Source: Chryseobacterium gleum (GTDB taxonomy: Bacteria > Bacteroidota > Bacteroidia > Flavobacteriales_D > Sanyastnellaceae). Taken from it: a stretch of 64,000 nucleotides of DNA. The notes beneath the pieces were generated by a model that was not told the DNA's origin, made no database searches, and saw only the letters and a list, made by a program, of their open reading frames with translations. The stretch spans positions 248,001 through 312,000 of the forward strand of contig CAMCVP010000001.1 in the NCBI GenBank assembly GCA_945881835.1, read 5' to 3'. The position numbers and the translations under genes are program-made. Below, one piece after another: positions 1-64,000 of this stretch; within the stretch, counting starts at the first letter, position 1; every line of letters begins with the position of its first letter.

Positions 1-81
1 AAGCGAGGCATTGTTCAAGAAAATACTTGACGTTGTAGTTGACAATGATGACGGTTAAACGCATTTGGCTAAGATACAATA

Positions 82-696
82 TCAAGAGTTTGCTTTTCCG
101 TAAGGAACGCGTTGCTGCAAACTGCGTCCAAGCGTAATTTCATCGGTGTATTCCAACTCTGCGCCAACGGCAATGCCGCGAGCAATAGAGGTAATTTCAA
201 TTGGAAGAGCTTGTAATTTTTTCGAGATATAAAACGCAGTGGTTTCTCCTTCCATAGTCGCATTGAAGGCGAAAATGATTTCAGTCACGTGATCACGCTC
301 GCAGCGTTCCACTAAACTTTGAACGGTTAAGTCCGAAGGACCAATGCCGTCCATGGGAGAAATAAGTCCGCCTAATACATGATACAATCCGTGAAACTGC
401 GAAGTGCCTTCCACCGCCATCACATCGCGAATATCTGCTACCACGCACACCGTTTGCTTGTCTCGTCGGTCGTTGGAACAAATTCCGCAGAGCTTATCGT
501 CTGAAAGGTTGTGGCAATTCGAGCAGAATTGAACATGCTGTTTCATGAGTTGAAAGGAAGAAGAGAAGCGCTCCACTTCATCGTTCGAACGGCGCAGAAG
601 ATCTAGCACCAAACGAAGCGCTGTCTTGCGTCCAATGCCAGGCAAAGACGACATTTGGTCAACGGCAGCTTCTATCCATTTCGAACTTGAACTCAT
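82..696 (-). CDS. recR: Recombination protein RecR
   Basis: Translation from MSSSSKWIEAAVDQMSSLPGIGRKTALRLVLDLL; C4 zinc finger CSNCHNLSDDKLCGIC and Toprim-like VCVVADIRDVMAVEGT. The ORF-track start (774) is probably too far upstream. Confidence 0.93.
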   Translation of the reverse strand: MSSSSKWIEAAVDQMSSLPGIGRKTALRLVLDLLRRSNDEVERFSSSFQLMKQHVQFCSNCHNLSDDKLCGICSNDRRDKQTVCVVADIRDVMAVEGTSQFHGLYHVLGGLISPMDGIGPSDLTVQSLVERCERDHVTEIIFAFNATMEGETTAFYISKKLQALPIEITSIARGIAVGAELEYTDEITLGRSLQQRVPYGKANS

Positions 697-786
697 GGCA
701 GCGAAATTACATGCTGTTGTTCGAAACCTTTTCAATAAACAAAAAGACTTTTCAAAAAAATCGATTAATTGCAAAGAAAAACGCGC

Positions 787-2265
787 ATGTCTCCTCTTGT
801 AATTGCATTGGTTCTTATTGTGTACTTCATTGCTCTTTTCGCGGTGGCTGTTGTGACATCTAAAAAAGCCGACAACGCCTCGTTCTTCAAAGCGAATAAA
901 AGTGCGTCTTGGGTTTTGGTTGCTTTCGGAATGATTGGCACATCTCTTTCAGGAGTGACCTTTGTTTCAGTGCCAGGAACCGTGAGTATTGTTGGCATGC
1001 AGTACTTCATGATGGCACTTGGATTTTTTGCAGGATATTTTGTCGTGGCTTTTGTTCTGTTGCCGCTCTACTACAAATTGAATTTGACTTCCATCTACTC
1101 GTATTTAGAAAAGCGCTTTGGTTCTCCGGCGTATGAGCTCGGTGCGTTATTTTTTATTCTGTCGCGAACAGTAGGCGCCTCGCTGCGCCTGTTCTTGGTG
1201 GTGAACGTCATTCAGTTTTTAATCATGGATGCGCTGGGAATTCCATTTGCGGTGACTGCTGGAATTACGCTGCTCATGATTTTGGCATACACCTACAACG
1301 GAGGTGTGAAGACGATTGTCTGGACAGACACCCTTCAAACATTTTTTATGTTGTCGGCCTTGGTGGGTTGTGTGATTTATATTTTGAATCAACTCGGTGG
1401 ATGGGATGCAGCGTGGCAAGCCATTTCTAGTACCAAGGCGACAAGCGGATTGGATTTGGCCTATGTGTTTAACGGCGATGTTCTGCATAAGAAGTATTTC
1501 TTGAAACAGTTTTTGGGCGGTGCATTCATTACGATTGCCATGACAGGATTGGATCAGGAAATGATGCAGAAGAACATCAGTGTTTCCAATTTGAAAGACT
1601 CACAGCGCAACATGATATCGTTCAGTGCGGTTATGGTAATTGTAGTTGGAATGTTCTTGTTTTTAGGTGCGTTGCTCTTCGTTTACATGCAGCAGTTTCA
1701 GTTGGAAAAAGCATACGTGGGCGATGCTATTTTCCCGAACATGGTTATGCAACACATGCCTCCAATTATGGGATTGTTGTTCATTGTAGGATTGGTGAGT
1801 GCGCTGTTTCCCTCGGCCGACGGGGCTATTACGGCGTTGACGGCTTCTTTTTGCATTGACTTGCTTCGCTTTTCGAGGATGGATAAAAGTGAAGAAGAGA
1901 AAGCAAAGATTCGCAAACGCGTCCATTTGGCCTTTACGGTTTTGTTCTTTTTCATCGTTCTTTATTTCCGTTGGTTGAATGAAAAGACGATTGTAGATCT
2001 GCTCATGGATTTAGCTGGATACACCTACGGACCTTTGCTTGGCTTGTTTGCTTTCGGCATACTTACGCAACGCGTATTTATAGGCAGCAAATGGAATGTG
2101 GTGGTGATATGTTTGCTTTCTCCGGTGCTGACTTATTTGCTTGCCTTGAATAGTAAGGCGTGGTTCTTCGGCTACGAAATGGGAGCAGAGAATCTTATTG
2201 TGAATGGTGCTATAACGTTCGGCTTACTTTACTTGCGAAGCAGTTCGCGTCAAAATCTTGCGTAG
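787..2265 (+). CDS. Sodium:solute symporter (SSS family) transporter
   Basis: Multi-TM protein; FGMIGTSLSGVTFVSVPG, GLVSALFPSADGAITALTASFCID and similar SSS motifs. Start taken at MSPLVIALVL rather than 769. Confidence 0.85.
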   Translation: MSPLVIALVLIVYFIALFAVAVVTSKKADNASFFKANKSASWVLVAFGMIGTSLSGVTFVSVPGTVSIVGMQYFMMALGFFAGYFVVAFVLLPLYYKLNLTSIYSYLEKRFGSPAYELGALFFILSRTVGASLRLFLVVNVIQFLIMDALGIPFAVTAGITLLMILAYTYNGGVKTIVWTDTLQTFFMLSALVGCVIYILNQLGGWDAAWQAISSTKATSGLDLAYVFNGDVLHKKYFLKQFLGGAFITIAMTGLDQEMMQKNISVSNLKDSQRNMISFSAVMVIVVGMFLFLGALLFVYMQQFQLEKAYVGDAIFPNMVMQHMPPIMGLLFIVGLVSALFPSADGAITALTASFCIDLLRFSRMDKSEEEKAKIRKRVHLAFTVLFFFIVLYFRWLNEKTIVDLLMDLAGYTYGPLLGLFAFGILTQRVFIGSKWNVVVICLLSPVLTYLLALNSKAWFFGYEMGAENLIVNGAITFGLLYLRSSSRQNLA

Positions 2266-2296
2266 CATCTTTCGCTAGAATCTTCGACTTCGTCGA

Positions 2297-2785
2297 TTAG
2301 ATGCATTTGAAATAATCAAATGGCTCTTTGCAATCTTCGCATTTGTAGAGCGATTTGCAGGCGGTGCTTCCGAATTGAGAGACCATAGCGGTTTGCGAAG
2401 ATTTGCAACGCGGGCAGCGCACGTCGCGCAGTTTACCCATGAGAAGGTTTTTATCTGCGCTGCCCTTTTGTGGCGGCGCAATGCCATACGCTTCCAACTT
2501 AACACGTGCTTCTTCGGTCATCCAGTCTGTTGTCCAGGCCGGAGAAAGAATCGTCTTCACATCGAAATTTTCAACGTGCATTTCCACCAACATTTCGCGA
2601 ACGTCTTGCTCTATGGCATGCATCGCCGGGCAACCCGAATAGGTTGGTGTAATCAAAACAATAACTTTGTTGTCTTCGAGCTGAACATCGCGCACAATGC
2701 CCATTTCAACCACATTCAAGACGGGAATCTCTGGATCTTCCACTTCTTTGAGAAACTCCCAAATTTCTTGAATCGAGTAATTCAT
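2297..2785 (-). CDS. paaD: Phenylacetyl-CoA epoxidase subunit PaaD (MIP18/DUF59 family)
   Basis: WEFLKEVEDPEIPVLNVVEMGIVRDV, TPTYSGCPAM, C-terminal CPRCKSSQTAMVSQFGSTACKSLYKCEDCKEPFDYFKCI; adjacent to paaC and paaB. Confidence 0.93.
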   Translation of the reverse strand: MNYSIQEIWEFLKEVEDPEIPVLNVVEMGIVRDVQLEDNKVIVLITPTYSGCPAMHAIEQDVREMLVEMHVENFDVKTILSPAWTTDWMTEEARVKLEAYGIAPPQKGSADKNLLMGKLRDVRCPRCKSSQTAMVSQFGSTACKSLYKCEDCKEPFDYFKCI

Positions 2786-2786
2786 T

Positions 2787-3536
2787 TTACCACTTTGAAT
2801 TCGGGTAAGTTCTTTGAAGAAATTGCATTTCGCTCAACAGATGTCCGAGATGTTCGGTGTGCTTTCCTTCGCGTCCGCCTTTGTGCATCCATCCTGAAAC
2901 AGGCATTTGCAGAGTGGCTTCATTCAAAGTCGCTTGAACATTTTCCATCCAGGTTTGATGAAGACTTTCAACGTTTGGACAAATACCCGTTGCTGAAAGA
3001 TCTGTATCGTTTGCATTTGGAATAAACCATTCACCGGTGTAACTCCAAATGTTGTTCACTGCTTTTTGAATGCGTGCATGACTTTCTTCCGTTCCGTCGC
3101 CCATGCGCAAAACCCAGTCACGACCGTGTTGCAAGTGGTAACGAACTTCTTTCACAGACTTCAATGCAAATTCTTGAAGGAAGGTGTTACTCGATTTAGA
3201 AAGTTCAGTTAGATATAAGTTGTACCATTCCGAATACAAATACTGACGGGCAATTGTAAAGGCGTAGTCTCCGTTTGGAAGTTCCAACGCTAAGAAATTT
3301 TTGTAATCCCAAGCGTCGCGAAGGAATGCCCAATCGTCTTCTGTTTTGGTGTCTCCGCTGGCTTCTGCTAAATGCTTGAAAAGTAACGTTGCCTGACCAA
3401 TGTAATCCAACGCCATGTTGCTTAATGCAATGTCTTCTTCCAACACAGGTCCGTGACCGCACCATTCCGAAAGGCGCTGTCCGAGTATAAGGTTGTTGTC
3501 TGCTAAATGCAGCGCTAATGCTTCTTCTTTCTTCAT
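2787..3536 (-). CDS. paaC: Phenylacetyl-CoA epoxidase subunit PaaC
   Basis: HLADNNLILGQRLSEWCGHGPVLEEDIALSNMALDYIGQA; KEVRYHLQHGRDWVLRMGDGTEESH. Confidence 0.93.
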   Translation of the reverse strand: MKKEEALALHLADNNLILGQRLSEWCGHGPVLEEDIALSNMALDYIGQATLLFKHLAEASGDTKTEDDWAFLRDAWDYKNFLALELPNGDYAFTIARQYLYSEWYNLYLTELSKSSNTFLQEFALKSVKEVRYHLQHGRDWVLRMGDGTEESHARIQKAVNNIWSYTGEWFIPNANDTDLSATGICPNVESLHQTWMENVQATLNEATLQMPVSGWMHKGGREGKHTEHLGHLLSEMQFLQRTYPNSKW

Positions 3537-3538
3537 GA

Positions 3539-3826
3539 TTACATGTGTCCGATTTCGTCAGGGATGTCGTAAAATGTTGGGTGACGATAAACTTTGTCGT
3601 TTGCTGGATCGAACATAGCGTCTTTGTCTGCCGGAGCAGAGGCTGTGATTTCAGAACTTGGAACTACCCAAATGCTCACGCCTTCCATGCGACGCGTGTA
3701 TACGTCACGTGCATTTTCAATCGCCATTTTAGCATCTGCTGCGTGTAAACTTCCAACGTGTTTGTGCGCTAATCCGCTTTTGCTGCGGATGAATATTTCC
3801 CATAAGGGCCAGTTCGACTTACTCAT
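3539..3826 (-). CDS. paaB: Phenylacetyl-CoA epoxidase subunit PaaB
   Basis: MSKSNWPLWEIFIRSKSGLAHKHVGSLHAADAKMAIENARDVYTRR; start set at 3826 rather than 3871. Confidence 0.92.
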   Translation of the reverse strand: MSKSNWPLWEIFIRSKSGLAHKHVGSLHAADAKMAIENARDVYTRRMEGVSIWVVPSSEITASAPADKDAMFDPANDKVYRHPTFYDIPDEIGHM

Positions 3827-3926
3827 AATTTCTAATTCTTGCAACGAATTTAATCCGATTCGCGTGTACAAAAATCAGTTTCCATAATAATTCTATATTT
3901 GTGAGGAAAATCATCACCCCAATTCT

Positions 3927-4562
3927 ATGTCGAATCTTTCTGTAGCTGAGTTCCAACAAGTGTTTCCCGATATCTACGAGCGTAGTACGGTAGAGGTTAT
4001 TTTAGAAACGGCCAAGTTGAAAAAACTACGCGCAGATGATTGGATGGTAGACATTGGAGATCCCATTGTTTACATGCCATTATTGTTGAAAGGACAATTG
4101 CGTATTCTTCGTGAAGATGAAGAAGGGCATGAGTTGTTGCTGTATTACATTCGTCCAGGTGAAACGTGCGCTATGTCCCTTACTTGCTGCAGCGGAAACG
4201 CGGTGAGCAATGTTCGCGCGGTAGCCGAAGAAGACACAGAGTTGTTGCTTTTGCCCATTCAGATTATTGATGAATGGACCACGAAGTACCCTTCCTTCAA
4301 ATCGTTTATTCTTAAAACGTATCAGCGAAGATTTGAAGAATTGCTGAACACGATAGACAGCATTGCTTTTCATAACCTCGATGATCGCTTGTCGCAATTG
4401 CTGAAACAGAAATCAGAGAAGGAGGGAAGTGAACTGAAAACCACACACCAAGAATTAGCAAATCAGTTGAATTCTTCTCGCGAAGTTATTTCCCGTTTGC
4501 TCAAGCAAATGGAGCGAAAAGGAAAAATTCAAATGGGAAGAAATAAGATTACTCTTTTATAA
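3927..4562 (+). CDS. Crp/Fnr family transcriptional regulator
   Basis: N-terminal cNMP-binding-like fold, C-terminal HTH TTHQELANQLNSSREVISRLLKQMERKGKIQ. Confidence 0.9.
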   Translation: MSNLSVAEFQQVFPDIYERSTVEVILETAKLKKLRADDWMVDIGDPIVYMPLLLKGQLRILREDEEGHELLLYYIRPGETCAMSLTCCSGNAVSNVRAVAEEDTELLLLPIQIIDEWTTKYPSFKSFILKTYQRRFEELLNTIDSIAFHNLDDRLSQLLKQKSEKEGSELKTTHQELANQLNSSREVISRLLKQMERKGKIQMGRNKITLL

Positions 4563-5700
4563 TTCTTTGGGTTACGTTTCCGTCTTTGCTTGTTAGTTTA
4601 ATCAAGTACATTCCTGCTGGAAGGCTTGATAAATCAAGTGTTTTCTTTTTGCTGAGGAATGAGTCTTCCAAAACTGTTTGTCCGGAAATTGTTATCACAG
4701 TCAGCTCTTTTCTTCCACCTAAATCTGCATTGATTTGAATAGAACCGGTCGTTGGATTCGGGAAGATTTCAATTTGTTCCATCAATTCATTCACACCAAC
4801 TCCGCATTCACCCGCGGTGAAATGCACTATACCGTGGAAATAGATAGCATCGCAAGAATTTCCATAGGTGACACCGTCACAACCACACACAGGATCGTAA
4901 ATCGTTAAGCAACCGATGTTTGGATCTATGAGTGAAGAATCCACACAGACTGCCGAGGATGCGCAGTTACTCAAGCATTCTTCAAGAGTGGAATAAAATG
5001 AAGTGGAATAATCGAGGTTCCCTGCAATATACCCGCATCCACTGTAACCGGAACATGAAATGCCATTAGAGGCGAAACCCAAGAACATATCACACATACC
5101 GAAATCAATTCCCTCTACAATACTGCATTGTACGGCTTGTTCAATACAAGGTCCATCTGTATAACTTATGACTCCTCCGTAGTATGTGGCTTCACACGCA
5201 TTGGAATAAGTCACGTTGTTGCATCCGCAAACAGGCATCCAGATCATCGGGCAAAGCATGGTTGGGTCAATTAAAGTTGAATCAATACATTCCAAAATAA
5301 CGACGGTATCTCCAAGGCATTGGCTGTTGCAAGCGTATGTTGAAGTGAAAAACCCAGCGGTGTAGTCTATTCCGTCAGTACCAATATATCCACAACCACT
5401 GAGCGAAACACAACCGCTGTCGGTAAGAGCTATTCCCAAAGGCATAGCACATTCACCGAATCCAACACCGAGCGGAATAGGAAGGCACGGAGAAGTAGTG
5501 CATTCTCCGTCGGTAAATTGCGTAACTCCACCGTAGTTAATTGCCTCGCAGGAATTGGCGTAGGTATTTCCATCACATCCGCATACGGGTGCCCAGATTG
5601 CAGGGCAAATAGCGTTCTGGTTTATAAGTGATTTGTCTATGCATTGTGCAGATCCGATTAGCGCACTAACGGTGAAGAGCAATGTGAAAAGTTGTTTCAT
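4549..5700 (-). CDS. Secreted multi-Kazal protease-inhibitor-like protein with T9SS C-terminal sorting domain
   Basis: Signal peptide MKQLFTLLFTVSALIGSAQ; three Kazal-like PVCGCDGxTYxNxCxA modules alternating with two other Cys-rich modules; C-term FPNPTTGSIQI...GMYLIKLTSKDGNVTQRIIKE. Confidence 0.85.
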   Translation of the reverse strand: MKQLFTLLFTVSALIGSAQCIDKSLINQNAICPAIWAPVCGCDGNTYANSCEAINYGGVTQFTDGECTTSPCLPIPLGVGFGECAMPLGIALTDSGCVSLSGCGYIGTDGIDYTAGFFTSTYACNSQCLGDTVVILECIDSTLIDPTMLCPMIWMPVCGCNNVTYSNACEATYYGGVISYTDGPCIEQAVQCSIVEGIDFGMCDMFLGFASNGISCSGYSGCGYIAGNLDYSTSFYSTLEECLSNCASSAVCVDSSLIDPNIGCLTIYDPVCGCDGVTYGNSCDAIYFHGIVHFTAGECGVGVNELMEQIEIFPNPTTGSIQINADLGGRKELTVITISGQTVLEDSFLSKKKTLDLSSLPAGMYLIKLTSKDGNVTQRIIKE

Positions 5701-5746
5701 GATAATGAGATAAAATATAGAGTCAAAAGGTTGTTTGAGTTGAAAA

Positions 5747-5772
5747 ATAAAAGCCCTTTCGGGCTTTTAAAA
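5747..5772 (-). terminator. Rho-independent-like terminator hairpin
   Basis: AAAAGCCCTTTCGGGCTTTT inverted repeat with a T-run on both strands, downstream of the 5773-6117 gene. Confidence 0.65.
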
Positions 5773-6117
5773 TTAGTCTTCGTCTTCGTCAGATTCATCG
5801 GCGTCGTCAGCAACGTCGTCGTTGTCATCCTCATCGTCGTCATCGTCATTTGAATCGTCATCTGATTTGAATCCATCAATGTCATTCAAGTTCAAACCGT
5901 CATCGTTTCCTTCTTCCTCATCGACCTTCATGTTCTTGTCAATCTTGAACAAGTAAATGGTGTCTTCCGTGCGGATTTCAAGAGCTTTAATAAATTCACC
6001 TTTTGGAGTGGTGAAAGAAACTAAGTGTTCATTTTCGAAACCGTTCGGATAAGCGGCTTCAATTAATGCAGCATGTTCGTCAGTTATGCTGTTGTAGTCT
6101 TTAATTACGCGTTTCAT
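5773..6117 (-). CDS. Conserved small protein with Asp/Glu-rich C-terminal tail
   Basis: MKRVIKDYNSITDEHAALIEAAYPNGFENEHLVSFTTPKGEFIKALEIRTEDTIYLFKID; tail DDDSNDDDDDEDDNDDVADDADESDEDED. Confidence 0.75.
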   Translation of the reverse strand: MKRVIKDYNSITDEHAALIEAAYPNGFENEHLVSFTTPKGEFIKALEIRTEDTIYLFKIDKNMKVDEEEGNDDGLNLNDIDGFKSDDDSNDDDDDEDDNDDVADDADESDEDED

Positions 6118-6134
6118 AATTCAAAAAAAAACTC

Positions 6135-7112
6135 TTAGTGATTTAATAGCCAAGCAAAAATAAGAGGAGCAACAATTGTCGCGTCGCTTTCAATAATAAA
6201 TTTAGGAGTGTTAATGTCTAATTTACCCCAAGTAATTTTTTCGTTTGGAACTGCACCGCTATACGATCCGTAACTGGTGGTGCTGTCTGAAATCTGACAG
6301 AAATAACCCCAGAATGGAATGTCGTGCATTTCCATATCTTGATAAAGCATAGGCACCACACAAATTGGGAAGTCACCTGCAATACCGCCGCCGATTTGGA
6401 AGAATCCAACTCCTTTTCCACCTGAGTTCTTGGTGTACCAATCTGCTAACCACATCATGTATTCAATACCGCTCTTCATAGTGGTAGGCTGAATTTCACC
6501 TTTGATGCAATAGCTAGCGAAAATATTTCCCATGGTGCTATCTTCCCATCCTGGACAAATGATTGGAAGGTTACGCTCTGCAGCAGCAATCATCCAAGAG
6601 TTCTTCGGGTCAATTTGGTAGTATTGTTCCAATACACCGCTCAAGATCATTTTGTACATGAACTCATGCGGGAAATAACGCTCGCCTTTCGCTTGCGCAT
6701 CTGCCCAAAGTGCATGAATGTGTTTTTGCAATCTTCTGAATGCTTCTTCCTCTGGGATACAGGTGTCGGTAACACGGTTCAATCCACGTTCCAACAAACC
6801 CCATTCTTCTTGCGGAGTTAAATCGCGGTAATTCGGAACACGCTCGTAGTGATCATGAGCCACAAGGTTCATAAGATCTTCTTCGAGGTTCGCACCGGTG
6901 CAAGAGATAATGTCAACCTTCCCAGCGCGAATCATTTCCGCCAAAGAAATTCCTAACTCTGCAGTAGACATAGCTCCTGCTAGAGTGATCATCATTTTGC
7001 CACCTTCTGTTAAGTGTGCTTCGTAACCTTTGGCTGCGTCAACCAAAGCCGCAGAGTTGAAGTGCAAGTAATTGCTCTCCATGAACTCACGCATTGTAGA
7101 ATATTTTCCCAT
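6135..7112 (-). CDS. Deoxyhypusine synthase-like family protein
   Basis: Deoxyhypusine-synthase-type motifs: ITLAGAMSTAELGISLAEMIRAGKVDIISCTGANLEEDL, GVGFFQIGGGIAGDFPICVVPML, PFWGYFCQISDSTTSYGSYSGAVPNEKITWGK. Confidence 0.88.
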   Translation of the reverse strand: MGKYSTMREFMESNYLHFNSAALVDAAKGYEAHLTEGGKMMITLAGAMSTAELGISLAEMIRAGKVDIISCTGANLEEDLMNLVAHDHYERVPNYRDLTPQEEWGLLERGLNRVTDTCIPEEEAFRRLQKHIHALWADAQAKGERYFPHEFMYKMILSGVLEQYYQIDPKNSWMIAAAERNLPIICPGWEDSTMGNIFASYCIKGEIQPTTMKSGIEYMMWLADWYTKNSGGKGVGFFQIGGGIAGDFPICVVPMLYQDMEMHDIPFWGYFCQISDSTTSYGSYSGAVPNEKITWGKLDINTPKFIIESDATIVAPLIFAWLLNH

Positions 7113-7205
7113 AGTGTTCGCGAAATTCGAACATCAATTCGAATTTTCAATAAAAAAGTTTGTGATTTTTTTTTAGGGTAAGAATGTTGAAAGAAAAACA
7201 AGCGT

Positions 7206-8069
7206 TTATCTGATTGCTTTTTCAGTGCGTTCATTCACCAATTTCACAATGTGACGAATGGTTCTGCGCTTGATGATTCGCTCCAGTTCTTTGTCGGTTC
7301 CCTCATTAACGAGATATTGAAATTTGAATTTCACGAATTCATTCGTAACGGCAAAGACTTTCAAATTGAACGATCCCGGTTGAATAGAAGAATGGAATTC
7401 CTTTATGCCTCCTACAATTTCATTTTCCAATTCAATTACATCGTTTACTGCGAGAATATCAATTTCAAAATCGAGACTGGTTTTTTTGATTTCTCTTCGA
7501 GTGTAGTTCACAATATCTGAACTGAAAACAACGCTATTTGGAATGTAAATCAAATCGTCGTCTTCGTTAATCAAGTGAACGCTGGAAAGCGTAATGTCTT
7601 GAATCTTACCTTTGTGAAGACCAATAGAAACTTCGTCGCCAATATTCACCACACGCGCAAAAGTCATGTACATTCCATTGATGAAATTCGAAATGTAGTC
7701 TTTTGCAATCAACACAATGGCAGCGGCTAGCAACGAAAGCGTAGTCAGAGCTTTTTCCAACGAGATGTTGAGAATAGCGAGTAGAAGAAGCCCTGCATAA
7801 AGTGCGAAAAGCACTTTTTTGATGTGACCAATTCCATAAAGAAAATTGTCTCGCTTACCAACCAATTCCGAACGGTAAAAAAGCACAACAACCTGATGAA
7901 TGATGTCTGTGATAAAAACGGTAATAGCCACTCTGAAAACAGATTCAGCCATGTAAGAGACATACGGAAATTGCTTCACAAATTCAAGAATGCCATTCTT
8001 GTAAGTAAACGCTGTCGTTAAGACAATGAGCAAAACAAATAAATGAATACTCGAATTCCGTTTAATCAT
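7206..8069 (-). CDS. MscS-family mechanosensitive ion channel
   Basis: KDYISNFINGMYMTFARVVNIGDEVSIGLHKGKIQDITLSSVHLINEDDDLIYIPNSVV. Confidence 0.88.
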   Translation of the reverse strand: MIKRNSSIHLFVLLIVLTTAFTYKNGILEFVKQFPYVSYMAESVFRVAITVFITDIIHQVVVLFYRSELVGKRDNFLYGIGHIKKVLFALYAGLLLLAILNISLEKALTTLSLLAAAIVLIAKDYISNFINGMYMTFARVVNIGDEVSIGLHKGKIQDITLSSVHLINEDDDLIYIPNSVVFSSDIVNYTRREIKKTSLDFEIDILAVNDVIELENEIVGGIKEFHSSIQPGSFNLKVFAVTNEFVKFKFQYLVNEGTDKELERIIKRRTIRHIVKLVNERTEKAIR

Positions 8070-9462
8070 TGTAATATCCTAAAATTTCTAAGATGTCTTT
8101 CGGTTTTTGTTCAGGAGCAAACTCTTTGTATTTCACTTTTCCTTTCGCATCGCGATCTATAAGAATGTGTCTTGGCTGAGGAACAAGGCAGTGGTGAATT
8201 CCACCAAAACCACCAAGGGTATCTTGATAAGCACCGGTGTTAAAGAAGCCTATGTATTGGTCCTGATCAGGATAAAATCTCGGAAGATAAATCGCATTCG
8301 TGTGCTGCTCCGAATTGTAGTAATCATCTGAATCGCACGTCAATCCACCCAAGAAAACACGCTCATACACTTCGTCCCAATTGTTGAGCGGAAGCATAAT
8401 GAATCGCTTGTTAATCGCCCAGGTGTCGGGCAATGTAGTCATGAATGAAGAGTCAATCATGTTCCACTTCTCACGATCGTTTTGTTCTTTCTGGTAAAGG
8501 ATTTTGTAAATCGCTCCGCCGCTTTCTCCAACGGTGAATGATCCGAACTCAGTGAAGATATTTGGAACTGGAACTCCCGAATCTTCGCAAGCAGCTTTAA
8601 TCTGACGAAGAATTTCGGTCACCATGTATTGATAATCGAAGCTGAATGCAATGGAAGTTTTTATGGGGAAACCGCCTCCAATATTCAAGCTGTCGAGTGT
8701 TGGACAAATCTCACGCAATTCGCAATACACTTTCAAACACTTCACCAATTCATTCCAGTAATAGGCAGTGTCTTTGATACCGCTATTGATGAAGAAGTGA
8801 AGCATTTTCAATTTCAAATTCGGATCGTCGTGAATGACTTTCTTGTAGAACTTCGTGATGTTCTTGTAGCCAATTCCCAAACGCGAAGTGTAGAATTCGA
8901 ACTTCGGTTCTTCTTCACTCGCAATACGAATCCCAATGTTTAAAGCCGAAGTAGCTCGTTCTTTGAACACATTCAACTCATAAGCATTATCTATAACCGG
9001 AATAATGTTCTCGAATCCGTTTTCCTTCAAATCCAAAATACGCTGTACGTATTCTTCTTTTTTGAATCCGTTGCACACTATTGTTTGCTCCTTCGTGATT
9101 TTCTTCAGCGTGTACAGACGCTTAATCAAATCTATGTCGTAAGCCGAAGAGGTTTCCAAATGAACTTTGTTCTTCAACACTTCTTCCAACACGTATCTGA
9201 AATGCGAACTCTTTGTGCAATAGCAATAGTGGTATTCGCCTTCGTAACCGACTTCTTGTCTTCCTTTATCGAACCACTCTTTTGCGCGATTAATATTCTC
9301 CGTAATTTTTGGCAAATAAGTAAACTTCAACGGAGAACCGAATTTCTTCACAAGCTCCATCATTGGAACTCCGTGAAAAACCAATTCGTCATTTTCCATT
9401 TGAAACTCTTCCTGAGGCCATTCAAATGTTTGGTCAATTAAATCTTTGTACTTCGTATTCAT
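8062..9462 (-). CDS. speA: Arginine decarboxylase (Bacteroidota-type, alanine-racemase fold)
   Basis: PLP-binding-type Lys region HYCYCTKSSHF, SLNIGGGFPI, CDSDDYY; product-length and motif match to biosynthetic arginine decarboxylase. Confidence 0.85.
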   Translation of the reverse strand: MNTKYKDLIDQTFEWPQEEFQMENDELVFHGVPMMELVKKFGSPLKFTYLPKITENINRAKEWFDKGRQEVGYEGEYHYCYCTKSSHFRYVLEEVLKNKVHLETSSAYDIDLIKRLYTLKKITKEQTIVCNGFKKEEYVQRILDLKENGFENIIPVIDNAYELNVFKERATSALNIGIRIASEEEPKFEFYTSRLGIGYKNITKFYKKVIHDDPNLKLKMLHFFINSGIKDTAYYWNELVKCLKVYCELREICPTLDSLNIGGGFPIKTSIAFSFDYQYMVTEILRQIKAACEDSGVPVPNIFTEFGSFTVGESGGAIYKILYQKEQNDREKWNMIDSSFMTTLPDTWAINKRFIMLPLNNWDEVYERVFLGGLTCDSDDYYNSEQHTNAIYLPRFYPDQDQYIGFFNTGAYQDTLGGFGGIHHCLVPQPRHILIDRDAKGKVKYKEFAPEQKPKDILEILGYYND

Positions 9463-9525
9463 TAGTCTTTACCGCGCTTAATATTTTTTGCAATTTTAGT
9501 GTGTAAATGCTTACGCAAAACCATT

Positions 9526-10557
9526 TTACAGCCATTTCTTTCGAATAGAGAAAATAAACATTCCAATCCCTACGAACGCCATAAATCCCAAAGCGTAAAA
9601 ATAGCCGTTGTGCCATTCCAATTCAGGCATGTTTTTGAAGTTCATTCCGTAGACACCCGCTATGAAAGTAAGCGGAACGAATATGCTGCTAATCACTGTC
9701 AACGTTCGCATAGTGTCGTTGGTCTTTTGACCCAATTGGCTGTGGTACAAGGAAAGTAAATTAATGAGTGTTTCTCGGTACATGGCAATGTTTTCCGACT
9801 CTAAAACGATATGGTCGTGCAAATCGCGGTAGTACTTTTTGTTTTCTTCGTTCATATCATTAGGCATTCGACCAATAGCCTCTTTCAACGGGTCAATGCT
9901 ACGTTTGAAATTCATGATGCGCTTTTTCATGCGCACAATGTGATTTAGTACTACTGGTCTAGGTCGGTTTAGTACATCAAGCTCCAGCTCCTCTATTTCA
10001 TGCAGCAAAATGTGACTGTAGCTTATGAAATGATCCACTATATTATCTAGTATTAAGTAACACAAATACTCAGGACCTTTCAAGCGAATTTTACCGCGGC
10101 CCAAGCGTATGCGCTCACGCAGTTGATCGAAAGTATCGCCTCTGTCTTGTTGAAAAAGGATTAATGTGTTTCCCGAAATAATAATGCTGAATTGCTCGGG
10201 AAGAGCTCCACGTTTTTCATTGGGCTCCATCATCTTTCCACAAATAAAAACACAATTGTTTTCCAATTCGAATTTGGGTCTGCCGGTGGTGTTCATGATG
10301 TCTTCGAGCAACAACGGATGAATGTTGAATTGATTGCCAATTTCGCGAACAACATCTACTTCATGCACACCTGAAACGCAAATCCAGTTCACTCCTTCTC
10401 TTTTAAGTGAAGGTTGAATTTCACTTAATGAAATGTCATTCGTTTCTTGAAGATGCTCAGCGGTGTAATGAAGAAAGTCGATTTGAACCTTTTCTGTCTT
10501 TGGATCGCCAATGTATACGAGACTTCCAGGATCCATGCCTGCCTTGGAAATGGTCAT
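9526..10557 (-). CDS. corA: CorA-type magnesium/cobalt transporter
   Basis: C-terminal GMNFKNMPELEWHNGYFYALGFMAFVGIGMFIFSIRKKWL with the GMN signature. Confidence 0.93.
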   Translation of the reverse strand: MTISKAGMDPGSLVYIGDPKTEKVQIDFLHYTAEHLQETNDISLSEIQPSLKREGVNWICVSGVHEVDVVREIGNQFNIHPLLLEDIMNTTGRPKFELENNCVFICGKMMEPNEKRGALPEQFSIIISGNTLILFQQDRGDTFDQLRERIRLGRGKIRLKGPEYLCYLILDNIVDHFISYSHILLHEIEELELDVLNRPRPVVLNHIVRMKKRIMNFKRSIDPLKEAIGRMPNDMNEENKKYYRDLHDHIVLESENIAMYRETLINLLSLYHSQLGQKTNDTMRTLTVISSIFVPLTFIAGVYGMNFKNMPELEWHNGYFYALGFMAFVGIGMFIFSIRKKWL

Positions 10558-10651
10558 GTTTTTTCTTGTGAAGATACACTCAACATTTCAATCTGAATAA
10601 ATTTTGAATTCAGATAATTCTCAGGGCAAGAATCAAGTCATCTTCGTATCA

Positions 10652-12022
10652 ATGGAAAATTCGAAACACGTTCACCTCATTGCTATTGGCGGAAGCGCTA
10701 TGCACAACATGGCCATTGCGCTTCATAGAAAAGGATATTTGGTTACCGGAAGCGACGATGAGATTTTTGAGCCGAGTAAAACGCGCTTGAATAACTTGGG
10801 TTTATTGCCAAGCGAAATGGGGTGGAACGCAGATCGTATTCATGAAGGAATTGAAGCTGTCATTGTTGGAATGCACGCACGCATCGACAATCCAGAACTC
10901 ATTCGAGCGCAAGAATTGGGATTGAAAATCTATTCGTATCCGGAGTATATCTACGAACAGTCGAAAGACAAGATTCGCGTGGTTATAGGTGGAAGCCACG
11001 GCAAGACCAGCATCACCAGCATGATTCTTCACGTTTTAAATGCGCTAGGAAAAAATGTCGATTACATGGTGGGCGCGCAGTTGGCGGGATTCGATTGTAT
11101 GGTGAAGTTCACCGAAGAGGCAGAGATAGCGATTATTGAAGGAGACGAGTACTTGTCTTCGCCAACCGACTTGCGTCCGAAGTTTCACTTGTACCATCCA
11201 ACCATTGCAGTCATGAGCGGCATTGCGTGGGATCACATTAACGTGTTTCCAACCTTCGAGAACTACGTGAAGCAATTTGAAATTTTTGTGGAAAAGATTG
11301 TTCCGAATGGAACGCTCATCTATTGCGAGTTAGACGAGGAAGTGAAAAAGGTTTGCGAAAGTGCAAGACAAGATATTTCGCTCAAGCCATACGGAACCTT
11401 CGAGCACGAAGTCCGCAACGGCGTTACGTTTATTCGTCACAACGGAACAGAAACAGCCATTGAAATATTCGGGAATCACAACCTTCAAAATTTGAACGCG
11501 GCCTTTTTGGTTTGCGAAAGTTTAGGTGTGAACGCGGGTGAATTCCTTCGCGCTATTTCATCGTTCACCGGCGCAGCAAAACGTTTGGAGTTGGTTGGAA
11601 GAAACGAGCACTCGGCGTGCTACAAAGATTTCGCGCATTCTCCTTCCAAATTGAAAGCAACAACAAATGCATTGAAGGAACAATTTCCAAACAGAAAATT
11701 AATCGCGTGCATGGAACTGCACACGTTTTCCAGTTTGAATAAAAATTTCTTAAGTCAGTACGAAGGCGCTATGGCTGCGGCCGATGAAGCATTTGTGTAC
11801 TTCAACACACATACACTCGAACACAAAAAACTTCCGCCCATTTCAACGGAAGAAGTGGAACAAGCCTTCGCTTCGAAGAATGTAAAGGTCATTAACGACT
11901 CGAAGGCGTTATTGAATATTTTGTTGGAAATGAATTGGGAAAACGCCAATTTATTGTTGATGTCTTCCGGAAATTTCGACGGCTTAGATTACCAAGAAAT
12001 TTGGAATCAGATGCACAATTAA
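10652..12022 (+). CDS. mpl: Mur-ligase family, UDP-N-acetylmuramate:L-alanyl-gamma-D-glutamyl-meso-diaminopimelate ligase-like
   Basis: HVHLIAIGGSAMHNMAIALHRKGYLVTGSDDEIFEPS; VVIGGSHGKTSITSMILHVL; IIEGDEYLSS; KDFAHSPSKL. Confidence 0.85.
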   Translation: MENSKHVHLIAIGGSAMHNMAIALHRKGYLVTGSDDEIFEPSKTRLNNLGLLPSEMGWNADRIHEGIEAVIVGMHARIDNPELIRAQELGLKIYSYPEYIYEQSKDKIRVVIGGSHGKTSITSMILHVLNALGKNVDYMVGAQLAGFDCMVKFTEEAEIAIIEGDEYLSSPTDLRPKFHLYHPTIAVMSGIAWDHINVFPTFENYVKQFEIFVEKIVPNGTLIYCELDEEVKKVCESARQDISLKPYGTFEHEVRNGVTFIRHNGTETAIEIFGNHNLQNLNAAFLVCESLGVNAGEFLRAISSFTGAAKRLELVGRNEHSACYKDFAHSPSKLKATTNALKEQFPNRKLIACMELHTFSSLNKNFLSQYEGAMAAADEAFVYFNTHTLEHKKLPPISTEEVEQAFASKNVKVINDSKALLNILLEMNWENANLLLMSSGNFDGLDYQEIWNQMHN

Positions 12023-12023
12023 T

Positions 12024-12866
12024 TTAGGTTAGCCCGACATCCAAAAGCATCATCACAATGAATCCGCCAATGAGGCCGAGTGTGGCCACGTCGGTATATT
12101 TGTCTTGCTGCGTTTCCGGAATTACTTCTTCCACAACAACATAAATCATGGCGCCAGCCGCGAAGGCTAAGGCATATGGAAGCACCGCGTGCATTTGAAT
12201 TACCGCGAGCGCTCCAACTACTCCGGCTATGGGCTCAACAATGGCAGAAAGCTGTCCGTACCAAAAACTCTTTTTACGCGTAAGTCCCATTCTTCTAAGT
12301 GGAAATGAAACCGCAATTCCTTCCGGGAAATTTTGCAATCCAATACCAATGGCCAATGCCACCGCCCCGCCAATGCTAGCTTCTGGAAGTCCTGCTGCCA
12401 CGCCACCGAACAATACGCCTACAGCCAATCCTTCCGGAATGTTGTGAAGTGTAATGGCCAAAACCAACAACATGGTTTTATTCAATTTGGTTTGAACACC
12501 TTCGGTTTTTTCTTGCGGAAAATTTAAGTGTAAGTGTGGAAGGAATTTGTCTAGTGCAAATAGGAACAATGCGCCCATTGCGAATCCGGCTGCTGCAGGA
12601 AAGGCTTTCGTAAATCCTTCTCCCGGACTCATTTCAATGGCCGGAGCAAGCAACGACCAAAAGCTTGCGGCAATCATTACACCGCCTGTAAATCCTAGCA
12701 TTCCGTCGAGTGCTCTTCGATTTAAATCTTTCACAACGAAGACCAAAGAAGCGCCTAACGCCGTGACAAACCAAGTAAACGTAGTTGCAATCAGAGCGGC
12801 ATAAACATATCCATAGGGACCGCCTGTTTCAACCAGATTTTGAAAGAAAGAGGTAATGCTGTTCAT
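12024..12866 (-). CDS. ZIP family metal transporter
   Basis: LAITLHNIPEGLAVGVLFGG...LAIGIGLQNFPEGIAVSFPLRRMG (HNxPEG / NxPEG motifs). Confidence 0.92.
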   Translation of the reverse strand: MNSITSFFQNLVETGGPYGYVYAALIATTFTWFVTALGASLVFVVKDLNRRALDGMLGFTGGVMIAASFWSLLAPAIEMSPGEGFTKAFPAAAGFAMGALFLFALDKFLPHLHLNFPQEKTEGVQTKLNKTMLLVLAITLHNIPEGLAVGVLFGGVAAGLPEASIGGAVALAIGIGLQNFPEGIAVSFPLRRMGLTRKKSFWYGQLSAIVEPIAGVVGALAVIQMHAVLPYALAFAAGAMIYVVVEEVIPETQQDKYTDVATLGLIGGFIVMMLLDVGLT

Positions 12867-12887
12867 ACCAACAAATGTAACTGAAAT

Positions 12888-14366
12888 TTATTCGAACACG
12901 ACCGAAGCGAAGCTTGTTTTAGAAGCACGCGCCTTTGCCCATTTGTGAAAATCGAAGTAGGTGAAGAAAAGCGGATCGGTCTTTTTTACTTCGAGCAATT
13001 CACTTTCCAACCAACCCCACAATTCTTTGTCTTGAATGCTCTTGCGCTTCTTGAGTGTTTCATTTATGAATTGAAGAATTTTCTTTTCCCCTTCAAATGC
13101 TTTGTTGCGCGTGATAAGGAAGCGCTGAACATTTCGAAGCGCATAAGGAATGTAACGCTCGTTGTTCAATTCAATTTGAACAATTAAATTGAAGACTTGC
13201 GCTATGCATTGCAAATGCAGCAACTCGTTGGAAGGCGTGCTTTGAAGGAATCGCTGAATGAATCGCTCAGACTCTTTGAATTCTTCTTGAATGAAACAAA
13301 CTACGGCGCATTGAAACAAGACATGCGATGCACGAATGTCGAATTCACTTTCCGAACGAGTAAGATCTTCTTTGTGTTCCGCTATGTAAGCATAGGCCGC
13401 TTCGTTGTTTTTTTGAAGTAAGAAAACGGTAAGTGCAGTGCTTCGAAGTAACCACTGATTTTCACTTCCAACAAAACATGCTTCAAGTTGCGAGAGGTAG
13501 TCAAATGCCGAATCGGCATTTTTCAATTGAGCAGAAATTACCGCTGCATTCGCAAGTGCATTGCGGAGGATGCTGGTGTTTTCATTTCCTTTTACTTCGC
13601 AGTTTTTGAGAAGTTCAAGCAGTTCCGTAATGCTACTTAAACTTTCATTCGGTTTTCTAGCGCTCAACAACACCGCGCCTTTCAGCTGTAATAATTTAAT
13701 TTGTGCCTCTAGAGAAATGGGGGTAATGGTGTCTATTTCATGAAGTAAATCCTCGTTGTGCGATTGCTCTTCGGTTTGTCTAGGCTGACCGTTGGTGTAG
13801 TAACCCGCAAACCACGACCACTTCATGAATGCAATTTCTTTTTCATTTTGAATGGAAGAAAGAACCGCTTTCATTTCTGAATAATTGCTGCTAAGCATTT
13901 CATGGCGCTCGTTCGCCGGAATGTTCATGGATTCGAGTATGCGTTCTTTCCATTCGTTCAATTCAAGTTGAAGTGCAGAGAGTTCGTGCTTGCGTGCAAT
14001 TTTTTGCGCCGAGTAAACCAATTTATCGGCTTGTTCAAAGAGTTCACGCATGTACAAGACCTCAATGCTTTGAAGCAGGCGCATAACCTCTGCGCGCGCA
14101 GTAGCTTTGTGATGGAAGGCGGCTAATGTTTTAAGTAGCGTGTGGTAAAGCCTATTCTTTGCAATAGAGATGGCGTCTGTGATTGGAGAACCTTTGAGAA
14201 TCTTCAAGAGTTTCTCTTCGTCGTATTCGTTTAATTTCTCCATGGCATCGAAGAGCAAACGGTGTTGACCGTCTTCTGCCATGGGCTGTAAGCGGAAATA
14301 GCGCTTTTCTGATTTGCTTAAACTCTTTATTAGAACGAAGAGTGCGTCGGATGCAACATTTGCCAT
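12888..14366 (-). CDS. Hypothetical helical (TPR-like) protein
   Basis: 492-aa ORF, helical composition; no specific family recognised. Confidence 0.7.
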   Translation of the reverse strand: MANVASDALFVLIKSLSKSEKRYFRLQPMAEDGQHRLLFDAMEKLNEYDEEKLLKILKGSPITDAISIAKNRLYHTLLKTLAAFHHKATARAEVMRLLQSIEVLYMRELFEQADKLVYSAQKIARKHELSALQLELNEWKERILESMNIPANERHEMLSSNYSEMKAVLSSIQNEKEIAFMKWSWFAGYYTNGQPRQTEEQSHNEDLLHEIDTITPISLEAQIKLLQLKGAVLLSARKPNESLSSITELLELLKNCEVKGNENTSILRNALANAAVISAQLKNADSAFDYLSQLEACFVGSENQWLLRSTALTVFLLQKNNEAAYAYIAEHKEDLTRSESEFDIRASHVLFQCAVVCFIQEEFKESERFIQRFLQSTPSNELLHLQCIAQVFNLIVQIELNNERYIPYALRNVQRFLITRNKAFEGEKKILQFINETLKKRKSIQDKELWGWLESELLEVKKTDPLFFTYFDFHKWAKARASKTSFASVVFE

Positions 14367-14539
14367 GGCGTTTCGATTTAAGGTTGACTACAAGTTCTAA
14401 TTCTTTTTTGGATAAAAGACGCGGTCTTATTTTTCGGTATTCATTTCAAGAGTTTCGGTCATTCTCTGCGTATTTTTGGCAGGCTCGCACTTTTATTGAA
14501 TGTGGGCAATACTACAACTAGAAATTCGTTCGAGCATTC

Positions 14540-18555
<4,016 letters not shown>

Positions 18556-19020
18556 TTATGGAAACCAATAAAAGTCTTCTTTTCCGCAGCCCTGAATCAA
18601 TTGGCTCCACGATTCTATCTCGAGTTGCATTTTAACAACAGCCGATTTCTTAAACGGATGTTGCATGCCGGTGAGGTATTGTGAAAGATTAGAGACACCC
18701 GGATTGTGTCCTATGAGAACCACGTCATTCCAATCGTTTGGAAGAAGTTCAATGACTTCTAACAAGTCTGAAAGTTCAGCGTTGTAAATTCTTTTTTCTA
18801 AATGAAGAACAGGCTTATGGCTTTGCGTGGTACTCAGCGCATGCGCGGTAGAGTAGGTGCGCACGGCAGGACTAACGATCCAGTTTGTTGGAAGTTGTCC
18901 GAGGTGATTTCCCAGCGCTAATGCTTGAAGGTTTCCGCGTTCGGTCAGCGGTCTGAAGCTGTCGGGCTGTCCGTAAAGGTCTTCCGCTTCAGCGTGACGA
19001 ATAATGTAAAGTGTCTTCAT
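18556..19020 (-). CDS. sixA: Phosphohistidine phosphatase SixA-like histidine phosphatase
   Basis: MKTLYIIRHAEAEDLYG (RHA motif), VLIGHNPGVSNL. Confidence 0.85.
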   Translation of the reverse strand: MKTLYIIRHAEAEDLYGQPDSFRPLTERGNLQALALGNHLGQLPTNWIVSPAVRTYSTAHALSTTQSHKPVLHLEKRIYNAELSDLLEVIELLPNDWNDVVLIGHNPGVSNLSQYLTGMQHPFKKSAVVKMQLEIESWSQLIQGCGKEDFYWFP

Positions 19021-19784
19021 TAAACGTTGTACTCTCTTCCTTTTACGTTTAGCACTTTCGTGTATTTCTTCAAGCTACGAAGAACAATGAAAATGATGAA
19101 TCCGCTGAACAAAGCGGTGTGCCAAAACGGAGTAAGGATTTCCTTCCAACCGAAATATCCGAAGTGCACGTAGTTCTTCAGTGCGTCGAGCAAAGCGAAG
19201 GAAATGAATACTGCGAAGAATCCGTTGTATTCGCGTTTCAACACGTTACGCAATGAGAATTCTACAGGTGCAGATTTCCATGAAGAGAAACGTGGGAAGA
19301 AAGGCGGAGTTCTTTCGGTCCATTTGATGTAAACGTCTCCGAATTTATTTCGAAGGAAGAATTCTTCTGCGAACATGATGCGTTCGTAGTACAACCAGAA
19401 CAGTAGGCATGAAGTAAGTGTGAACCACCAGTTACCAACGTACATTATGATACCTAACCACATGAAGAAGTTCCCTAAGTAAAGTGGGTGACGAACAATG
19501 CTGTAGATGCCTGTGTGATTTAACACTTCAGCAACCTGACCTTCTTTGGTATTTCTACCTGAAGTACCTTTCGGAGTATAACCGATTGTTATTACGCGAA
19601 TAAGTTGTCCGAAAAATGAAATACCTAAGCACGTCCAAGCCCAAGTTTTATCGAACAACGGATTGTCTGTATCCAATTCAAACCAAATAACCGAAGCGGC
19701 TAAAACATACAATGCCAGTGGAAGAAAGCTGCGCCAACGAAATAGCCAGTTCCCACTTTTGTTCATCTCTTCAATAAGCGCCAT
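19020..19784 (-). CDS. Isoprenylcysteine carboxyl methyltransferase-like (PEMT/ICMT) membrane protein
   Basis: TGIYSIVRHPLYLGNFFMWLGI...EERIMFAEEFFLRNKFGDVYIKW-type motif (YYERIMFAEEFFLRNKFGDVY). Confidence 0.82.
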   Translation of the reverse strand: MALIEEMNKSGNWLFRWRSFLPLALYVLAASVIWFELDTDNPLFDKTWAWTCLGISFFGQLIRVITIGYTPKGTSGRNTKEGQVAEVLNHTGIYSIVRHPLYLGNFFMWLGIIMYVGNWWFTLTSCLLFWLYYERIMFAEEFFLRNKFGDVYIKWTERTPPFFPRFSSWKSAPVEFSLRNVLKREYNGFFAVFISFALLDALKNYVHFGYFGWKEILTPFWHTALFSGFIIFIVLRSLKKYTKVLNVKGREYNV

Positions 19785-19816
19785 AATAGAATTTTATGTC
19801 GCGAAAGTACGAATTA

Positions 19817-19969
19817 ATTCTTCGAATCAATTGCTGCGCAATCAATCCTGCGGATCAATCACTGCGTGATCAATTGCTTCGCAATCAATCCTTCGGATAA
19901 ATCGGAACGATTGATCGCAACGCGATTGATTCGAAGAATTGATCTGAAAGATTGATCACCGAAGGTGAT
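19817..19969. repeat. Micro-hairpin array, CA/TG linker type (11 units), left flank of module A
   Basis: ATTC-TTC-GAAT ca ATTGC-TGC-GCAAT ca ATCC-TGC-GGAT ca ATCAC-TGC-GTGAT ca ATTGC-TTC-GCAAT ca ATCC-TTC-GGAT aa ATCG-GAA-CGAT tg ATCGC-AAC-GCGAT tg ATTC-GAA-GAAT tg ATCT-GAA-AGAT tg ATCACC-GAA-GGTGAT. Confidence 0.95.
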
Positions 19970-19991
19970 TGTTGGAACTGCGTTGTTAAAT

Positions 19992-20079
19992 CATCACGTT
20001 GATGTCATCCGGAACGGTCATCACGAAGTGTCATCCTTCAAGGAAGGTCATCACCAAAGGTGTCATCGGCATTTCGCCG
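19992..20079. repeat. Micro-hairpin array, TCAT linker type (6 units)
   Basis: CATCA-CGT-TGATG tcat CCG-GAA-CGG tcat CAC-GAA-GTG tcat CCTTC-AAG-GAAGG tcat CACC-AAA-GGTG tcat CGGC-ATTTC-GCCG. Confidence 0.95.
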
Positions 20080-20081
20080 TT

Positions 20082-20119
20082 GAATAAACAGCATATAACC
20101 TGCATATAAAAATTGGTGT
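20082..20119 (+). promoter_or_regulatory. 38-bp shared module motif, copy A (regulatory or recombination site, function unknown)
   Basis: GAATAAACAGCATATAACCTGCATATAAAAATTGGTGT; 36/38 identical to the minus-strand copy at 48376-48413. Confidence 0.85.
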
Positions 20120-20150
20120 GTTTTTCAAATTGGCGAAATAGGTTTGCTCT

Positions 20151-21017
20151 ATGGAACAAAACCTAATTAAATCAGAAATAGAATCACGAATATTTACCAT
20201 ACGTGGGAGGCAAGTGATACTCGATAGTGATTTGGCGAATTTTTATGGTTCTGAAACGAAGTATATTAACAGAGCTGTCAGCAGAAATATAGATCGGTTT
20301 CCACCAGATTTCGCATTTCAACTGTCGCTAGATGAGTTTGAAAGTTTGAGGTGCCAATTTGGAACCTCAAAGAATTCAAGAGGAGGGCGCCGTTATATGC
20401 CATTCGTATTCACTGAGCAAGGCGTGTCTATGCTCTCTGCTGTTTTGAACACAAATATTGCAATCAAAATCAGCATTCAAATTATTCGGGCATTTGTCGA
20501 CCTCTGCAAATCAAATGCAGATATAAATCTTTTAAATAGTAGGATTGACCGTCTTGAAGCGAAGCAGGTTATATCAGAATCAAAACTGAATAAAGTTCTA
20601 AATGCCCTTGAAGGAAATAATTCACCAAGCAGTGGCATATTCTTCGACGGACAAATTTTTGACGCATATGTCTTTTCAAGCGAACTTATTTCGAGATCAA
20701 AAAAATCAATTGTGCTTATCGATAATTTTATCGATGAAAACACATTATTGCAACTTTCGAAAAGAAGTCAAAAGGTAAATTGCATTATATACACAGAGAG
20801 AATATCAGAGCAATTAAAACTCGACTTGAAGAAGCACAACGCACAATATCCTCCGATTGAAATTCGAATTTTAAAAAGTTCACACGACAGATTTTTAATT
20901 CTTGATGAGAAAGAACTTTATCACATTGGGGCTTCATTGAAAGATTTAGGAAAGCGATGGTTTGCTTTTTCGAGAATGGATGGGCTTGTTAAAGGAATAC
21001 TTAATCACCTTCGGTGA
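20151..21017 (+). CDS. ORF6N-domain protein with C-terminal PLD-like domain
   Basis: N-term IFTIRGRQVILDSDLANFYGSETKYINRAVSRNIDRFPPDFAFQL...RRYMPFVFTEQGVSMLSAVLN (ORF6N); C-term IVLIDNFIDENTLLQL...KSSHDRFLILDEKELYHIGASLKDLGKRWFAFS (degenerate PLD-like H-x-R-x4-D). Confidence 0.88.
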   Translation: MEQNLIKSEIESRIFTIRGRQVILDSDLANFYGSETKYINRAVSRNIDRFPPDFAFQLSLDEFESLRCQFGTSKNSRGGRRYMPFVFTEQGVSMLSAVLNTNIAIKISIQIIRAFVDLCKSNADINLLNSRIDRLEAKQVISESKLNKVLNALEGNNSPSSGIFFDGQIFDAYVFSSELISRSKKSIVLIDNFIDENTLLQLSKRSQKVNCIIYTERISEQLKLDLKKHNAQYPPIEIRILKSSHDRFLILDEKELYHIGASLKDLGKRWFAFSRMDGLVKGILNHLR

Positions 21018-21164
21018 TCAATTCTTCGAATCAATCTTTCAGATCAAGCCTTCGGATCAAACCTTAGGTGAAATCGGAACGATTGATCACCGAAGGTGAT
21101 TGATTGCTTCGCAATTGATTACGAAGTGATTGATCACCAAAGGTGATTGTGAGGACTCCGTCCT
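21004..21164. repeat. Micro-hairpin array, CA/TG linker type (about 11 units), right flank of module A
   Basis: ATCACC-TTC-GGTGAT ca ATTC-TTC-GAAT ca ATCT-TTC-AGAT ca AGCC-TTC-GGAT ca aACC-TTA-GGT gaa ATCG-GAA-CGAT tg ATCACC-GAA-GGTGAT tg ATTGC-TTC-GCAAT tg ATTAC-GAA-GTGAT tg ATCACC-AAA-GGTGAT tgtg AGGAC-TCC-GTCCT. Confidence 0.95.
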
Positions 21165-21844
21165 TACAGCATTTTCAACGATCCCATTCCACCATCCAAT
21201 CCTATAACCTGCCCCGTCATCCAAGAGCTTTTGTTGCTTAAGAGGAAGGTGATGGCTTCGGCAAGATCGTTCGGTTGACCTATTCGGCCTAGCGGATGAC
21301 GCTTGTTAGAGGCTTCGAGTTTTTCGGGCGTGTTGATAAATTTGTCGGCCAATTGCGTTTGCGTAAGCGATGGGGCAACGACGTTCACGCGAATCTTCGG
21401 AGCCAATTCAGCAGCAAGGCTTTTGCCCAATCCTTCCAAAGCTCCTTTCGCCATAGCTACACTCGCGTGAAAGGGCATACCCAATTTCACAGCAACGGTG
21501 CTAATGAACACAATAGAGGCCGACTCTGATTTTTTCAAATAGGGAAGTGCCAACTGCGTCGCCTTCAGCGCGCCGTAGGCATTAATGTTCATGTCGGAAA
21601 GAAACACTTCGTGAGAAATGCGATGAGCCGGAAGTAAATTTATACTACCCGGACAATACACCAATCCGTCTAAAACCAATCCTTCCGGAAGATTCAATGC
21701 ATTATCTTCAATATTCCAAACCAAATTGTTCACCTGAGATGACGCTTCGCGTGAAGTGAAGTAAACTGTATGTCCTTGCGCTTCGAGTAATTCTACCGTA
21801 GCAGCGCCAATGCCCTTCGATCCACCAATAACTAAATAATTCAT
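21164..21844 (-). CDS. Short-chain dehydrogenase/reductase
   Basis: MNYLVIGGSKGIGAATVELLEAQGHTVYFTSR; catalytic-type region ending MTGQVIGLDGGMGSLK. Confidence 0.9.
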   Translation of the reverse strand: MNYLVIGGSKGIGAATVELLEAQGHTVYFTSREASSQVNNLVWNIEDNALNLPEGLVLDGLVYCPGSINLLPAHRISHEVFLSDMNINAYGALKATQLALPYLKKSESASIVFISTVAVKLGMPFHASVAMAKGALEGLGKSLAAELAPKIRVNVVAPSLTQTQLADKFINTPEKLEASNKRHPLGRIGQPNDLAEAITFLLSNKSSWMTGQVIGLDGGMGSLKML

Positions 21845-22524
21845 TACTTGTCGAGGTTAACGTATTTCAAAAATTCGTTGCGAGTGGCTTCGTTGTTGAA
21901 AGCACCCGAATAAGATGAGGTAACTGTTGCGCTGTTGAAGTCCTGCACGCCGCGACTGCTCACGCACAAGTGAACGGCGTCTATAAGCACTGCCACATCT
22001 TCTGTTTCCATCACACGCTTTAATTCTTCTGCAATTTGAATGGTTAAGCGCTCTTGTACCTGCGGACGCTTCGCAAAGAATTGCACAATGCGATTCAATT
22101 TCGAAAGTCCAATTACTTTTCCGTTTGAAATGTAAGCCACATGCGCTTTTCCAATGATGGGGACGAAATGGTGCTCGCAGTTCGAATAGAACGTAATGTT
22201 ACGTTCCACCAACATTTCCTTGTATTGGTATTTGTTTTCGAAAAGTTTAACCGCTGGTTTGTTTTCCGGATTCAATCCTGAAAAAATTTCCTTCACGTAC
22301 ATTTTCGCCACGCGATGCGGCGTGCCCTGAAGCGAGTCGTCGGTTAAATCGAGCCCCATGATGTTCATGATGTCCCTGAACTTATCTTCAATTTGTGCAA
22401 TTTTTTCTTCGTCGCTCAATAAGAATGCATCTTCACGCATAGGAGTCTCAATCGTGGTCATCACGTGTTGATCTCCCATTTCTTCAATCTGGATAGCTAT
22501 TAGCTCTTTTTCTGTCTGTATCAT
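21844..22524 (-). CDS. folE: GTP cyclohydrolase I
   Basis: DDSLQGTPHRVAKMYVKEIFSGL; FYSNCEHHFVPIIGKAHVAYISNGKVIGLSKLNRIVQFFAKRPQVQERLTIQIA. Confidence 0.96.
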   Translation of the reverse strand: MIQTEKELIAIQIEEMGDQHVMTTIETPMREDAFLLSDEEKIAQIEDKFRDIMNIMGLDLTDDSLQGTPHRVAKMYVKEIFSGLNPENKPAVKLFENKYQYKEMLVERNITFYSNCEHHFVPIIGKAHVAYISNGKVIGLSKLNRIVQFFAKRPQVQERLTIQIAEELKRVMETEDVAVLIDAVHLCVSSRGVQDFNSATVTSSYSGAFNNEATRNEFLKYVNLDK

Positions 22525-22556
22525 TCCTGTTTGTTATAAAGTTTAAACCACTTAAA

Positions 22557-22585
22557 TTGAACTTTGTTCGAATCCATTATATTTG
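22557..22585 (+). promoter_or_regulatory. Bacteroidota-type promoter (TTG-N18-TATATTTG)
   Basis: TTG at 22557-22559 and TATATTTG at 22578-22585; implies the ORF-track start at 22557 is wrong. Confidence 0.55.
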
Positions 22586-22607
22586 TGCAATACCTAAACC
22601 TTGTAAT

Positions 22608-24188
22608 ATGTCACTTTGGAGGAAAAAAGATTTAGCCGCAATGCTAGCAGATGCAGAAGGCGGAGAGAAATCGTTAAAGAGAACGTTGGGCGCCTTTCAG
22701 TTGGTTGCTCTTGGAGTGGGCGCCATTATCGGTGCTGGATTGTTTGTTAGAACTGCTGCCGCTGCCGCAGAAGCTTCTGGAAATGGTGTAACCCTTTCCT
22801 TTATTGTTGCAGCCATTGGTTGTGCGTTCGCAGGTCTATGCTACGCAGAATTCGCAGCCATGATTCCTATTTCAGGAAGTGCTTACGCTTATTCTTTCGT
22901 AACCATGGGAGAATTAGTTGCCTGGATCATCGGATGGGCATTGGTTATGGAATACGCATTGGGCGCGGCTACCGTGTCTATCGCTTGGAGCGAATACTTG
23001 AATAATTTATTTGGAGGAACCATACCTTACGAATGGTGCCACTCGCCGTTTGAGAGTATCAAATACTTGACAGGAGACGCTATGAATCAAGCAATCGCTT
23101 TGATTCCTGATTTGTCGAAGTCTGTTCACCACGGAAAAGTTATTTTGTCTGCAGAGCAGATGGAGAAACTTCCAACGTTAGCAGGTTCTGTTCAAACGTC
23201 ATCGGGAATTATCAACGCTCCGGCATTGTTAATCCTGTTTATGTTGACTTTGCTTCTTATTAAAGGAACCAAAGAATCTGCTTTCGTAAACGCCATTATC
23301 GTATTCTTGAAGGTGGCTATTGTATTGGTGTTCATTGCTATCGGATGGCAGTTCATTAATCCAGAGCACTATACCCCTTATCTTATCCCAGAGGGAGTGA
23401 AAGGACATGAAGGATTCTTCGATTGGGGATGGGGCGGTGTTTTAGGTGGAGCAGGAATTGTATTCTTCGCATTCATCGGATTCGATGCGGTTTCGACTGC
23501 TGCGCAAGAAGCGAAGAATCCAAAACGCGATATGCCAATTGGAATTCTAGGTTCGCTAGTGGTGTGTACCATTTTGTACATTCTCTTCGGTCACGTCCTT
23601 ACAGGTGTTGCACCTTGGTCAGACTTCGGTGATCCTGCTTTAGGAAAAGAAGCGTCTGTTACATACACCATTAGCACGTACATGAAGGGTTACGAGTGGT
23701 TGGCAACAACCGTGAACGTGGCTATCCTAGCCGGTTTCTCGAGTGTAATCTTAGTTATGTTAATGGGACAAAGTCGCGTGTTCTACTCTATGAGTAACGA
23801 TGGTTTGTTGCCAAAGGCATTCGGAGAGTTACACCCACGTTTCAACACGCCTTACAAAGCAAACTGGATACTATTCGTATTCGTTGGATTGTTCGCTGCT
23901 TTCGTACCCGGAAGTGTTGCGGGTGATTTAACCTCATTTGGAACCCTATTCGCTTTCATTCTTGTGAGCGCTGGTGTTTGGATTATGCGTGTGAAGAATC
24001 CTGAATTTGTTCGTCCATTCAAAACCCCATTGGTTCCATTGGTTCCAATCTTAGGCATTTTGGTTTGTACAGCAATGATTGCATCGCTCGATTTGCAAAC
24101 ATTGAAAGTTGCAGCTATTTGGATGGCAGTTGGATTGTTGATCTACTTCGGTTATTCAAGAAAGAACTCGCACCTTCATAAAAAGTAA
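22608..24188 (+). CDS. APC family amino acid permease
   Basis: LGVGAIIGAGLFVRTAAAAAEASGNGVTLSFIVAAIGCAFAGLCYAEFAAMIP; FFAFIGFDAVSTAAQEAKNPKRDMPIGI. Confidence 0.92.
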   Translation: MSLWRKKDLAAMLADAEGGEKSLKRTLGAFQLVALGVGAIIGAGLFVRTAAAAAEASGNGVTLSFIVAAIGCAFAGLCYAEFAAMIPISGSAYAYSFVTMGELVAWIIGWALVMEYALGAATVSIAWSEYLNNLFGGTIPYEWCHSPFESIKYLTGDAMNQAIALIPDLSKSVHHGKVILSAEQMEKLPTLAGSVQTSSGIINAPALLILFMLTLLLIKGTKESAFVNAIIVFLKVAIVLVFIAIGWQFINPEHYTPYLIPEGVKGHEGFFDWGWGGVLGGAGIVFFAFIGFDAVSTAAQEAKNPKRDMPIGILGSLVVCTILYILFGHVLTGVAPWSDFGDPALGKEASVTYTISTYMKGYEWLATTVNVAILAGFSSVILVMLMGQSRVFYSMSNDGLLPKAFGELHPRFNTPYKANWILFVFVGLFAAFVPGSVAGDLTSFGTLFAFILVSAGVWIMRVKNPEFVRPFKTPLVPLVPILGILVCTAMIASLDLQTLKVAAIWMAVGLLIYFGYSRKNSHLHKK

Positions 24189-24210
24189 TGAAGGATATGT
24201 TGAATTGAAA

Positions 24211-24236
24211 AGAGCAGCTTCGGCTGCTCTTTTTTG
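24211..24236 (+). terminator. Rho-independent terminator
   Basis: GAGCAGCTTCGGCTGCTCTTTTTT. Confidence 0.8.
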
Positions 24237-24260
24237 TTTGTAGAATATCTTGAACATTAA

Positions 24261-24291
24261 AAAGCCCGGAACGTTTTCCGGGCTTTTTAAT
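24261..24291. terminator. Terminator-like hairpin
   Basis: AAAAAGCCCGGAACGTTTTCCGGGCTTTTT, T-rich on both strands. Confidence 0.7.
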
Positions 24292-24377
24292 ACCTTAACC
24301 TAAACCTTAACTAAAACTGTGTAACGAAAGAATATCGTTATGGTAGTTATAACGCATGAGATTTAAAAAGGTTGCAA

Positions 24378-26891
24378 TTATTTTGAAATAATCCATTTAT
24401 TTTTTTCAGACCGAAGAATGATTATCCCGTTTTTAGAAACAGGAATCACTTCAAACGGCTGTAAATACGGGGTTTTATAGAGAAGCTGTCCAACTTCATT
24501 GTATATGCAAAAATTGTGTAGCGCGCAATCTCCGGAGAAGAATATCCCTTCGGAATTTGAATGCCATTGAATGGATTCCCCTTCTTCTTCTATTCCAGTT
24601 AGTACAAACGAGTTCTCGTATACACAGCCGAAGCCGTCCGTAATTAGAGCACTTATTTCAGTTGTGTCTGTCCAGAAATAGGAGGTGCCATTGGTTCCAT
24701 CGCTCCAAACACATTCATAAGGATCGAATGCTCCAGTTATGGAAAGCAACAATTCTGAAGTAGGAACAGATGGAATGATTGAAGAAGTGATACTTGGTGG
24801 CACAACTTCTTGAATGCTGAACGTGGTGTCTATCCAACAACCGTTTGAAGTAGTTGCCGAAATGGAATAATCTCCCGCAAACAACGCGGTGTTGGGTTCA
24901 ATGGAATTCCAAATGATTGGGGCAGTTGCATTCAACACAGTCGGACTGAAAACAAGACTACTGTCGATACAAACAAGATTTCCAACATTGAAATGAATCT
25001 GAGTCGAGTCGAGGAGCCCAATGCTAAATGCAGCGTCTACTTCACAAACGGTGTTGTAGGTAATGGGATATTGATATTCGCCTGGAAACAATCCCGAGTA
25101 GTTTCGAATCTCCAGTGTATCTCCTTCAGCATTTAATAGATAAACATTCGCAGACCCATTGCCATCACCCAAACAAATTGCCGAGTTGGTTGAAACCACA
25201 ATTACGGGATCAATAGGCAGCTCGGGAAGAGAGGCACTTAAATTAATTCGATGTCCGTATCCGGTTCCTACACTAGCCGTTATTGTGGAAGTGTTGAATG
25301 TTGTGGTTGAAGAAGTTTGGTTGTTCGACCAAATGACATCGGGCCAATTCAACAGTGAAGCAGTAGCGGGATCTCCCGGACATGCGCCTGGTGCAGTTTG
25401 TATTTCAGGAACAGTCTCTGCTTCTGTAAGCACTTGAAGTTGATTGGAATTCAAATTGTAATAATGATCGACCACACCGCTGGGCCAAACCAAAATGAGC
25501 GAGTCTATGGTTAAAGATTGTCCGAGTCCGATAATGATGTTCTGACTGTTTTGTCCCAAGTAATTTCCAGCACTCATGGTATAACCTGAAACCAAAGATG
25601 AGTCGAAGTATGCAGTGTACTTCGTTCCGAAACCGTTGCGGTTACTCAGTCTTCCAGCCAATCTGAATTTGAAATAGCGGTTGTTCGATTCAGAGGTGTT
25701 TTCGTAAATGAAATGATTCGTGGCATTTTCAAGCGCGGAGACACTGCCGTTCGACTCCGGAGTAATAACCAAGTCACTGAATCCATCGTTATTGAAATCG
25801 CCTTTGGCACTGGCGTAATAGCCCGACTCTAAACTGGTGAGGTTTGGGCATTCTAGATCTTCGAGCATGCCTTGGTTGTTCTTGAAATATTTGTTGTTGA
25901 GGATCCCGAAAATATCGTATCCCCCTCTTGTGCAGACGAAGAGGTCGCTCCAAGAATCATTGTCTTCATCTATCCACAGACCCGACCAACTTTCAAGATT
26001 GTATTCAAGGGGCTGTGTGCTAGTAATATCGTTGAAGAACCCTGTGCCATCATTTTGTAGCAGGAAGTTGGGCACAAAGGGACTGTTACTTATGAATAGA
26101 TCCATATCTCCGTCTCTGTCGAAATCTTCCCAAGAGTTACTCATGGCGTCAGCAAGTACCACAAGGTTTTGCTGCATTGCAAATTCTGTGGGGGTGCTAG
26201 TGTTGAATCCATACAATTCATTGTCGAATTGATGGTCATTAACGATATACAGTTCAGGGAACAAGTCGTTGTTAACGTCTATCCAACAAGGCTGAAAGGA
26301 AGGGTTCGTATTGTTATTTATTACAGGAAAATTGAGAGGGTTGAAACCAGTTCCTGCATCATTTACATAAATTCTGTTGGGTGTGTAATAGGAATAATTT
26401 GCAACGGCAACATCCAGAAATCCATCGCGATTCAAATCGCCCAGCGCAACGCCAATGCTTCCGTCATTGGGCATAAACGGATTCTCAAGGCCAATGAAGA
26501 CTTGCTGAAAAGTGCTACTGCCCGCGCCAAGGAACAGTTGGGGTTCCGCATCGTATCGGGTAACCACAAGATCATTGAAGCCGTCTTCGTTAATATCTCC
26601 CCAAACACAGCTCTTCGCGTTCTTGGTGTTTTTGAAATTGTAGGTGAATACAAATTGTCCGAGTACATTGCGGTAATAGCGCGTATCTCCAGTGTCGGTG
26701 CACAGTGTCAAATCGTCCCAGCCGTCTTCGTCCACATCGAAAAAACTTACACCCGACCCGAAGTAGTTTTCATAAATCAGAGGAATGTCTCCGACAAACG
26801 GTTTGACATTGGTAAATGGAAGGGTCTGCGCAAAAGACGATAGGCTTAAAACCAAGAATATTGAAAGGACTTTAACGTGAAGAAAGCGCAT
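24378..26891 (-). CDS. FG-GAP/VCBS repeat protein with ASPIC/UnbV-like domain
   Basis: Signal peptide; repeated FxDxDxDGxxDL motifs (FFDVDEDGWDDLTLC, WGDINEDGFNDLVVTR, DFDRDGDMDLFISN); IIIGLGQSLTIDSLILVWPSGVVDHY. Confidence 0.87.
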   Translation of the reverse strand: MRFLHVKVLSIFLVLSLSSFAQTLPFTNVKPFVGDIPLIYENYFGSGVSFFDVDEDGWDDLTLCTDTGDTRYYRNVLGQFVFTYNFKNTKNAKSCVWGDINEDGFNDLVVTRYDAEPQLFLGAGSSTFQQVFIGLENPFMPNDGSIGVALGDLNRDGFLDVAVANYSYYTPNRIYVNDAGTGFNPLNFPVINNNTNPSFQPCWIDVNNDLFPELYIVNDHQFDNELYGFNTSTPTEFAMQQNLVVLADAMSNSWEDFDRDGDMDLFISNSPFVPNFLLQNDGTGFFNDITSTQPLEYNLESWSGLWIDEDNDSWSDLFVCTRGGYDIFGILNNKYFKNNQGMLEDLECPNLTSLESGYYASAKGDFNNDGFSDLVITPESNGSVSALENATNHFIYENTSESNNRYFKFRLAGRLSNRNGFGTKYTAYFDSSLVSGYTMSAGNYLGQNSQNIIIGLGQSLTIDSLILVWPSGVVDHYYNLNSNQLQVLTEAETVPEIQTAPGACPGDPATASLLNWPDVIWSNNQTSSTTTFNTSTITASVGTGYGHRINLSASLPELPIDPVIVVSTNSAICLGDGNGSANVYLLNAEGDTLEIRNYSGLFPGEYQYPITYNTVCEVDAAFSIGLLDSTQIHFNVGNLVCIDSSLVFSPTVLNATAPIIWNSIEPNTALFAGDYSISATTSNGCWIDTTFSIQEVVPPSITSSIIPSVPTSELLLSITGAFDPYECVWSDGTNGTSYFWTDTTEISALITDGFGCVYENSFVLTGIEEEGESIQWHSNSEGIFFSGDCALHNFCIYNEVGQLLYKTPYLQPFEVIPVSKNGIIILRSEKNKWIISK

Positions 26892-26909
26892 CGTTCAGTT
26901 GTTCTTAAT

Positions 26910-28169
26910 TTATGTCTTTTGCTTTTCGCGCTTTGCAGCGGGGAAAAGAATGTTGTTTAAGATAAGTCTGTAGCCCGGAGAATTCGGATGCAACGAAAGG
27001 TCTGTAGGCGGATCTCCCACGCGGTGCTGGTAATCTTCAGGGTCATGTCCGCCGTAATAGGTCCATTGCCCTTGGCCCAATTCGCCGTGCACATATTTCG
27101 CGCATTTGATGTTCTTCGATTCACCCATAATGGTGACTTCGCTTTTAATATACCCTTCACGGAAGGAAGTCGTTTGTCCCATGAATCCGTGTATCACCTG
27201 CGTGTGGTTCTGCGTAAGTATAGTTGGAATGATATCCCACTTCGCAGAAAAATCGAAGAGTGTGAAGAAGTCGTTTTCCTCTTTCACCTTCAAATGATCT
27301 TCTGTTCCGTCTATGTTTGAAAACTCATAGACCATTGGGTCTTTAATGATGTTGTAATTCTGGAAAGCGAAGCCTTGCGTGAAGTTGAGTTTCTTTTGCG
27401 CATTCGGATCACTGGGGTCTCCGTCGAATACGCTTTCCACCATGTCTGTTCCTTGAGCAGCCAAGGCAATGTCATAGGAATCTGTTCCGCTACACATGGT
27501 AAATAGAAATCCTCCCCCTAAAACAAAGTTCTTAATAGTCACAGCAACTGCACGCTTCATTTCAGAGACCTTGTTAAATCCGAGTTTCGCTGCGGTGGCT
27601 TCTTGGTTTCGAACTTCGTCTCTATACCACGGAGCCATGTTGTAAGCGCCGTAGAATTTTCCATATTGACCTGTGAAGTCTTCGTGGTGCAAGTGAAGCC
27701 AATCGTATTCAGGAAGTTTTCCGGTTATAATTTCTTCATCGTAAATACTCGTGTACGGAATTTCAGCATAGGTAAGGACTAGCGTTACCGCATCGTCCCA
27801 AGGCTGCTTGCCTTGCGGAGTGTACACTGCAATCTTCGGAGCCACTTCCAACTTCACCTTTTCCATGTTTACTTCCGGATCGGCTATTTCTTGATAAATG
27901 GCTTGAACTTGTGCATCTGCAATGACTTGAAAACTTACCCCGCGCTCGGTACACTTCTTTTGAATGGACGGAATGTTTTCCATCAGAAAACTTCCGCCAC
28001 GGTAATTCAACAACCATTCAATGGGTAGCTTCTGTTCCAAAACCCAGTAGGCTATGCCGTAGGATTTAATGTGGTTCTGCTGCGATTCGTCCATTGGAAT
28101 AAGCAACATGCCCGCAAAGCAGGAGTTTCCCAAAAGGGCTAAAGCCAATATGACAAGTAATTTGCGCAT
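26910..28169 (-). CDS. Conserved secreted/periplasmic protein (Bacteroidota family, function uncertain)
   Basis: Signal peptide MRKLLVILALALLGNSCFA; 419-aa ORF; family impression only. Confidence 0.7.
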   Translation of the reverse strand: MRKLLVILALALLGNSCFAGMLLIPMDESQQNHIKSYGIAYWVLEQKLPIEWLLNYRGGSFLMENIPSIQKKCTERGVSFQVIADAQVQAIYQEIADPEVNMEKVKLEVAPKIAVYTPQGKQPWDDAVTLVLTYAEIPYTSIYDEEIITGKLPEYDWLHLHHEDFTGQYGKFYGAYNMAPWYRDEVRNQEATAAKLGFNKVSEMKRAVAVTIKNFVLGGGFLFTMCSGTDSYDIALAAQGTDMVESVFDGDPSDPNAQKKLNFTQGFAFQNYNIIKDPMVYEFSNIDGTEDHLKVKEENDFFTLFDFSAKWDIIPTILTQNHTQVIHGFMGQTTSFREGYIKSEVTIMGESKNIKCAKYVHGELGQGQWTYYGGHDPEDYQHRVGDPPTDLSLHPNSPGYRLILNNILFPAAKREKQKT

Positions 28170-28243
28170 GCTTCAAAGATACTCACGACGAAGAACAACG
28201 CAAGACCTAAAAAATTGTGTGTGCTTTTGGTTGAAAAGTCGGT

Positions 28244-28274
28244 TTGACCTTCCTGCTTCGAATGGCTAACTTTG
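28244..28274 (+). promoter_or_regulatory. Bacteroidota-type promoter (TTG-N20-TAACTTTG) for transaldolase
   Basis: TTG 28244-28246, TAACTTTG 28267-28274, 18 bp before ATG 28293. Confidence 0.7.
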
Positions 28275-28292
28275 CAAAAAAATAATTACACC

Positions 28293-28958
28293 ATGAAATT
28301 TTTCATCGACACAGCAAACTTAGATCAAATTAGAGAAGCTCAAGACTTAGGCGTACTTGACGGAGTTACAACAAATCCTAGCTTAATGGCGAAGGAAGGT
28401 ATCTCTGGAACAGACCGCGTTATGAAGCACTATGTTGACATTTGCGAAATTGTTGGAGACGGCGATGTAAGTGCTGAGGTTATTGCTACTGACTTCGACG
28501 GAATGGTGAAGGAAGGAGAGGAGTTGGCTGCATTGCACGAGAACATCGTGGTGAAAGTTCCAATGACCAAGGACGGAGTAAAAGCGATTCGCTATTTCAC
28601 AGACAAAGGAATCCGCACGAACTGCACGTTGATTTTCTCGGCAGGACAAGCGCTTCTTGCTGCTAAGGCAGGAGCGACATATGTTAGTCCTTTCGTTGGA
28701 CGTTTGGACGATATTTCTACAGACGGTATTGATTTGATTGAACAAATCAGAACCATTTTTGATAATTACGGATTCGACACTGAAATCCTTGCAGCTTCTG
28801 TTCGTCATCCAATGCATGTCATTGCTTGTGCTGAAATTGGAGCAGATGTTATGACCGGTCCGTTAAGCGTGATCTTGCAATTGATGAAGCATCCGTTAAC
28901 AGACATCGGATTGGCGCAATTCCTTGCTGATCATAAGAAAGCTGCTGAAGCGAAATAA
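28293..28958 (+). CDS. fsa: Fructose-6-phosphate aldolase / transaldolase (short form)
   Basis: [80 protein letters not shown]. Confidence 0.94.
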
Positions 28959-28960
28959 TT

Positions 28961-29560
28961 TTGATTTCAATATCAGACAACAACGCTGATTACACAGCGG
29001 CACAGATTATTCGGAAGCAAGGCGTTTGTATTCTTCCAACAGATACAGTTTATACTTTTGCTTGTGCGTTGTCAGATAAAAAGGCAATAGAGAAAATGGC
29101 TCAATTGAAAGGCGTGCGTTTAGACAACGCGCGCTTTTCTATTGTTTGCAACGACCTTTCTCACTTGGCCACGTTTACAAAGCCCATTTCAACGCCGTAT
29201 TATCGCTCATTGAAAAGGCACACCCCAGGCATGTTCACTTTTTTGTTGGAAGCAAGCAGTCTGGTCCCCAAACTTTTCACTTCACGCAGAACCACCATTG
29301 GTCTTCGTGTTCCCGATCACGATTTCCTTCAACGCGTGCTCACTCAATTGGGTGAACCCCTTGTGGTTTCGAGTGTTCACCGCAAAGAAAATGCGGAAGA
29401 CTATCCGCAGGAATCCATCGATCTCGAAGACGATTGGTCAAACGATGTGGCTGAAATTTTCTTTGAAGACACTTCGAAAATGTTACTCTCTACGGTTGTA
29501 GATTTTTCTGGTTTGAATCCGGTCGTGGTTCGCCAAGGAGCAGGGGAGTGGAATCCTTAA
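28961..29560 (+). CDS. Sua5/YciO/YrdC family protein (L-threonylcarbamoyladenylate synthase-like)
   Basis: GVCILPTDTVYTFACALSDKKAIEKMAQLKG; TIGLRVPDH. Start codon inside or close to the supplied ORF start (ATT/TTG possible). Confidence 0.85.
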   Translation: MISISDNNADYTAAQIIRKQGVCILPTDTVYTFACALSDKKAIEKMAQLKGVRLDNARFSIVCNDLSHLATFTKPISTPYYRSLKRHTPGMFTFLLEASSLVPKLFTSRRTTIGLRVPDHDFLQRVLTQLGEPLVVSSVHRKENAEDYPQESIDLEDDWSNDVAEIFFEDTSKMLLSTVVDFSGLNPVVVRQGAGEWNP

Positions 29561-29649
29561 GCAATATCCATAAACAATTACTCGTTCGCAAGTTTCAGAA
29601 ATAGCCCAATCCTGCTGGGGTGGTCTTGGTAATTTCACATTGACAAATT

Positions 29650-32600
29650 GTGACTATGAGAAAAATTGCACTGGGTTTTGTTTTATTGGTTTTGAGCGCC
29701 ACAACTGTGTTTGCTCAAAAGTCCTTTGAGAAGATTTTGCCCGAACGAATCTACCGAGAGGCCTTGAATCTTTTTGAAAACGAAAAATTCGTTCCGGCGA
29801 AAGAATCGTTTGAAAAATACCTTTCGTTAACGACCGGAAACGACAGCTATCGCGCCGATGCGGAATACTACCAAGGTCTTTGTGCCATGAATCTGTTCCA
29901 TCCCGATGCGGAGTTCTTGTTAACCAACTTCGTTCGTAATCATCCCGATTCACACTGGTGTCAGAGTGTTTATTTGGAATTGGCGAACTTCAAGTACAAG
30001 AGTAAATCGTACAAACAATCACTCGAGTGGTTCAATAAAGTTGAAGAAAAACAATTGTTGGCGGAAGAACGTCCTGTCTTTTATTACAAGCGAGGTTTCG
30101 TAAAATTCGATCAAAAGAAATATGCAGATGCACGCGTAGATTTCGCGAAAGTGAAGGATGGCGATTCGGAATACAAGTCTGCCGCAACCTATTACTACGC
30201 TTACATGGCCTACACGAATAAAGATTATCAAGTCGCATTGGAATCTTTTTCGAAGTTGAAGGAAGACAAGGATTTCAAGTCTGTTGTTCCTTATTTCATT
30301 TCACAAATTTATTATGTTCAGAAGCGTTTCGATGAACTGTTGGCCTATGCACCACCGTTAATCAATGCGGAAGAAAATGTGAAAAACAACTATCCGAATG
30401 CAAATGAAGAAATTGCACATCTCATCGGCGACGCCTATTTCATTCAAGAAAAATACAAAGAGGCTCTTCCGTTTTTAGAGAAGTATCACAACTCGCCAAC
30501 GGCAAAGCCTTCGGTTGAAGACTACTATCAGTTGGGATTTTGCTACTATCGTAACAGCAACTTTGAACGCGCGGTAGACGCTTATTCACACTGCACGAAG
30601 GAAGACTCTCCAACTTCGCAACTGGCGAACTACAACATAGGAGATTGCTATTTGAAATTGGAGCAGAAGGAATATGCGCGTACCGCTTTCGAAGCGGCTT
30701 CCAAGCAAACGCATAACCTCGATGTGCAAGAAGACGCGTTGTTCAACTACGCGAAATTGGCTTTCGAACTTTCGTACAACCCTTTCCACGAAGCCATTTC
30801 AGCTTTCGAAGGGTACTTGGAAAAATATCCGAACTCTGCACGTCACGACGAAGCTTACGAGTTCTTGTTGAATGTGTATTTGAAAACAAGAAACTACGAG
30901 CGCGCCTTGACCTCATTGGATAAAATGAAGGTGAAAGACATTCGCGCGAAAACGTCTTATCAGATTGTTGCCTTCAACCGTGGTGTTGAATTGTACCAAG
31001 CGGAAAGCTTTACGAAGTCTGAAGAGTTCTTTACGAAATCGCTGGAGTATCCTGTGAACACGTACCTCATGGCACAGGCGAAGTATTGGATGGGAGAGAT
31101 CAACTACCGTCAGAATAAATATCCAAAAGCGAAGGAATACTACCAAGCATGTATCGCAGAGCCTGCAGCATTCAATTCGGAGTATTATGCCTTGGCAAAC
31201 TACAGCTTGGGTTACACCTATTTCAAATTGGGTGTGGCGCAAAAAGACTACGATGCTTCGAAGCCTTACTACGCTAATGCGAACACGGCTTTCAGAAAAT
31301 TCGTTGATTCGAAAGAAGCAGACGATGTAAAGAAAGGCGATGCATATTTGAGAATTGGAGATTGCTTCTTCGTTTCGAAAAGTTACAAGCAAGCCATAGA
31401 GAGCTATTCAAAAGGAAGTCCAGCACAAAAAGATTACATCCTTTTTCAGAAAGCGCTATGTGAAGGATATGAAGGGAACAATTCAGGAAAAATTAATTTG
31501 CTGAAGTCTTTAGTAGATTCTGAAAGCAATTCGAAGTTCAAGGTAGATGCGGCTTTCGAGTTGGGAACGACCTACTTGAGTGAAGGAAAAAACTCAGAGG
31601 CGAAGACCGTATTCCTTCAGTTAATGGCAGACGAGCCTACTTCGAACTACACCAGAAGAATTTTGGTGAACCTGTGCTTGATCTATCGCAACGATGAAAA
31701 CGACGCGAAGGTGAAGTCTACCTGGAACACACTTTACACGAACTACGGAAACGACAAGATCATTCTAGATGCTTTGGAAATTGTGAAGCCAGTTTTAATC
31801 GATGATGTTGAATTCCAAAATCAGATTACGCATTTAACTGTTGCAGATGTGAGTGCTTTGGAAATTGAAGAAGGAGTCTTCACCAAAGCTTCTGCGCCTG
31901 CCTATGCAGGTGAGTGTGCAAAGGCCAAAGGAAAACTTGAGTCTTATTTGAATCAATATCCAAATGCCGTTCATGCAGCTGAGGCGAATTTCTTGTTGGC
32001 CGATTGCTTTAAGAATGAAGGCAACAAAGAGTCTGCGATTACTTACTATGAGCGCGTGATTGCCTTGCCATTCTCTGACTTCACGGAAGAGGCGTTAAAC
32101 AATGCTGCTGACATTCGCCTTCAACAGGGAGAATATGCCAATGCCATAGGTCACTTATTGAAAATAGAAAGCGCTGCTGTTTCGAAGAAGAGTGTGGAAG
32201 ATGCGCAAATGGCCTTGCTTGTTGCATACTACAGCATTGAAGAAATGGGATTGGCGCGAGAATACGCAGACAAGGTCATTGCAGATGCTTCAGCGAATGC
32301 AGACAACCGTGCGAAAGCATATCTCTGGAGAGCGCGCATGAAGATGAAAGAAGAAGAGTTTGCAAGCGCTTTAGAAGATTATACGGAAGTGGCGAAACGC
32401 GGCGGTGAAGGAGCAGCAGAGGCGGCATTCCAGAATGCCTTTGTTGAATACAAATTGAAGGAATTGGATAAGGCTGAGAAATCAATTTTCAAGTTGATTG
32501 AAAAGTATTCGTCATTTGAAAAATGGAAGTTTGAAGCCATCTTACTTCTATCCGATGTCTATGTTGCGAAGCCAGATTATTACCAAGCCCGAAAGACGCT

Positions 32601-32763
32601 TGATGCGGTTATTGCTAAATCGAAAAATCCAGAAATCTTAGCGCGTGCCGAACAGAAGAAACGCGACTTAGAAGAATTGGAAAATCCAAAGCCAAGAGCC
32701 GTGGAGATTCCTATTGATAACACAGATGAGAATATTCAAAACGATGAGTTCCATGAAGAATAA
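29650..32763 (+). CDS. Large tetratricopeptide-repeat protein
   Basis: Signal peptide; many TPR-like units (e.g. YYQLGFCYYRNSNFERAVDAYSHC, AKYWMGEINYRQNKYPKAKEYYQAC). Confidence 0.9.
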   Translation: MTMRKIALGFVLLVLSATTVFAQKSFEKILPERIYREALNLFENEKFVPAKESFEKYLSLTTGNDSYRADAEYYQGLCAMNLFHPDAEFLLTNFVRNHPDSHWCQSVYLELANFKYKSKSYKQSLEWFNKVEEKQLLAEERPVFYYKRGFVKFDQKKYADARVDFAKVKDGDSEYKSAATYYYAYMAYTNKDYQVALESFSKLKEDKDFKSVVPYFISQIYYVQKRFDELLAYAPPLINAEENVKNNYPNANEEIAHLIGDAYFIQEKYKEALPFLEKYHNSPTAKPSVEDYYQLGFCYYRNSNFERAVDAYSHCTKEDSPTSQLANYNIGDCYLKLEQKEYARTAFEAASKQTHNLDVQEDALFNYAKLAFELSYNPFHEAISAFEGYLEKYPNSARHDEAYEFLLNVYLKTRNYERALTSLDKMKVKDIRAKTSYQIVAFNRGVELYQAESFTKSEEFFTKSLEYPVNTYLMAQAKYWMGEINYRQNKYPKAKEYYQACIAEPAAFNSEYYALANYSLGYTYFKLGVAQKDYDASKPYYANANTAFRKFVDSKEADDVKKGDAYLRIGDCFFVSKSYKQAIESYSKGSPAQKDYILFQKALCEGYEGNNSGKINLLKSLVDSESNSKFKVDAAFELGTTYLSEGKNSEAKTVFLQLMADEPTSNYTRRILVNLCLIYRNDENDAKVKSTWNTLYTNYGNDKIILDALEIVKPVLIDDVEFQNQITHLTVADVSALEIEEGVFTKASAPAYAGECAKAKGKLESYLNQYPNAVHAAEANFLLADCFKNEGNKESAITYYERVIALPFSDFTEEALNNAADIRLQQGEYANAIGHLLKIESAAVSKKSVEDAQMALLVAYYSIEEMGLAREYADKVIADASANADNRAKAYLWRARMKMKEEEFASALEDYTEVAKRGGEGAAEAAFQNAFVEYKLKELDKAEKSIFKLIEKYSSFEKWKFEAILLLSDVYVAKPDYYQARKTLDAVIAKSKNPEILARAEQKKRDLEELENPKPRAVEIPIDNTDENIQNDEFHEE

Positions 32764-34510
32764 ATTGAAGACTATATTATTGGCTGTAATGCTCGTTACA
32801 GCCGCTGCACCTGCGATAGCGCAGGTCGACAGTGTGCTCATTCAGAGTGCGCAGTTTGTGGGTGATTTGAATATTTTCTTGCGCGATGCGAATAAAATTT
32901 CGAATCAACCTTTCGTTATTGAAACAGAAACAAACGCGTCTTTGTTGAAGTACAACATGCTTCCAACAAGACAGATTTCGTTCACCCAACCTGCAACCAT
33001 TTTGTCGTCGAATTTTCCAATGGAAAAGAAGTTAAAGAAGCTTCAAAACGGATGGGTTGATGTTTCTTTCGGAAGTTATGTTACGCCGAAGATTGATGCG
33101 TATTACACCGACGGCAGATCGAAGAAAGGAGATTGGGGTGTTCGTTACGGTCACCAGAGCGCGAACTCGAATTTCGAAGTGCTTTCGGGTGCAGATCTTC
33201 CTACGACATTTAGTGAAAACAATGCAACCCTTTGGGGAAAGAGATTCTACAAGAAGACCGTTGCAGATGCAAAGATTAATTGGAACAGAAATGTCACCAA
33301 TTGGTACGGAATAGACTCTTCGCAATTGAGTTATTTTCCAGATTTTTCGAGTTTGAAACAGACCATGAATGTTTACAACGGAAACTTTGGAATTCGCACC
33401 TTCGACAGAGATAGCAACGATTTGAATTGGTGGGCGAAGGCGGGATATCGCTTGGCTTCAGATGCTTTCAACTCGAACGAGCACTTTGTAGATGTGAGCG
33501 GTGGTGCAAGCAAATTGGTGAAGACCGAAGTCTTCAGCGGAGAATTCGGAATGACCTACAATCAGTTTAATTCAACCGGATTGGATTGGTCTCCGGACTA
33601 TGCGAATATGTGGGGAGAAGGCGATTCATTAAGAACCACACGTTCGTTCGACAATGCAATTGTTCGATTCATTCCAACAGCATATACGGTATACAAAGAT
33701 CTTCGTGTGAAGATTGGAATGGGCTTGTACATGCAATCGCGCGGCGAGCAACGTGGACATTTCTATCCGCAAGCGGAAGTGAGTTATAGCATTCTCGACG
33801 GAATGTTTGTTCCATATGCGGGAATTAAAGGTTCGTTGGCCCCGACAACCTATTACGGCTTATACAATCAGAATCCATTTGTAGTTGTGCAACCACAACT
33901 GCTCAACCAAAACAACAAAATGCAGTTGTATGGTGGGGTGAATGGTTCTATCTCACGTCGCGTGAACTACAGTGTTGGCGGCGAATTGAATAAGATTGAG
34001 AATTTCGCTTTCTTTGTGAACGACAGTCTGTTTTCAAGAGGAAACATGCAAGGTGTGCTGTATGATAACTTAAGAGTGGCTAAAGCGAAGGGCGAAATTG
34101 AAGTTTTAGGTGGAAAGAAATGGAGCGCGAAAATTGGCGGTTCATATTCCTACTTTGAAACCAGTCAGCAATATGCTTGGCAACTGCCGAATCTTCAGTT
34201 CTCGGCTGAGGCTTCATACAACTTGAATTCGAAGTTTAAGTTTAATTTCCAAGGAATGTATTACGGAGATCGCTGGGCGAAGTCGGTGTTACCTGTTACA
34301 GGACAGGATGATGTAGCTCAGATCGACGGGTCGTATGTCTATAAAATGAAGGGATTCGTAGATGTGAATTTGCGTTCAACATACACTTACAACGAGCGAC
34401 TTTCAGCGTATTTGCAATTCAATAATATTTTGGCTCAGAAGTACGCTATTTATAGCGGAATTCCCAGTCAGCGCTTCTTTGCCGCTATGGGTGCATCGTA
34501 TTCGTTTTAG
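32747..34510 (+). CDS. Outer-membrane beta-barrel protein (TonB-receptor-like barrel without plug)
   Basis: Signal peptide MKNKLKTILLAVMLVTAAAPAIAQ; alternating aromatic beta-strands; C-terminal RFFAAMGASYSF. Confidence 0.72.
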   Translation, partial: SSMKNKLKTILLAVMLVTAAAPAIAQVDSVLIQSAQFVGDLNIFLRDANKISNQPFVIETETNASLLKYNMLPTRQISFTQPATILSSNFPMEKKLKKLQNGWVDVSFGSYVTPKIDAYYTDGRSKKGDWGVRYGHQSANSNFEVLSGADLPTTFSENNATLWGKRFYKKTVADAKINWNRNVTNWYGIDSSQLSYFPDFSSLKQTMNVYNGNFGIRTFDRDSNDLNWWAKAGYRLASDAFNSNEHFVDVSGGASKLVKTEVFSGEFGMTYNQFNSTGLDWSPDYANMWGEGDSLRTTRSFDNAIVRFIPTAYTVYKDLRVKIGMGLYMQSRGEQRGHFYPQAEVSYSILDGMFVPYAGIKGSLAPTTYYGLYNQNPFVVVQPQLLNQNNKMQLYGGVNGSISRRVNYSVGGELNKIENFAFFVNDSLFSRGNMQGVLYDNLRVAKAKGEIEVLGGKKWSAKIGGSYSYFETSQQYAWQLPNLQFSAEASYNLNSKFKFNFQGMYYGDRWAKSVLPVTGQDDVAQIDGSYVYKMKGFVDVNLRSTYTYNERLSAYLQFNNILAQKYAIYSGIPSQRFFAAMGASYSF

Positions 34511-34540
34511 CGTAGCAATTTGTTAACGAAATGTTCATAA

Positions 34541-34570
34541 AACCACGGGGGCTTCGGCCCCCGTTTTTTG
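34541..34570 (+). terminator. Rho-independent terminator
   Basis: ACCACGGGGGCTTCGGCCCCCGTTTTTTG. Confidence 0.85.
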
Positions 34571-34598
34571 CTACGGCAATGGGCCTTTCGTAACTTTG
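34568..34598 (+). promoter_or_regulatory. Bacteroidota-type promoter for gyrB (TTG-N20-TAACTTTG)
   Basis: TTG 34568-34570 and TAACTTTG 34591-34598. Confidence 0.65.
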
Positions 34599-34664
34599 GT
34601 CACCTTGAAAAAATGGGCTTGTCCTGTTCTTCAATTTGAAATAAAAAAGTTAGATAATTAATAG

Positions 34665-36638
<1,974 letters not shown>

Positions 36639-36648
36639 CGTCACTTCG

Positions 36649-36981
36649 CTACTTCAATTTCTCATTGTTCAAATGTCGCGTGGCATCGCGCTCGGTTTTC
36701 TTCGCCATGTTTTTTTCGAAGGCTTCTTGTAAATTGATGCCTGTCTGATTTGCGAGGCAAATCAGAACGAAAAGAACATCGGCCATTTCATCGCCGAGGT
36801 CTTTGGTTTTGTCACTTTCTTTTTCACTTTGCTCGCCGTATCGGCGAGCAATGATGCGAGCGACCTCACCAACTTCTTCGGTTAGCATAACCATGTTGGT
36901 GAGCTCGCTGAAATAGCGCACACCAACAGTTTTAATCCATTCGTCAACCTGTGCTTGAAGCGCATTCAAATCTTTTTCCAT
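36649..36981 (-). CDS. MazG-like nucleotide pyrophosphohydrolase
   Basis: YFSELTNMVMLTEEVGEVARIIARRYGEQSEKESDKTKDLGDEMADVLFVLICLANQTGI. Confidence 0.9.
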   Translation of the reverse strand: MEKDLNALQAQVDEWIKTVGVRYFSELTNMVMLTEEVGEVARIIARRYGEQSEKESDKTKDLGDEMADVLFVLICLANQTGINLQEAFEKNMAKKTERDATRHLNNEKLK

Positions 36982-38402
36982 TAATGACCTCCAGCCATTT
37001 CACCAATTTGAATGTTTTGCTTTTTCAAAATTCCTTTCACGCGGTAAGCGTAGAAGGCCAAGTAAGCAAAACACGCAACGCCTACGAAGTAAGAATATTG
37101 AATGCCTAACACAGCGTCATTAGACAACGCGCCTTGTGCTACTGAAACAAATCCACCGCCCATAATCATCATGATCAATAAGCTCGATCCCGTATTAGTT
37201 CTGCTTCCTAATCCTGCAATACCTAATGTGAAAATACATGGCCACAAGGTGCTGCAGAACAATCCAACAGACATGAACGCAAATACGCTGATCATTCCAG
37301 TAGCGAAAATTCCAACCAACAATGCAGCAATACCCAATAACGAATACATCAACAATTGTTTAATCGGATTTCCTTCACTCATCTTATCAGCTGCAATCAA
37401 TACAAGTACTAAACCTAAGTACGGATAAAAATTAGAGACTGGGTGTCCAGCAATAGCATTCACCAACATGAAAATTCCGAAAGCAGCGAATGGAAGAATA
37501 ATGTTCAGTTTGCTTTTCAACGATTGTGAAATGTTGAATGATCCAGCAGCACTGGTCCAACGTCCAATCATTAAACTCGCCCAGAACAAAGAAACAAACG
37601 GAGCAATTGCGCTCTCTTCGGTTCCCAATTTTTGCTTCATGAATTCAGGAAGGTTACTTGCAGTAGAAACTTCAACACCTACATACAAGAAGATGGCGAG
37701 CATACCCATTGACAATTGTGGGTACTTCAAGATAGAAAGCAAGCTTGCATTATCGTTGTCAGATTTTACAGTTTCAATTTTATCTGGAACAGAAGAGAAC
37801 TTAAACATCACTGCTGCTAAAACGAAAGCAGCACCTAAAACCAAATAAGGAATTTGAACCGCTTTTAAATCCAACGTCGTTGGTCCAGATCCAATTCCAC
37901 CAAAGATTGCAAAAGAAACAATAACAGGTCCTATCGTTGTTCCAACGTTATTAATTCCCCCCGCTAAACTTAAACGTTGATTTCCTGTTGCAGGATCACC
38001 CATTTGAATAGCCAACGGATTCGCTGCAATTTGTTGAAGCGAAAATCCCAAACCAACAATGAACAATCCTGAAATAAGCAACTCGAAAGATGCCGTGTTC
38101 GAAGCAGGAATGAACAACAAAGTTCCACATGCGGAAATTAAAAGTCCAAGCGCCAATCCGTTTCTATAACCCAGCGAATTCAAAATATCGCGCTTCATGA
38201 TGGCTGAAATAGCGAAGTACAAAAGCGATCCTACCGTATAGGCTAAATAGAAAGCAAAAGAGATTAACTGCGATTGCATTTGCGAAAGGTTCAACGCTTT
38301 CTTGAATACGGGAATTAAGATGTCGTTACTTGCCGCAACGAATCCCCAGAAAAAGAAAATCGAGATTAAGGTTGCCAATGCGCCTTTAGGTGCTTTTTGC
38401 AT
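36981..38402 (-). CDS. Sugar MFS transporter (FucP/glucose-galactose type)
   Basis: FFFWGFVAASNDILIPVFKKALNLSQMQSQLISFAFYLAYTVGSL. Confidence 0.88.
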   Translation of the reverse strand: MQKAPKGALATLISIFFFWGFVAASNDILIPVFKKALNLSQMQSQLISFAFYLAYTVGSLLYFAISAIMKRDILNSLGYRNGLALGLLISACGTLLFIPASNTASFELLISGLFIVGLGFSLQQIAANPLAIQMGDPATGNQRLSLAGGINNVGTTIGPVIVSFAIFGGIGSGPTTLDLKAVQIPYLVLGAAFVLAAVMFKFSSVPDKIETVKSDNDNASLLSILKYPQLSMGMLAIFLYVGVEVSTASNLPEFMKQKLGTEESAIAPFVSLFWASLMIGRWTSAAGSFNISQSLKSKLNIILPFAAFGIFMLVNAIAGHPVSNFYPYLGLVLVLIAADKMSEGNPIKQLLMYSLLGIAALLVGIFATGMISVFAFMSVGLFCSTLWPCIFTLGIAGLGSRTNTGSSLLIMMIMGGGFVSVAQGALSNDAVLGIQYSYFVGVACFAYLAFYAYRVKGILKKQNIQIGEMAGGH

Positions 38403-38468
38403 GTTTTTTTGGTTTAAGGTTTAGACTGCAATATAATAATGTAACTTGTACAATAAGTAGAACATGTG

Positions 38469-39959
38469 TTATTTCTTGCCCTTCCGAATAATCTCTTCCC
38501 ACTTCTGTTGAATGCCTTCAGCAGGAAGCGGCGTATACTCAAATTGAAGGACGCCTTTGAAGTTGGTTTGTAACGCGCAAGGAACGGTTGCAATGCGCAA
38601 TTCCTGAATCAATTTGAAGTCGTTTCCACCATACAAAACCTCAATACCGTCAAGCTTGAAGAGAGCAATGGTCTTTTGAAAGGACTCGAAATTGTCGTGC
38701 ATGCCAATTACCACAATGCGAAAATCATTTTTGTATTTGGAAGCTAGATGGTTCAAGAGCGCAAGATCGCGTTGACTCGATTTACTTTCATTGAAGAAAT
38801 ACAAGTACATGTTTCGATCGCAATGCTCTGTGAATTTCCATTTATCGTTATTCGAATTAATCAAAGTGAAGTCTGGTAACAGACTGTTTTTTTTCAATCC
38901 GGAAAACTCAATCTCACAAGCCTTCGCCAACGACTTGCTCGTTTCGAATTTACTTGTGCTCTGCAAAATCCCAAGAAGCTTTTTCATGAGCGCCGGACTG
39001 TGCGCTCGCGTGTAATAGTTTTTGCGTAACGCAGAAATAAGTATGAGCTCTTCAACTTGCGGATAGTGTGTGCTATCTGGATTGAGGTAGTGAATAATAG
39101 GAGCCGAAGAAGTAGCGGTTTCAAGCAGGAGGGTAAAGGCTTGTGCATCGCGCGTATTCAAAGAAGGATTTAAGTAGTTGGAAGAAACCAGTTCGAGCCA
39201 CTTCACAAAAGCCGGATTTTTAATATCAATGTGCAATGATATTTTCTCAAGCGCAACCGGATTGTTTGTCAAAGCTCGAAGCGAAGCAATTTCAAAAAAG
39301 AAGTAGTTCAATAAAAACGGGTCTTTTTTGAAATAGTCTCCGAATTTTAAATTCATCTTATTCTCAAAAGCCTCTATTTGCGTTTGGAAATTCACATTCG
39401 CTGCAGCAAATTCGGAAGAGTCATTCTTCGAATTGAATTTCACCAAATCCGATTTCGGATTAATCTCTTGCATGCGGGAAGTAGCCGCCTTGTTTTGCTG
39501 CGAATTAAGCAACATGTAATTGAAGGAATTGTCGCTAAGAAATTCAGCGATCGCTGAATTTATCTCGCCAACAATCGCGTTCGTGCGGTCACTACTCGTG
39601 TTGTCAATCTTCGCTTCCCAACTGCGAATTAAGCCGTTTTGAGTAAGCGTGGTATCCACAGAAAGAAATTCAACGGCATAGGTTTGCTTCGGATTGACCC
39701 ACAAGGAGGTCTGCGCGTTACTCGTGCACAAGAAAAGATTCTCTCGTTGTTTAATCGGAATTTTCAATTCGAACTCTCCTTTCGCATTCGCCGTTGTCTG
39801 CACAACAATGTTTAAATTTTGAGTCAACGCATCTGTCGTAAAACACGCATACACTTTGTTGTTCGATGCAACTGCACCAGAACCCTTAATGGTCACATCT
39901 TGACCAAAAAGCAATGAGTTAACGAATAGAAAGAATGCTAACGAGATGTGCTTCATCAT
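38469..39959 (-). CDS. Thioredoxin-like (TlpA/AhpC-type fold) secreted protein
   Basis: Signal peptide; C-terminal DFTLINSNNDKWKFTEHCDRNMYLYFFNESKSSQRDLALLNHLASKYKNDFRIVVIGMHD; no CxxC active site seen. Confidence 0.65.
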   Translation of the reverse strand: MMKHISLAFFLFVNSLLFGQDVTIKGSGAVASNNKVYACFTTDALTQNLNIVVQTTANAKGEFELKIPIKQRENLFLCTSNAQTSLWVNPKQTYAVEFLSVDTTLTQNGLIRSWEAKIDNTSSDRTNAIVGEINSAIAEFLSDNSFNYMLLNSQQNKAATSRMQEINPKSDLVKFNSKNDSSEFAAANVNFQTQIEAFENKMNLKFGDYFKKDPFLLNYFFFEIASLRALTNNPVALEKISLHIDIKNPAFVKWLELVSSNYLNPSLNTRDAQAFTLLLETATSSAPIIHYLNPDSTHYPQVEELILISALRKNYYTRAHSPALMKKLLGILQSTSKFETSKSLAKACEIEFSGLKKNSLLPDFTLINSNNDKWKFTEHCDRNMYLYFFNESKSSQRDLALLNHLASKYKNDFRIVVIGMHDNFESFQKTIALFKLDGIEVLYGGNDFKLIQELRIATVPCALQTNFKGVLQFEYTPLPAEGIQQKWEEIIRKGKK

Positions 39960-40414
39960 AACTGAATTCCTTTTGGAAGGAACGAAGAAATGTCGCCGTT
40001 ATTTTTATAGATCTCACGAAGCACCGTGCTTTGAACATGACAGAGTTCGGGAGCAGTCACAAGTAAGATTGTTTCAATGCCATCTGAAATGGCTTTGTTC
40101 ATATTGGCAATCGTGCTCTCGTATTCGAAGTCAGTACTGTTACGCAATCCGCGAAGCAAATATTTCGCGCCAATCGATTTGCAGAACTCAACGGTTAATC
40201 CCTCGTATGTGGTGACACGAATATTCGCATGACCAGCAAACGTTTTTTCAACGAAGGCCAATCGTTGTTCCAACGAAAACAAATAGTTCTTCGTGGTATT
40301 CACACCTATAGCCACAACCACTTCATCGAACAACGCTGCACCGCGAAGCACAATGTCTTCATGTCCTGTTGTTATCGGGTCGAACGATCCTGGAAATACT
40401 GCGATGCGTTTCAT
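39956..40414 (-). CDS. coaD: Phosphopantetheine adenylyltransferase
   Basis: MKRIAVFPGSFDPITTGHEDIVLRGAALFDEVVVAIGVN. Confidence 0.97.
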   Translation of the reverse strand: MKRIAVFPGSFDPITTGHEDIVLRGAALFDEVVVAIGVNTTKNYLFSLEQRLAFVEKTFAGHANIRVTTYEGLTVEFCKSIGAKYLLRGLRNSTDFEYESTIANMNKAISDGIETILLVTAPELCHVQSTVLREIYKNNGDISSFLPKGIQL

Positions 40415-40953
40415 TTATTTTCTATTTTGAAAAATGAAAAATGCACATGTCCGTAACTGCGTGCTTGCCAAAAATACGGACTGTCTTCGAATTTTATGTC
40501 TTTCCCGTGCTCAATAATCAACAACTGAAGTAGATCACTTTTCTTCTCGAAAATCAATGCAGGCAATTCCTTCAGCCAAGGCAAATCGTAAGGCGGATCA
40601 GCAAATACAACTTGAGGTAAGTCGGTTTGTCTTCCTAAAAAAGTTCGCACATCTGCAGTGAAAATATCCATGGTGTCCGCTTCGAAATCGCGTTTCACCT
40701 GCTGCAAATGTTTGGAATGTTTCGCGCTGCTTTCTACCGCAATGACGCGCTGAACCCCGCGCGAAGCGGCTTCCAGACTAATAGCCCCGGTTCCTGCAAA
40801 GAGATCCCACATCAAGGGAACTTCATCCCATTCCACCAAATGTTGCAACACATTGAATAACGCCTCCTTCGCGAAATCGGTCGTGGGTCTTCCGGTGAAA
40901 GACTTGTCCACCTTAATGGTTCGACCTTTCCATTCGCCGCCAATTATGCGCAT
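40411..40953 (-). CDS. rsmD: 16S rRNA (guanine966-N2)-methyltransferase RsmD
   Basis: MRIIGGEWKGRTIKV, LFAGTGAISLEAASRG, VVFADPPYDLPW. Confidence 0.95.
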   Translation of the reverse strand: MRIIGGEWKGRTIKVDKSFTGRPTTDFAKEALFNVLQHLVEWDEVPLMWDLFAGTGAISLEAASRGVQRVIAVESSAKHSKHLQQVKRDFEADTMDIFTADVRTFLGRQTDLPQVVFADPPYDLPWLKELPALIFEKKSDLLQLLIIEHGKDIKFEDSPYFWQARSYGHVHFSFFKIENK

Positions 40954-41735
40954 AGTAAATGTAATTTCCAGAGGTCGTTCAACGAATTCGCTTGCATGTT
41001 TTCAGAGAACTGAACCTGACGGACATAAGATTCAAAGATGTTTGTGTAGTTCGAATCGAAATGCGTTCCCTGCACAAATACCGGCAAAGAAGCCAAGTCA
41101 ATTCCATATTGAATACATCCGTTAGCCAAGAAGTACAAAATGTCCTCAGCCGTATTCCCGGCGTATTCATTCAACAACACCAAGGCGTTGTTTTTTTCGA
41201 CACACAAATAATGTTTTTCCTTTCCCACCCAAAGGGTAGCCTTCGATTGAACCAAACTCGCATGAGCGCGCTGGCCGGGAAGCAGGAGAGTAGGCAAAGC
41301 CAGAATTTCAACGCCAGCAATGAATCGTTCCAAATTCACAACCGAAGAGTGTGTTGCGAAAACCACAATCACATCTTGCTGTTCGTTGAAACGATAAGCC
41401 AAAAATTCGCTCGGAGAAATTTGAGGAAGGTAATCTTCCAAAGCACTTTCTTCGAACATTGCTTTTGGAATTAAGTTGAATGCCAAGGGCTCTACAGAAA
41501 GAATAGTCTTCTTGAAAACCGCGCTGGGCCAGTGTTTTTGAATCCATGCAACCGATTCAGCAAAAGGAATACTTTCACCAATCGGAAACGATATGTTATG
41601 CGTAAATACGATCGTTCCATCTTCAGGTTGCGCGAAGGCAATGGAAACAAAGAAAGATTCCAGATGCAGCGAGGCATGCAGACGAGCGCTATTTTCTACA
41701 ACAGCCGTCGGAATTTGAAATGTTTCAGTGTTCAT
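40944..41735 (-). CDS. DUF3822 family protein
   Basis: 263-aa ORF directly upstream of rsmD-coaD; position and sequence character typical of Bacteroidota DUF3822. Confidence 0.7.
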   Translation of the reverse strand: MNTETFQIPTAVVENSARLHASLHLESFFVSIAFAQPEDGTIVFTHNISFPIGESIPFAESVAWIQKHWPSAVFKKTILSVEPLAFNLIPKAMFEESALEDYLPQISPSEFLAYRFNEQQDVIVVFATHSSVVNLERFIAGVEILALPTLLLPGQRAHASLVQSKATLWVGKEKHYLCVEKNNALVLLNEYAGNTAEDILYFLANGCIQYGIDLASLPVFVQGTHFDSNYTNIFESYVRQVQFSENMQANSLNDLWKLHLLCA

Positions 41736-41819
41736 CTTGAAAAAATACGCATAATTAATTTCTCCGCTAATTTACATCATTGCGGCGCTTGGTCTTTCTT
41801 TGCAAGCGATAATAAAATC

Positions 41820-43271
41820 ATGAGCCACACTGCATTCGAACATTTACTGCTTGAAAATTTTTCTTTTGCGCCTACAGCAGGACAAAAGAAACTCTTTCAT
41901 GCCTTTGCGCGAATGATGTATTCGCCCAAAGCGCGCTTGGCGCTCATGATTAAAGGATACGCGGGTACAGGTAAGACCACCTGCGTGAAAGCCATGGTAG
42001 ATGCGCTCGCAGAGCATCGCGTGAATGCTGTGTTGCTAGCACCAACCGGAAGAGCGGCAAAGGTCTTGGGAAATTATTCCAACCGAAAGGCGAGCACCAT
42101 TCACAAGGAAATCTATGTGAAGCGCATGGATCGCAGCGGGCGCGTATGGTTCGAGTTGAAGGAAAATGAAAACATAGATACGGTCTATTTTGTCGATGAG
42201 GCTTCCATGATTGGACAAGACACCGTTGTTTTTTCAGAAGATAGTTTCGATGCGGGAAGTTTATTGGACGATTTGCTTTCGCATGTATACAGCGGCGAGC
42301 GTTGCAGGTTGGTCATCATCGGTGACACCGCGCAGCTTCCTCCTGTCGGATGTCCGTTAAGTCCTGCGTTGAATATGGAAGGGCTTCGCGACAGTTATTC
42401 GTTGAACATTGCCGCCATTGAATTGCTTGAAGTCATTCGTCAGAAAGAAGGTTCTGGAATTTTAATCAATGCGACTTCCTTGCGCGAATTAATCGTGAGT
42501 CAAGGAAAAGAATTGCCTCAATTTTCAACCTTGAATTTTCACGACATTCATCGCGTAGACACCGACATGCAGCCGGTTGTGGAAGAGGCGCTTCAGAAAT
42601 ACGGAATTGAAGATTTGGTAATCATTACGCGCTCCAACAAACGCGCGAATTTGTTCAACCAACAAGTGCGTGCGCGTATTTTGTGGAATGAAGAAGAGAT
42701 TAATTCGGGAGATCGAATGATGGTCTTGAAGAACAATTATTTCTGGCTCGATGAAAAGGAATCGAAGGAAGTGGGCTTCATTGCGAACGGAGATATTCTG
42801 AATATCCTGCGCGTAAAATCGTTTGAAGAACGTGGCGCTTTTCGCTTTTGCAAGGCCATTGTGAAAATGGCCGACTATCCTGAAATGCCAGAGATGGAAG
42901 TCATTCTTTTATGCACCACCATTTGGGAAGAATCGGCTCAGTTGTCGAAGGCGAAGATGCAAGAGCTTTGGCAAATTTGTGCACTCGATTATCCTGAAGC
43001 GACCACTGTTGGTCAACTTCGAAAACAACTTCAAAAAGATCCTTACTACAACGCCTTGCATGTGAAGTTCGCTTATGCCATTACGTGTCACAAAGCCCAA
43101 GGTGGACAGTGGCCCTGTGTGTTTGTGGATCAGGGTTATCTAACCGACGAGATGGCCGGATTGGAATTGAATCGTTGGTTTTATACAGCGCTGACACGTG
43201 CGCAGAAAGAAGTTTTTCTTGTAGGATTTCAAGAAAAATTAATTGTGGACGAAGAGCGGAATTTATTTTGA
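41820..43271 (+). CDS. RecD-like/AAA ATP-dependent DNA helicase
   Basis: Walker A KGYAGTGKTTCVKAMVDAL; FVDEASMIG; C-terminal FAYAITCHKAQGGQWPCVFVDQGYLTDE...WFYTALTRAQKEVFLVG. Start revised to MSHTAFEHLL. Confidence 0.92.
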   Translation: MSHTAFEHLLLENFSFAPTAGQKKLFHAFARMMYSPKARLALMIKGYAGTGKTTCVKAMVDALAEHRVNAVLLAPTGRAAKVLGNYSNRKASTIHKEIYVKRMDRSGRVWFELKENENIDTVYFVDEASMIGQDTVVFSEDSFDAGSLLDDLLSHVYSGERCRLVIIGDTAQLPPVGCPLSPALNMEGLRDSYSLNIAAIELLEVIRQKEGSGILINATSLRELIVSQGKELPQFSTLNFHDIHRVDTDMQPVVEEALQKYGIEDLVIITRSNKRANLFNQQVRARILWNEEEINSGDRMMVLKNNYFWLDEKESKEVGFIANGDILNILRVKSFEERGAFRFCKAIVKMADYPEMPEMEVILLCTTIWEESAQLSKAKMQELWQICALDYPEATTVGQLRKQLQKDPYYNALHVKFAYAITCHKAQGGQWPCVFVDQGYLTDEMAGLELNRWFYTALTRAQKEVFLVGFQEKLIVDEERNLF

Positions 43272-44576
43272 AAGTTTGAAGAACATTTCAATCTCTTCCG
43301 GAGATTTCGGTTTCGCAACAATGCGCATGTTCTTGTCTAGAATGAAGAAAGCAGGGGTCTTCGTAATGCGATAGTCTTTTGCTCCTTTTGAATCCCAACC
43401 TTTCATTCCGCATAAATTGGTAAAGGTGAATTCTCTTTCGGTTACCGCTTGTTTCCAAGCGTTGGCATCGTTGTCTACCGAGTATCCCACGAATGCGATT
43501 TTCTTTCCTGCGTAATCCTTACTCAACTTCGCAATCTTCGGTGCTTCTGTTTTACAGTGACTGCACCAACTGCTCCAGAAAATGAGAAGGGTATATTGAT
43601 TCGCAGCACAAGTCTTCTTTAAATCGAATGCAACGTTGTTTAAGTCGTTGCCCGTAATATTCGGAGGAGTCTTTCCAACGCTTACGCGTTCAATGCTTTC
43701 AGCGTTTCGCTTAATTACATTCGAGAAGTTGTCGTCACCGCAAGACTCTTCGTTAATGAAATTGTCCATGAGGTAAAGCGTAATGTTTTCCATTCCGCTT
43801 TCATAAAATCCAGTGAGCATTTCATTCAACACAAATTCATACACGCGATCGTTAACGTGTGCTTTTTCAGTAATGAGACCAATGCAATCGATGAAACCGC
43901 TTTCGGTTCCTTTGCTAAATTGTCTCATGAAATTTTGAATGCGATCGTTTAAAACGGTTGAATGAAGTACGCGCGCGTCGCTGAAATTCAGATTGTCCCA
44001 ATAATGTGCTTTTTCTTTTGAAGGTTCTCGCTTCCAGTCGATGAGTTGCGAAACGAACGAAGTTTTAATCGACTGTTTGTCGCGCTGCATACATTCCAGC
44101 TGGTAAGCATTGAATGAAGCTTCAAGATCTGTCAACTCTTTTTCTGCAGTTGAATCTTTGTCTTTTTTCCAACGAATGTTCAACGACTTCTTTTTAGCGT
44201 TGAATTCGTTTTCTTTCTTCACATATTCATTCCAAAGAAGGTTCCTATTTCCTTTCGTGCATGCAATACCGCTGTCCCAGCGCGCACCTTGAATGGTGAA
44301 GTTTGATTCAAGTTCTGCGTGATCAACAGCAATGATTGCCATGTTGGAAGGGGTGAGGCCAAGGGCGTAAAGTCCTTCTCCGTAGGCGCCTTTGAATTGA
44401 AAACTGTTGTTGGTTATCGTGGTAGAATCGGCCACATCTAGCGTGCGTCCCGTGGTTTTCCACAAGCGAATCGCTGTCCCGTTAGGGTAGGTGGCTGTTC
44501 CAGAAATAACGTGAGATTGCGCAAAGGCCGCAACGCTGCATAGGAGTAGTGAAAGGGCGAATAGTTTTTTTCTCAT
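43263..44576 (-). CDS. TlpA-family thioredoxin-like protein with DUF4369-like N-terminus
   Basis: TLLIFWSSWCSHCKTEAPKIAKLSKDYAGKKIAFVGYSVD (CSHC). Confidence 0.88.
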   Translation of the reverse strand: MRKKLFALSLLLCSVAAFAQSHVISGTATYPNGTAIRLWKTTGRTLDVADSTTITNNSFQFKGAYGEGLYALGLTPSNMAIIAVDHAELESNFTIQGARWDSGIACTKGNRNLLWNEYVKKENEFNAKKKSLNIRWKKDKDSTAEKELTDLEASFNAYQLECMQRDKQSIKTSFVSQLIDWKREPSKEKAHYWDNLNFSDARVLHSTVLNDRIQNFMRQFSKGTESGFIDCIGLITEKAHVNDRVYEFVLNEMLTGFYESGMENITLYLMDNFINEESCGDDNFSNVIKRNAESIERVSVGKTPPNITGNDLNNVAFDLKKTCAANQYTLLIFWSSWCSHCKTEAPKIAKLSKDYAGKKIAFVGYSVDNDANAWKQAVTEREFTFTNLCGMKGWDSKGAKDYRITKTPAFFILDKNMRIVAKPKSPEEIEMFFKLSK

Positions 44577-44628
44577 CTTGAAATTTCTAAAACAAAAATA
44601 ACACCAACTTTAATAGCTTTGTTCGGAT

Positions 44629-45153
44629 ATGCGCGAATCTATTCTTTTAAAGTACGATGTGGCTACAGAAGAGGAACTGGAAGAGTTCCTTTACAACGCT
44701 GCCTTTGAAGAGGCGAAGCTCTTTCGTTCGCGCATGGGTGTGCGTCTTTTGCGAAGGAAGCATCTGAAGAAAATTGAAGAATGGTCTGCCGATATTACCC
44801 TCGGATTGAATGTGGAAGAGGTTAAGTTGTCTCAGGCAAAGTGGGTTGAAGGAAATTCGTGGTTGGAAAATGTACGTGCTTTAGAAGCAGCGATTAGTCT
44901 TGGATTCAGACAGGTCTTTCAGGCGAGCGGGGTGTATGAGATGCATTATGCGTTGGAAGGGTTGGAGCGAGCCGTAACCGATTGGGAAGATTTTTTGTTG
45001 AAGTCGGATGTGGAGTTGTTGGAAGAACCGGTTCACTCCAAAGAAGAATTGCCAACCGCGGAAGCCATTCAGTTTTTGTTGAAGGGGGAAGAAGCGAATG
45101 CCATATCCTTGTTGCGAAAGGAAAAGACGCGTTTGAGCGCATTCATTAAATAA
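44629..45153 (+). CDS. Hypothetical protein
   Basis: 174-aa ORF between a TlpA-like gene and an RND transporter; no family recognised. Confidence 0.65.
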   Translation: MRESILLKYDVATEEELEEFLYNAAFEEAKLFRSRMGVRLLRRKHLKKIEEWSADITLGLNVEEVKLSQAKWVEGNSWLENVRALEAAISLGFRQVFQASGVYEMHYALEGLERAVTDWEDFLLKSDVELLEEPVHSKEELPTAEAIQFLLKGEEANAISLLRKEKTRLSAFIK

Positions 45154-45196
45154 TCACGAATTGAAAACCTTTTCGAAGTAAGATTGTTGGAAGAGT

Positions 45197-47464
45197 ATGA
45201 AAATGTCTGACGTTCGAATTTCTTGGCTTTCCATCGCATTCATTGCGTTAGGAACCATGACTTCCATTTACTTGATTTCGCAGTTGAAGTTTGATTATGA
45301 TTTTGAAGACTTCTTCCCGAAGAACGATCCTGAAACCGAATATTTCTTAGAGTTCCGAAAGTCATTCGAAACAGACAACGACTTCTTCATTGTGGCTCTA
45401 GAAAACGACGGAAGCATTTTCGATTCAACGTTTCTTTCTCACGTCGACTCACTTACCAAGAAGTTACAAGCGTTGCCGAATGTTGAAGAATGTGTGGGTC
45501 CAACTTCGATAATGACTTACGCAGCAGATCCCTTGTTCGGCGGGGTGTTCGAAACACCGTTGCTTTCTGCGAATTCAGCTCAATCCTTCAAACAAGATTC
45601 TGTGACCATTTGGAATTCACCTTCTTATGTGGGTGTTTTCTTCGGCACAAACGGAAAATCTGTGGCCATTAACATGAAGCATACGCAAATGTTAAGCAAG
45701 GAAAAGTGCGACGAACTTTCAAAGAATATTCAAGAAGAAGTCAATAAATTTCAATTCAAAAAATCGCACGTCATTGGCCGTGCATTAGGCCAGACGCTGT
45801 ATGTAGAGCTCATGATTAAAGAATTGGCGCTCTTCATTTCAATCAGTTTAGTCCTTACCACCATCTTCTTGTTCATCGCTTTCCGAAGCGGATGGGGAAT
45901 CATTATTCCAACAACGGTTGTGCTGTTAAGCATTATCTGGACGCTCGGATTCTTGAAGATCATGGGCAAAGATTTAGATCTAATGCTCACCGTCTTGCCT
46001 ACGATTCTTTTTGTAGTTGGAATGAGCGACTCGGTGCACGTCCTCACGAAATACATGCAAGAACTTCGAAAAGGGAAGGAGAAGATTGAAGCCATTCGCT
46101 ATGCGTTCAAGAGCATTCGCTTGGCTACTTTTTTGACTGCGTTAACGACGGCTATTGGATTTTTCACTTTGGTGTTTTCCAACATTCAACCCATTTCTGA
46201 TTTTGGAATATACACTGCCGTTGGAGTACTCTTGGCCTATGGACTAACGTACACGCTACTTCCAGCCATATTGATTTTAGGCAAGCCGAAGCGCATGAAC
46301 GACTTCGCTATGTCGGATGATTTCTGGACTTCGAAATTGCACAACAGTTTTATTTGGATACTTCGAAACCGTAAGAAGATTTGGATTGCCGGAGTTGTCC
46401 TTTTAGGATTAAGCGCTTGGGGTGTTTCTACCATTGTGGTAGACAACAAGATGTTGGAAGACTTGAAAGACGACCACGTGTTGAAGCAAGAATTTTCTTT
46501 TATGGAAAAGGAATTCGCAGGTTGTCGTCCGTTTGAATTAGGCATTGTCATGCAGAACGATTCTGCCATTCAATCGGTGAAGGTGTTGAAGCAATTGGAT
46601 ACGCTGGAATCTTATTTACGCAATGAATACGGAGTAGGAGCCATGCTAGGCTATGCGCAGTTGGTAAAGGAAGCGAACAAGACATTGAATTTCGGAATGG
46701 AAGAGTATTATGTCATTCCAGACAGTCTGAAAGAGATCAGAGCCATTGAAGAATTGTTGCAGCAAGGACCAATAGCGCGCGCAACAGGAATGGCGTATAA
46801 CGATAGCACTCGGACGCTTCGCATTAGCGGAAAGGTTGGAGATATAGGAAGATTACATTTCGATTCGTGCAATCAAAAACTACTTGTGTTCATGGATCAG
46901 AATTGTCCCGATTTATCGAATCGGAAAATTACGGGAACAGCGCATTTGATCGACGTTAACAACCGCAGTTTAATAGAGAACACGGTTTGGGATTTGCTCA
47001 TCAGTGTCTTAGTTATTGGAATCATCATGGGCATCGTTTACAAGTCTTGGCGCATGATCCCGCTGACCATTCTTCCGAATTTACTTCCGTTGTTGATTGT
47101 CGCCGGAATCATGGGCTTCACGGGCATTCCGTTGAAGGTGAGTACGAGCATTATTTTCAACATCGCTTTCGGAATCGCGGTAGACGACACAATCCATTTC
47201 TTAGCGCGTGTCCGCAGTTTATTGGGTGAAGGGCTCAGCGTTCATTACGCCGTTAAGCGCACCTTCCTCACAACAGGAAAAGCCATGATTGTCACCACAC
47301 TCATCCTCAGCGGCGGTTTCCTCACCTTAATCTTCAGCGACTTCTTAGGAACGCATTACATCGGCTTATTGGTGAGTCTCACGCTCTTCATAGCCTTGTT
47401 TGCTGAGCTGTTGTTTTCTCCTTTGATTGTGATGGCTTTTTATAGGAAAGGGAAGAGACGTTAA
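45197..47464 (+). CDS. MMPL/RND-superfamily transporter
   Basis: VLPTILFVVGMSDSVHVLTKYMQELRKGKEKIEAIRYAFKSIRLATFLTALTTAIGFFTL; second half FNIAFGIAVDDTIHFLARVRSLLGEG. Confidence 0.92.
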   Translation: MKMSDVRISWLSIAFIALGTMTSIYLISQLKFDYDFEDFFPKNDPETEYFLEFRKSFETDNDFFIVALENDGSIFDSTFLSHVDSLTKKLQALPNVEECVGPTSIMTYAADPLFGGVFETPLLSANSAQSFKQDSVTIWNSPSYVGVFFGTNGKSVAINMKHTQMLSKEKCDELSKNIQEEVNKFQFKKSHVIGRALGQTLYVELMIKELALFISISLVLTTIFLFIAFRSGWGIIIPTTVVLLSIIWTLGFLKIMGKDLDLMLTVLPTILFVVGMSDSVHVLTKYMQELRKGKEKIEAIRYAFKSIRLATFLTALTTAIGFFTLVFSNIQPISDFGIYTAVGVLLAYGLTYTLLPAILILGKPKRMNDFAMSDDFWTSKLHNSFIWILRNRKKIWIAGVVLLGLSAWGVSTIVVDNKMLEDLKDDHVLKQEFSFMEKEFAGCRPFELGIVMQNDSAIQSVKVLKQLDTLESYLRNEYGVGAMLGYAQLVKEANKTLNFGMEEYYVIPDSLKEIRAIEELLQQGPIARATGMAYNDSTRTLRISGKVGDIGRLHFDSCNQKLLVFMDQNCPDLSNRKITGTAHLIDVNNRSLIENTVWDLLISVLVIGIIMGIVYKSWRMIPLTILPNLLPLLIVAGIMGFTGIPLKVSTSIIFNIAFGIAVDDTIHFLARVRSLLGEGLSVHYAVKRTFLTTGKAMIVTTLILSGGFLTLIFSDFLGTHYIGLLVSLTLFIALFAELLFSPLIVMAFYRKGKRR

Positions 47465-47469
47465 GAGAA

Positions 47470-47521
47470 GAATGTCTTTTAGACGAATGCCTTCGGCGAA
47501 TGCTTCGCGAATGTCTTCGAC
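47470..47521. repeat. Micro-hairpin array, GAAT linker type (4 units)
   Basis: gaatGTC-TTTTA-GAC gaatGCC-TTC-GGC gaatGC-TTC-GC gaatGTC-TTC-GAC. Confidence 0.93.
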
Positions 47522-47537
47522 TCTCATTAACTTAGAT

Positions 47538-47651
47538 ACTCATTCTCATTCTACTACTGATTCTGTTTCTATAAAGTTTCTCCTACTGTTTCATTTCTTC
47601 ATTCTCTTTCTTTAAAATAGAATCAGAATGAGGAGGACAATGAGAATGAGT
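47538..47651. repeat. Large imperfect palindrome flanking module B (left)
   Basis: 13-bp perfect terminal arms ACTCATTCTCATT / AATGAGAATGAGT plus inner CTGATTCT / AGAATCAG. Confidence 0.9.
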
Positions 47652-47655
47652 CGAA

Positions 47656-47955
47656 TTAGAATAGGATGTTTACTTCCAGTCGTGCATTAAACCCACGCTC
47701 AACTATTTTTTGAAGTGTTGAAATTCTTGCTTCTTTGAGGTTGTTCTCAATTTTCGAGATGTAAGATTTCGTGGTTCCAACTTTAATGGCCAGTTCTTCT
47801 TGTGTCATTCCTAAATGTTGCCTTGTTTGCTGAATGAGAACACCTGATTTGAATAACTCATATCCAGCATCAAGGTCATCACGTTTTTTGGTTCCTTTTT
47901 TACCAAAGTGTTTTTCTTTGATTTCACTTAGGGTTTGTGTGTTTTTCGGTTTCAT
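47656..47955 (-). CDS. higA: HTH-type antitoxin (HigA/XRE-like)
   Basis: LIQQTRQHLGMTQEELAIKVGTTKSYISKIENNLKEARISTLQKIVERGF; overlaps the toxin ORF. Confidence 0.85.
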   Translation of the reverse strand: MKPKNTQTLSEIKEKHFGKKGTKKRDDLDAGYELFKSGVLIQQTRQHLGMTQEELAIKVGTTKSYISKIENNLKEARISTLQKIVERGFNARLEVNILF

Positions 47956-48286
47956 AATCTTCCTTTATTCTTAATGCCAATTGTAATTCTTTAATCGGTG
48001 TTTTTTGCGTTTTCTTGTAGAATCCTGTTGTTGCAACAATGAGTTTTTCCTTTTCAAAGAAGCAAAAGATTCGATAGTTGTTCTTTCCTTGCTGAACCCT
48101 TATTTCATACAATCCTTTCGTGTTTTCAAGGTGCTTGAGATAAATCTCTGGTACCATTTCAAGGTCTTCAATGAGTTCTATGGTCCAAATAATTTTCTTT
48201 TGAACCTTTATGCTTTGAGCAACAAGAAAGTCATCGAAATAGGATTTATAGAAAATTACTTTTCTGAATTTTTTACTTTGTTTCAT
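47924..48286 (-). CDS. higB: RelE/HigB-like (Gp49-type) toxin
   Basis: LEDLEMVPEIYLKHLENTKGLYEIRVQQGKNNYRIFCFFEKEKLIVATTGFYKKTQKTPIKELQLALRIKEDY. Confidence 0.88.
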   Translation of the reverse strand: MKQSKKFRKVIFYKSYFDDFLVAQSIKVQKKIIWTIELIEDLEMVPEIYLKHLENTKGLYEIRVQQGKNNYRIFCFFEKEKLIVATTGFYKKTQKTPIKELQLALRIKEDYETEKHTNPK

Positions 48287-48375
48287 ACAAACTTAATCAA
48301 GTTTCACTTTAGTGCAACATTTTATTTTAATGTTGTTTTTTGTTCAAGCAAAATTCATCCAAGTATTTCAGATTG

Positions 48376-48413
48376 ACACCAACTTTTATGTGCAGGTTAT
48401 ATGCTGTTTATTC
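48376..48413 (-). promoter_or_regulatory. 38-bp shared module motif, copy B
   Basis: Minus strand GAATAAACAGCATATAACCTGCACATAAAAGTTGGTGT; two mismatches to copy A. Confidence 0.85.
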
Positions 48414-48443
48414 GTGAGACAGGAATTTCATTCTATCTAGGGA

Positions 48444-48532
48444 ACACTCATTCTGTTTGTCATTCTCTTTCTCATTCTAAAATCAAGAAAGAGAAACAGA
48501 ATGAGAATGAGAATCGGAAGGAGAATGAGTGT
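48444..48532. repeat. Large imperfect palindrome flanking module B (right)
   Basis: 11-bp perfect arms ACACTCATTCT / AGAATGAGTGT; inner TTCTGTTT / AAACAGAA and TCTCTTTCT / AGAAAGAGA. Confidence 0.9.
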
Positions 48533-48533
48533 A

Positions 48534-48562
48534 ATAAAAAAATGCCGACATGACGTCGGCAT
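48534..48562 (-). terminator. Rho-independent terminator of tRNA-Ser
   Basis: Minus strand ATGCCGAC-GTCAT-GTCGGCAT followed by T7. Confidence 0.85.
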
Positions 48563-48569
48563 AGTTTCG

Positions 48570-48656
48570 CGGAAAAGGGGGGATTCGAACCCCCGGTACA
48601 GTTTCCCGTACGACAGTTTAGCAAACTGTTGGTTTCAGCCACTCACCCACCTTTCC
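48570..48656 (-). tRNA. tRNA-Ser (anticodon GCT)
   Basis: Minus strand GGAAAGG...ACAGTTTGCTAAACTGT anticodon arm, long variable arm, GGGGGTTCGAATCCCCC T-arm, CTTTTCC acceptor plus G discriminator; 87 nt, CCA not encoded. Confidence 0.95.
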
Positions 48657-48724
48657 TAACGGCTGTTCCTCTTTTACGAGGAGTGCAAATGTAAACCGAC
48701 ATTCCTATATTTCAAATTTTTTTT

Positions 48725-49303
48725 CTATTCCTTCCCGAAGTGTTCCTTCAGCGCCGCATAGACTTTGTGCGTAGGCAATCCCATGACATTGAAATAACTT
48801 CCTTCCAAATTCACTATTCCAACTAAACCAATGAAATCCTGCGCCCCGTAACTTCCCGCTTTATCGAAGGGCTTGTAATGCTCAATGTAATGACGAAGCT
48901 CTGCTTCACTCATCTCTGCAAAGGTCACCTTCGTGCAATCGGTAAACGAATGTTTCCAGGTGGAAGTGGAGATGCACACGCCCGTGTATACTTCATGACT
49001 TCTTCCTCTTAATTGCTTCAGCATACTTAATGCTTCCTCGAAGTCTGCTGGTTTATTCAACAATGCTCCTTCAACATGAACTACGGTGTCTGCGGTAATC
49101 ACCAACTCGTTGGCTGATGCTGTTTCCAACAAAGCCTCGGCCTTCCTTTCCGCTAAGCGCTGAGCCACTTCCGTCAAGGGCCAAGAAGGATCAATGCTTT
49201 CGTCTACATCGGAAACCCTAACTTCAAACGTGAGTCCCATGCCAGCCAACAATTCCTTCCTTCTCGGAGAGCCCGATCCCAAGACTAACTTGTAGTTGTT
49301 CAT
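48725..49303 (-). CDS. maf: Maf-family nucleoside triphosphate pyrophosphatase
   Basis: [40 protein letters not shown]. Confidence 0.94.
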
Positions 49304-49355
49304 CAACGGTAATAATTCTTCCATGACAACAAATTTACATCGTAAATTTGCGCGC

Positions 49356-50888
49356 ATGCATCAATTAGTTCTTATCCTCGACTTCGGTTCGCAAGTCACT
49401 CAACTTATTGCACGTCGCTTGCGCGAACACAACGTTTACTGTGAGATCAAACCTTGGAACAAGGTGACTTCAATCCCAGAAAATTGTGTCGGTGTAATTC
49501 TTTCTGGAAGTCCATACAGTGTTCATCAAGAAGGAGCGCCGCTACCTGCGGTTTTCGATATTAATCCGAATCTTCCAATGCTTGGAATTTGCTACGGAGC
49601 GCAACTCATGGCGCAACTGAACGGAGGAAAAGTTGAGCGCAGCACGCACCGTGAATACGGTCGCGCGAACTTAATTAGTCATCAAGCGAATCATATTTTG
49701 TTTCAAGGCATTCCAGATAATTCACAAGTGTGGATGTCGCACGGAGATACCATTACGGGGCTGGGCGAAAACATGGACATCATCTGCAGCACAGAGAACG
49801 TTAAAGTTGCAGGATACGCCTTCAAAGACCGTCCGGTTTTCGGAGTGCAATTTCATCCGGAAGTGTTCCACTCAACAGACGGTGGAATCATGTTGAAGAA
49901 CTTCGTTGTTGATGTATGTGGATGTAAACAAGACTGGACGCCGGCTTCCTTCGCCGACGAAACCATTGCCGATCTGAAAGTTAAATTAGGCGACGATAAA
50001 GTTATCCTTGGTCTAAGCGGCGGCGTAGACAGCAGCGTAGCTGCAGTGCTTATTCACAAAGCCATTGGAAAGAATTTGTATTGCATTTTCGTGAATAACG
50101 GATTGCTTCGCAAAGACGAATACGAAAGCGTTTTAGATAGCTATTTGCATTTAGGTTTGAACGTTAAGGGTGTCGATGCGAGCGAAATGTTTTACGACGC
50201 ATTGAAAGGGTTATCAGATCCAGAGGCGAAGAGAAAAGCAATCGGAAAAACATTCATCGATGTATTCGATGCCGAAAGTAAATTGGTGGAAGGTGCGAAA
50301 TGGCTAGGACAAGGAACCATCTATCCAGATGTGATTGAATCGGTTTCTGTTTCCGGAGGTCCTTCGCAAACAATCAAGAGTCACCACAACGTAGGCGGAC
50401 TTCCAGATTACATGCAGCTTTCGTTGGTTGAACCGCTTCGCTTGTTGTTCAAAGACGAAGTAAGAAGAGTAGGGCGCGAGCTTGAAATTCCAAATGCAAT
50501 TTTATCTCGCCATCCGTTCCCAGGTCCAGGCTTAGGTATTCGAATTTTAGGAGATATCACCCGCGAGAAAGTGCGTGTGCTTCAAGAAGTAGATGCCGTT
50601 TGGATCAACGGATTGAAGGAAGCGAATCTCTACGACGAAGTGTGGCAAGCAGGCGCAATCCTACTTCCTGTGCAGAGTGTAGGCGTTATGGGCGATGAGC
50701 GCACGTATGAGAATGCAGTTGCGTTACGCGCAGTAACGAGCACCGACGGTATGACCGCAGACTGGGCGCATTTGCCTTATGAATTCTTAGCGAAAGTGAG
50801 TAACGATATAATAAATAAAGTGAAAGGTGTGAATCGCGTGGTGTATGACATCAGCAGTAAGCCTCCAGCAACAATAGAGTGGGAATAA
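49356..50888 (+). CDS. guaA: GMP synthase (glutamine-hydrolysing)
   Basis: [50 protein letters not shown]-term [18 protein letters not shown]. Start corrected from 49296. Confidence 0.98.
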
Positions 50889-50908
50889 AATTTGTTATCT
50901 ATAATTGA

Positions 50909-52276
50909 ATGAAAAAAATCGGATTCATTTTTCTCTTGGTAATGGCAAGCACTTCGGTTTTTGCACAAAGTTGCAAAAACTATCATGTGGTGGCTTCGGG
51001 TGAGACCCTGTATCGCATTTCGCGTATTTACGGATTAACCATTGCCGAGATTCAAGCACTTAATCCAGGTTTGGTCACCACAGTTAGATTGGGCGAGCGC
51101 ATATGTTTACCAAATTCAGTGAAGCCAATTCGTTCTGAGGTTCCTGAGACTTATCCGGAGTATGATGGTGTAATTGCTGTTGAAAGCAAGAAAGACTCCT
51201 CTCGCACTTCCATTACTTCGAAAAAAGATTCATATGCAATAGCCCTATTATTACCTTTTTCAACGTATCAAATGAGCAGCGATTCGTTGGATGAGCGTTC
51301 CGTGAAATTGCGCAATGTGGCCATTAATATGTACCGCGGAGCAATGATGGCGCAAGAGGAATTGCAAAACAGAAATGTAAATATTGTTGTGCATATGTTC
51401 GATGTTGGAAACACTGTTGATGCAGGAAAGCACGCGGTAGAGCGCTGCGCGGAAGTAAGCGCAGACGTTGTAGTAGGACCACTGTTTAAAGATCCCATCC
51501 AAGAGGTAGCGAAGTGGGTTTCGAAACGAAAGGCGCACATGGTTATTCCTGTTAAAATGACGAACAAAATTTTACTCCTTTCTGAAAATATGAGTAAGGC
51601 TTATCCCGGAAATAACTCGCAATGGTATTACCTGTCCGGATATGCAAAGCAAGAATTTCCGAATTCGATCATCGTAGGAGCTTATGCAAAAGGAAAAGAT
51701 GATTTTTCGAGCGAAGCGGCAATGGGTGGATATTTAGCGGAATGCGGCGATTCGTTGAGAGTGTTCGATGTATCATTGAATAGTGTGAAGCTTTATGATT
51801 TCATCAAGAAGTCGAATAAGAATGTTGTGGTGTTAGACATGACTTCAGACGAGAAAACGGGAACTGCACTAACAACGGCTTTAACGGGATTGAATGTTAG
51901 TTTTGTTGGTGGTGAAACCAACGCAAGTGACAGTCGATTAGAAGCTGGCGCGAAAGGCTTGGGCACACGAAACATTATGCTCGATTATTACAACTTAGAC
52001 AACTTGAAGTGGATAGCGGCATACAGAAAAGAGTTTCAGTCGGAGCCCGATGAATTCTCTGCTATTATGCACGACATTGTATTGTACTACGGAACCGGTC
52101 TTCAACAATTCGGAACAGAAGTCGGGCAACACCTGAATGAAATTGATGATTCAGGGCTCATTGCTCTCGGATTTGAGTTCTTTAAAACCGGTCCGGAATC
52201 TGGATACGAAAATGCTTACGTGAACATTGTTCAAAAAATGAATGGAAGATGGGGATTGAAGAACAACTTGAAATAA
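50909..52276 (+). CDS. LysM-domain lipoprotein/periplasmic protein with substrate-binding-like C-terminal domain
   Basis: Signal peptide; LysM YHVVASGETLYRISRIYGLTIAEIQALNPGLVTTVRLGERICLP; periplasmic-binding-like ALLLPFS...MYRGAMMAQEEL. Confidence 0.85.
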   Translation: MKKIGFIFLLVMASTSVFAQSCKNYHVVASGETLYRISRIYGLTIAEIQALNPGLVTTVRLGERICLPNSVKPIRSEVPETYPEYDGVIAVESKKDSSRTSITSKKDSYAIALLLPFSTYQMSSDSLDERSVKLRNVAINMYRGAMMAQEELQNRNVNIVVHMFDVGNTVDAGKHAVERCAEVSADVVVGPLFKDPIQEVAKWVSKRKAHMVIPVKMTNKILLLSENMSKAYPGNNSQWYYLSGYAKQEFPNSIIVGAYAKGKDDFSSEAAMGGYLAECGDSLRVFDVSLNSVKLYDFIKKSNKNVVVLDMTSDEKTGTALTTALTGLNVSFVGGETNASDSRLEAGAKGLGTRNIMLDYYNLDNLKWIAAYRKEFQSEPDEFSAIMHDIVLYYGTGLQQFGTEVGQHLNEIDDSGLIALGFEFFKTGPESGYENAYVNIVQKMNGRWGLKNNLK

Positions 52277-53151
52277 GATTAACACCGTTTCAGCAGAAAG
52301 TTGTTAGCGACTTACTTGAAATTCAAGACAGTATTTGTGCGGCATTGGAGACCTTCGACGGTTCCGATTTTCGTGAAGATATTTGGAAGCATACAGGAGG
52401 CGGAGGTGGAAGAACGCGCGTAATGAACGGCTCTTTAATTGAGAAGGGCGGTGTGAATTTTTCTGCAGTTACGGGTCCTGTTCCACCCATGATGAAAGAC
52501 CGCATGCACCCTGATGCTAAATCGTTTTTCGCAACCGGTGTGTCTTTGGTTATCCATCCGTTTTCTCCTCAGATTCCTATTGTTCACATGAACGTGCGTT
52601 ATTTCGAAAGTGATGCCGGAGACCAATGGATTGGCGGAGGAATAGATTTAACTCCTATTTATGTGAACGAAGAGCAACGCGATTTTTTTCATTCTGAAAT
52701 GAAAAACGTTTGTGAAACGCACGGCATGAATCACGAAGAATTTAAGTTGTGGGCGGATAAGTATTTCTTCATTCCACATAGAAAAGAAACCCGCGGAGTG
52801 GGTGGAATATTTTACGATTATCAGAAGCCTTCCGAGCAGAAAACAATGGAAGAGCTTTGGGCGTTTAACAATGCTGTTGGTCACACCTTCAATAGGGCTT
52901 ATTTACCCATTGTTGAAGCCAATATGGATCTCGAGTTTACCGAACAACAGAAGCAATGGCAATTCCTTCGCAGAGGTCGCTATGTTGAATTTAATTTGGT
53001 GTGCGATAAAGGAACCCTCTTCGGACTTCAAACTGGAGGTAGAACTGAAAGTATTCTCATGAGCCTACCGAAATTCGCCTCCTGGGAATACGACTTTCAA
53101 GTCGAACCCAATTCAGCAGAAGAACACACACTGAATATCCTGAAATCTTAA
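52249..53151 (+). CDS. hemF: Oxygen-dependent coproporphyrinogen-III oxidase
   Basis: WKHTGGGGGRTRVMNGSLIEKGGVNFSAV; HMNVRYFES...WIGGGIDLTPIY; FNLVCDKGTLFGLQTGGRTESILMSLP. Confidence 0.96.
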   Translation: MGIEEQLEIRLTPFQQKVVSDLLEIQDSICAALETFDGSDFREDIWKHTGGGGGRTRVMNGSLIEKGGVNFSAVTGPVPPMMKDRMHPDAKSFFATGVSLVIHPFSPQIPIVHMNVRYFESDAGDQWIGGGIDLTPIYVNEEQRDFFHSEMKNVCETHGMNHEEFKLWADKYFFIPHRKETRGVGGIFYDYQKPSEQKTMEELWAFNNAVGHTFNRAYLPIVEANMDLEFTEQQKQWQFLRRGRYVEFNLVCDKGTLFGLQTGGRTESILMSLPKFASWEYDFQVEPNSAEEHTLNILKS

Positions 53152-53157
53152 ATCGCG

Positions 53158-53200
53158 CAGCGTCATCCGCTTGCGGTCATCAATCGCTTAAAGGCGATTG
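53158..53200. repeat. Micro-hairpins, TCAT linker type, between hemF and lolA
   Basis: GTCAT CCGC-TT-GCGG TCAT CAATCGC-TTAAAG-GCGATTG; the lolA stop codon lies in the loop of the last hairpin. Confidence 0.85.
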
Positions 53201-53829
53201 TCGACCATCTTAACACCTGGGAATCCTGCTTGATTGAATTTGAAGTCACCTTCGTTAATGGCAGGATTCGCTTTGAAGTTTTTAATCTTGTAAGTCACGT
53301 TTGCGTTTTCGCGAGTAACAACATTCACTTTAGTAAGTTCCATTTTCGCTTTGTCAACGAAAAGAGTTACGGTGTGAAATGATTTCGATTTTGGGTTCAA
53401 AGGGTATAGAGCGATTTCGTAACAAGCAACACCATCAACAGTTGCGTTGGTGTTTTTCATTTCGTGTTTGAAGTCTTTGTTCCAGATGGTATACATCTCA
53501 GAAGGATCGAATCCACCGTCTTTCACGTCGGCTAAGTTGTCGATTGAACACGAGTTCGATTTTTTGTTGTAGGTCCAAACAGTAGCGCCGTCGCAGTATA
53601 CAGAATAGTCTGGAAGTGCAAGTTGGTATTTTTTTCCTTTTACTTTAACTGTTCCGTTTTGCTTGGATACTTTTCCGGTTTTCGGATTGCTTAATTCTGA
53701 ACTGAAGTCTGACGAGGTGGTAGCCCAAGATTTAGCTTTGGTTGAAAGCTTGTCTAATATTTCTTTAGAAGTCTGTGCTTGAAGAGAAAACGTTGCAAGA
53801 AGTGCGAACGCTAGAAATAGATTTTTCAT
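53188..53829 (-). CDS. lolA: LolA-like outer-membrane lipoprotein carrier protein
   Basis: Signal peptide MKNLFLAFALLATFSLQAQ; KQNGTVKVKGKKYQLALPDYSVYCDGATVWTYNKKSNS. Confidence 0.85.
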   Translation of the reverse strand: MKNLFLAFALLATFSLQAQTSKEILDKLSTKAKSWATTSSDFSSELSNPKTGKVSKQNGTVKVKGKKYQLALPDYSVYCDGATVWTYNKKSNSCSIDNLADVKDGGFDPSEMYTIWNKDFKHEMKNTNATVDGVACYEIALYPLNPKSKSFHTVTLFVDKAKMELTKVNVVTRENANVTYKIKNFKANPAINEGDFKFNQAGFPGVKMVDNRL

Positions 53830-53841
53830 TTTGTTTTTTTA

Positions 53842-56400
53842 TTAATCACGCAGGTTTTTCAAGAACTGTTCCAAAGCGATCTCATCGGGTATTAATACCT
53901 TCCGAGCCTTACTTCCTTCAAAGGGTCCAATAAGTCCTGCAGCCTCCAATTGGTCTATCAATCGGCCTGCTCTGTTATAACCCAATTTAAGTTTTCGTTG
54001 AAGAAGAGAGGCCGATCCTTGTTGACTTAACACAATGACCTTCGCAGCTTCTTCGAACAATGAATCACGTTCCGAGTTGTCAAAATTACCAATTTCCATT
54101 GAATTTTCATCAGCAACTTCAGGAAGATGGAAGGCGTGAGCATAACCTTGCTGACTTCCAATGAATTCAGTTATAGCCTGAACCTCTGGTGTATCAACGA
54201 ATCCGCACTGCAAGCGAATCAAATCGTTTCCCGTGCTTAAAAGCATATCCCCTCTACCAATTAATTGGTCTGCTCCTCCAGCATCGAGAATCGTACGAGA
54301 GTCAATTTTCGAAGTTACACGGAACGCTATACGCGCCGGGAAGTTGGCTTTGATGGTACCCGTGATGATGTTTACCGATGGACGTTGAGTCGCAATGATC
54401 AAGTGAATACCAATGGCACGCGCTAATTGTGCAAGACGGGCAATAGGTGTTTCCACCTCGCGACCAGCGGTCATGATTAAATCGGCGAACTCATCTACAA
54501 CCAATACAATGTATGGAAGGAATCGGTGTCCGTTATTCGGATTTAATTTTCTGGAAATGAATTTCGCGTTGTATTCCTTTATGGTTCGACACTCGGCTGT
54601 TTTAAGAAGTTCGTAGCGCTCGTCCATTTCCACACACAACGAATTCAATGTTTTTACCGCCTTGCTAGTGTCTGTGATAATCGCTTCAGCTTCGTCAGGA
54701 AGTTTCGCCAAGAAATGTCTTTCAATTTTATTGAAAAGGGTAAGTTCAACTTTCTTCGGATCGACCAAAACAAATTTCACTTGAGAAGGATGCTTGCGAT
54801 ACAGCAATGAAACCAAGATGGCGTTCAGTCCTACAGACTTACCTTGTCCAGTAGCACCTGCCATAAGTAAGTGAGGCATCTTGGTTAAGTCGGTAACGAA
54901 TATGTCGTTCGAAATGGTTTTCCCCAGCACCAATGGAAGTTCCATGTCTGCATTTTGAAACTTGTCGCTCGCAATTAACGAACGCATAGAAACCACGTCG
55001 GGTCTGCTGTTCGGAACTTCAATACCAATTGTTCCTTTTCCAGGAATTGGAGCAATGATGCGAATTCCCAATGCAGCAAGCGAAAGCGCAATGTCGTCTT
55101 CCAAACTTTTGATTTTCGAAATACGTACCCCAGGGGCAGGAACAATTTCATACAAGGTAACCGTTGGTCCAATGGTCGCTTTAATCTTGGCAATCTCAAT
55201 CTTGTAGTGATTGAGTGTTTCGATAATTCTGTTTTTATTTTCTTCAAGCTCTTCCTTCGAAATCTGAGGGCCATTGCCTCCGTAATTCTGAAGTAAATCA
55301 ATGGAAGGAAGCTGGTAGCGTGAAAGGTCAAGCTTCGGATCATATTCACCGAATTCGGTGCTTTCGATTTCGTCGGAACTCAATTCTTCGGCTTGCACGA
55401 CCGGTGCAATTTCAATTCCTAGATCACCCAAATCGTCGTCTTCGAAGACGGTTGAGTTTCCAGAAGAGACAGGATTCAACTCAAATTCGTCCGTGGTTTT
55501 TTTTTCTTCTTCCACTTCAGGAATTAAATCGAACGTTGTCTGGGGTTCAAGCGGGTTATTAAAGTCGAAAGAAGCAGTCTGAACAGGTTTTTCATCCTCT
55601 TGAATAAATTCATAAACTTCTGGTTCAGGCTCTGGCTCATGCGTGTAGGAGGGAATCGCTTCGGCCTTTACTTCGACAGTTGTTTCTTCTTTGTTGACAG
55701 TGGGTTTATGTTGAAGCTCTTCTTCTTCTTCAATAATTCGGGGCTTGTCTGCCTTTGGTTTCGATCTGAAAAGAACGCCGAGTCGAGCAATGAACGTATC
55801 TACATGGTGGTTGAAGTTCACAATGAAAAACACGATGACCACAAATAAGATTCCAAACAAAGTGCCCATCCAACCCAATTGCGAAACACAAAAATGGGTT
55901 GCAACAACACCGTATCCGCCAACGAATAAACCATTAATAAGAATTTCAATGTGATCAAAAGGAATGGGGTTGGTGCGGTGTGCGAAGAATCCAATGGCCA
56001 ATGGCAGGAAGAGCATAACACCGATGCTCACGCGCAAGGTTTTCAGAAACGGAAGAAGGTGCTTTCCTGTGAGCATTCGCATGCCCAGTAGGAACGTTAG
56101 AAGAGGGATGCACAACGCTGCAATCCCCGCAAAATGGAACATAAGCGCATGAGCGCAACGTGCGCCCAAGCCACCCATCCAGTTTTGGAAAGACTCGTTC
56201 AATTGTCCACTACCCACAAATAGTTGTTGGTCATGTACACCTGAAAATAAATAGGAAATACAGGCTAGCGCCATGAACGCTGAAAGCAATAGAATGGCAA
56301 GTCCAGTAATGCGCATAGAACGGACGTCGCGATTCAAATGTTCGTTTCTATCTTCAAATTCGGCAGAAGTATCGACTTCGCCTTTTCTTTTTTTAGCCAA
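53842..56400 (-). CDS. ftsK: DNA translocase FtsK/SpoIIIE
   Basis: N-terminal TM region; PHLLMAGATGQGKSVGLNAILVSLLY; VVDEFADLIMTAGREVETPIARLAQLARAIGIHLIIATQRPSVNIITG; gamma domain. Confidence 0.96.
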   Translation of the reverse strand: MAKKRKGEVDTSAEFEDRNEHLNRDVRSMRITGLAILLLSAFMALACISYLFSGVHDQQLFVGSGQLNESFQNWMGGLGARCAHALMFHFAGIAALCIPLLTFLLGMRMLTGKHLLPFLKTLRVSIGVMLFLPLAIGFFAHRTNPIPFDHIEILINGLFVGGYGVVATHFCVSQLGWMGTLFGILFVVIVFFIVNFNHHVDTFIARLGVLFRSKPKADKPRIIEEEEELQHKPTVNKEETTVEVKAEAIPSYTHEPEPEPEVYEFIQEDEKPVQTASFDFNNPLEPQTTFDLIPEVEEEKKTTDEFELNPVSSGNSTVFEDDDLGDLGIEIAPVVQAEELSSDEIESTEFGEYDPKLDLSRYQLPSIDLLQNYGGNGPQISKEELEENKNRIIETLNHYKIEIAKIKATIGPTVTLYEIVPAPGVRISKIKSLEDDIALSLAALGIRIIAPIPGKGTIGIEVPNSRPDVVSMRSLIASDKFQNADMELPLVLGKTISNDIFVTDLTKMPHLLMAGATGQGKSVGLNAILVSLLYRKHPSQVKFVLVDPKKVELTLFNKIERHFLAKLPDEAEAIITDTSKAVKTLNSLCVEMDERYELLKTAECRTIKEYNAKFISRKLNPNNGHRFLPYIVLVVDEFADLIMTAGREVETPIARLAQLARAIGIHLIIATQRPSVNIITGTIKANFPARIAFRVTSKIDSRTILDAGGADQLIGRGDMLLSTGNDLIRLQCGFVDTPEVQAITEFIGSQQGYAHAFHLPEVADENSMEIGNFDNSERDSLFEEAAKVIVLSQQGSASLLQRKLKLGYNRAGRLIDQLEAAGLIGPFEGSKARKVLIPDEIALEQFLKNLRD

Positions 56401-56538
56401 AATGTACAGATGTATGGATGTGTGAAATTATTCAGTAGAACAACTGAAAAAGCAAGGGTTGTAGTGTCTTATTAACATAGATTTGTGGCTATTCGATGGG
56501 GATTGGTTTAGAATAGTCGAAAAAAATGAATAGCAGTG

Positions 56539-56568
56539 TTGCAATTCTCAATATTCTACGTATATTTG
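56539..56568 (+). promoter_or_regulatory. Bacteroidota-type promoter for rpmG (TTG-N19-TATATTTG)
   Basis: TTG 56539-56541; TATATTTG 56561-56568. Confidence 0.7.
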
Positions 56569-56587
56569 CCGTCCAATTTCTGCAACA

Positions 56588-56770
56588 ATGGCTAAGAAAG
56601 GTAATAGAATACAAGTTATAATGGAGTGCACAGAACACAAAGAGTCTGGCAAACCCGGCACAAGCCGTTACATCACTACTAAGAACAGGAAGAACACTCC
56701 TGAGCGCTTAGAGAAGAAAAAATTCAACCCGATTTTGAAGAGAATGACGGTTCATAAAGAAATCAAATAA
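56588..56770 (+). CDS. rpmG: 50S ribosomal protein L33
   Basis: [60 protein letters not shown]. Confidence 0.96.
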
Positions 56771-56779
56771 GACTAAGTC

Positions 56780-56935
56780 ATGGCAAAGAAAGTAGTTGCG
56801 ACCCTTCAAACTGGTGGTGGTAAGAACCACACCAAGGTTATCAAAATGGTGAAGTCTGCAAAGACAGGCTCATATTCCTTCAAAGAGGAAATTGTACACA
56901 ATGACAAAATCGGCGAGTTCTTTGCTAAAGGCTAA
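56780..56935 (+). CDS. DUF4295 family small protein
   Basis: MAKKVVATLQTGGGKNHTKVIKMVKSAKTGSYSFKEEIVHNDKIGEFFAKG (51 aa), below the ORF-track size cutoff; between rpmG and ftsY. Confidence 0.9.
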   Translation: MAKKVVATLQTGGGKNHTKVIKMVKSAKTGSYSFKEEIVHNDKIGEFFAKG

Positions 56936-56954
56936 TCGCTGTTAGAAATATGTT

Positions 56955-56992
56955 AAAAGGCTTTTCCTTTGGAAAGGCCTTTTTTTTATTTT
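56955..56992 (+). terminator. Rho-independent terminator
   Basis: AAAAGGCTTTTCCTTTGGAAAGGCCTTTTTTTT. Confidence 0.75.
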
Positions 56993-57003
56993 AGACCTAT
57001 ACT

Positions 57004-57972
57004 ATGAGTTTCTTTAAACGCCTCTTTTCGAAAGAAAAAAAAGATAAGTTAGATCTTGGTCTTGAAAGAACCCGCGAAGGTTTTTTCGGGAAGCTAGCTC
57101 GTATTGTTACGGGAAAAGCGCATGTAGATGATGAGATGCTCGATGAGTTGGAAGAAATTCTGATTACTTCAGACGTTGGAACAGCCACGACCGAAAAGAT
57201 TATTAAGCGCATTCAAGAACGCGTTCGTCGAGAAAAATCAATGCCTTCCGATCAGCTGAATCAAGTTTTACGCGATGAGATTGCACAAATGCTTGTCGGT
57301 CACGATGGAGAAGATAGCGAAGAAATTTTCATTCCAGCTTCTGATGGAATGCCCTACGTAATTATGGTAGTAGGGGTGAACGGTGTGGGTAAGACCACCA
57401 CCATTGGTAAGATGGCTTACCAACTTCAACAACAAGGAAAGAAAGTGGTATTGGGTGCGGCAGATACCTTTCGTGCAGCAGCCATTGACCAATTGAAAAT
57501 TTGGGCAGAGCGAGCCAATGTTGACATAGTGGCTCAGGCCATGAATGCTGATCCCGCGGCTGTTGCTTTTGATACCTTACAATCGGCGGTTTCTAAGAAT
57601 GCCGATGTTGTTATCATTGATACAGCAGGCCGATTGCATAACAAGGTTGGTTTGATGAACGAGCTTTCGAAAATCAAACGCGTGATGCAAAAGGTGGTTC
57701 CGAATGCACCGCATGATGTAATGCTTGTTTTAGACGGTTCAACCGGACAGAATGCATTCGAACAAGCCAAGCAGTTTACGGCTGCGACAGAAGTTTCTTC
57801 ATTGGCCATAACAAAAATTGACGGAACAGCCAAAGGTGGTGTTGTCATAGGGATTTCAGATCAATTCAATATACCTGTCCGCTTCATTGGAGTGGGGGAG
57901 CAAGCCGGAGATCTTCAGGTCTTCAATAGATTTGAATTTGTAGATAGTTTATTCGCAGGAAAATCAAAGTAA
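57004..57972 (+). CDS. ftsY: Signal recognition particle receptor FtsY
   Basis: [75 protein letters not shown]. Confidence 0.97.
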
Positions 57973-59285
57973 TGAAAACAAAGACCCTCAAGAAGAACAA
58001 GGTGAATGTAGTAACCTTGGGTTGCGCAAAAAATATTTTCGACTCGGAAGTCATGATGGCGCAATTGAAGGCCAATTCTTTCGATGTTGAGCATGAATCT
58101 GAAGAGACCGATTCTGAAATCGTAATCATTAATACTTGCGGTTTCATAGACAACGCCAAAGAAGAAAGTATCAATACAATCTTGGCTTGGGCAAAGGAGA
58201 AAGAGAAAGGAAATGTTTCGAAGCTGTATGTGACTGGATGTTTGAGCGAACGTTATAAGCCCGAATTGGAAAAGGATATTCCGGAAGTAGACGCCTTCTT
58301 CGGAACGCGTGATCTTCCACGTTTATTGAAAACATTGAAGGCAGATTATAAAACTGAATTGGTAGGAGAGCGCTTGCTTACTACACCTAGTCATTTCGCT
58401 TATTTTAAAATTGCGGAAGGATGCGATCGTCCGTGTTCGTTTTGCGCCATTCCGCTTATGCGCGGAAAGCACGTGAGTACTCCCATGGATCAGTTGGTGA
58501 AAAACGCGAAATCTTTGGCGGCCAATGGCACCAAGGAATTGGTGCTTATTGCTCAAGATCTTACCTTCTACGGTTTAGATATTGAGAAGAAAAGAACACT
58601 TTCAGAATTATTGAAGCGTCTTTCCGATGTGGAAGGTATCGATTGGATTCGTTTGCAGTATGCCTTTCCAAGTGGGTTTCCGATGGATGTGCTTGATGTG
58701 ATGAATGAGCGTGATAATATTTGTAAGTATTTAGACATGCCGCTTCAGCATGGAACAACAAAAATGTTGCAAGCCATGAAGCGCGGTATTACGCGAGAGA
58801 AGACCGATGCGCTTATTCAAGACATTCGCATGAAGGTTCCTGATATTGCGATTCGCACGACGTTGATCACAGGCTTCCCTGGGGAAACGGCTGCTGATCA
58901 CAAAGAACTTTTGAAGTGGATCGAACAATCGCGTTTCGAGCGTTTGGGCGTATTTACATACAGCCATGAAGAGAATACTTCTGCATACGTTTTGAACGAT
59001 GATGTTTCTGCAAGAACGAAGAAGAAGCGTGCCGATGAAATTATGGAAGTGCAATCGCACATTTCATTGGAACTGAATGAAGCGAAGGTGGGTAAGACGT
59101 TCAAGGTATTAATAGATAAAATGGAAGGAGATTACTACATCGGTCGCACCGAGTTCGATTCTCCAGAAGTAGACAACGAGGTAGTTGTTCCAAAGTCAGA
59201 AGGCTATTTGCGCGTAGGAGATTTTGCAGATATTGAAATTATTCGTGCAGAGCATTATGATTTAATAGGAAAAATTAAAGCGTGA
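57972..59285 (+). CDS. rimO: Ribosomal protein S12 methylthiotransferase RimO
   Basis: VVTLGCAKNIFDSEVMMAQL; AEGCDRPCSFCAIPLMRGKHVSTP radical-SAM CxxxCxxC; TRAM-like C-terminus. Confidence 0.95.
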   Translation: MKTKTLKKNKVNVVTLGCAKNIFDSEVMMAQLKANSFDVEHESEETDSEIVIINTCGFIDNAKEESINTILAWAKEKEKGNVSKLYVTGCLSERYKPELEKDIPEVDAFFGTRDLPRLLKTLKADYKTELVGERLLTTPSHFAYFKIAEGCDRPCSFCAIPLMRGKHVSTPMDQLVKNAKSLAANGTKELVLIAQDLTFYGLDIEKKRTLSELLKRLSDVEGIDWIRLQYAFPSGFPMDVLDVMNERDNICKYLDMPLQHGTTKMLQAMKRGITREKTDALIQDIRMKVPDIAIRTTLITGFPGETAADHKELLKWIEQSRFERLGVFTYSHEENTSAYVLNDDVSARTKKKRADEIMEVQSHISLELNEAKVGKTFKVLIDKMEGDYYIGRTEFDSPEVDNEVVVPKSEGYLRVGDFADIEIIRAEHYDLIGKIKA

Positions 59286-59890
59286 GTTCTGAAGTGAAAT
59301 ATCCCGTTATGGAGACCTTCACGAGTGTTCAAGGTGAAGGCGTTTATACCGGTGTTCCAAGTTTTTTTATTCGATTGGCCGGATGTGACGTTGGTTGTGT
59401 TTGGTGCGATGTGAAAGAAAGTTGGGACAGCGAAAAGCATCCACTTGTGTCTCTCAACACGCTTGTCGAAGCAGCCGTTGGAAGCGGGGTGAAGGTGGTC
59501 ATTGTTACAGGAGGTGAACCTACGATGCATGATTTGGCGCCATTAACAGAAGCTCTTCGTAATGTCGGGATGCGCATTCATATAGAAACGAGCGGCACAC
59601 AAAAACTAACGGGTCTATTCGATTGGATTACCTTTTCACCCAAAAAATTTAAGGCGCCTTTGGAAGAATATTTTCAAATAGCGAATGAATTGAAAGTCGT
59701 GATCAATCACAAATCTGACTTTGAATGGTCTCATGAATTGTCTGAACGCATGAATGAAAGTGCCCAGTGGTTTATGCAACCTGAATGGGACAAGCGGGAA
59801 ACAATGCTTCCGCTAATTTTTGATTGGGTATTAAAAAAACCACACTGGCGTGTGGGTCTTCAAATTCACAAATACATGGGAGTTGAATAA
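59282..59890 (+). CDS. queE: 7-carboxy-7-deazaguanine synthase QueE
   Basis: METFTSVQGEGVYTGVPSFFIRLAGCDVGCVWCDVKESWD; VIVTGGEPTMHD. Confidence 0.93.
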   Translation: MSSEVKYPVMETFTSVQGEGVYTGVPSFFIRLAGCDVGCVWCDVKESWDSEKHPLVSLNTLVEAAVGSGVKVVIVTGGEPTMHDLAPLTEALRNVGMRIHIETSGTQKLTGLFDWITFSPKKFKAPLEEYFQIANELKVVINHKSDFEWSHELSERMNESAQWFMQPEWDKRETMLPLIFDWVLKKPHWRVGLQIHKYMGVE

Positions 59891-59897
59891 TTGATTA

Positions 59898-61538
59898 TTA
59901 TTCTTTAATCACTCTTAGTTTATTTCCTTCTTCATCTGTCACAACATAGATTCCAGTGCTATAGTTGCTGAAATTAATTTGCCACACGCCGTATAGGGTT
60001 TCAACTAAATTTCCTTGAAGGGAATAGATGTGAATGTTGCTTTTCTTCGAGCACTGTACAATTCCTCTAGTTGGATTCGGATATACCGAAAATATCTTTT
60101 TAGAAGCATTCATTTCTTGGACACTAATAACACCTTGGTTATTCGAGAAATTTGGGGTGGTAACAATGAAGTTCACCCATTCAGGGCTTCCGTCTGTAAG
60201 TCTTCCCAAACTAGTATCTGCGTCCATATGCTGCCAATATATTTCGTCAACACGAGTTAAGCCATCGGGGCTATACAATCCAATAAATTCCGTGTTATTA
60301 TTTAAGTTGAAGTTGGTGTGCAATACTCCTTGCGACCCGTCGTCATCTGCAAAGAACAAAAGGTATCCTTGAGCAGGTATTTTCACACTATCAATAAAGG
60401 TTGCCGGCACCTGCCATCTTCTTGGGTTTTCACTGTTGTCGCTTAAGAAGTATCCTGCAAGATTTACGTCGTAATTCAAAGGGTTATAGATTTCAACCCA
60501 ATCATCGAATTGTCCATAGTTATCTGCGAATGTTACAATGTTGTCTGCCATAACCTCATTAATAACTACGGCTTCCGGCGTAATGAAAAACAGACTGTTG
60601 GTGTTAATGGGTGTAGCTGTAGTGAAGGTGATAATGCTGGTAGAGCCATCCGTTGAACATCCAGCACTTTGTCCGGGTGCAAGTGGTCCCCACGTTAATG
60701 AGCTCACAAGAGCGATTCCATCCGGACCTGTTAACGTTGCGGTTCCGCCTGCTGGATTCAATAGTAAAGATGTGTGTGTTGCTCCGAAAGTAGTGTCATT
60801 GTCGCACCAAAAAACTTTAAAGCTATTTCCTGGAATGACAGTGTTGTATGGCTCATCTGTTGGAATAGTCCATTGCGTGGGTGATCCGTTAACGCTGAGG
60901 TAGTAGCCGCCCAAATTAACTTGAAAGGAATTAGGGTTATAAATTTCAATCCAGGGGTCGTACTCGAATTGAGGGTCGTGAAAAATTCCTGTATTTGCTG
61001 TCTGTACTTCATTTAAAAACAATAGTGCTGCGGTGGCTGGCAACTCTTGGTTAGTAGCAGAATAAGTAACATTGTTGAAGTATTGCCACGTTGAACACGA
61101 TTCACATGTTCGTCCATAGCTAATGTCTGTTGCCATTTCCGGATATGATACACTGTCAATAATGGTTACGCCATCTGGGGCAGTAAGAAAGACATTTTCA
61201 CCATTGGTGCTCAAAGTGAAATTGGTGTGCATTGCTCCTTGGGAAAGGTTGTCGTTGTCAGCGAAGAATACCGCAAATCCGCCTGGAAGTAGGGTAGTGG
61301 TGCCCGGACTGGTCGCAGGGATTTGATGCTTCGTTAAATTAAGATGATCGTCAGATAAGTAATAACCTGCGAGATTGACAATTCCGCCTGCGTTATAGAT
61401 TTCAATGAAGTCATCGAATTCGAAAAATTCATCCATTTGAGTCACATCGTTTGAGGCTAGAATTTCGTTCAATCGAAGTTGTCCCTGACCTATTAGGGTT
61501 GAGAAAAGAGAAAGAAGAATGAGTATTCCAGTGCGCAT
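59898..61538 (-). CDS. Secreted protein with three lamin-tail (LTD) domains and T9SS C-terminal sorting tail
   Basis: LNEILASNDVTQMDEFFEFDDFIEIYNAGG...LAGYYLSD; LNEVQTANTG...WIEIYNPNSFQVNLGGYYLS; INEVMADNIVTFADNYGQFDDWVEIYNPLNYDVNLAGYFLSD; VYPNPTRGIVQC. Confidence 0.92.
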   Translation of the reverse strand: MRTGILILLSLFSTLIGQGQLRLNEILASNDVTQMDEFFEFDDFIEIYNAGGIVNLAGYYLSDDHLNLTKHQIPATSPGTTTLLPGGFAVFFADNDNLSQGAMHTNFTLSTNGENVFLTAPDGVTIIDSVSYPEMATDISYGRTCESCSTWQYFNNVTYSATNQELPATAALLFLNEVQTANTGIFHDPQFEYDPWIEIYNPNSFQVNLGGYYLSVNGSPTQWTIPTDEPYNTVIPGNSFKVFWCDNDTTFGATHTSLLLNPAGGTATLTGPDGIALVSSLTWGPLAPGQSAGCSTDGSTSIITFTTATPINTNSLFFITPEAVVINEVMADNIVTFADNYGQFDDWVEIYNPLNYDVNLAGYFLSDNSENPRRWQVPATFIDSVKIPAQGYLLFFADDDGSQGVLHTNFNLNNNTEFIGLYSPDGLTRVDEIYWQHMDADTSLGRLTDGSPEWVNFIVTTPNFSNNQGVISVQEMNASKKIFSVYPNPTRGIVQCSKKSNIHIYSLQGNLVETLYGVWQINFSNYSTGIYVVTDEEGNKLRVIKE

Positions 61539-61609
61539 GCGATTCGTGTTAGCGTAAAGTTAAGAGAATAATACGCTGCTTGGAATTGTTCAGTGAAATA
61601 ATAAATAGG

Positions 61610-64000
61610 TTATTGAATACCCAATTCTTTTTTTGCATCAGGCACTGAAATTCTTTTGCCATTTTTATAAGCTGCAATAAAGGCATCCGGGATACCATTT
61701 GCTCTCACAAAATCGCGTTGCTTGTTAACGTCGGCAATGGTTTGAAATTTACCACTGGTGTATCGAATTTGCCCATTCGCAAGTTTCTCTACATGCAAAT
61801 CTGAATACGTATTTAAAACGGTATTTCGAGTAGGCTTCGCATACACTCCAATTTGAACAGTAAAAAACACACCTTGTGTCGTTTCAATGAGTTTAGCCGA
61901 TACGGCAAGTGGATCAGAATAATAGGTCACATCTACAACCGGAGCCGCGGCAGTTATGTTGGTTTCACCAGTTGAGGAAGCACGCTCTGCCTCGGTCATT
62001 AAGTCGCTGTAGCGAACACGCTCTCTGTTTTTGTAAGCTATAATAAATGCATCGCCGTATCCCATTTGACGAATTTCATTTCGGGCTTGAATGGCTTCCG
62101 TGTATGAACTGAAAAATCCAGTACTATATCGAATGAATCCGTTCGACTGACGTTCGGCATAAACGGGCGCAAATTGATTGAACGTGTTGTTCGCAACAGG
62201 AATGCGAAAAGCACCAACTTGGATAGTGTAAAAAGATCCCTCTGGCAAAGGCAATCCAATTGGAATCGGATTCACATCGCTATACACCGAGGTCGTTTGT
62301 TTTTGATACAAAGTAGATTTAATAATCTCAGGAATGGTTGTGAAAGAACTAGCGTTGTTGGAACTGACGTTGTTGGAACTGACGTTGTTGGAACTGACGT
62401 TGTTGGAACTAGCGTTGTTAGAACTAGCGTTGTTGGAACTGGCGTTGTTGGAACTTGCGTTGTTGGAACTGACGTTGTTGGAACTAGAGTTGTTGGAACT
62501 GACGTTGTTGGAACTTGCGTTGTTGGAACTTGCGTTGTTGGAACTTACGTTGTTGGAACTGACGTTGTTGGAACTTGCGTTGTTAGAGGCAGGAGTTGTT
62601 TTTTCAACTAAAAATTGCAATTCATTTTTTGCATTTCTTTCTAAGGCAAATGCTCTCGCATTTTTTGCGTAACGCTCGAAGAAATCAGCTTCAGTTTTAG
62701 CGGCTGCGCGAAGTGTGCTTGCCTCTTTCATGTATGCAACAGCATTTTCATACGATTTTTTATCTTCGAGAGTAGCAATGCTCGTAGGCACCCCGGTATT
62801 TTTCTTCCAAGCAGATTGAAGATCAATTAAGATATTCGAATTGTGCTCTGCAATGAGTGCAGCATTCTTATCCTCCTCTTGCATTTTCTGGAATGTCAAT
62901 TGGTTGCGTTGTTCCGTCAATTCAGCAATTCGCTCCTGAGAAGTTTCAGCCTTAATTCTTCGGTTTATCGTCTCGATTTCACTGTACAGTTTTTCAATTT
63001 CTGCACGATTGGTGATTTCAACGCTTTCGCTTTTCAACTCATCAAAAATATTTTCATCCTTGTAATTCGACTGTCCTGGACTATTGATAATGCTCGTTTC
63101 CGCTGAAGAAAAAGTTCTGTCAGAACTCACGTTGTTAGAACTGTCGTTGTTGGAACTTGCATTGTTAGAACTGTCGTTGTTGGAACTTGCGTTGTTGGAA
63201 CTGGCGTTGTTAGAATTGGCGTTGTTAGAACTTACGTTGTTGGAACTTACGTTGTTAGAACTGTCGTTGTTGGAACTTGCGTTGTTAGAACTTACGTTGT
63301 TAGAACTTACGTTGTTAGAACTGGCGTTGTTAGAACTTACGTTGTTGGAACTTGCGTTGTTAGAACTGTCGTTGTTGGAACTGGCGTTGTTCGCTGCAGT
63401 TGGATTTTCGTAATGTGAATTCTCCAATGCTGTTGAAACACGATTTTTCGATTCGGTGATTTCAGTTTTTAGAGATTCAACATCAACAGTGTTGGTTAGA
63501 TTTTTAAATTCAGGTTTGATCTCAGGTTGTTTCTCGTTTTCTAATTCTTGAAGCAGTTTCAATAACGTTGAGGCCTCTTGCAGAGCCAACTCGCGGATCC
63601 GAAGATTTTCTTTTTCAGCTTCAATATCTTCCTGAGCAGATGCATACTCAGCTTCGAGCGCATTCAATTCGTTCGCCAAACGTGCGATATCTTTTTTCTT
63701 TTTTGTGACAGACATTTGCTTATTCAGAGAATTCGCCTGCTGCTCAATTTCTTCAAGTTCTCTCGTCTTTGTATTAATTCTGAGTTGAGCATCGTCGCGT
63801 TGAGCTTTAGCTTCATTTACTTTCGCTTTAGCATCTTGCGATTTCCAAGATACTTCCTTTTCAGTTGCAAGTCCTAGTTCGCTTTTCGGGTTTTTAGCAA
63901 CATAATCATTAACTAAATAGGCAGCCATCGGCGTGTCTTTTTCCGCGAGAGATTCCTTGATTTGCTTATTTGTAGCTTGAACATTGCTAAGCTGTTCGCG
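61610..64000 (-). CDS. Coiled-coil/Asn-Ser-repeat protein with two C-terminal SPOR-like domains (5' end outside window)
   Basis: C-term FYTIQVGAFRIPVAN...RYSTGFFSSYTEA and FFTVQIGVYAKPTRN...RYTSGKFQT (SPOR-like); two NNxSS pentapeptide blocks; frame stays open to base 64000. Confidence 0.85.
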   Translation of the reverse strand, partial: REQLSNVQATNKQIKESLAEKDTPMAAYLVNDYVAKNPKSELGLATEKEVSWKSQDAKAKVNEAKAQRDDAQLRINTKTRELEEIEQQANSLNKQMSVTKKKKDIARLANELNALEAEYASAQEDIEAEKENLRIRELALQEASTLLKLLQELENEKQPEIKPEFKNLTNTVDVESLKTEITESKNRVSTALENSHYENPTAANNASSNNDSSNNASSNNVSSNNASSNNVSSNNVSSNNASSNNDSSNNVSSNNVSSNNANSNNASSNNASSNNDSSNNASSNNDSSNNVSSDRTFSSAETSIINSPGQSNYKDENIFDELKSESVEITNRAEIEKLYSEIETINRRIKAETSQERIAELTEQRNQLTFQKMQEEDKNAALIAEHNSNILIDLQSAWKKNTGVPTSIATLEDKKSYENAVAYMKEASTLRAAAKTEADFFERYAKNARAFALERNAKNELQFLVEKTTPASNNASSNNVSSNNVSSNNASSNNASSNNVSSNNSSSNNVSSNNASSNNASSNNASSNNASSNNVSSNNVSSNNVSSNNASSFTTIPEIIKSTLYQKQTTSVYSDVNPIPIGLPLPEGSFYTIQVGAFRIPVANNTFNQFAPVYAERQSNGFIRYSTGFFSSYTEAIQARNEIRQMGYGDAFIIAYKNRERVRYSDLMTEAERASSTGETNITAAAPVVDVTYYSDPLAVSAKLIETTQGVFFTVQIGVYAKPTRNTVLNTYSDLHVEKLANGQIRYTSGKFQTIADVNKQRDFVRANGIPDAFIAAYKNGKRISVPDAKKELGIQ
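62345..62590 (-). repeat. 15-bp tandem coding repeat (NNxSS), block 2
   Basis: 16 consecutive pentapeptides NN(A/V/S)SS; + strand reads repeated GTTGTTGGAACTNNC. Confidence 0.95.
63112..63392 (-). repeat. 15-bp tandem coding repeat (NNxSS), block 1
   Basis: 18 consecutive pentapeptides NN(A/V/D)SS, one NNANS variant. Confidence 0.95.

Follow-up and report, generated by a model that had tools for sequence, protein, structure and literature searches.

Strings of mini-hairpins, in which the linkers are fixed and the self-complementary stems vary, were found to enclose small gene cassettes that are present or absent at the same sites in related genomes, and unrelated cargo in these cassettes follows one shared leader. 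The loops show a preference for C(GNA)G, and the units have a fixed polarity. We consider there to be about an even chance that these arrays are cassette borders that recombine with each other and whose hairpins are maintained at the level of DNA; what is read directly from the genomes is the anatomy, and the mechanism would be its explanation. As far as searched, this kind of cassette is confined to one genus of freshwater Flavobacteriales. Searches of open-access papers found no matching description of hairpin arrays in this bacterial group, and array-bounded packaging of exchangeable genes looks to be undescribed.

In the window (the whole 64,000-nt stretch of DNA that was analyzed), an ORF6N gene is enclosed by such arrays, with arrays A and B before it and array C behind (Table 1). 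Between the leader and the gene, the sequence TAGGTTTG resembles TAnnTTTG, the Bacteroidetes -7 promoter box, and is a putative promoter element.

Table 1. Features around the ORF6N gene in the window
Feature	Position	Strand	Remarks
Left flanking core gene, PEMT/ICMT-type methyltransferase	19020..19784	-	Border of the insertion site
Array A	19817..19969	.	Linker family I (CA/TG); 11 hairpins, all perfectly paired; TNC loops in the forward half, GNA loops in the reverse half that follows
Array B	19992..20079	.	Linker family II (TCAT/ATGA), 6 units, other stems
Cassette leader AGCATATAACCTGCATATAAAAATT	20090..20114	+	Present in 7 of the 9 genomes of the genus, ahead of cargo genes that are unrelated
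TAGGTTTG	20139..20146	+	Putative; resembles the Bacteroidetes -7 promoter box, from the leader alignment and inference
Cargo, ORF6N-domain protein, 288 aa	20151..21017	+	PF10543, E 1.8e-32
Array C	21004..21147	.	Family I; the last bases of the ORF6N gene lie within it; extends toward the SDR stop codon
Right flanking core gene, short-chain dehydrogenase (SDR)	21164..21844	-	

The initial annotation had described array A as 11 self-paired units, and this description holds: all units have 3-base loops, perfectly paired stems 4 to 6 bp long, and AT at both ends. The CA-linked units 1 to 6 are, as stem and loop, ATTC-TTC, ATTGC-TGC, ATCC-TGC, ATCAC-TGC, ATTGC-TTC, and ATCC-TTC, and the TG-linked units 7 to 11 are ATCG-GAA, ATCGC-AAC, ATTC-GAA, ATCT-GAA, and ATCACC-GAA. 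When the window was dinucleotide-shuffled 100 times, hairpin chains reached at most 5 units compared to the 11 of the real sequence. In 452 kb from the contig of the window, 2 arrays of at least 5 units were counted compared to 0 in six shuffles; with chain scores rewarding stem strength, the numbers were 4 compared to 0 in 5 shuffles, and with a looser threshold, 11 compared to 0.8. Shuffled controls, which had been proposed as the check on a structured element, thus gave no comparable arrays, and the element was not refuted. Folded as RNA, the whole array A stretch scored a z of -6.2, part of which is a long fold-back between its two halves. At the Rfam gathering score the window contained one tRNA only, and the array matches no known structured RNA family. 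What has to be given up is the treatment of the array as a local feature: it is real at 19817-19969, but its unit is not unique, and other arrays lie beyond these bounds. The initial annotation, correct as to structure, did not take in the other linker families of like design, the leader, or the setting among cassettes.

When units were cut by the ATCAAT junction alone, ignoring pairing and allowing spacings of up to 30 bases, 305 of 329 spacings were 13, 15, 17, or 19, which means that almost every loop has 3 bases. The suggestion that the units resemble UUCG tetraloops was therefore not supported as a general form. Perfect self-complementarity was found in 281 of the 300 odd-length units defined in this way, as expected from the earlier proposal that the architecture is conserved and each unit pairs with itself. 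Internal pairs were Watson-Crick in 96 to 99%, compared to 51 to 82% when the 3′ arms were reshuffled among units of equal length. It is the junction, and not the stem, that defines the unit.

The stems do not vary freely, as had been supposed, but are drawn from a vocabulary of 22 recurring words, nine of which cover most units, and their order is partly conserved. For instance, ATTC-ATCT was observed 15 times compared to 2.2 expected, ATCTGAC-ATTGC 14 times compared to 2.2, and ATTGC-ATCACC 13 times compared to 2.7. This small vocabulary with a preferred order means that the array copies share descent, with much turnover of units. Comparison of orthologous arrays showed whole units gained or lost (146 gaps), and the loop was changed in 52 of 126 aligned units with the same stem. 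Paired substitution between species, another proposed check, did not refute the element either: where two stems differ, the change is in both arms, although for many of them the alignment does not separate a paired substitution from replacement of the whole unit.

The same design was found with other linkers, namely ATGA/TCAT, CCTC/GAGG, ATTC/GAAT, AGA/TCT, CCT/AGG, CAAA/TTTG, and alternating ATTCC/ATTGG, and every one of these families has varying self-complementary stems. The unit pattern occurred 42 times in the source genome compared to 0 for a reversed-pattern control. Of 9 genomes of the genus, 8 contained family I and likewise 8 family II; all compared genomes are draft assemblies, in some of which arrays lie near contig ends. 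In sampled sequence of sister genera and of one member of the same genus (G007), the hairpin-array design was at no excess over shuffles. A scan for the ATCAC unit in one genome per species (85,462 species) returned 35 stretches, of which 34 were from Flavobacteriales or Bacteroidetes metagenome-assembled genomes (MAGs); MAG sample codes in the record titles suggest a lake habitat. Phage, plasmid, and viral sequences gave no match to the array or the leader.

Some smaller or unusual occurrences were also seen. At 47474-47519 and 2244-2286 of the window there are brief runs of hairpins whose linkers are of the GAAT and TCT types, probably small members of other linker families. A 772-aa open reading frame (ORF) at 61610-63928 on the minus strand encodes long SSNNx pentapeptide repeats, whose DNA (62353-62584 and 63118-63391) is a 15-base version of a 14-base intergenic aac..gtt hairpin repeat; this gives the impression of an array captured into a reading frame. 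Other ORFs run through arrays (L322:5666-5836 with an ORF at 5715-6299, and L117:1154-2914); these would yield repetitive peptides, and gene callers may annotate them as genes.

Several features of loops and orientation were apparent. First, the inverted second half noted in array A is the rule, since arrays with both halves run forward to reverse in 28 cases and in the opposite order in 1. Second, loop and linker are coupled: TNC and GNA loops stood at 104:6 in units followed by CAAT, GNA and TNC loops stood at 90:6 in units followed by TGAT, and a polarity of like kind is present in other linker families. Third, GNA or TNC loops made up 541 of 770 array triloops (70%) compared to 129 of 701 background perfect triloops (18%), GAA/TTC being the commonest, and a C-G pair closed 80% of array triloops compared to 19% of background hairpins. 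DNA hairpins with GNA loops are described as extraordinarily stable, GAA more so than GTA, in the account given in PMC6479982, which cites Yoshizawa 1997. The preference for C(GNA)G, a triloop known to be very stable in DNA, points to folding as single-stranded DNA, and the link to such folding that the initial annotation had drawn is supported. G.T and A.C mismatches were equally rare and few in number, with no asymmetry, and therefore do not tell whether the folding strand is DNA or RNA. With ViennaRNA parameters, the GNA and TNC strands did not differ in energy, so any difference between them rests on published work.

Three sites illustrate the exchange of cargo. At site 1, between the methyltransferase and SDR genes, the flanking core genes are ∼43 bp apart and the site is empty in G001, and the two genes are about as close in G007. 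The same site is filled in three other genomes, each time with arrays: ORF6N in the source genome, ParDE in G005, and in G002 both ParDE and a Fic-type gene (we take these to be ParDE and Fic from their sequences rather than from a profile search). No target-site duplication was seen by eye in the flanks of site 1. Site 2, beside a gene that by its sequence is presumably recG, contains a single array in G004, a single array-enclosed MNT/HepT cassette in G001, and three cassettes and further genes among five arrays in G003. Site 3 has a single array in G001 and G004, and in the source genome HepT/MNT (identified by profile) and AbiE-type cassettes flank that array on both sides. Empty sites carry zero or one array, and about one array is added per gained cassette.

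Copies of the leader AGCATATAANCTGCATATAAAAATT numbered 45, spread over seven genomes of the genus, compared to 0 in the 28 genomes searched outside it, and the genes after the leader include ORF6N, KilA-N, ParDE, MNT, DUF1016, and others. A high-scoring array was upstream of the leader in 22 of 29 cases compared to 7 of 352 control gene starts. Among 75 array-enclosed ORFs the commonest families were ORF6N (6), HTH_3 (6), MNT (5), and HepT (4), none of which was among the families listed for 75 control ORFs. Many arrays also adjoin ordinary core genes, e.g., biotin carboxylase, which, like the lack of a visible target-site duplication at site 1, counts against the cassette-border reading.

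In its anatomy, a cassette has an array of any of the linker families in front, then the conserved leader with a single small operon (ORF6N, KilA-N, ParDE, MNT/HepT, HigBA, DUF1016, or others), and a second array behind. The arrays may recombine with each other or with incoming single-stranded DNA, and cargo would consequently be swapped between array-bearing sites. The hairpins would persist through folding of single-stranded DNA, with selection, hairpin-templated correction at replication, or both keeping the arms matched; template switching (PMC8794818) is a proposed route for such matching. The tyrosine recombinases in the array-bearing genomes are mainly XerC/D-like, and apart from these the searches brought up no recombinase present in every array-bearing genome, which also counts against the model. 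A solitary tyrosine recombinase lies beside an ATTC-linker array in G006 (L318:5050-5904), and a decayed remnant of one is at the corresponding place in G001 (L319:8057-8323). The G006 enzyme is a candidate for cassette movement.

Other explanations fit parts of these data. It is possible, though somewhat unlikely, that the arrays are a neutral mutational product, formed as template switching copies, deletes, and corrects mini-hairpins at replication while mobile genes pile up in permissive gaps. Template switching is able to make and maintain perfect stems (PMC8794818, PMC7202029), and its correction of quasipalindromes likewise accounts for both hairpin arms changing together; the gain and loss of whole units (146 gaps), the differing loops in 52 of 126 aligned same-stem units, and the arrays adjoining core genes are also in its favor. 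However, it is a mutational process and not an element, and it leaves unexplained the cargo, the linkers fixed within each family, and the strict polarity. The conserved leader between array and cargo and the absence of the design from sampled sister genera and G007 also argue against it.

An action as RNA, with arrays serving as bidirectional terminator-like or 3′-end-protecting strings of hairpins in the transcripts of flanking genes, appears unlikely. Convergent genes flank 24 of the 53 family I arrays, compared to ∼17% of adjacent ORF pairs being convergent, and the forward-reverse order of the arrays means that both strands read alike. Against this, 9 of the 53 lie between divergent genes, arrays stand directly upstream of the leader, terminator-like sites in the region numbered 1 compared to 1.5 in shuffles, and the loops most often found belong to a class noted for stable DNA hairpins.

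It is highly improbable that the arrays are REP/BIME-like elements mobilized by a REP-associated Y1 transposase (RAYT, or TnpA-REP). They resemble REP/BIME in being dispersed, grouped intergenic hairpins in many copies and opposed orientations, enriched near gene 3′ ends, and Y1 transposases are present in the source genome (2), G001, G004, and G006. Unlike in REP/BIME, however, the hairpin sequence is not conserved (22 stem words, only the linkers being fixed), there is no tagged foot, several linker families occur, the arrays border gene cassettes, and there is no tie to a Y1 transposase. Membership was rejected since the Y1 gene is missing from the array-bearing G002, G003, and G005 and elsewhere has its own, different palindromic ends. 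The Y1 transposases at L224, L225, and L220 have palindromes with GCATGGG...CCCATGC, apparently an ordinary REP/RAYT set separate from the arrays. A guide-RNA array of the TIGR-Tas or CRISPR type can be dismissed almost entirely, because, although tandem units with short fixed and variable segments recall TIGR stem-loop arrays with their variable palindromic sequences (PMC12045711), there are no separate spacers, the Nop-domain Tas protein was found in 0 of 5 genomes, and variable parts that pair mutually and come from 22 words hold almost no guide information.

The cassette-border reading invites comparison with integrons. As with integron cassettes and attC sites, the cassettes are small, often toxin-antitoxin, and have borders defined by fold over sequence, with N cassettes and N+1 border elements. 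Unlike in integrons, they are scattered over many chromosomal sites, many have their own leader, and each border is a string of many mini-hairpins. Membership was rejected because the IntI integrase profile (TIGR02249) exceeded its curated cutoff in 0 of 7 genomes, though exchangeable cassettes with structured borders occur at three sites. We class the element as dispersed palindromic repeats with cassette behavior. The alternative is a separate class of mobile cassette, proposed here only tentatively, whose sites would be strings of mini-hairpins recognized by fold and linker and not by stem sequence, with several linker families per genome. If so, new stems could arise without loss of function.

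Apart from carriage by phages, plasmids, and integrons, the way in which toxin-antitoxin and defense-type genes move between bacterial genomes often has no explanation. In the present set of related genomes, cargo of unrelated kinds has one leader and borders defined by structure, and empty and filled sites coexist. This means that two questions become testable: by what route cassettes of a single gene come to be exchanged, and how the two arms of a hairpin keep a perfect match as their sequence changes.

Follow-up and report, generated by a model that had tools for sequence, protein, structure and literature searches.

The window, by which we mean the whole stretch of 64,000 nucleotides that was analysed, comes from a draft genome of 2.53 Mb in 38 contigs, which represents a genus of the Flavobacteriales that is probably freshwater or lake-dwelling, the habitat being judged from sample names. 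It contains a block in which arrays of very short perfect hairpins lie on both sides of a gene for an ORF6N-domain protein, with a conserved leader in front of the gene. The features discussed below are the following.

19814-21162, no strand assigned: the whole block (arrays, leader, ORF6N gene and array 3), missing at the orthologous site of sister species G001
19817-19969, no strand assigned: array 1, TTGA/TCAA family, six leftward TCAA-linked units and then five rightward TTGA-linked units, 11 perfect hairpins
19885-19914, plus strand: asymmetric core of the TTGA array, TCAA-TCC-TTC-GGA-TAAA-TCG-GAA-CGA-TTGA, conserved in the genus
19976-19984, no strand assigned: one hairpin, AAC-tgc-GTT, in the gap from array 1 to array 2, assigned to the CCAAY/GTTGG family, from the chain parse
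19992-20079, plus strand: array 2, six TCAT-linked perfect micro-hairpins, from direct reading, parsing, DNA folding and chain score
20082-20119, plus strand: conserved leader GAATAAACAGCATATAACCTGCATATAAAAATTGGTGT with the direct repeat GCATATAA..TGCATATAA, a sequence that precedes many unrelated accessory genes
20139-20146, plus strand: TAGGTTTG, which by sequence fits TAnnTTTG, 4 nt ahead of an ATG
20151-21017, plus strand: cargo gene for an ORF6N-domain protein of 288 aa (Pfam PF10543, E 1.8e-32)
21004-21151, no strand assigned: array 3, TTGA/TCAA family, overlapping the stop codon of the ORF6N gene, core at 21057-21086
48376-48413, minus strand: another copy of the leader, ahead of a Gp49/HigB-like gene on the same strand (47924-48286)

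The hairpins of array 2, read 5' to 3' from 19992 to 20079, are CATCA-cgt-TGATG, CCG-gaa-CGG, CAC-gaa-GTG, CCTTC-aag-GAAGG, CACC-aaa-GGTG and CGGC-atttc-GCCG. Each of the six hairpins has a perfect stem, and TCAT is repeated exactly in each of the five linkers; no TCAT stands in front of unit 1, and the loop of unit 6 is 5 nt long. The hairpins were recovered by DNA folding (z = -3.1, 0/200 shuffles), and when the array was shuffled 2,000 times its regular-chain score of 39 was never reached, which bears out the description of six gapless TCAT-linked hairpins given in an earlier note on this DNA. No linker-regular chain comparable to array 2 was obtained from 20 shuffles of the whole window. 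A search of the whole window against Rfam 15 at the gathering score returned one tRNA only; the arrays match no known structured RNA family, and this identity was rejected.

The earlier note had also placed a first array next to this one, with CA/TG as its linker. The array is real, with 11 perfect hairpins, but scoring with no linker set in advance reads it better as a TCAA/TTGA array in which the stems begin with T and finish with A, and the CA/TG linker was dropped. Mismatch counts made under CA/TG reflect an artefact of phasing and are disregarded here. Array 3, the leader at 20082-20119 and the ORF6N gene between the arrays are additional to what had been described. At the junction of arrays 1 and 2, full CCAAY units are present in a relative (G003, L087).

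Two further observations concern other parts of the window. The segment at 19018-19855, which covers an ICMT-like gene and the first part of array 1, is 95% identical to a segment in G004:C27 (L089), with less similarity in the neighbouring genes, and the interval from ICMT to the gene that follows is about 340 bases longer in G003, G004 and G006; a recent exchange is possible. On the minus strand at 61610-63928, a SPOR-domain protein of 772 aa contains two long regions of SSNNxSSNN repeats. The codons of these regions form hairpins of the type AAC-loop-GTT, with GTTGG/GTTAG as linkers, and resemble an intergenic array family.

Stem vocabulary, loops and polarity

The general unit is a perfect palindrome of 9-19 nt, mostly with a 3-nt loop, joined to the next by a family-specific linker that is usually four bases long. 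A perfect stem was found in 190 of 203 linker-bounded TCAT units and in 255 of 292 linker-bounded TTGA units, as compared to 0 in shuffled sequence for both families. The stems are drawn from few words. TCAT stems comprise 29 words, among them 10 distinct four-bp words over 76 four-bp units, and six four-bp words cover 96 four-bp units of the TTGA family. The first stem pair is constant within a family, being C-G in TCAT, nearly always T-A in TTGA and G-C in GAAT units, while the closing pair is mostly C-G (216/248 in TTGA units). Loops of TTGA units, read on the outward strand, are of the GNA type in 184 of 248 cases and of the TNC type in 6. GNA triloops are described as extraordinarily stable DNA mini-hairpins in literature cited in PMC6479982.

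Where two array halves adjoin, the reverse half preceded the forward half in 25 of 25 cases, such that a TCAA half stands before a TTGA half and an ATGA half before a TCAT half. The TTGA arrays share a common 30-bp core, which with few changes is central in most TTGA arrays of the genus, and have a preferred order of words on either side of it. The suggestion of the earlier note that a rule, and not a particular sequence, is what propagates thus holds for complementarity, which is kept, but not for the rest: a small stem vocabulary is reused, and the TTGA core and word order are conserved. A limited set of stem words, and not a bare rule of complementarity, is what spreads.

Comparison of homologous positions in TTGA and TCAT arrays identified mainly changes confined to the loop, mostly at its centre or first base, and swaps of whole words. 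Compensated changes of a stem pair were seen 15 times, as compared to 6 changes in one arm, and since compensated changes occur, the structure is also under constraint. Conservation thus extends to structure as well as word, and gains and losses involve whole blocks of units; duplicated blocks are visible as TCTGAC-TTGC-TCACC, present twice in L047 and in L282, and as TTC-TCAC-TCT blocks in L267. The few single stem mismatches contain no consistent excess of G-U-type pairs, and pairing at the RNA level was rejected as a reading of them, as they give no consistent signal of G-U tolerance.

An ATGA-linked array is located in frame inside the coding sequence of fdhD in six species (L036 2464-3258; L336-L340). 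These arrays contain 5-10 units, and their lengths differ by multiples of three. Units with CGAAC/GTTCG stems in some orthologues are swapped with CGAGC/GCTCG units in others, and compensated stem changes can be seen between orthologues. The array has been retained in place and in frame in all six species, and this is not a pattern of fast mobility.

Linker families, distribution and turnover

All genomes compared are drafts, and arrays were sampled through searches and sequence stretches, so that the counts given here describe a sample and not a total. A BLAST search with arrays 1 and 2 as query identified about 30 array clusters in the same genome, and seven further arrays, mostly with other linkers, were identified in an unbiased 400-kb sample of it (0 in shuffles). 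TCAT-linked runs are abundant: 27 runs of at least three consecutive linker-bounded TCAT units were counted in the sampled sequence of this genome, in agreement with the expectation of the earlier note that such runs should occur elsewhere in the genome or its relatives. The linker families are discrete, namely TCAT/ATGA, TTGA/TCAA, GAAT/ATTC, CCAAY/ATTGG/ATTCC, CCTC/GAGG, TCT/AGA and CAAA. The contigs C12 and C19 (L042, L047) terminate within TCAT arrays. Because arrays break short-read assemblies, they are probably undercounted.

Many arrays were found in this genome and in seven of eight sampled sister species; in the sister species G007, a 13-unit TCAT query detected no TCAT array. Matches to the same query were confined to this genus in a BLAST search of 399 genomes from 70 genera. 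No hairpin arrays were identified in 549 kb from other genera, just a CTAG simple repeat. A CTAG-based tandem repeat located in another genus of the family (L106, G019) consists of TAG-tca-CTA with GTCGT/GTCAC linkers and mimics a hairpin array, but has a single fixed unit. Viral contigs had no match to the exact array patterns or to the leader, and carriage of either by viruses was ruled out on this basis.

We compared the block to the orthologous site in sister species G001, which is 94% identical to the window up to 19813 and 96% identical from 21163, with 12 bp between the two flanks. Arrays, leader, ORF6N gene and array 3 are therefore all absent from this site. At the same site in G002 and G005, CCTC or GAAT-type arrays are located around a ParDE pair. 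The HigBA, S23 and AbiE sites have different array families in sister species, an array without cargo, or nothing, and near-identical cargo genes are associated with a TCAT array in one species and a CCTC array in another. We asked, as the earlier note had proposed, whether linker identity is locus-specific, and the answer is negative: the linker family at a site can differ, or be missing altogether, from one orthologue to another. Together with the differing families beside the same cargo this rules out that the linker is tied to either locus or cargo. No target-site duplication has been established at the arrays.

The shared leader, its cargo and candidate enzymes

The leader has the general form GAATAAACAGCATATAA-N-cTGCAtATAAAaatTaGtgt and begins at a variable short distance past the last hairpin; in many cases TAnnTTTG and then the start codon follow it. 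The pattern produced 39 matches across the taxonomic order, all of them in this genus, as compared to 0 for a reversed-pattern control, and it was found before ORF6N, KilA-N, YhcG, HigB, Gp49, ParD, MNT, DUF4160 and S23 genes. TAnnTTTG is the -7 promoter element of the Bacteroidota, and we take TAGGTTTG at 20139-20146 to be this element and the leader to be a predicted promoter; an exact TAnnTTTG is present in 21 of 36 leaders. Under strict scoring, an array ends at most 30 nt upstream of 19 of 35 leaders, as compared to 7 of 3,000 random windows. Several of the leaders that fail this strict criterion have visible GAAT/ATTC or TTGA units, and some have no recognisable array. Upstream of the second leader copy in the window (48376-48413) is a GAATGA-rich stretch with no clear hairpin array.

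The genes located between arrays encode ORF6N, KilA-N, the YhcG/DUF1016 nuclease, HigB and Gp49-like toxins with HTH partners, ParDE, MNT/HEPN, AbiEi/AbiEii, Fic, DUF4160 and 23S-IVP four-helix (S23) proteins; arrays also occur between ordinary core genes without cargo. ORF6N genes that are 97-99% identical to that of the window lie behind CCTC arrays in G004 and G003, and the homology stops at the leader boundary. Arrays and cargo genes are modules that can be separated. The idea that ORF6N drives the arrays was rejected, as ORF6N genes are present in other taxa without such arrays. ORF6N loci of distant phyla (L135, L137, L148, L150, L163, L088) have internal perfect palindromes of the form AAGGTCACA-nnn-TGTGACCTT, apparently in the coding region.

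Two Y1_Tnp genes were identified in the genome that contains the window, both of the IS200/IS605 type (NF033573). Both score well below the cut-off of the RAYT model NF047646, and RAYT membership was rejected accordingly. A Y1 transposase was detected in G000, G001, G004 and G006 and not in the array-bearing drafts G002, G003, G005 and G008, one of which is 96% complete. IS200-like genes adjoin arrays at C1:448580 and C14:11314 of the own genome and in G006:C64, and the array-adjoining transposases of L032 2494-2973, L092 3234-3674 and G006:C64 are candidates for a mobilising enzyme. A search of nine genomes for integron integrases gave nothing that passed the TIGR02249 cut-off; only Xer-type matches were obtained, as was also the case in 14 of 14 control genomes. 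The cassettes are scattered across contigs as single insertions and do not form a tandem platform with an attI site.

Interpretation and relation to known elements

The arrays are structured DNA repeats specific to this genus; their linkers define families, they grow in modules and turn over at sites, and they are associated with exchangeable leader-gene cassettes. By analogy, we infer that as DNA they act in the manner of REP/BIME elements, and we lean, with little more than even confidence, towards the reading that they are REP/BIME-like DNA-hairpin elements of this genus that delimit exchangeable leader-gene cassettes. The hairpins would form in single-stranded DNA, with loops largely of the stable GNA type, and the arrays would be junctions where cassettes insert and exchange, through either a hairpin-recognising enzyme acting in trans or recombination between arrays. 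With array and leader in place, a toxin-antitoxin-like or defence-like gene would on arrival find a promoter available at once, preceded by a structured border, and arrays may grow locally by duplication of unit blocks. Because arrays also separate core genes without cargo, the bordering of cassettes may make up just one aspect of what they do, or be a by-product of it. More tentatively, and in our opinion with a clearly lesser chance of being correct, the arrays may belong to a cassette system not described before, in which they would be DNA junction sites and a putative hairpin-recognising recombinase or transposase inserts and swaps the common leader together with one toxin-antitoxin-like or defence-like gene, and in which the linker tetranucleotide sets the specificity.

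The repeats may instead be passive, with slippage duplicating blocks, intrastrand template switching (quasipalindrome correction) keeping the stems perfect and homologous recombination between repeated arrays and leaders shuffling the neighbours, with no dedicated function or enzyme. The block duplications in L047, L282 and L267, the 15 compensated changes against 6 in one arm, the growth and shrinkage of the fdhD arrays by multiples of three bases and the fact that no enzyme tracks the arrays agree with this account. Correction alone would, however, let stems drift, whereas the stems are far better conserved than the loop centres and use few words; it also leaves the 30-bp core, the fixed polarity and the discrete linker families unexplained, and the precise absence of the whole block requires an insertion or excision step. 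We consider passive repeats rather unlikely. Single-strand transposition, in which an IS200/IS605-type (HUH) transposase would use the linker as its guide or target tetranucleotide and insert units or arrays after an existing linker, draws on the knowledge that TnpA(IS200) and TnpA(REP) recognise a hairpin plus a 4-nt foot sequence (PMC6006769, PMC8266576), that REPs with a perfect 5-bp stem exist (PMC8266576), and that IS200-like genes are located next to arrays (C1:448580 and C14:11314 in the own genome; G006:C64). It appears unlikely, given that Y1 transposases went undetected in the array-bearing G002, G003, G005 and G008, that one or two transposase genes would need to serve several linker families, and that polarity and conserved core suggest insertion of the whole element rather than unit by unit.

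A role as transcriptional insulators or terminators, by which arrays folded as RNA would halt read-through and protect accessory genes or make 3' ends more stable, is in line with a mild enrichment in convergent regions (11/38, as compared to 23/118 in tandem and 9/65 in divergent regions), with the ability of hairpin clusters to terminate transcription (PMC8355165) and with the predicted leader promoter directly after the array. Such a role may coexist with another function, but as the explanation of the arrays it is improbable: nine arrays stand between divergent genes and another is part of the coding sequence of fdhD, the stems are short and perfect with DNA-type triloops and no consistent G-U-type excess, the sites differ between sister species without a counterpart, and neither linkers nor vocabulary are explained. 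Integrons also come to mind, since the cassettes hold single toxin-antitoxin-like genes and have sites at their borders that can fold as single strands; the arrays would then be attC-like folded sites at which an integrase inserts cassettes. We regard this as very improbable, since none of nine genomes has an integron integrase above the TIGR02249 cut-off and the cassettes are dispersed singly over the chromosome, each with its own copy of the common promoter.

The favoured comparison with REP/BIME elements is based on short, mostly intergenic palindromes in high copy number, clustered in both orientations, with a foot tetranucleotide; perfect 5-bp REPs are also known (PMC8266576). Atypical secondary structures flank TnpA genes of Bacteroidetes subclass 2.6 (PMC6006769). 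Unlike in REP/BIME elements, the linkers are TCAT, TTGA, GAAT, CCTC and others, and not the foot GTAG/GTGG, long runs of different stems share one linker, several families coexist in a genome, no RAYT was found, and there is a link to cassettes with a common promoter. BOX elements of Streptococcus pneumoniae are likewise modular and intergenic, with variable internal tandem units and stem-loop potential, and are probably mobilised in trans (PMC3049150), but their modules are fixed sequences of tens of bases, whereas the arrays consist of 9-19-nt perfect hairpins from a vocabulary. Integron cassettes are similar in that small movable accessory genes, often toxin-antitoxin genes, lie beside sites that fold as single strands; they differ from the dispersed cassettes described here, which have a common promoter-leader, arrays on both sides and no integron integrase in the nine genomes. 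By analogy, the arrays resemble REP/BIME or BOX elements functionally, but lack the defining features of REPs (GTAG, RAYT) and of integrons (integrase, platform).

The palindromic elements of Rickettsia are palindromic repeats kept in frame within protein genes, each a single long palindrome. The fdhD array resembles them in being in frame but is an array of micro-hairpins. The repetitive hairpin elements (RHE) of sponge mitochondria are similar to the arrays in that they are hairpin elements that proliferate in intergenic DNA (PMC2800124). They are organelle elements, however, and are not known to have linker-defined arrays or cassettes. Full-text searches of the open-access literature returned no description of fixed-linker micro-hairpin arrays or of a shared cassette leader.

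Palindromic repeats in bacteria are usually single fixed sequences. This genus has several coexisting families, each with a fixed linker and with stems taken from a small set of words, and complementarity is kept while the loop centres drift. Linkers turn over quickly at orthologous sites, and the origin and spread of palindromic repeats can therefore be tested in sister species. The common leader behind arrays and before unrelated toxin-antitoxin-like or defence-like genes points to an unrecognised route for the acquisition, expression and exchange of such genes in common freshwater bacteria.
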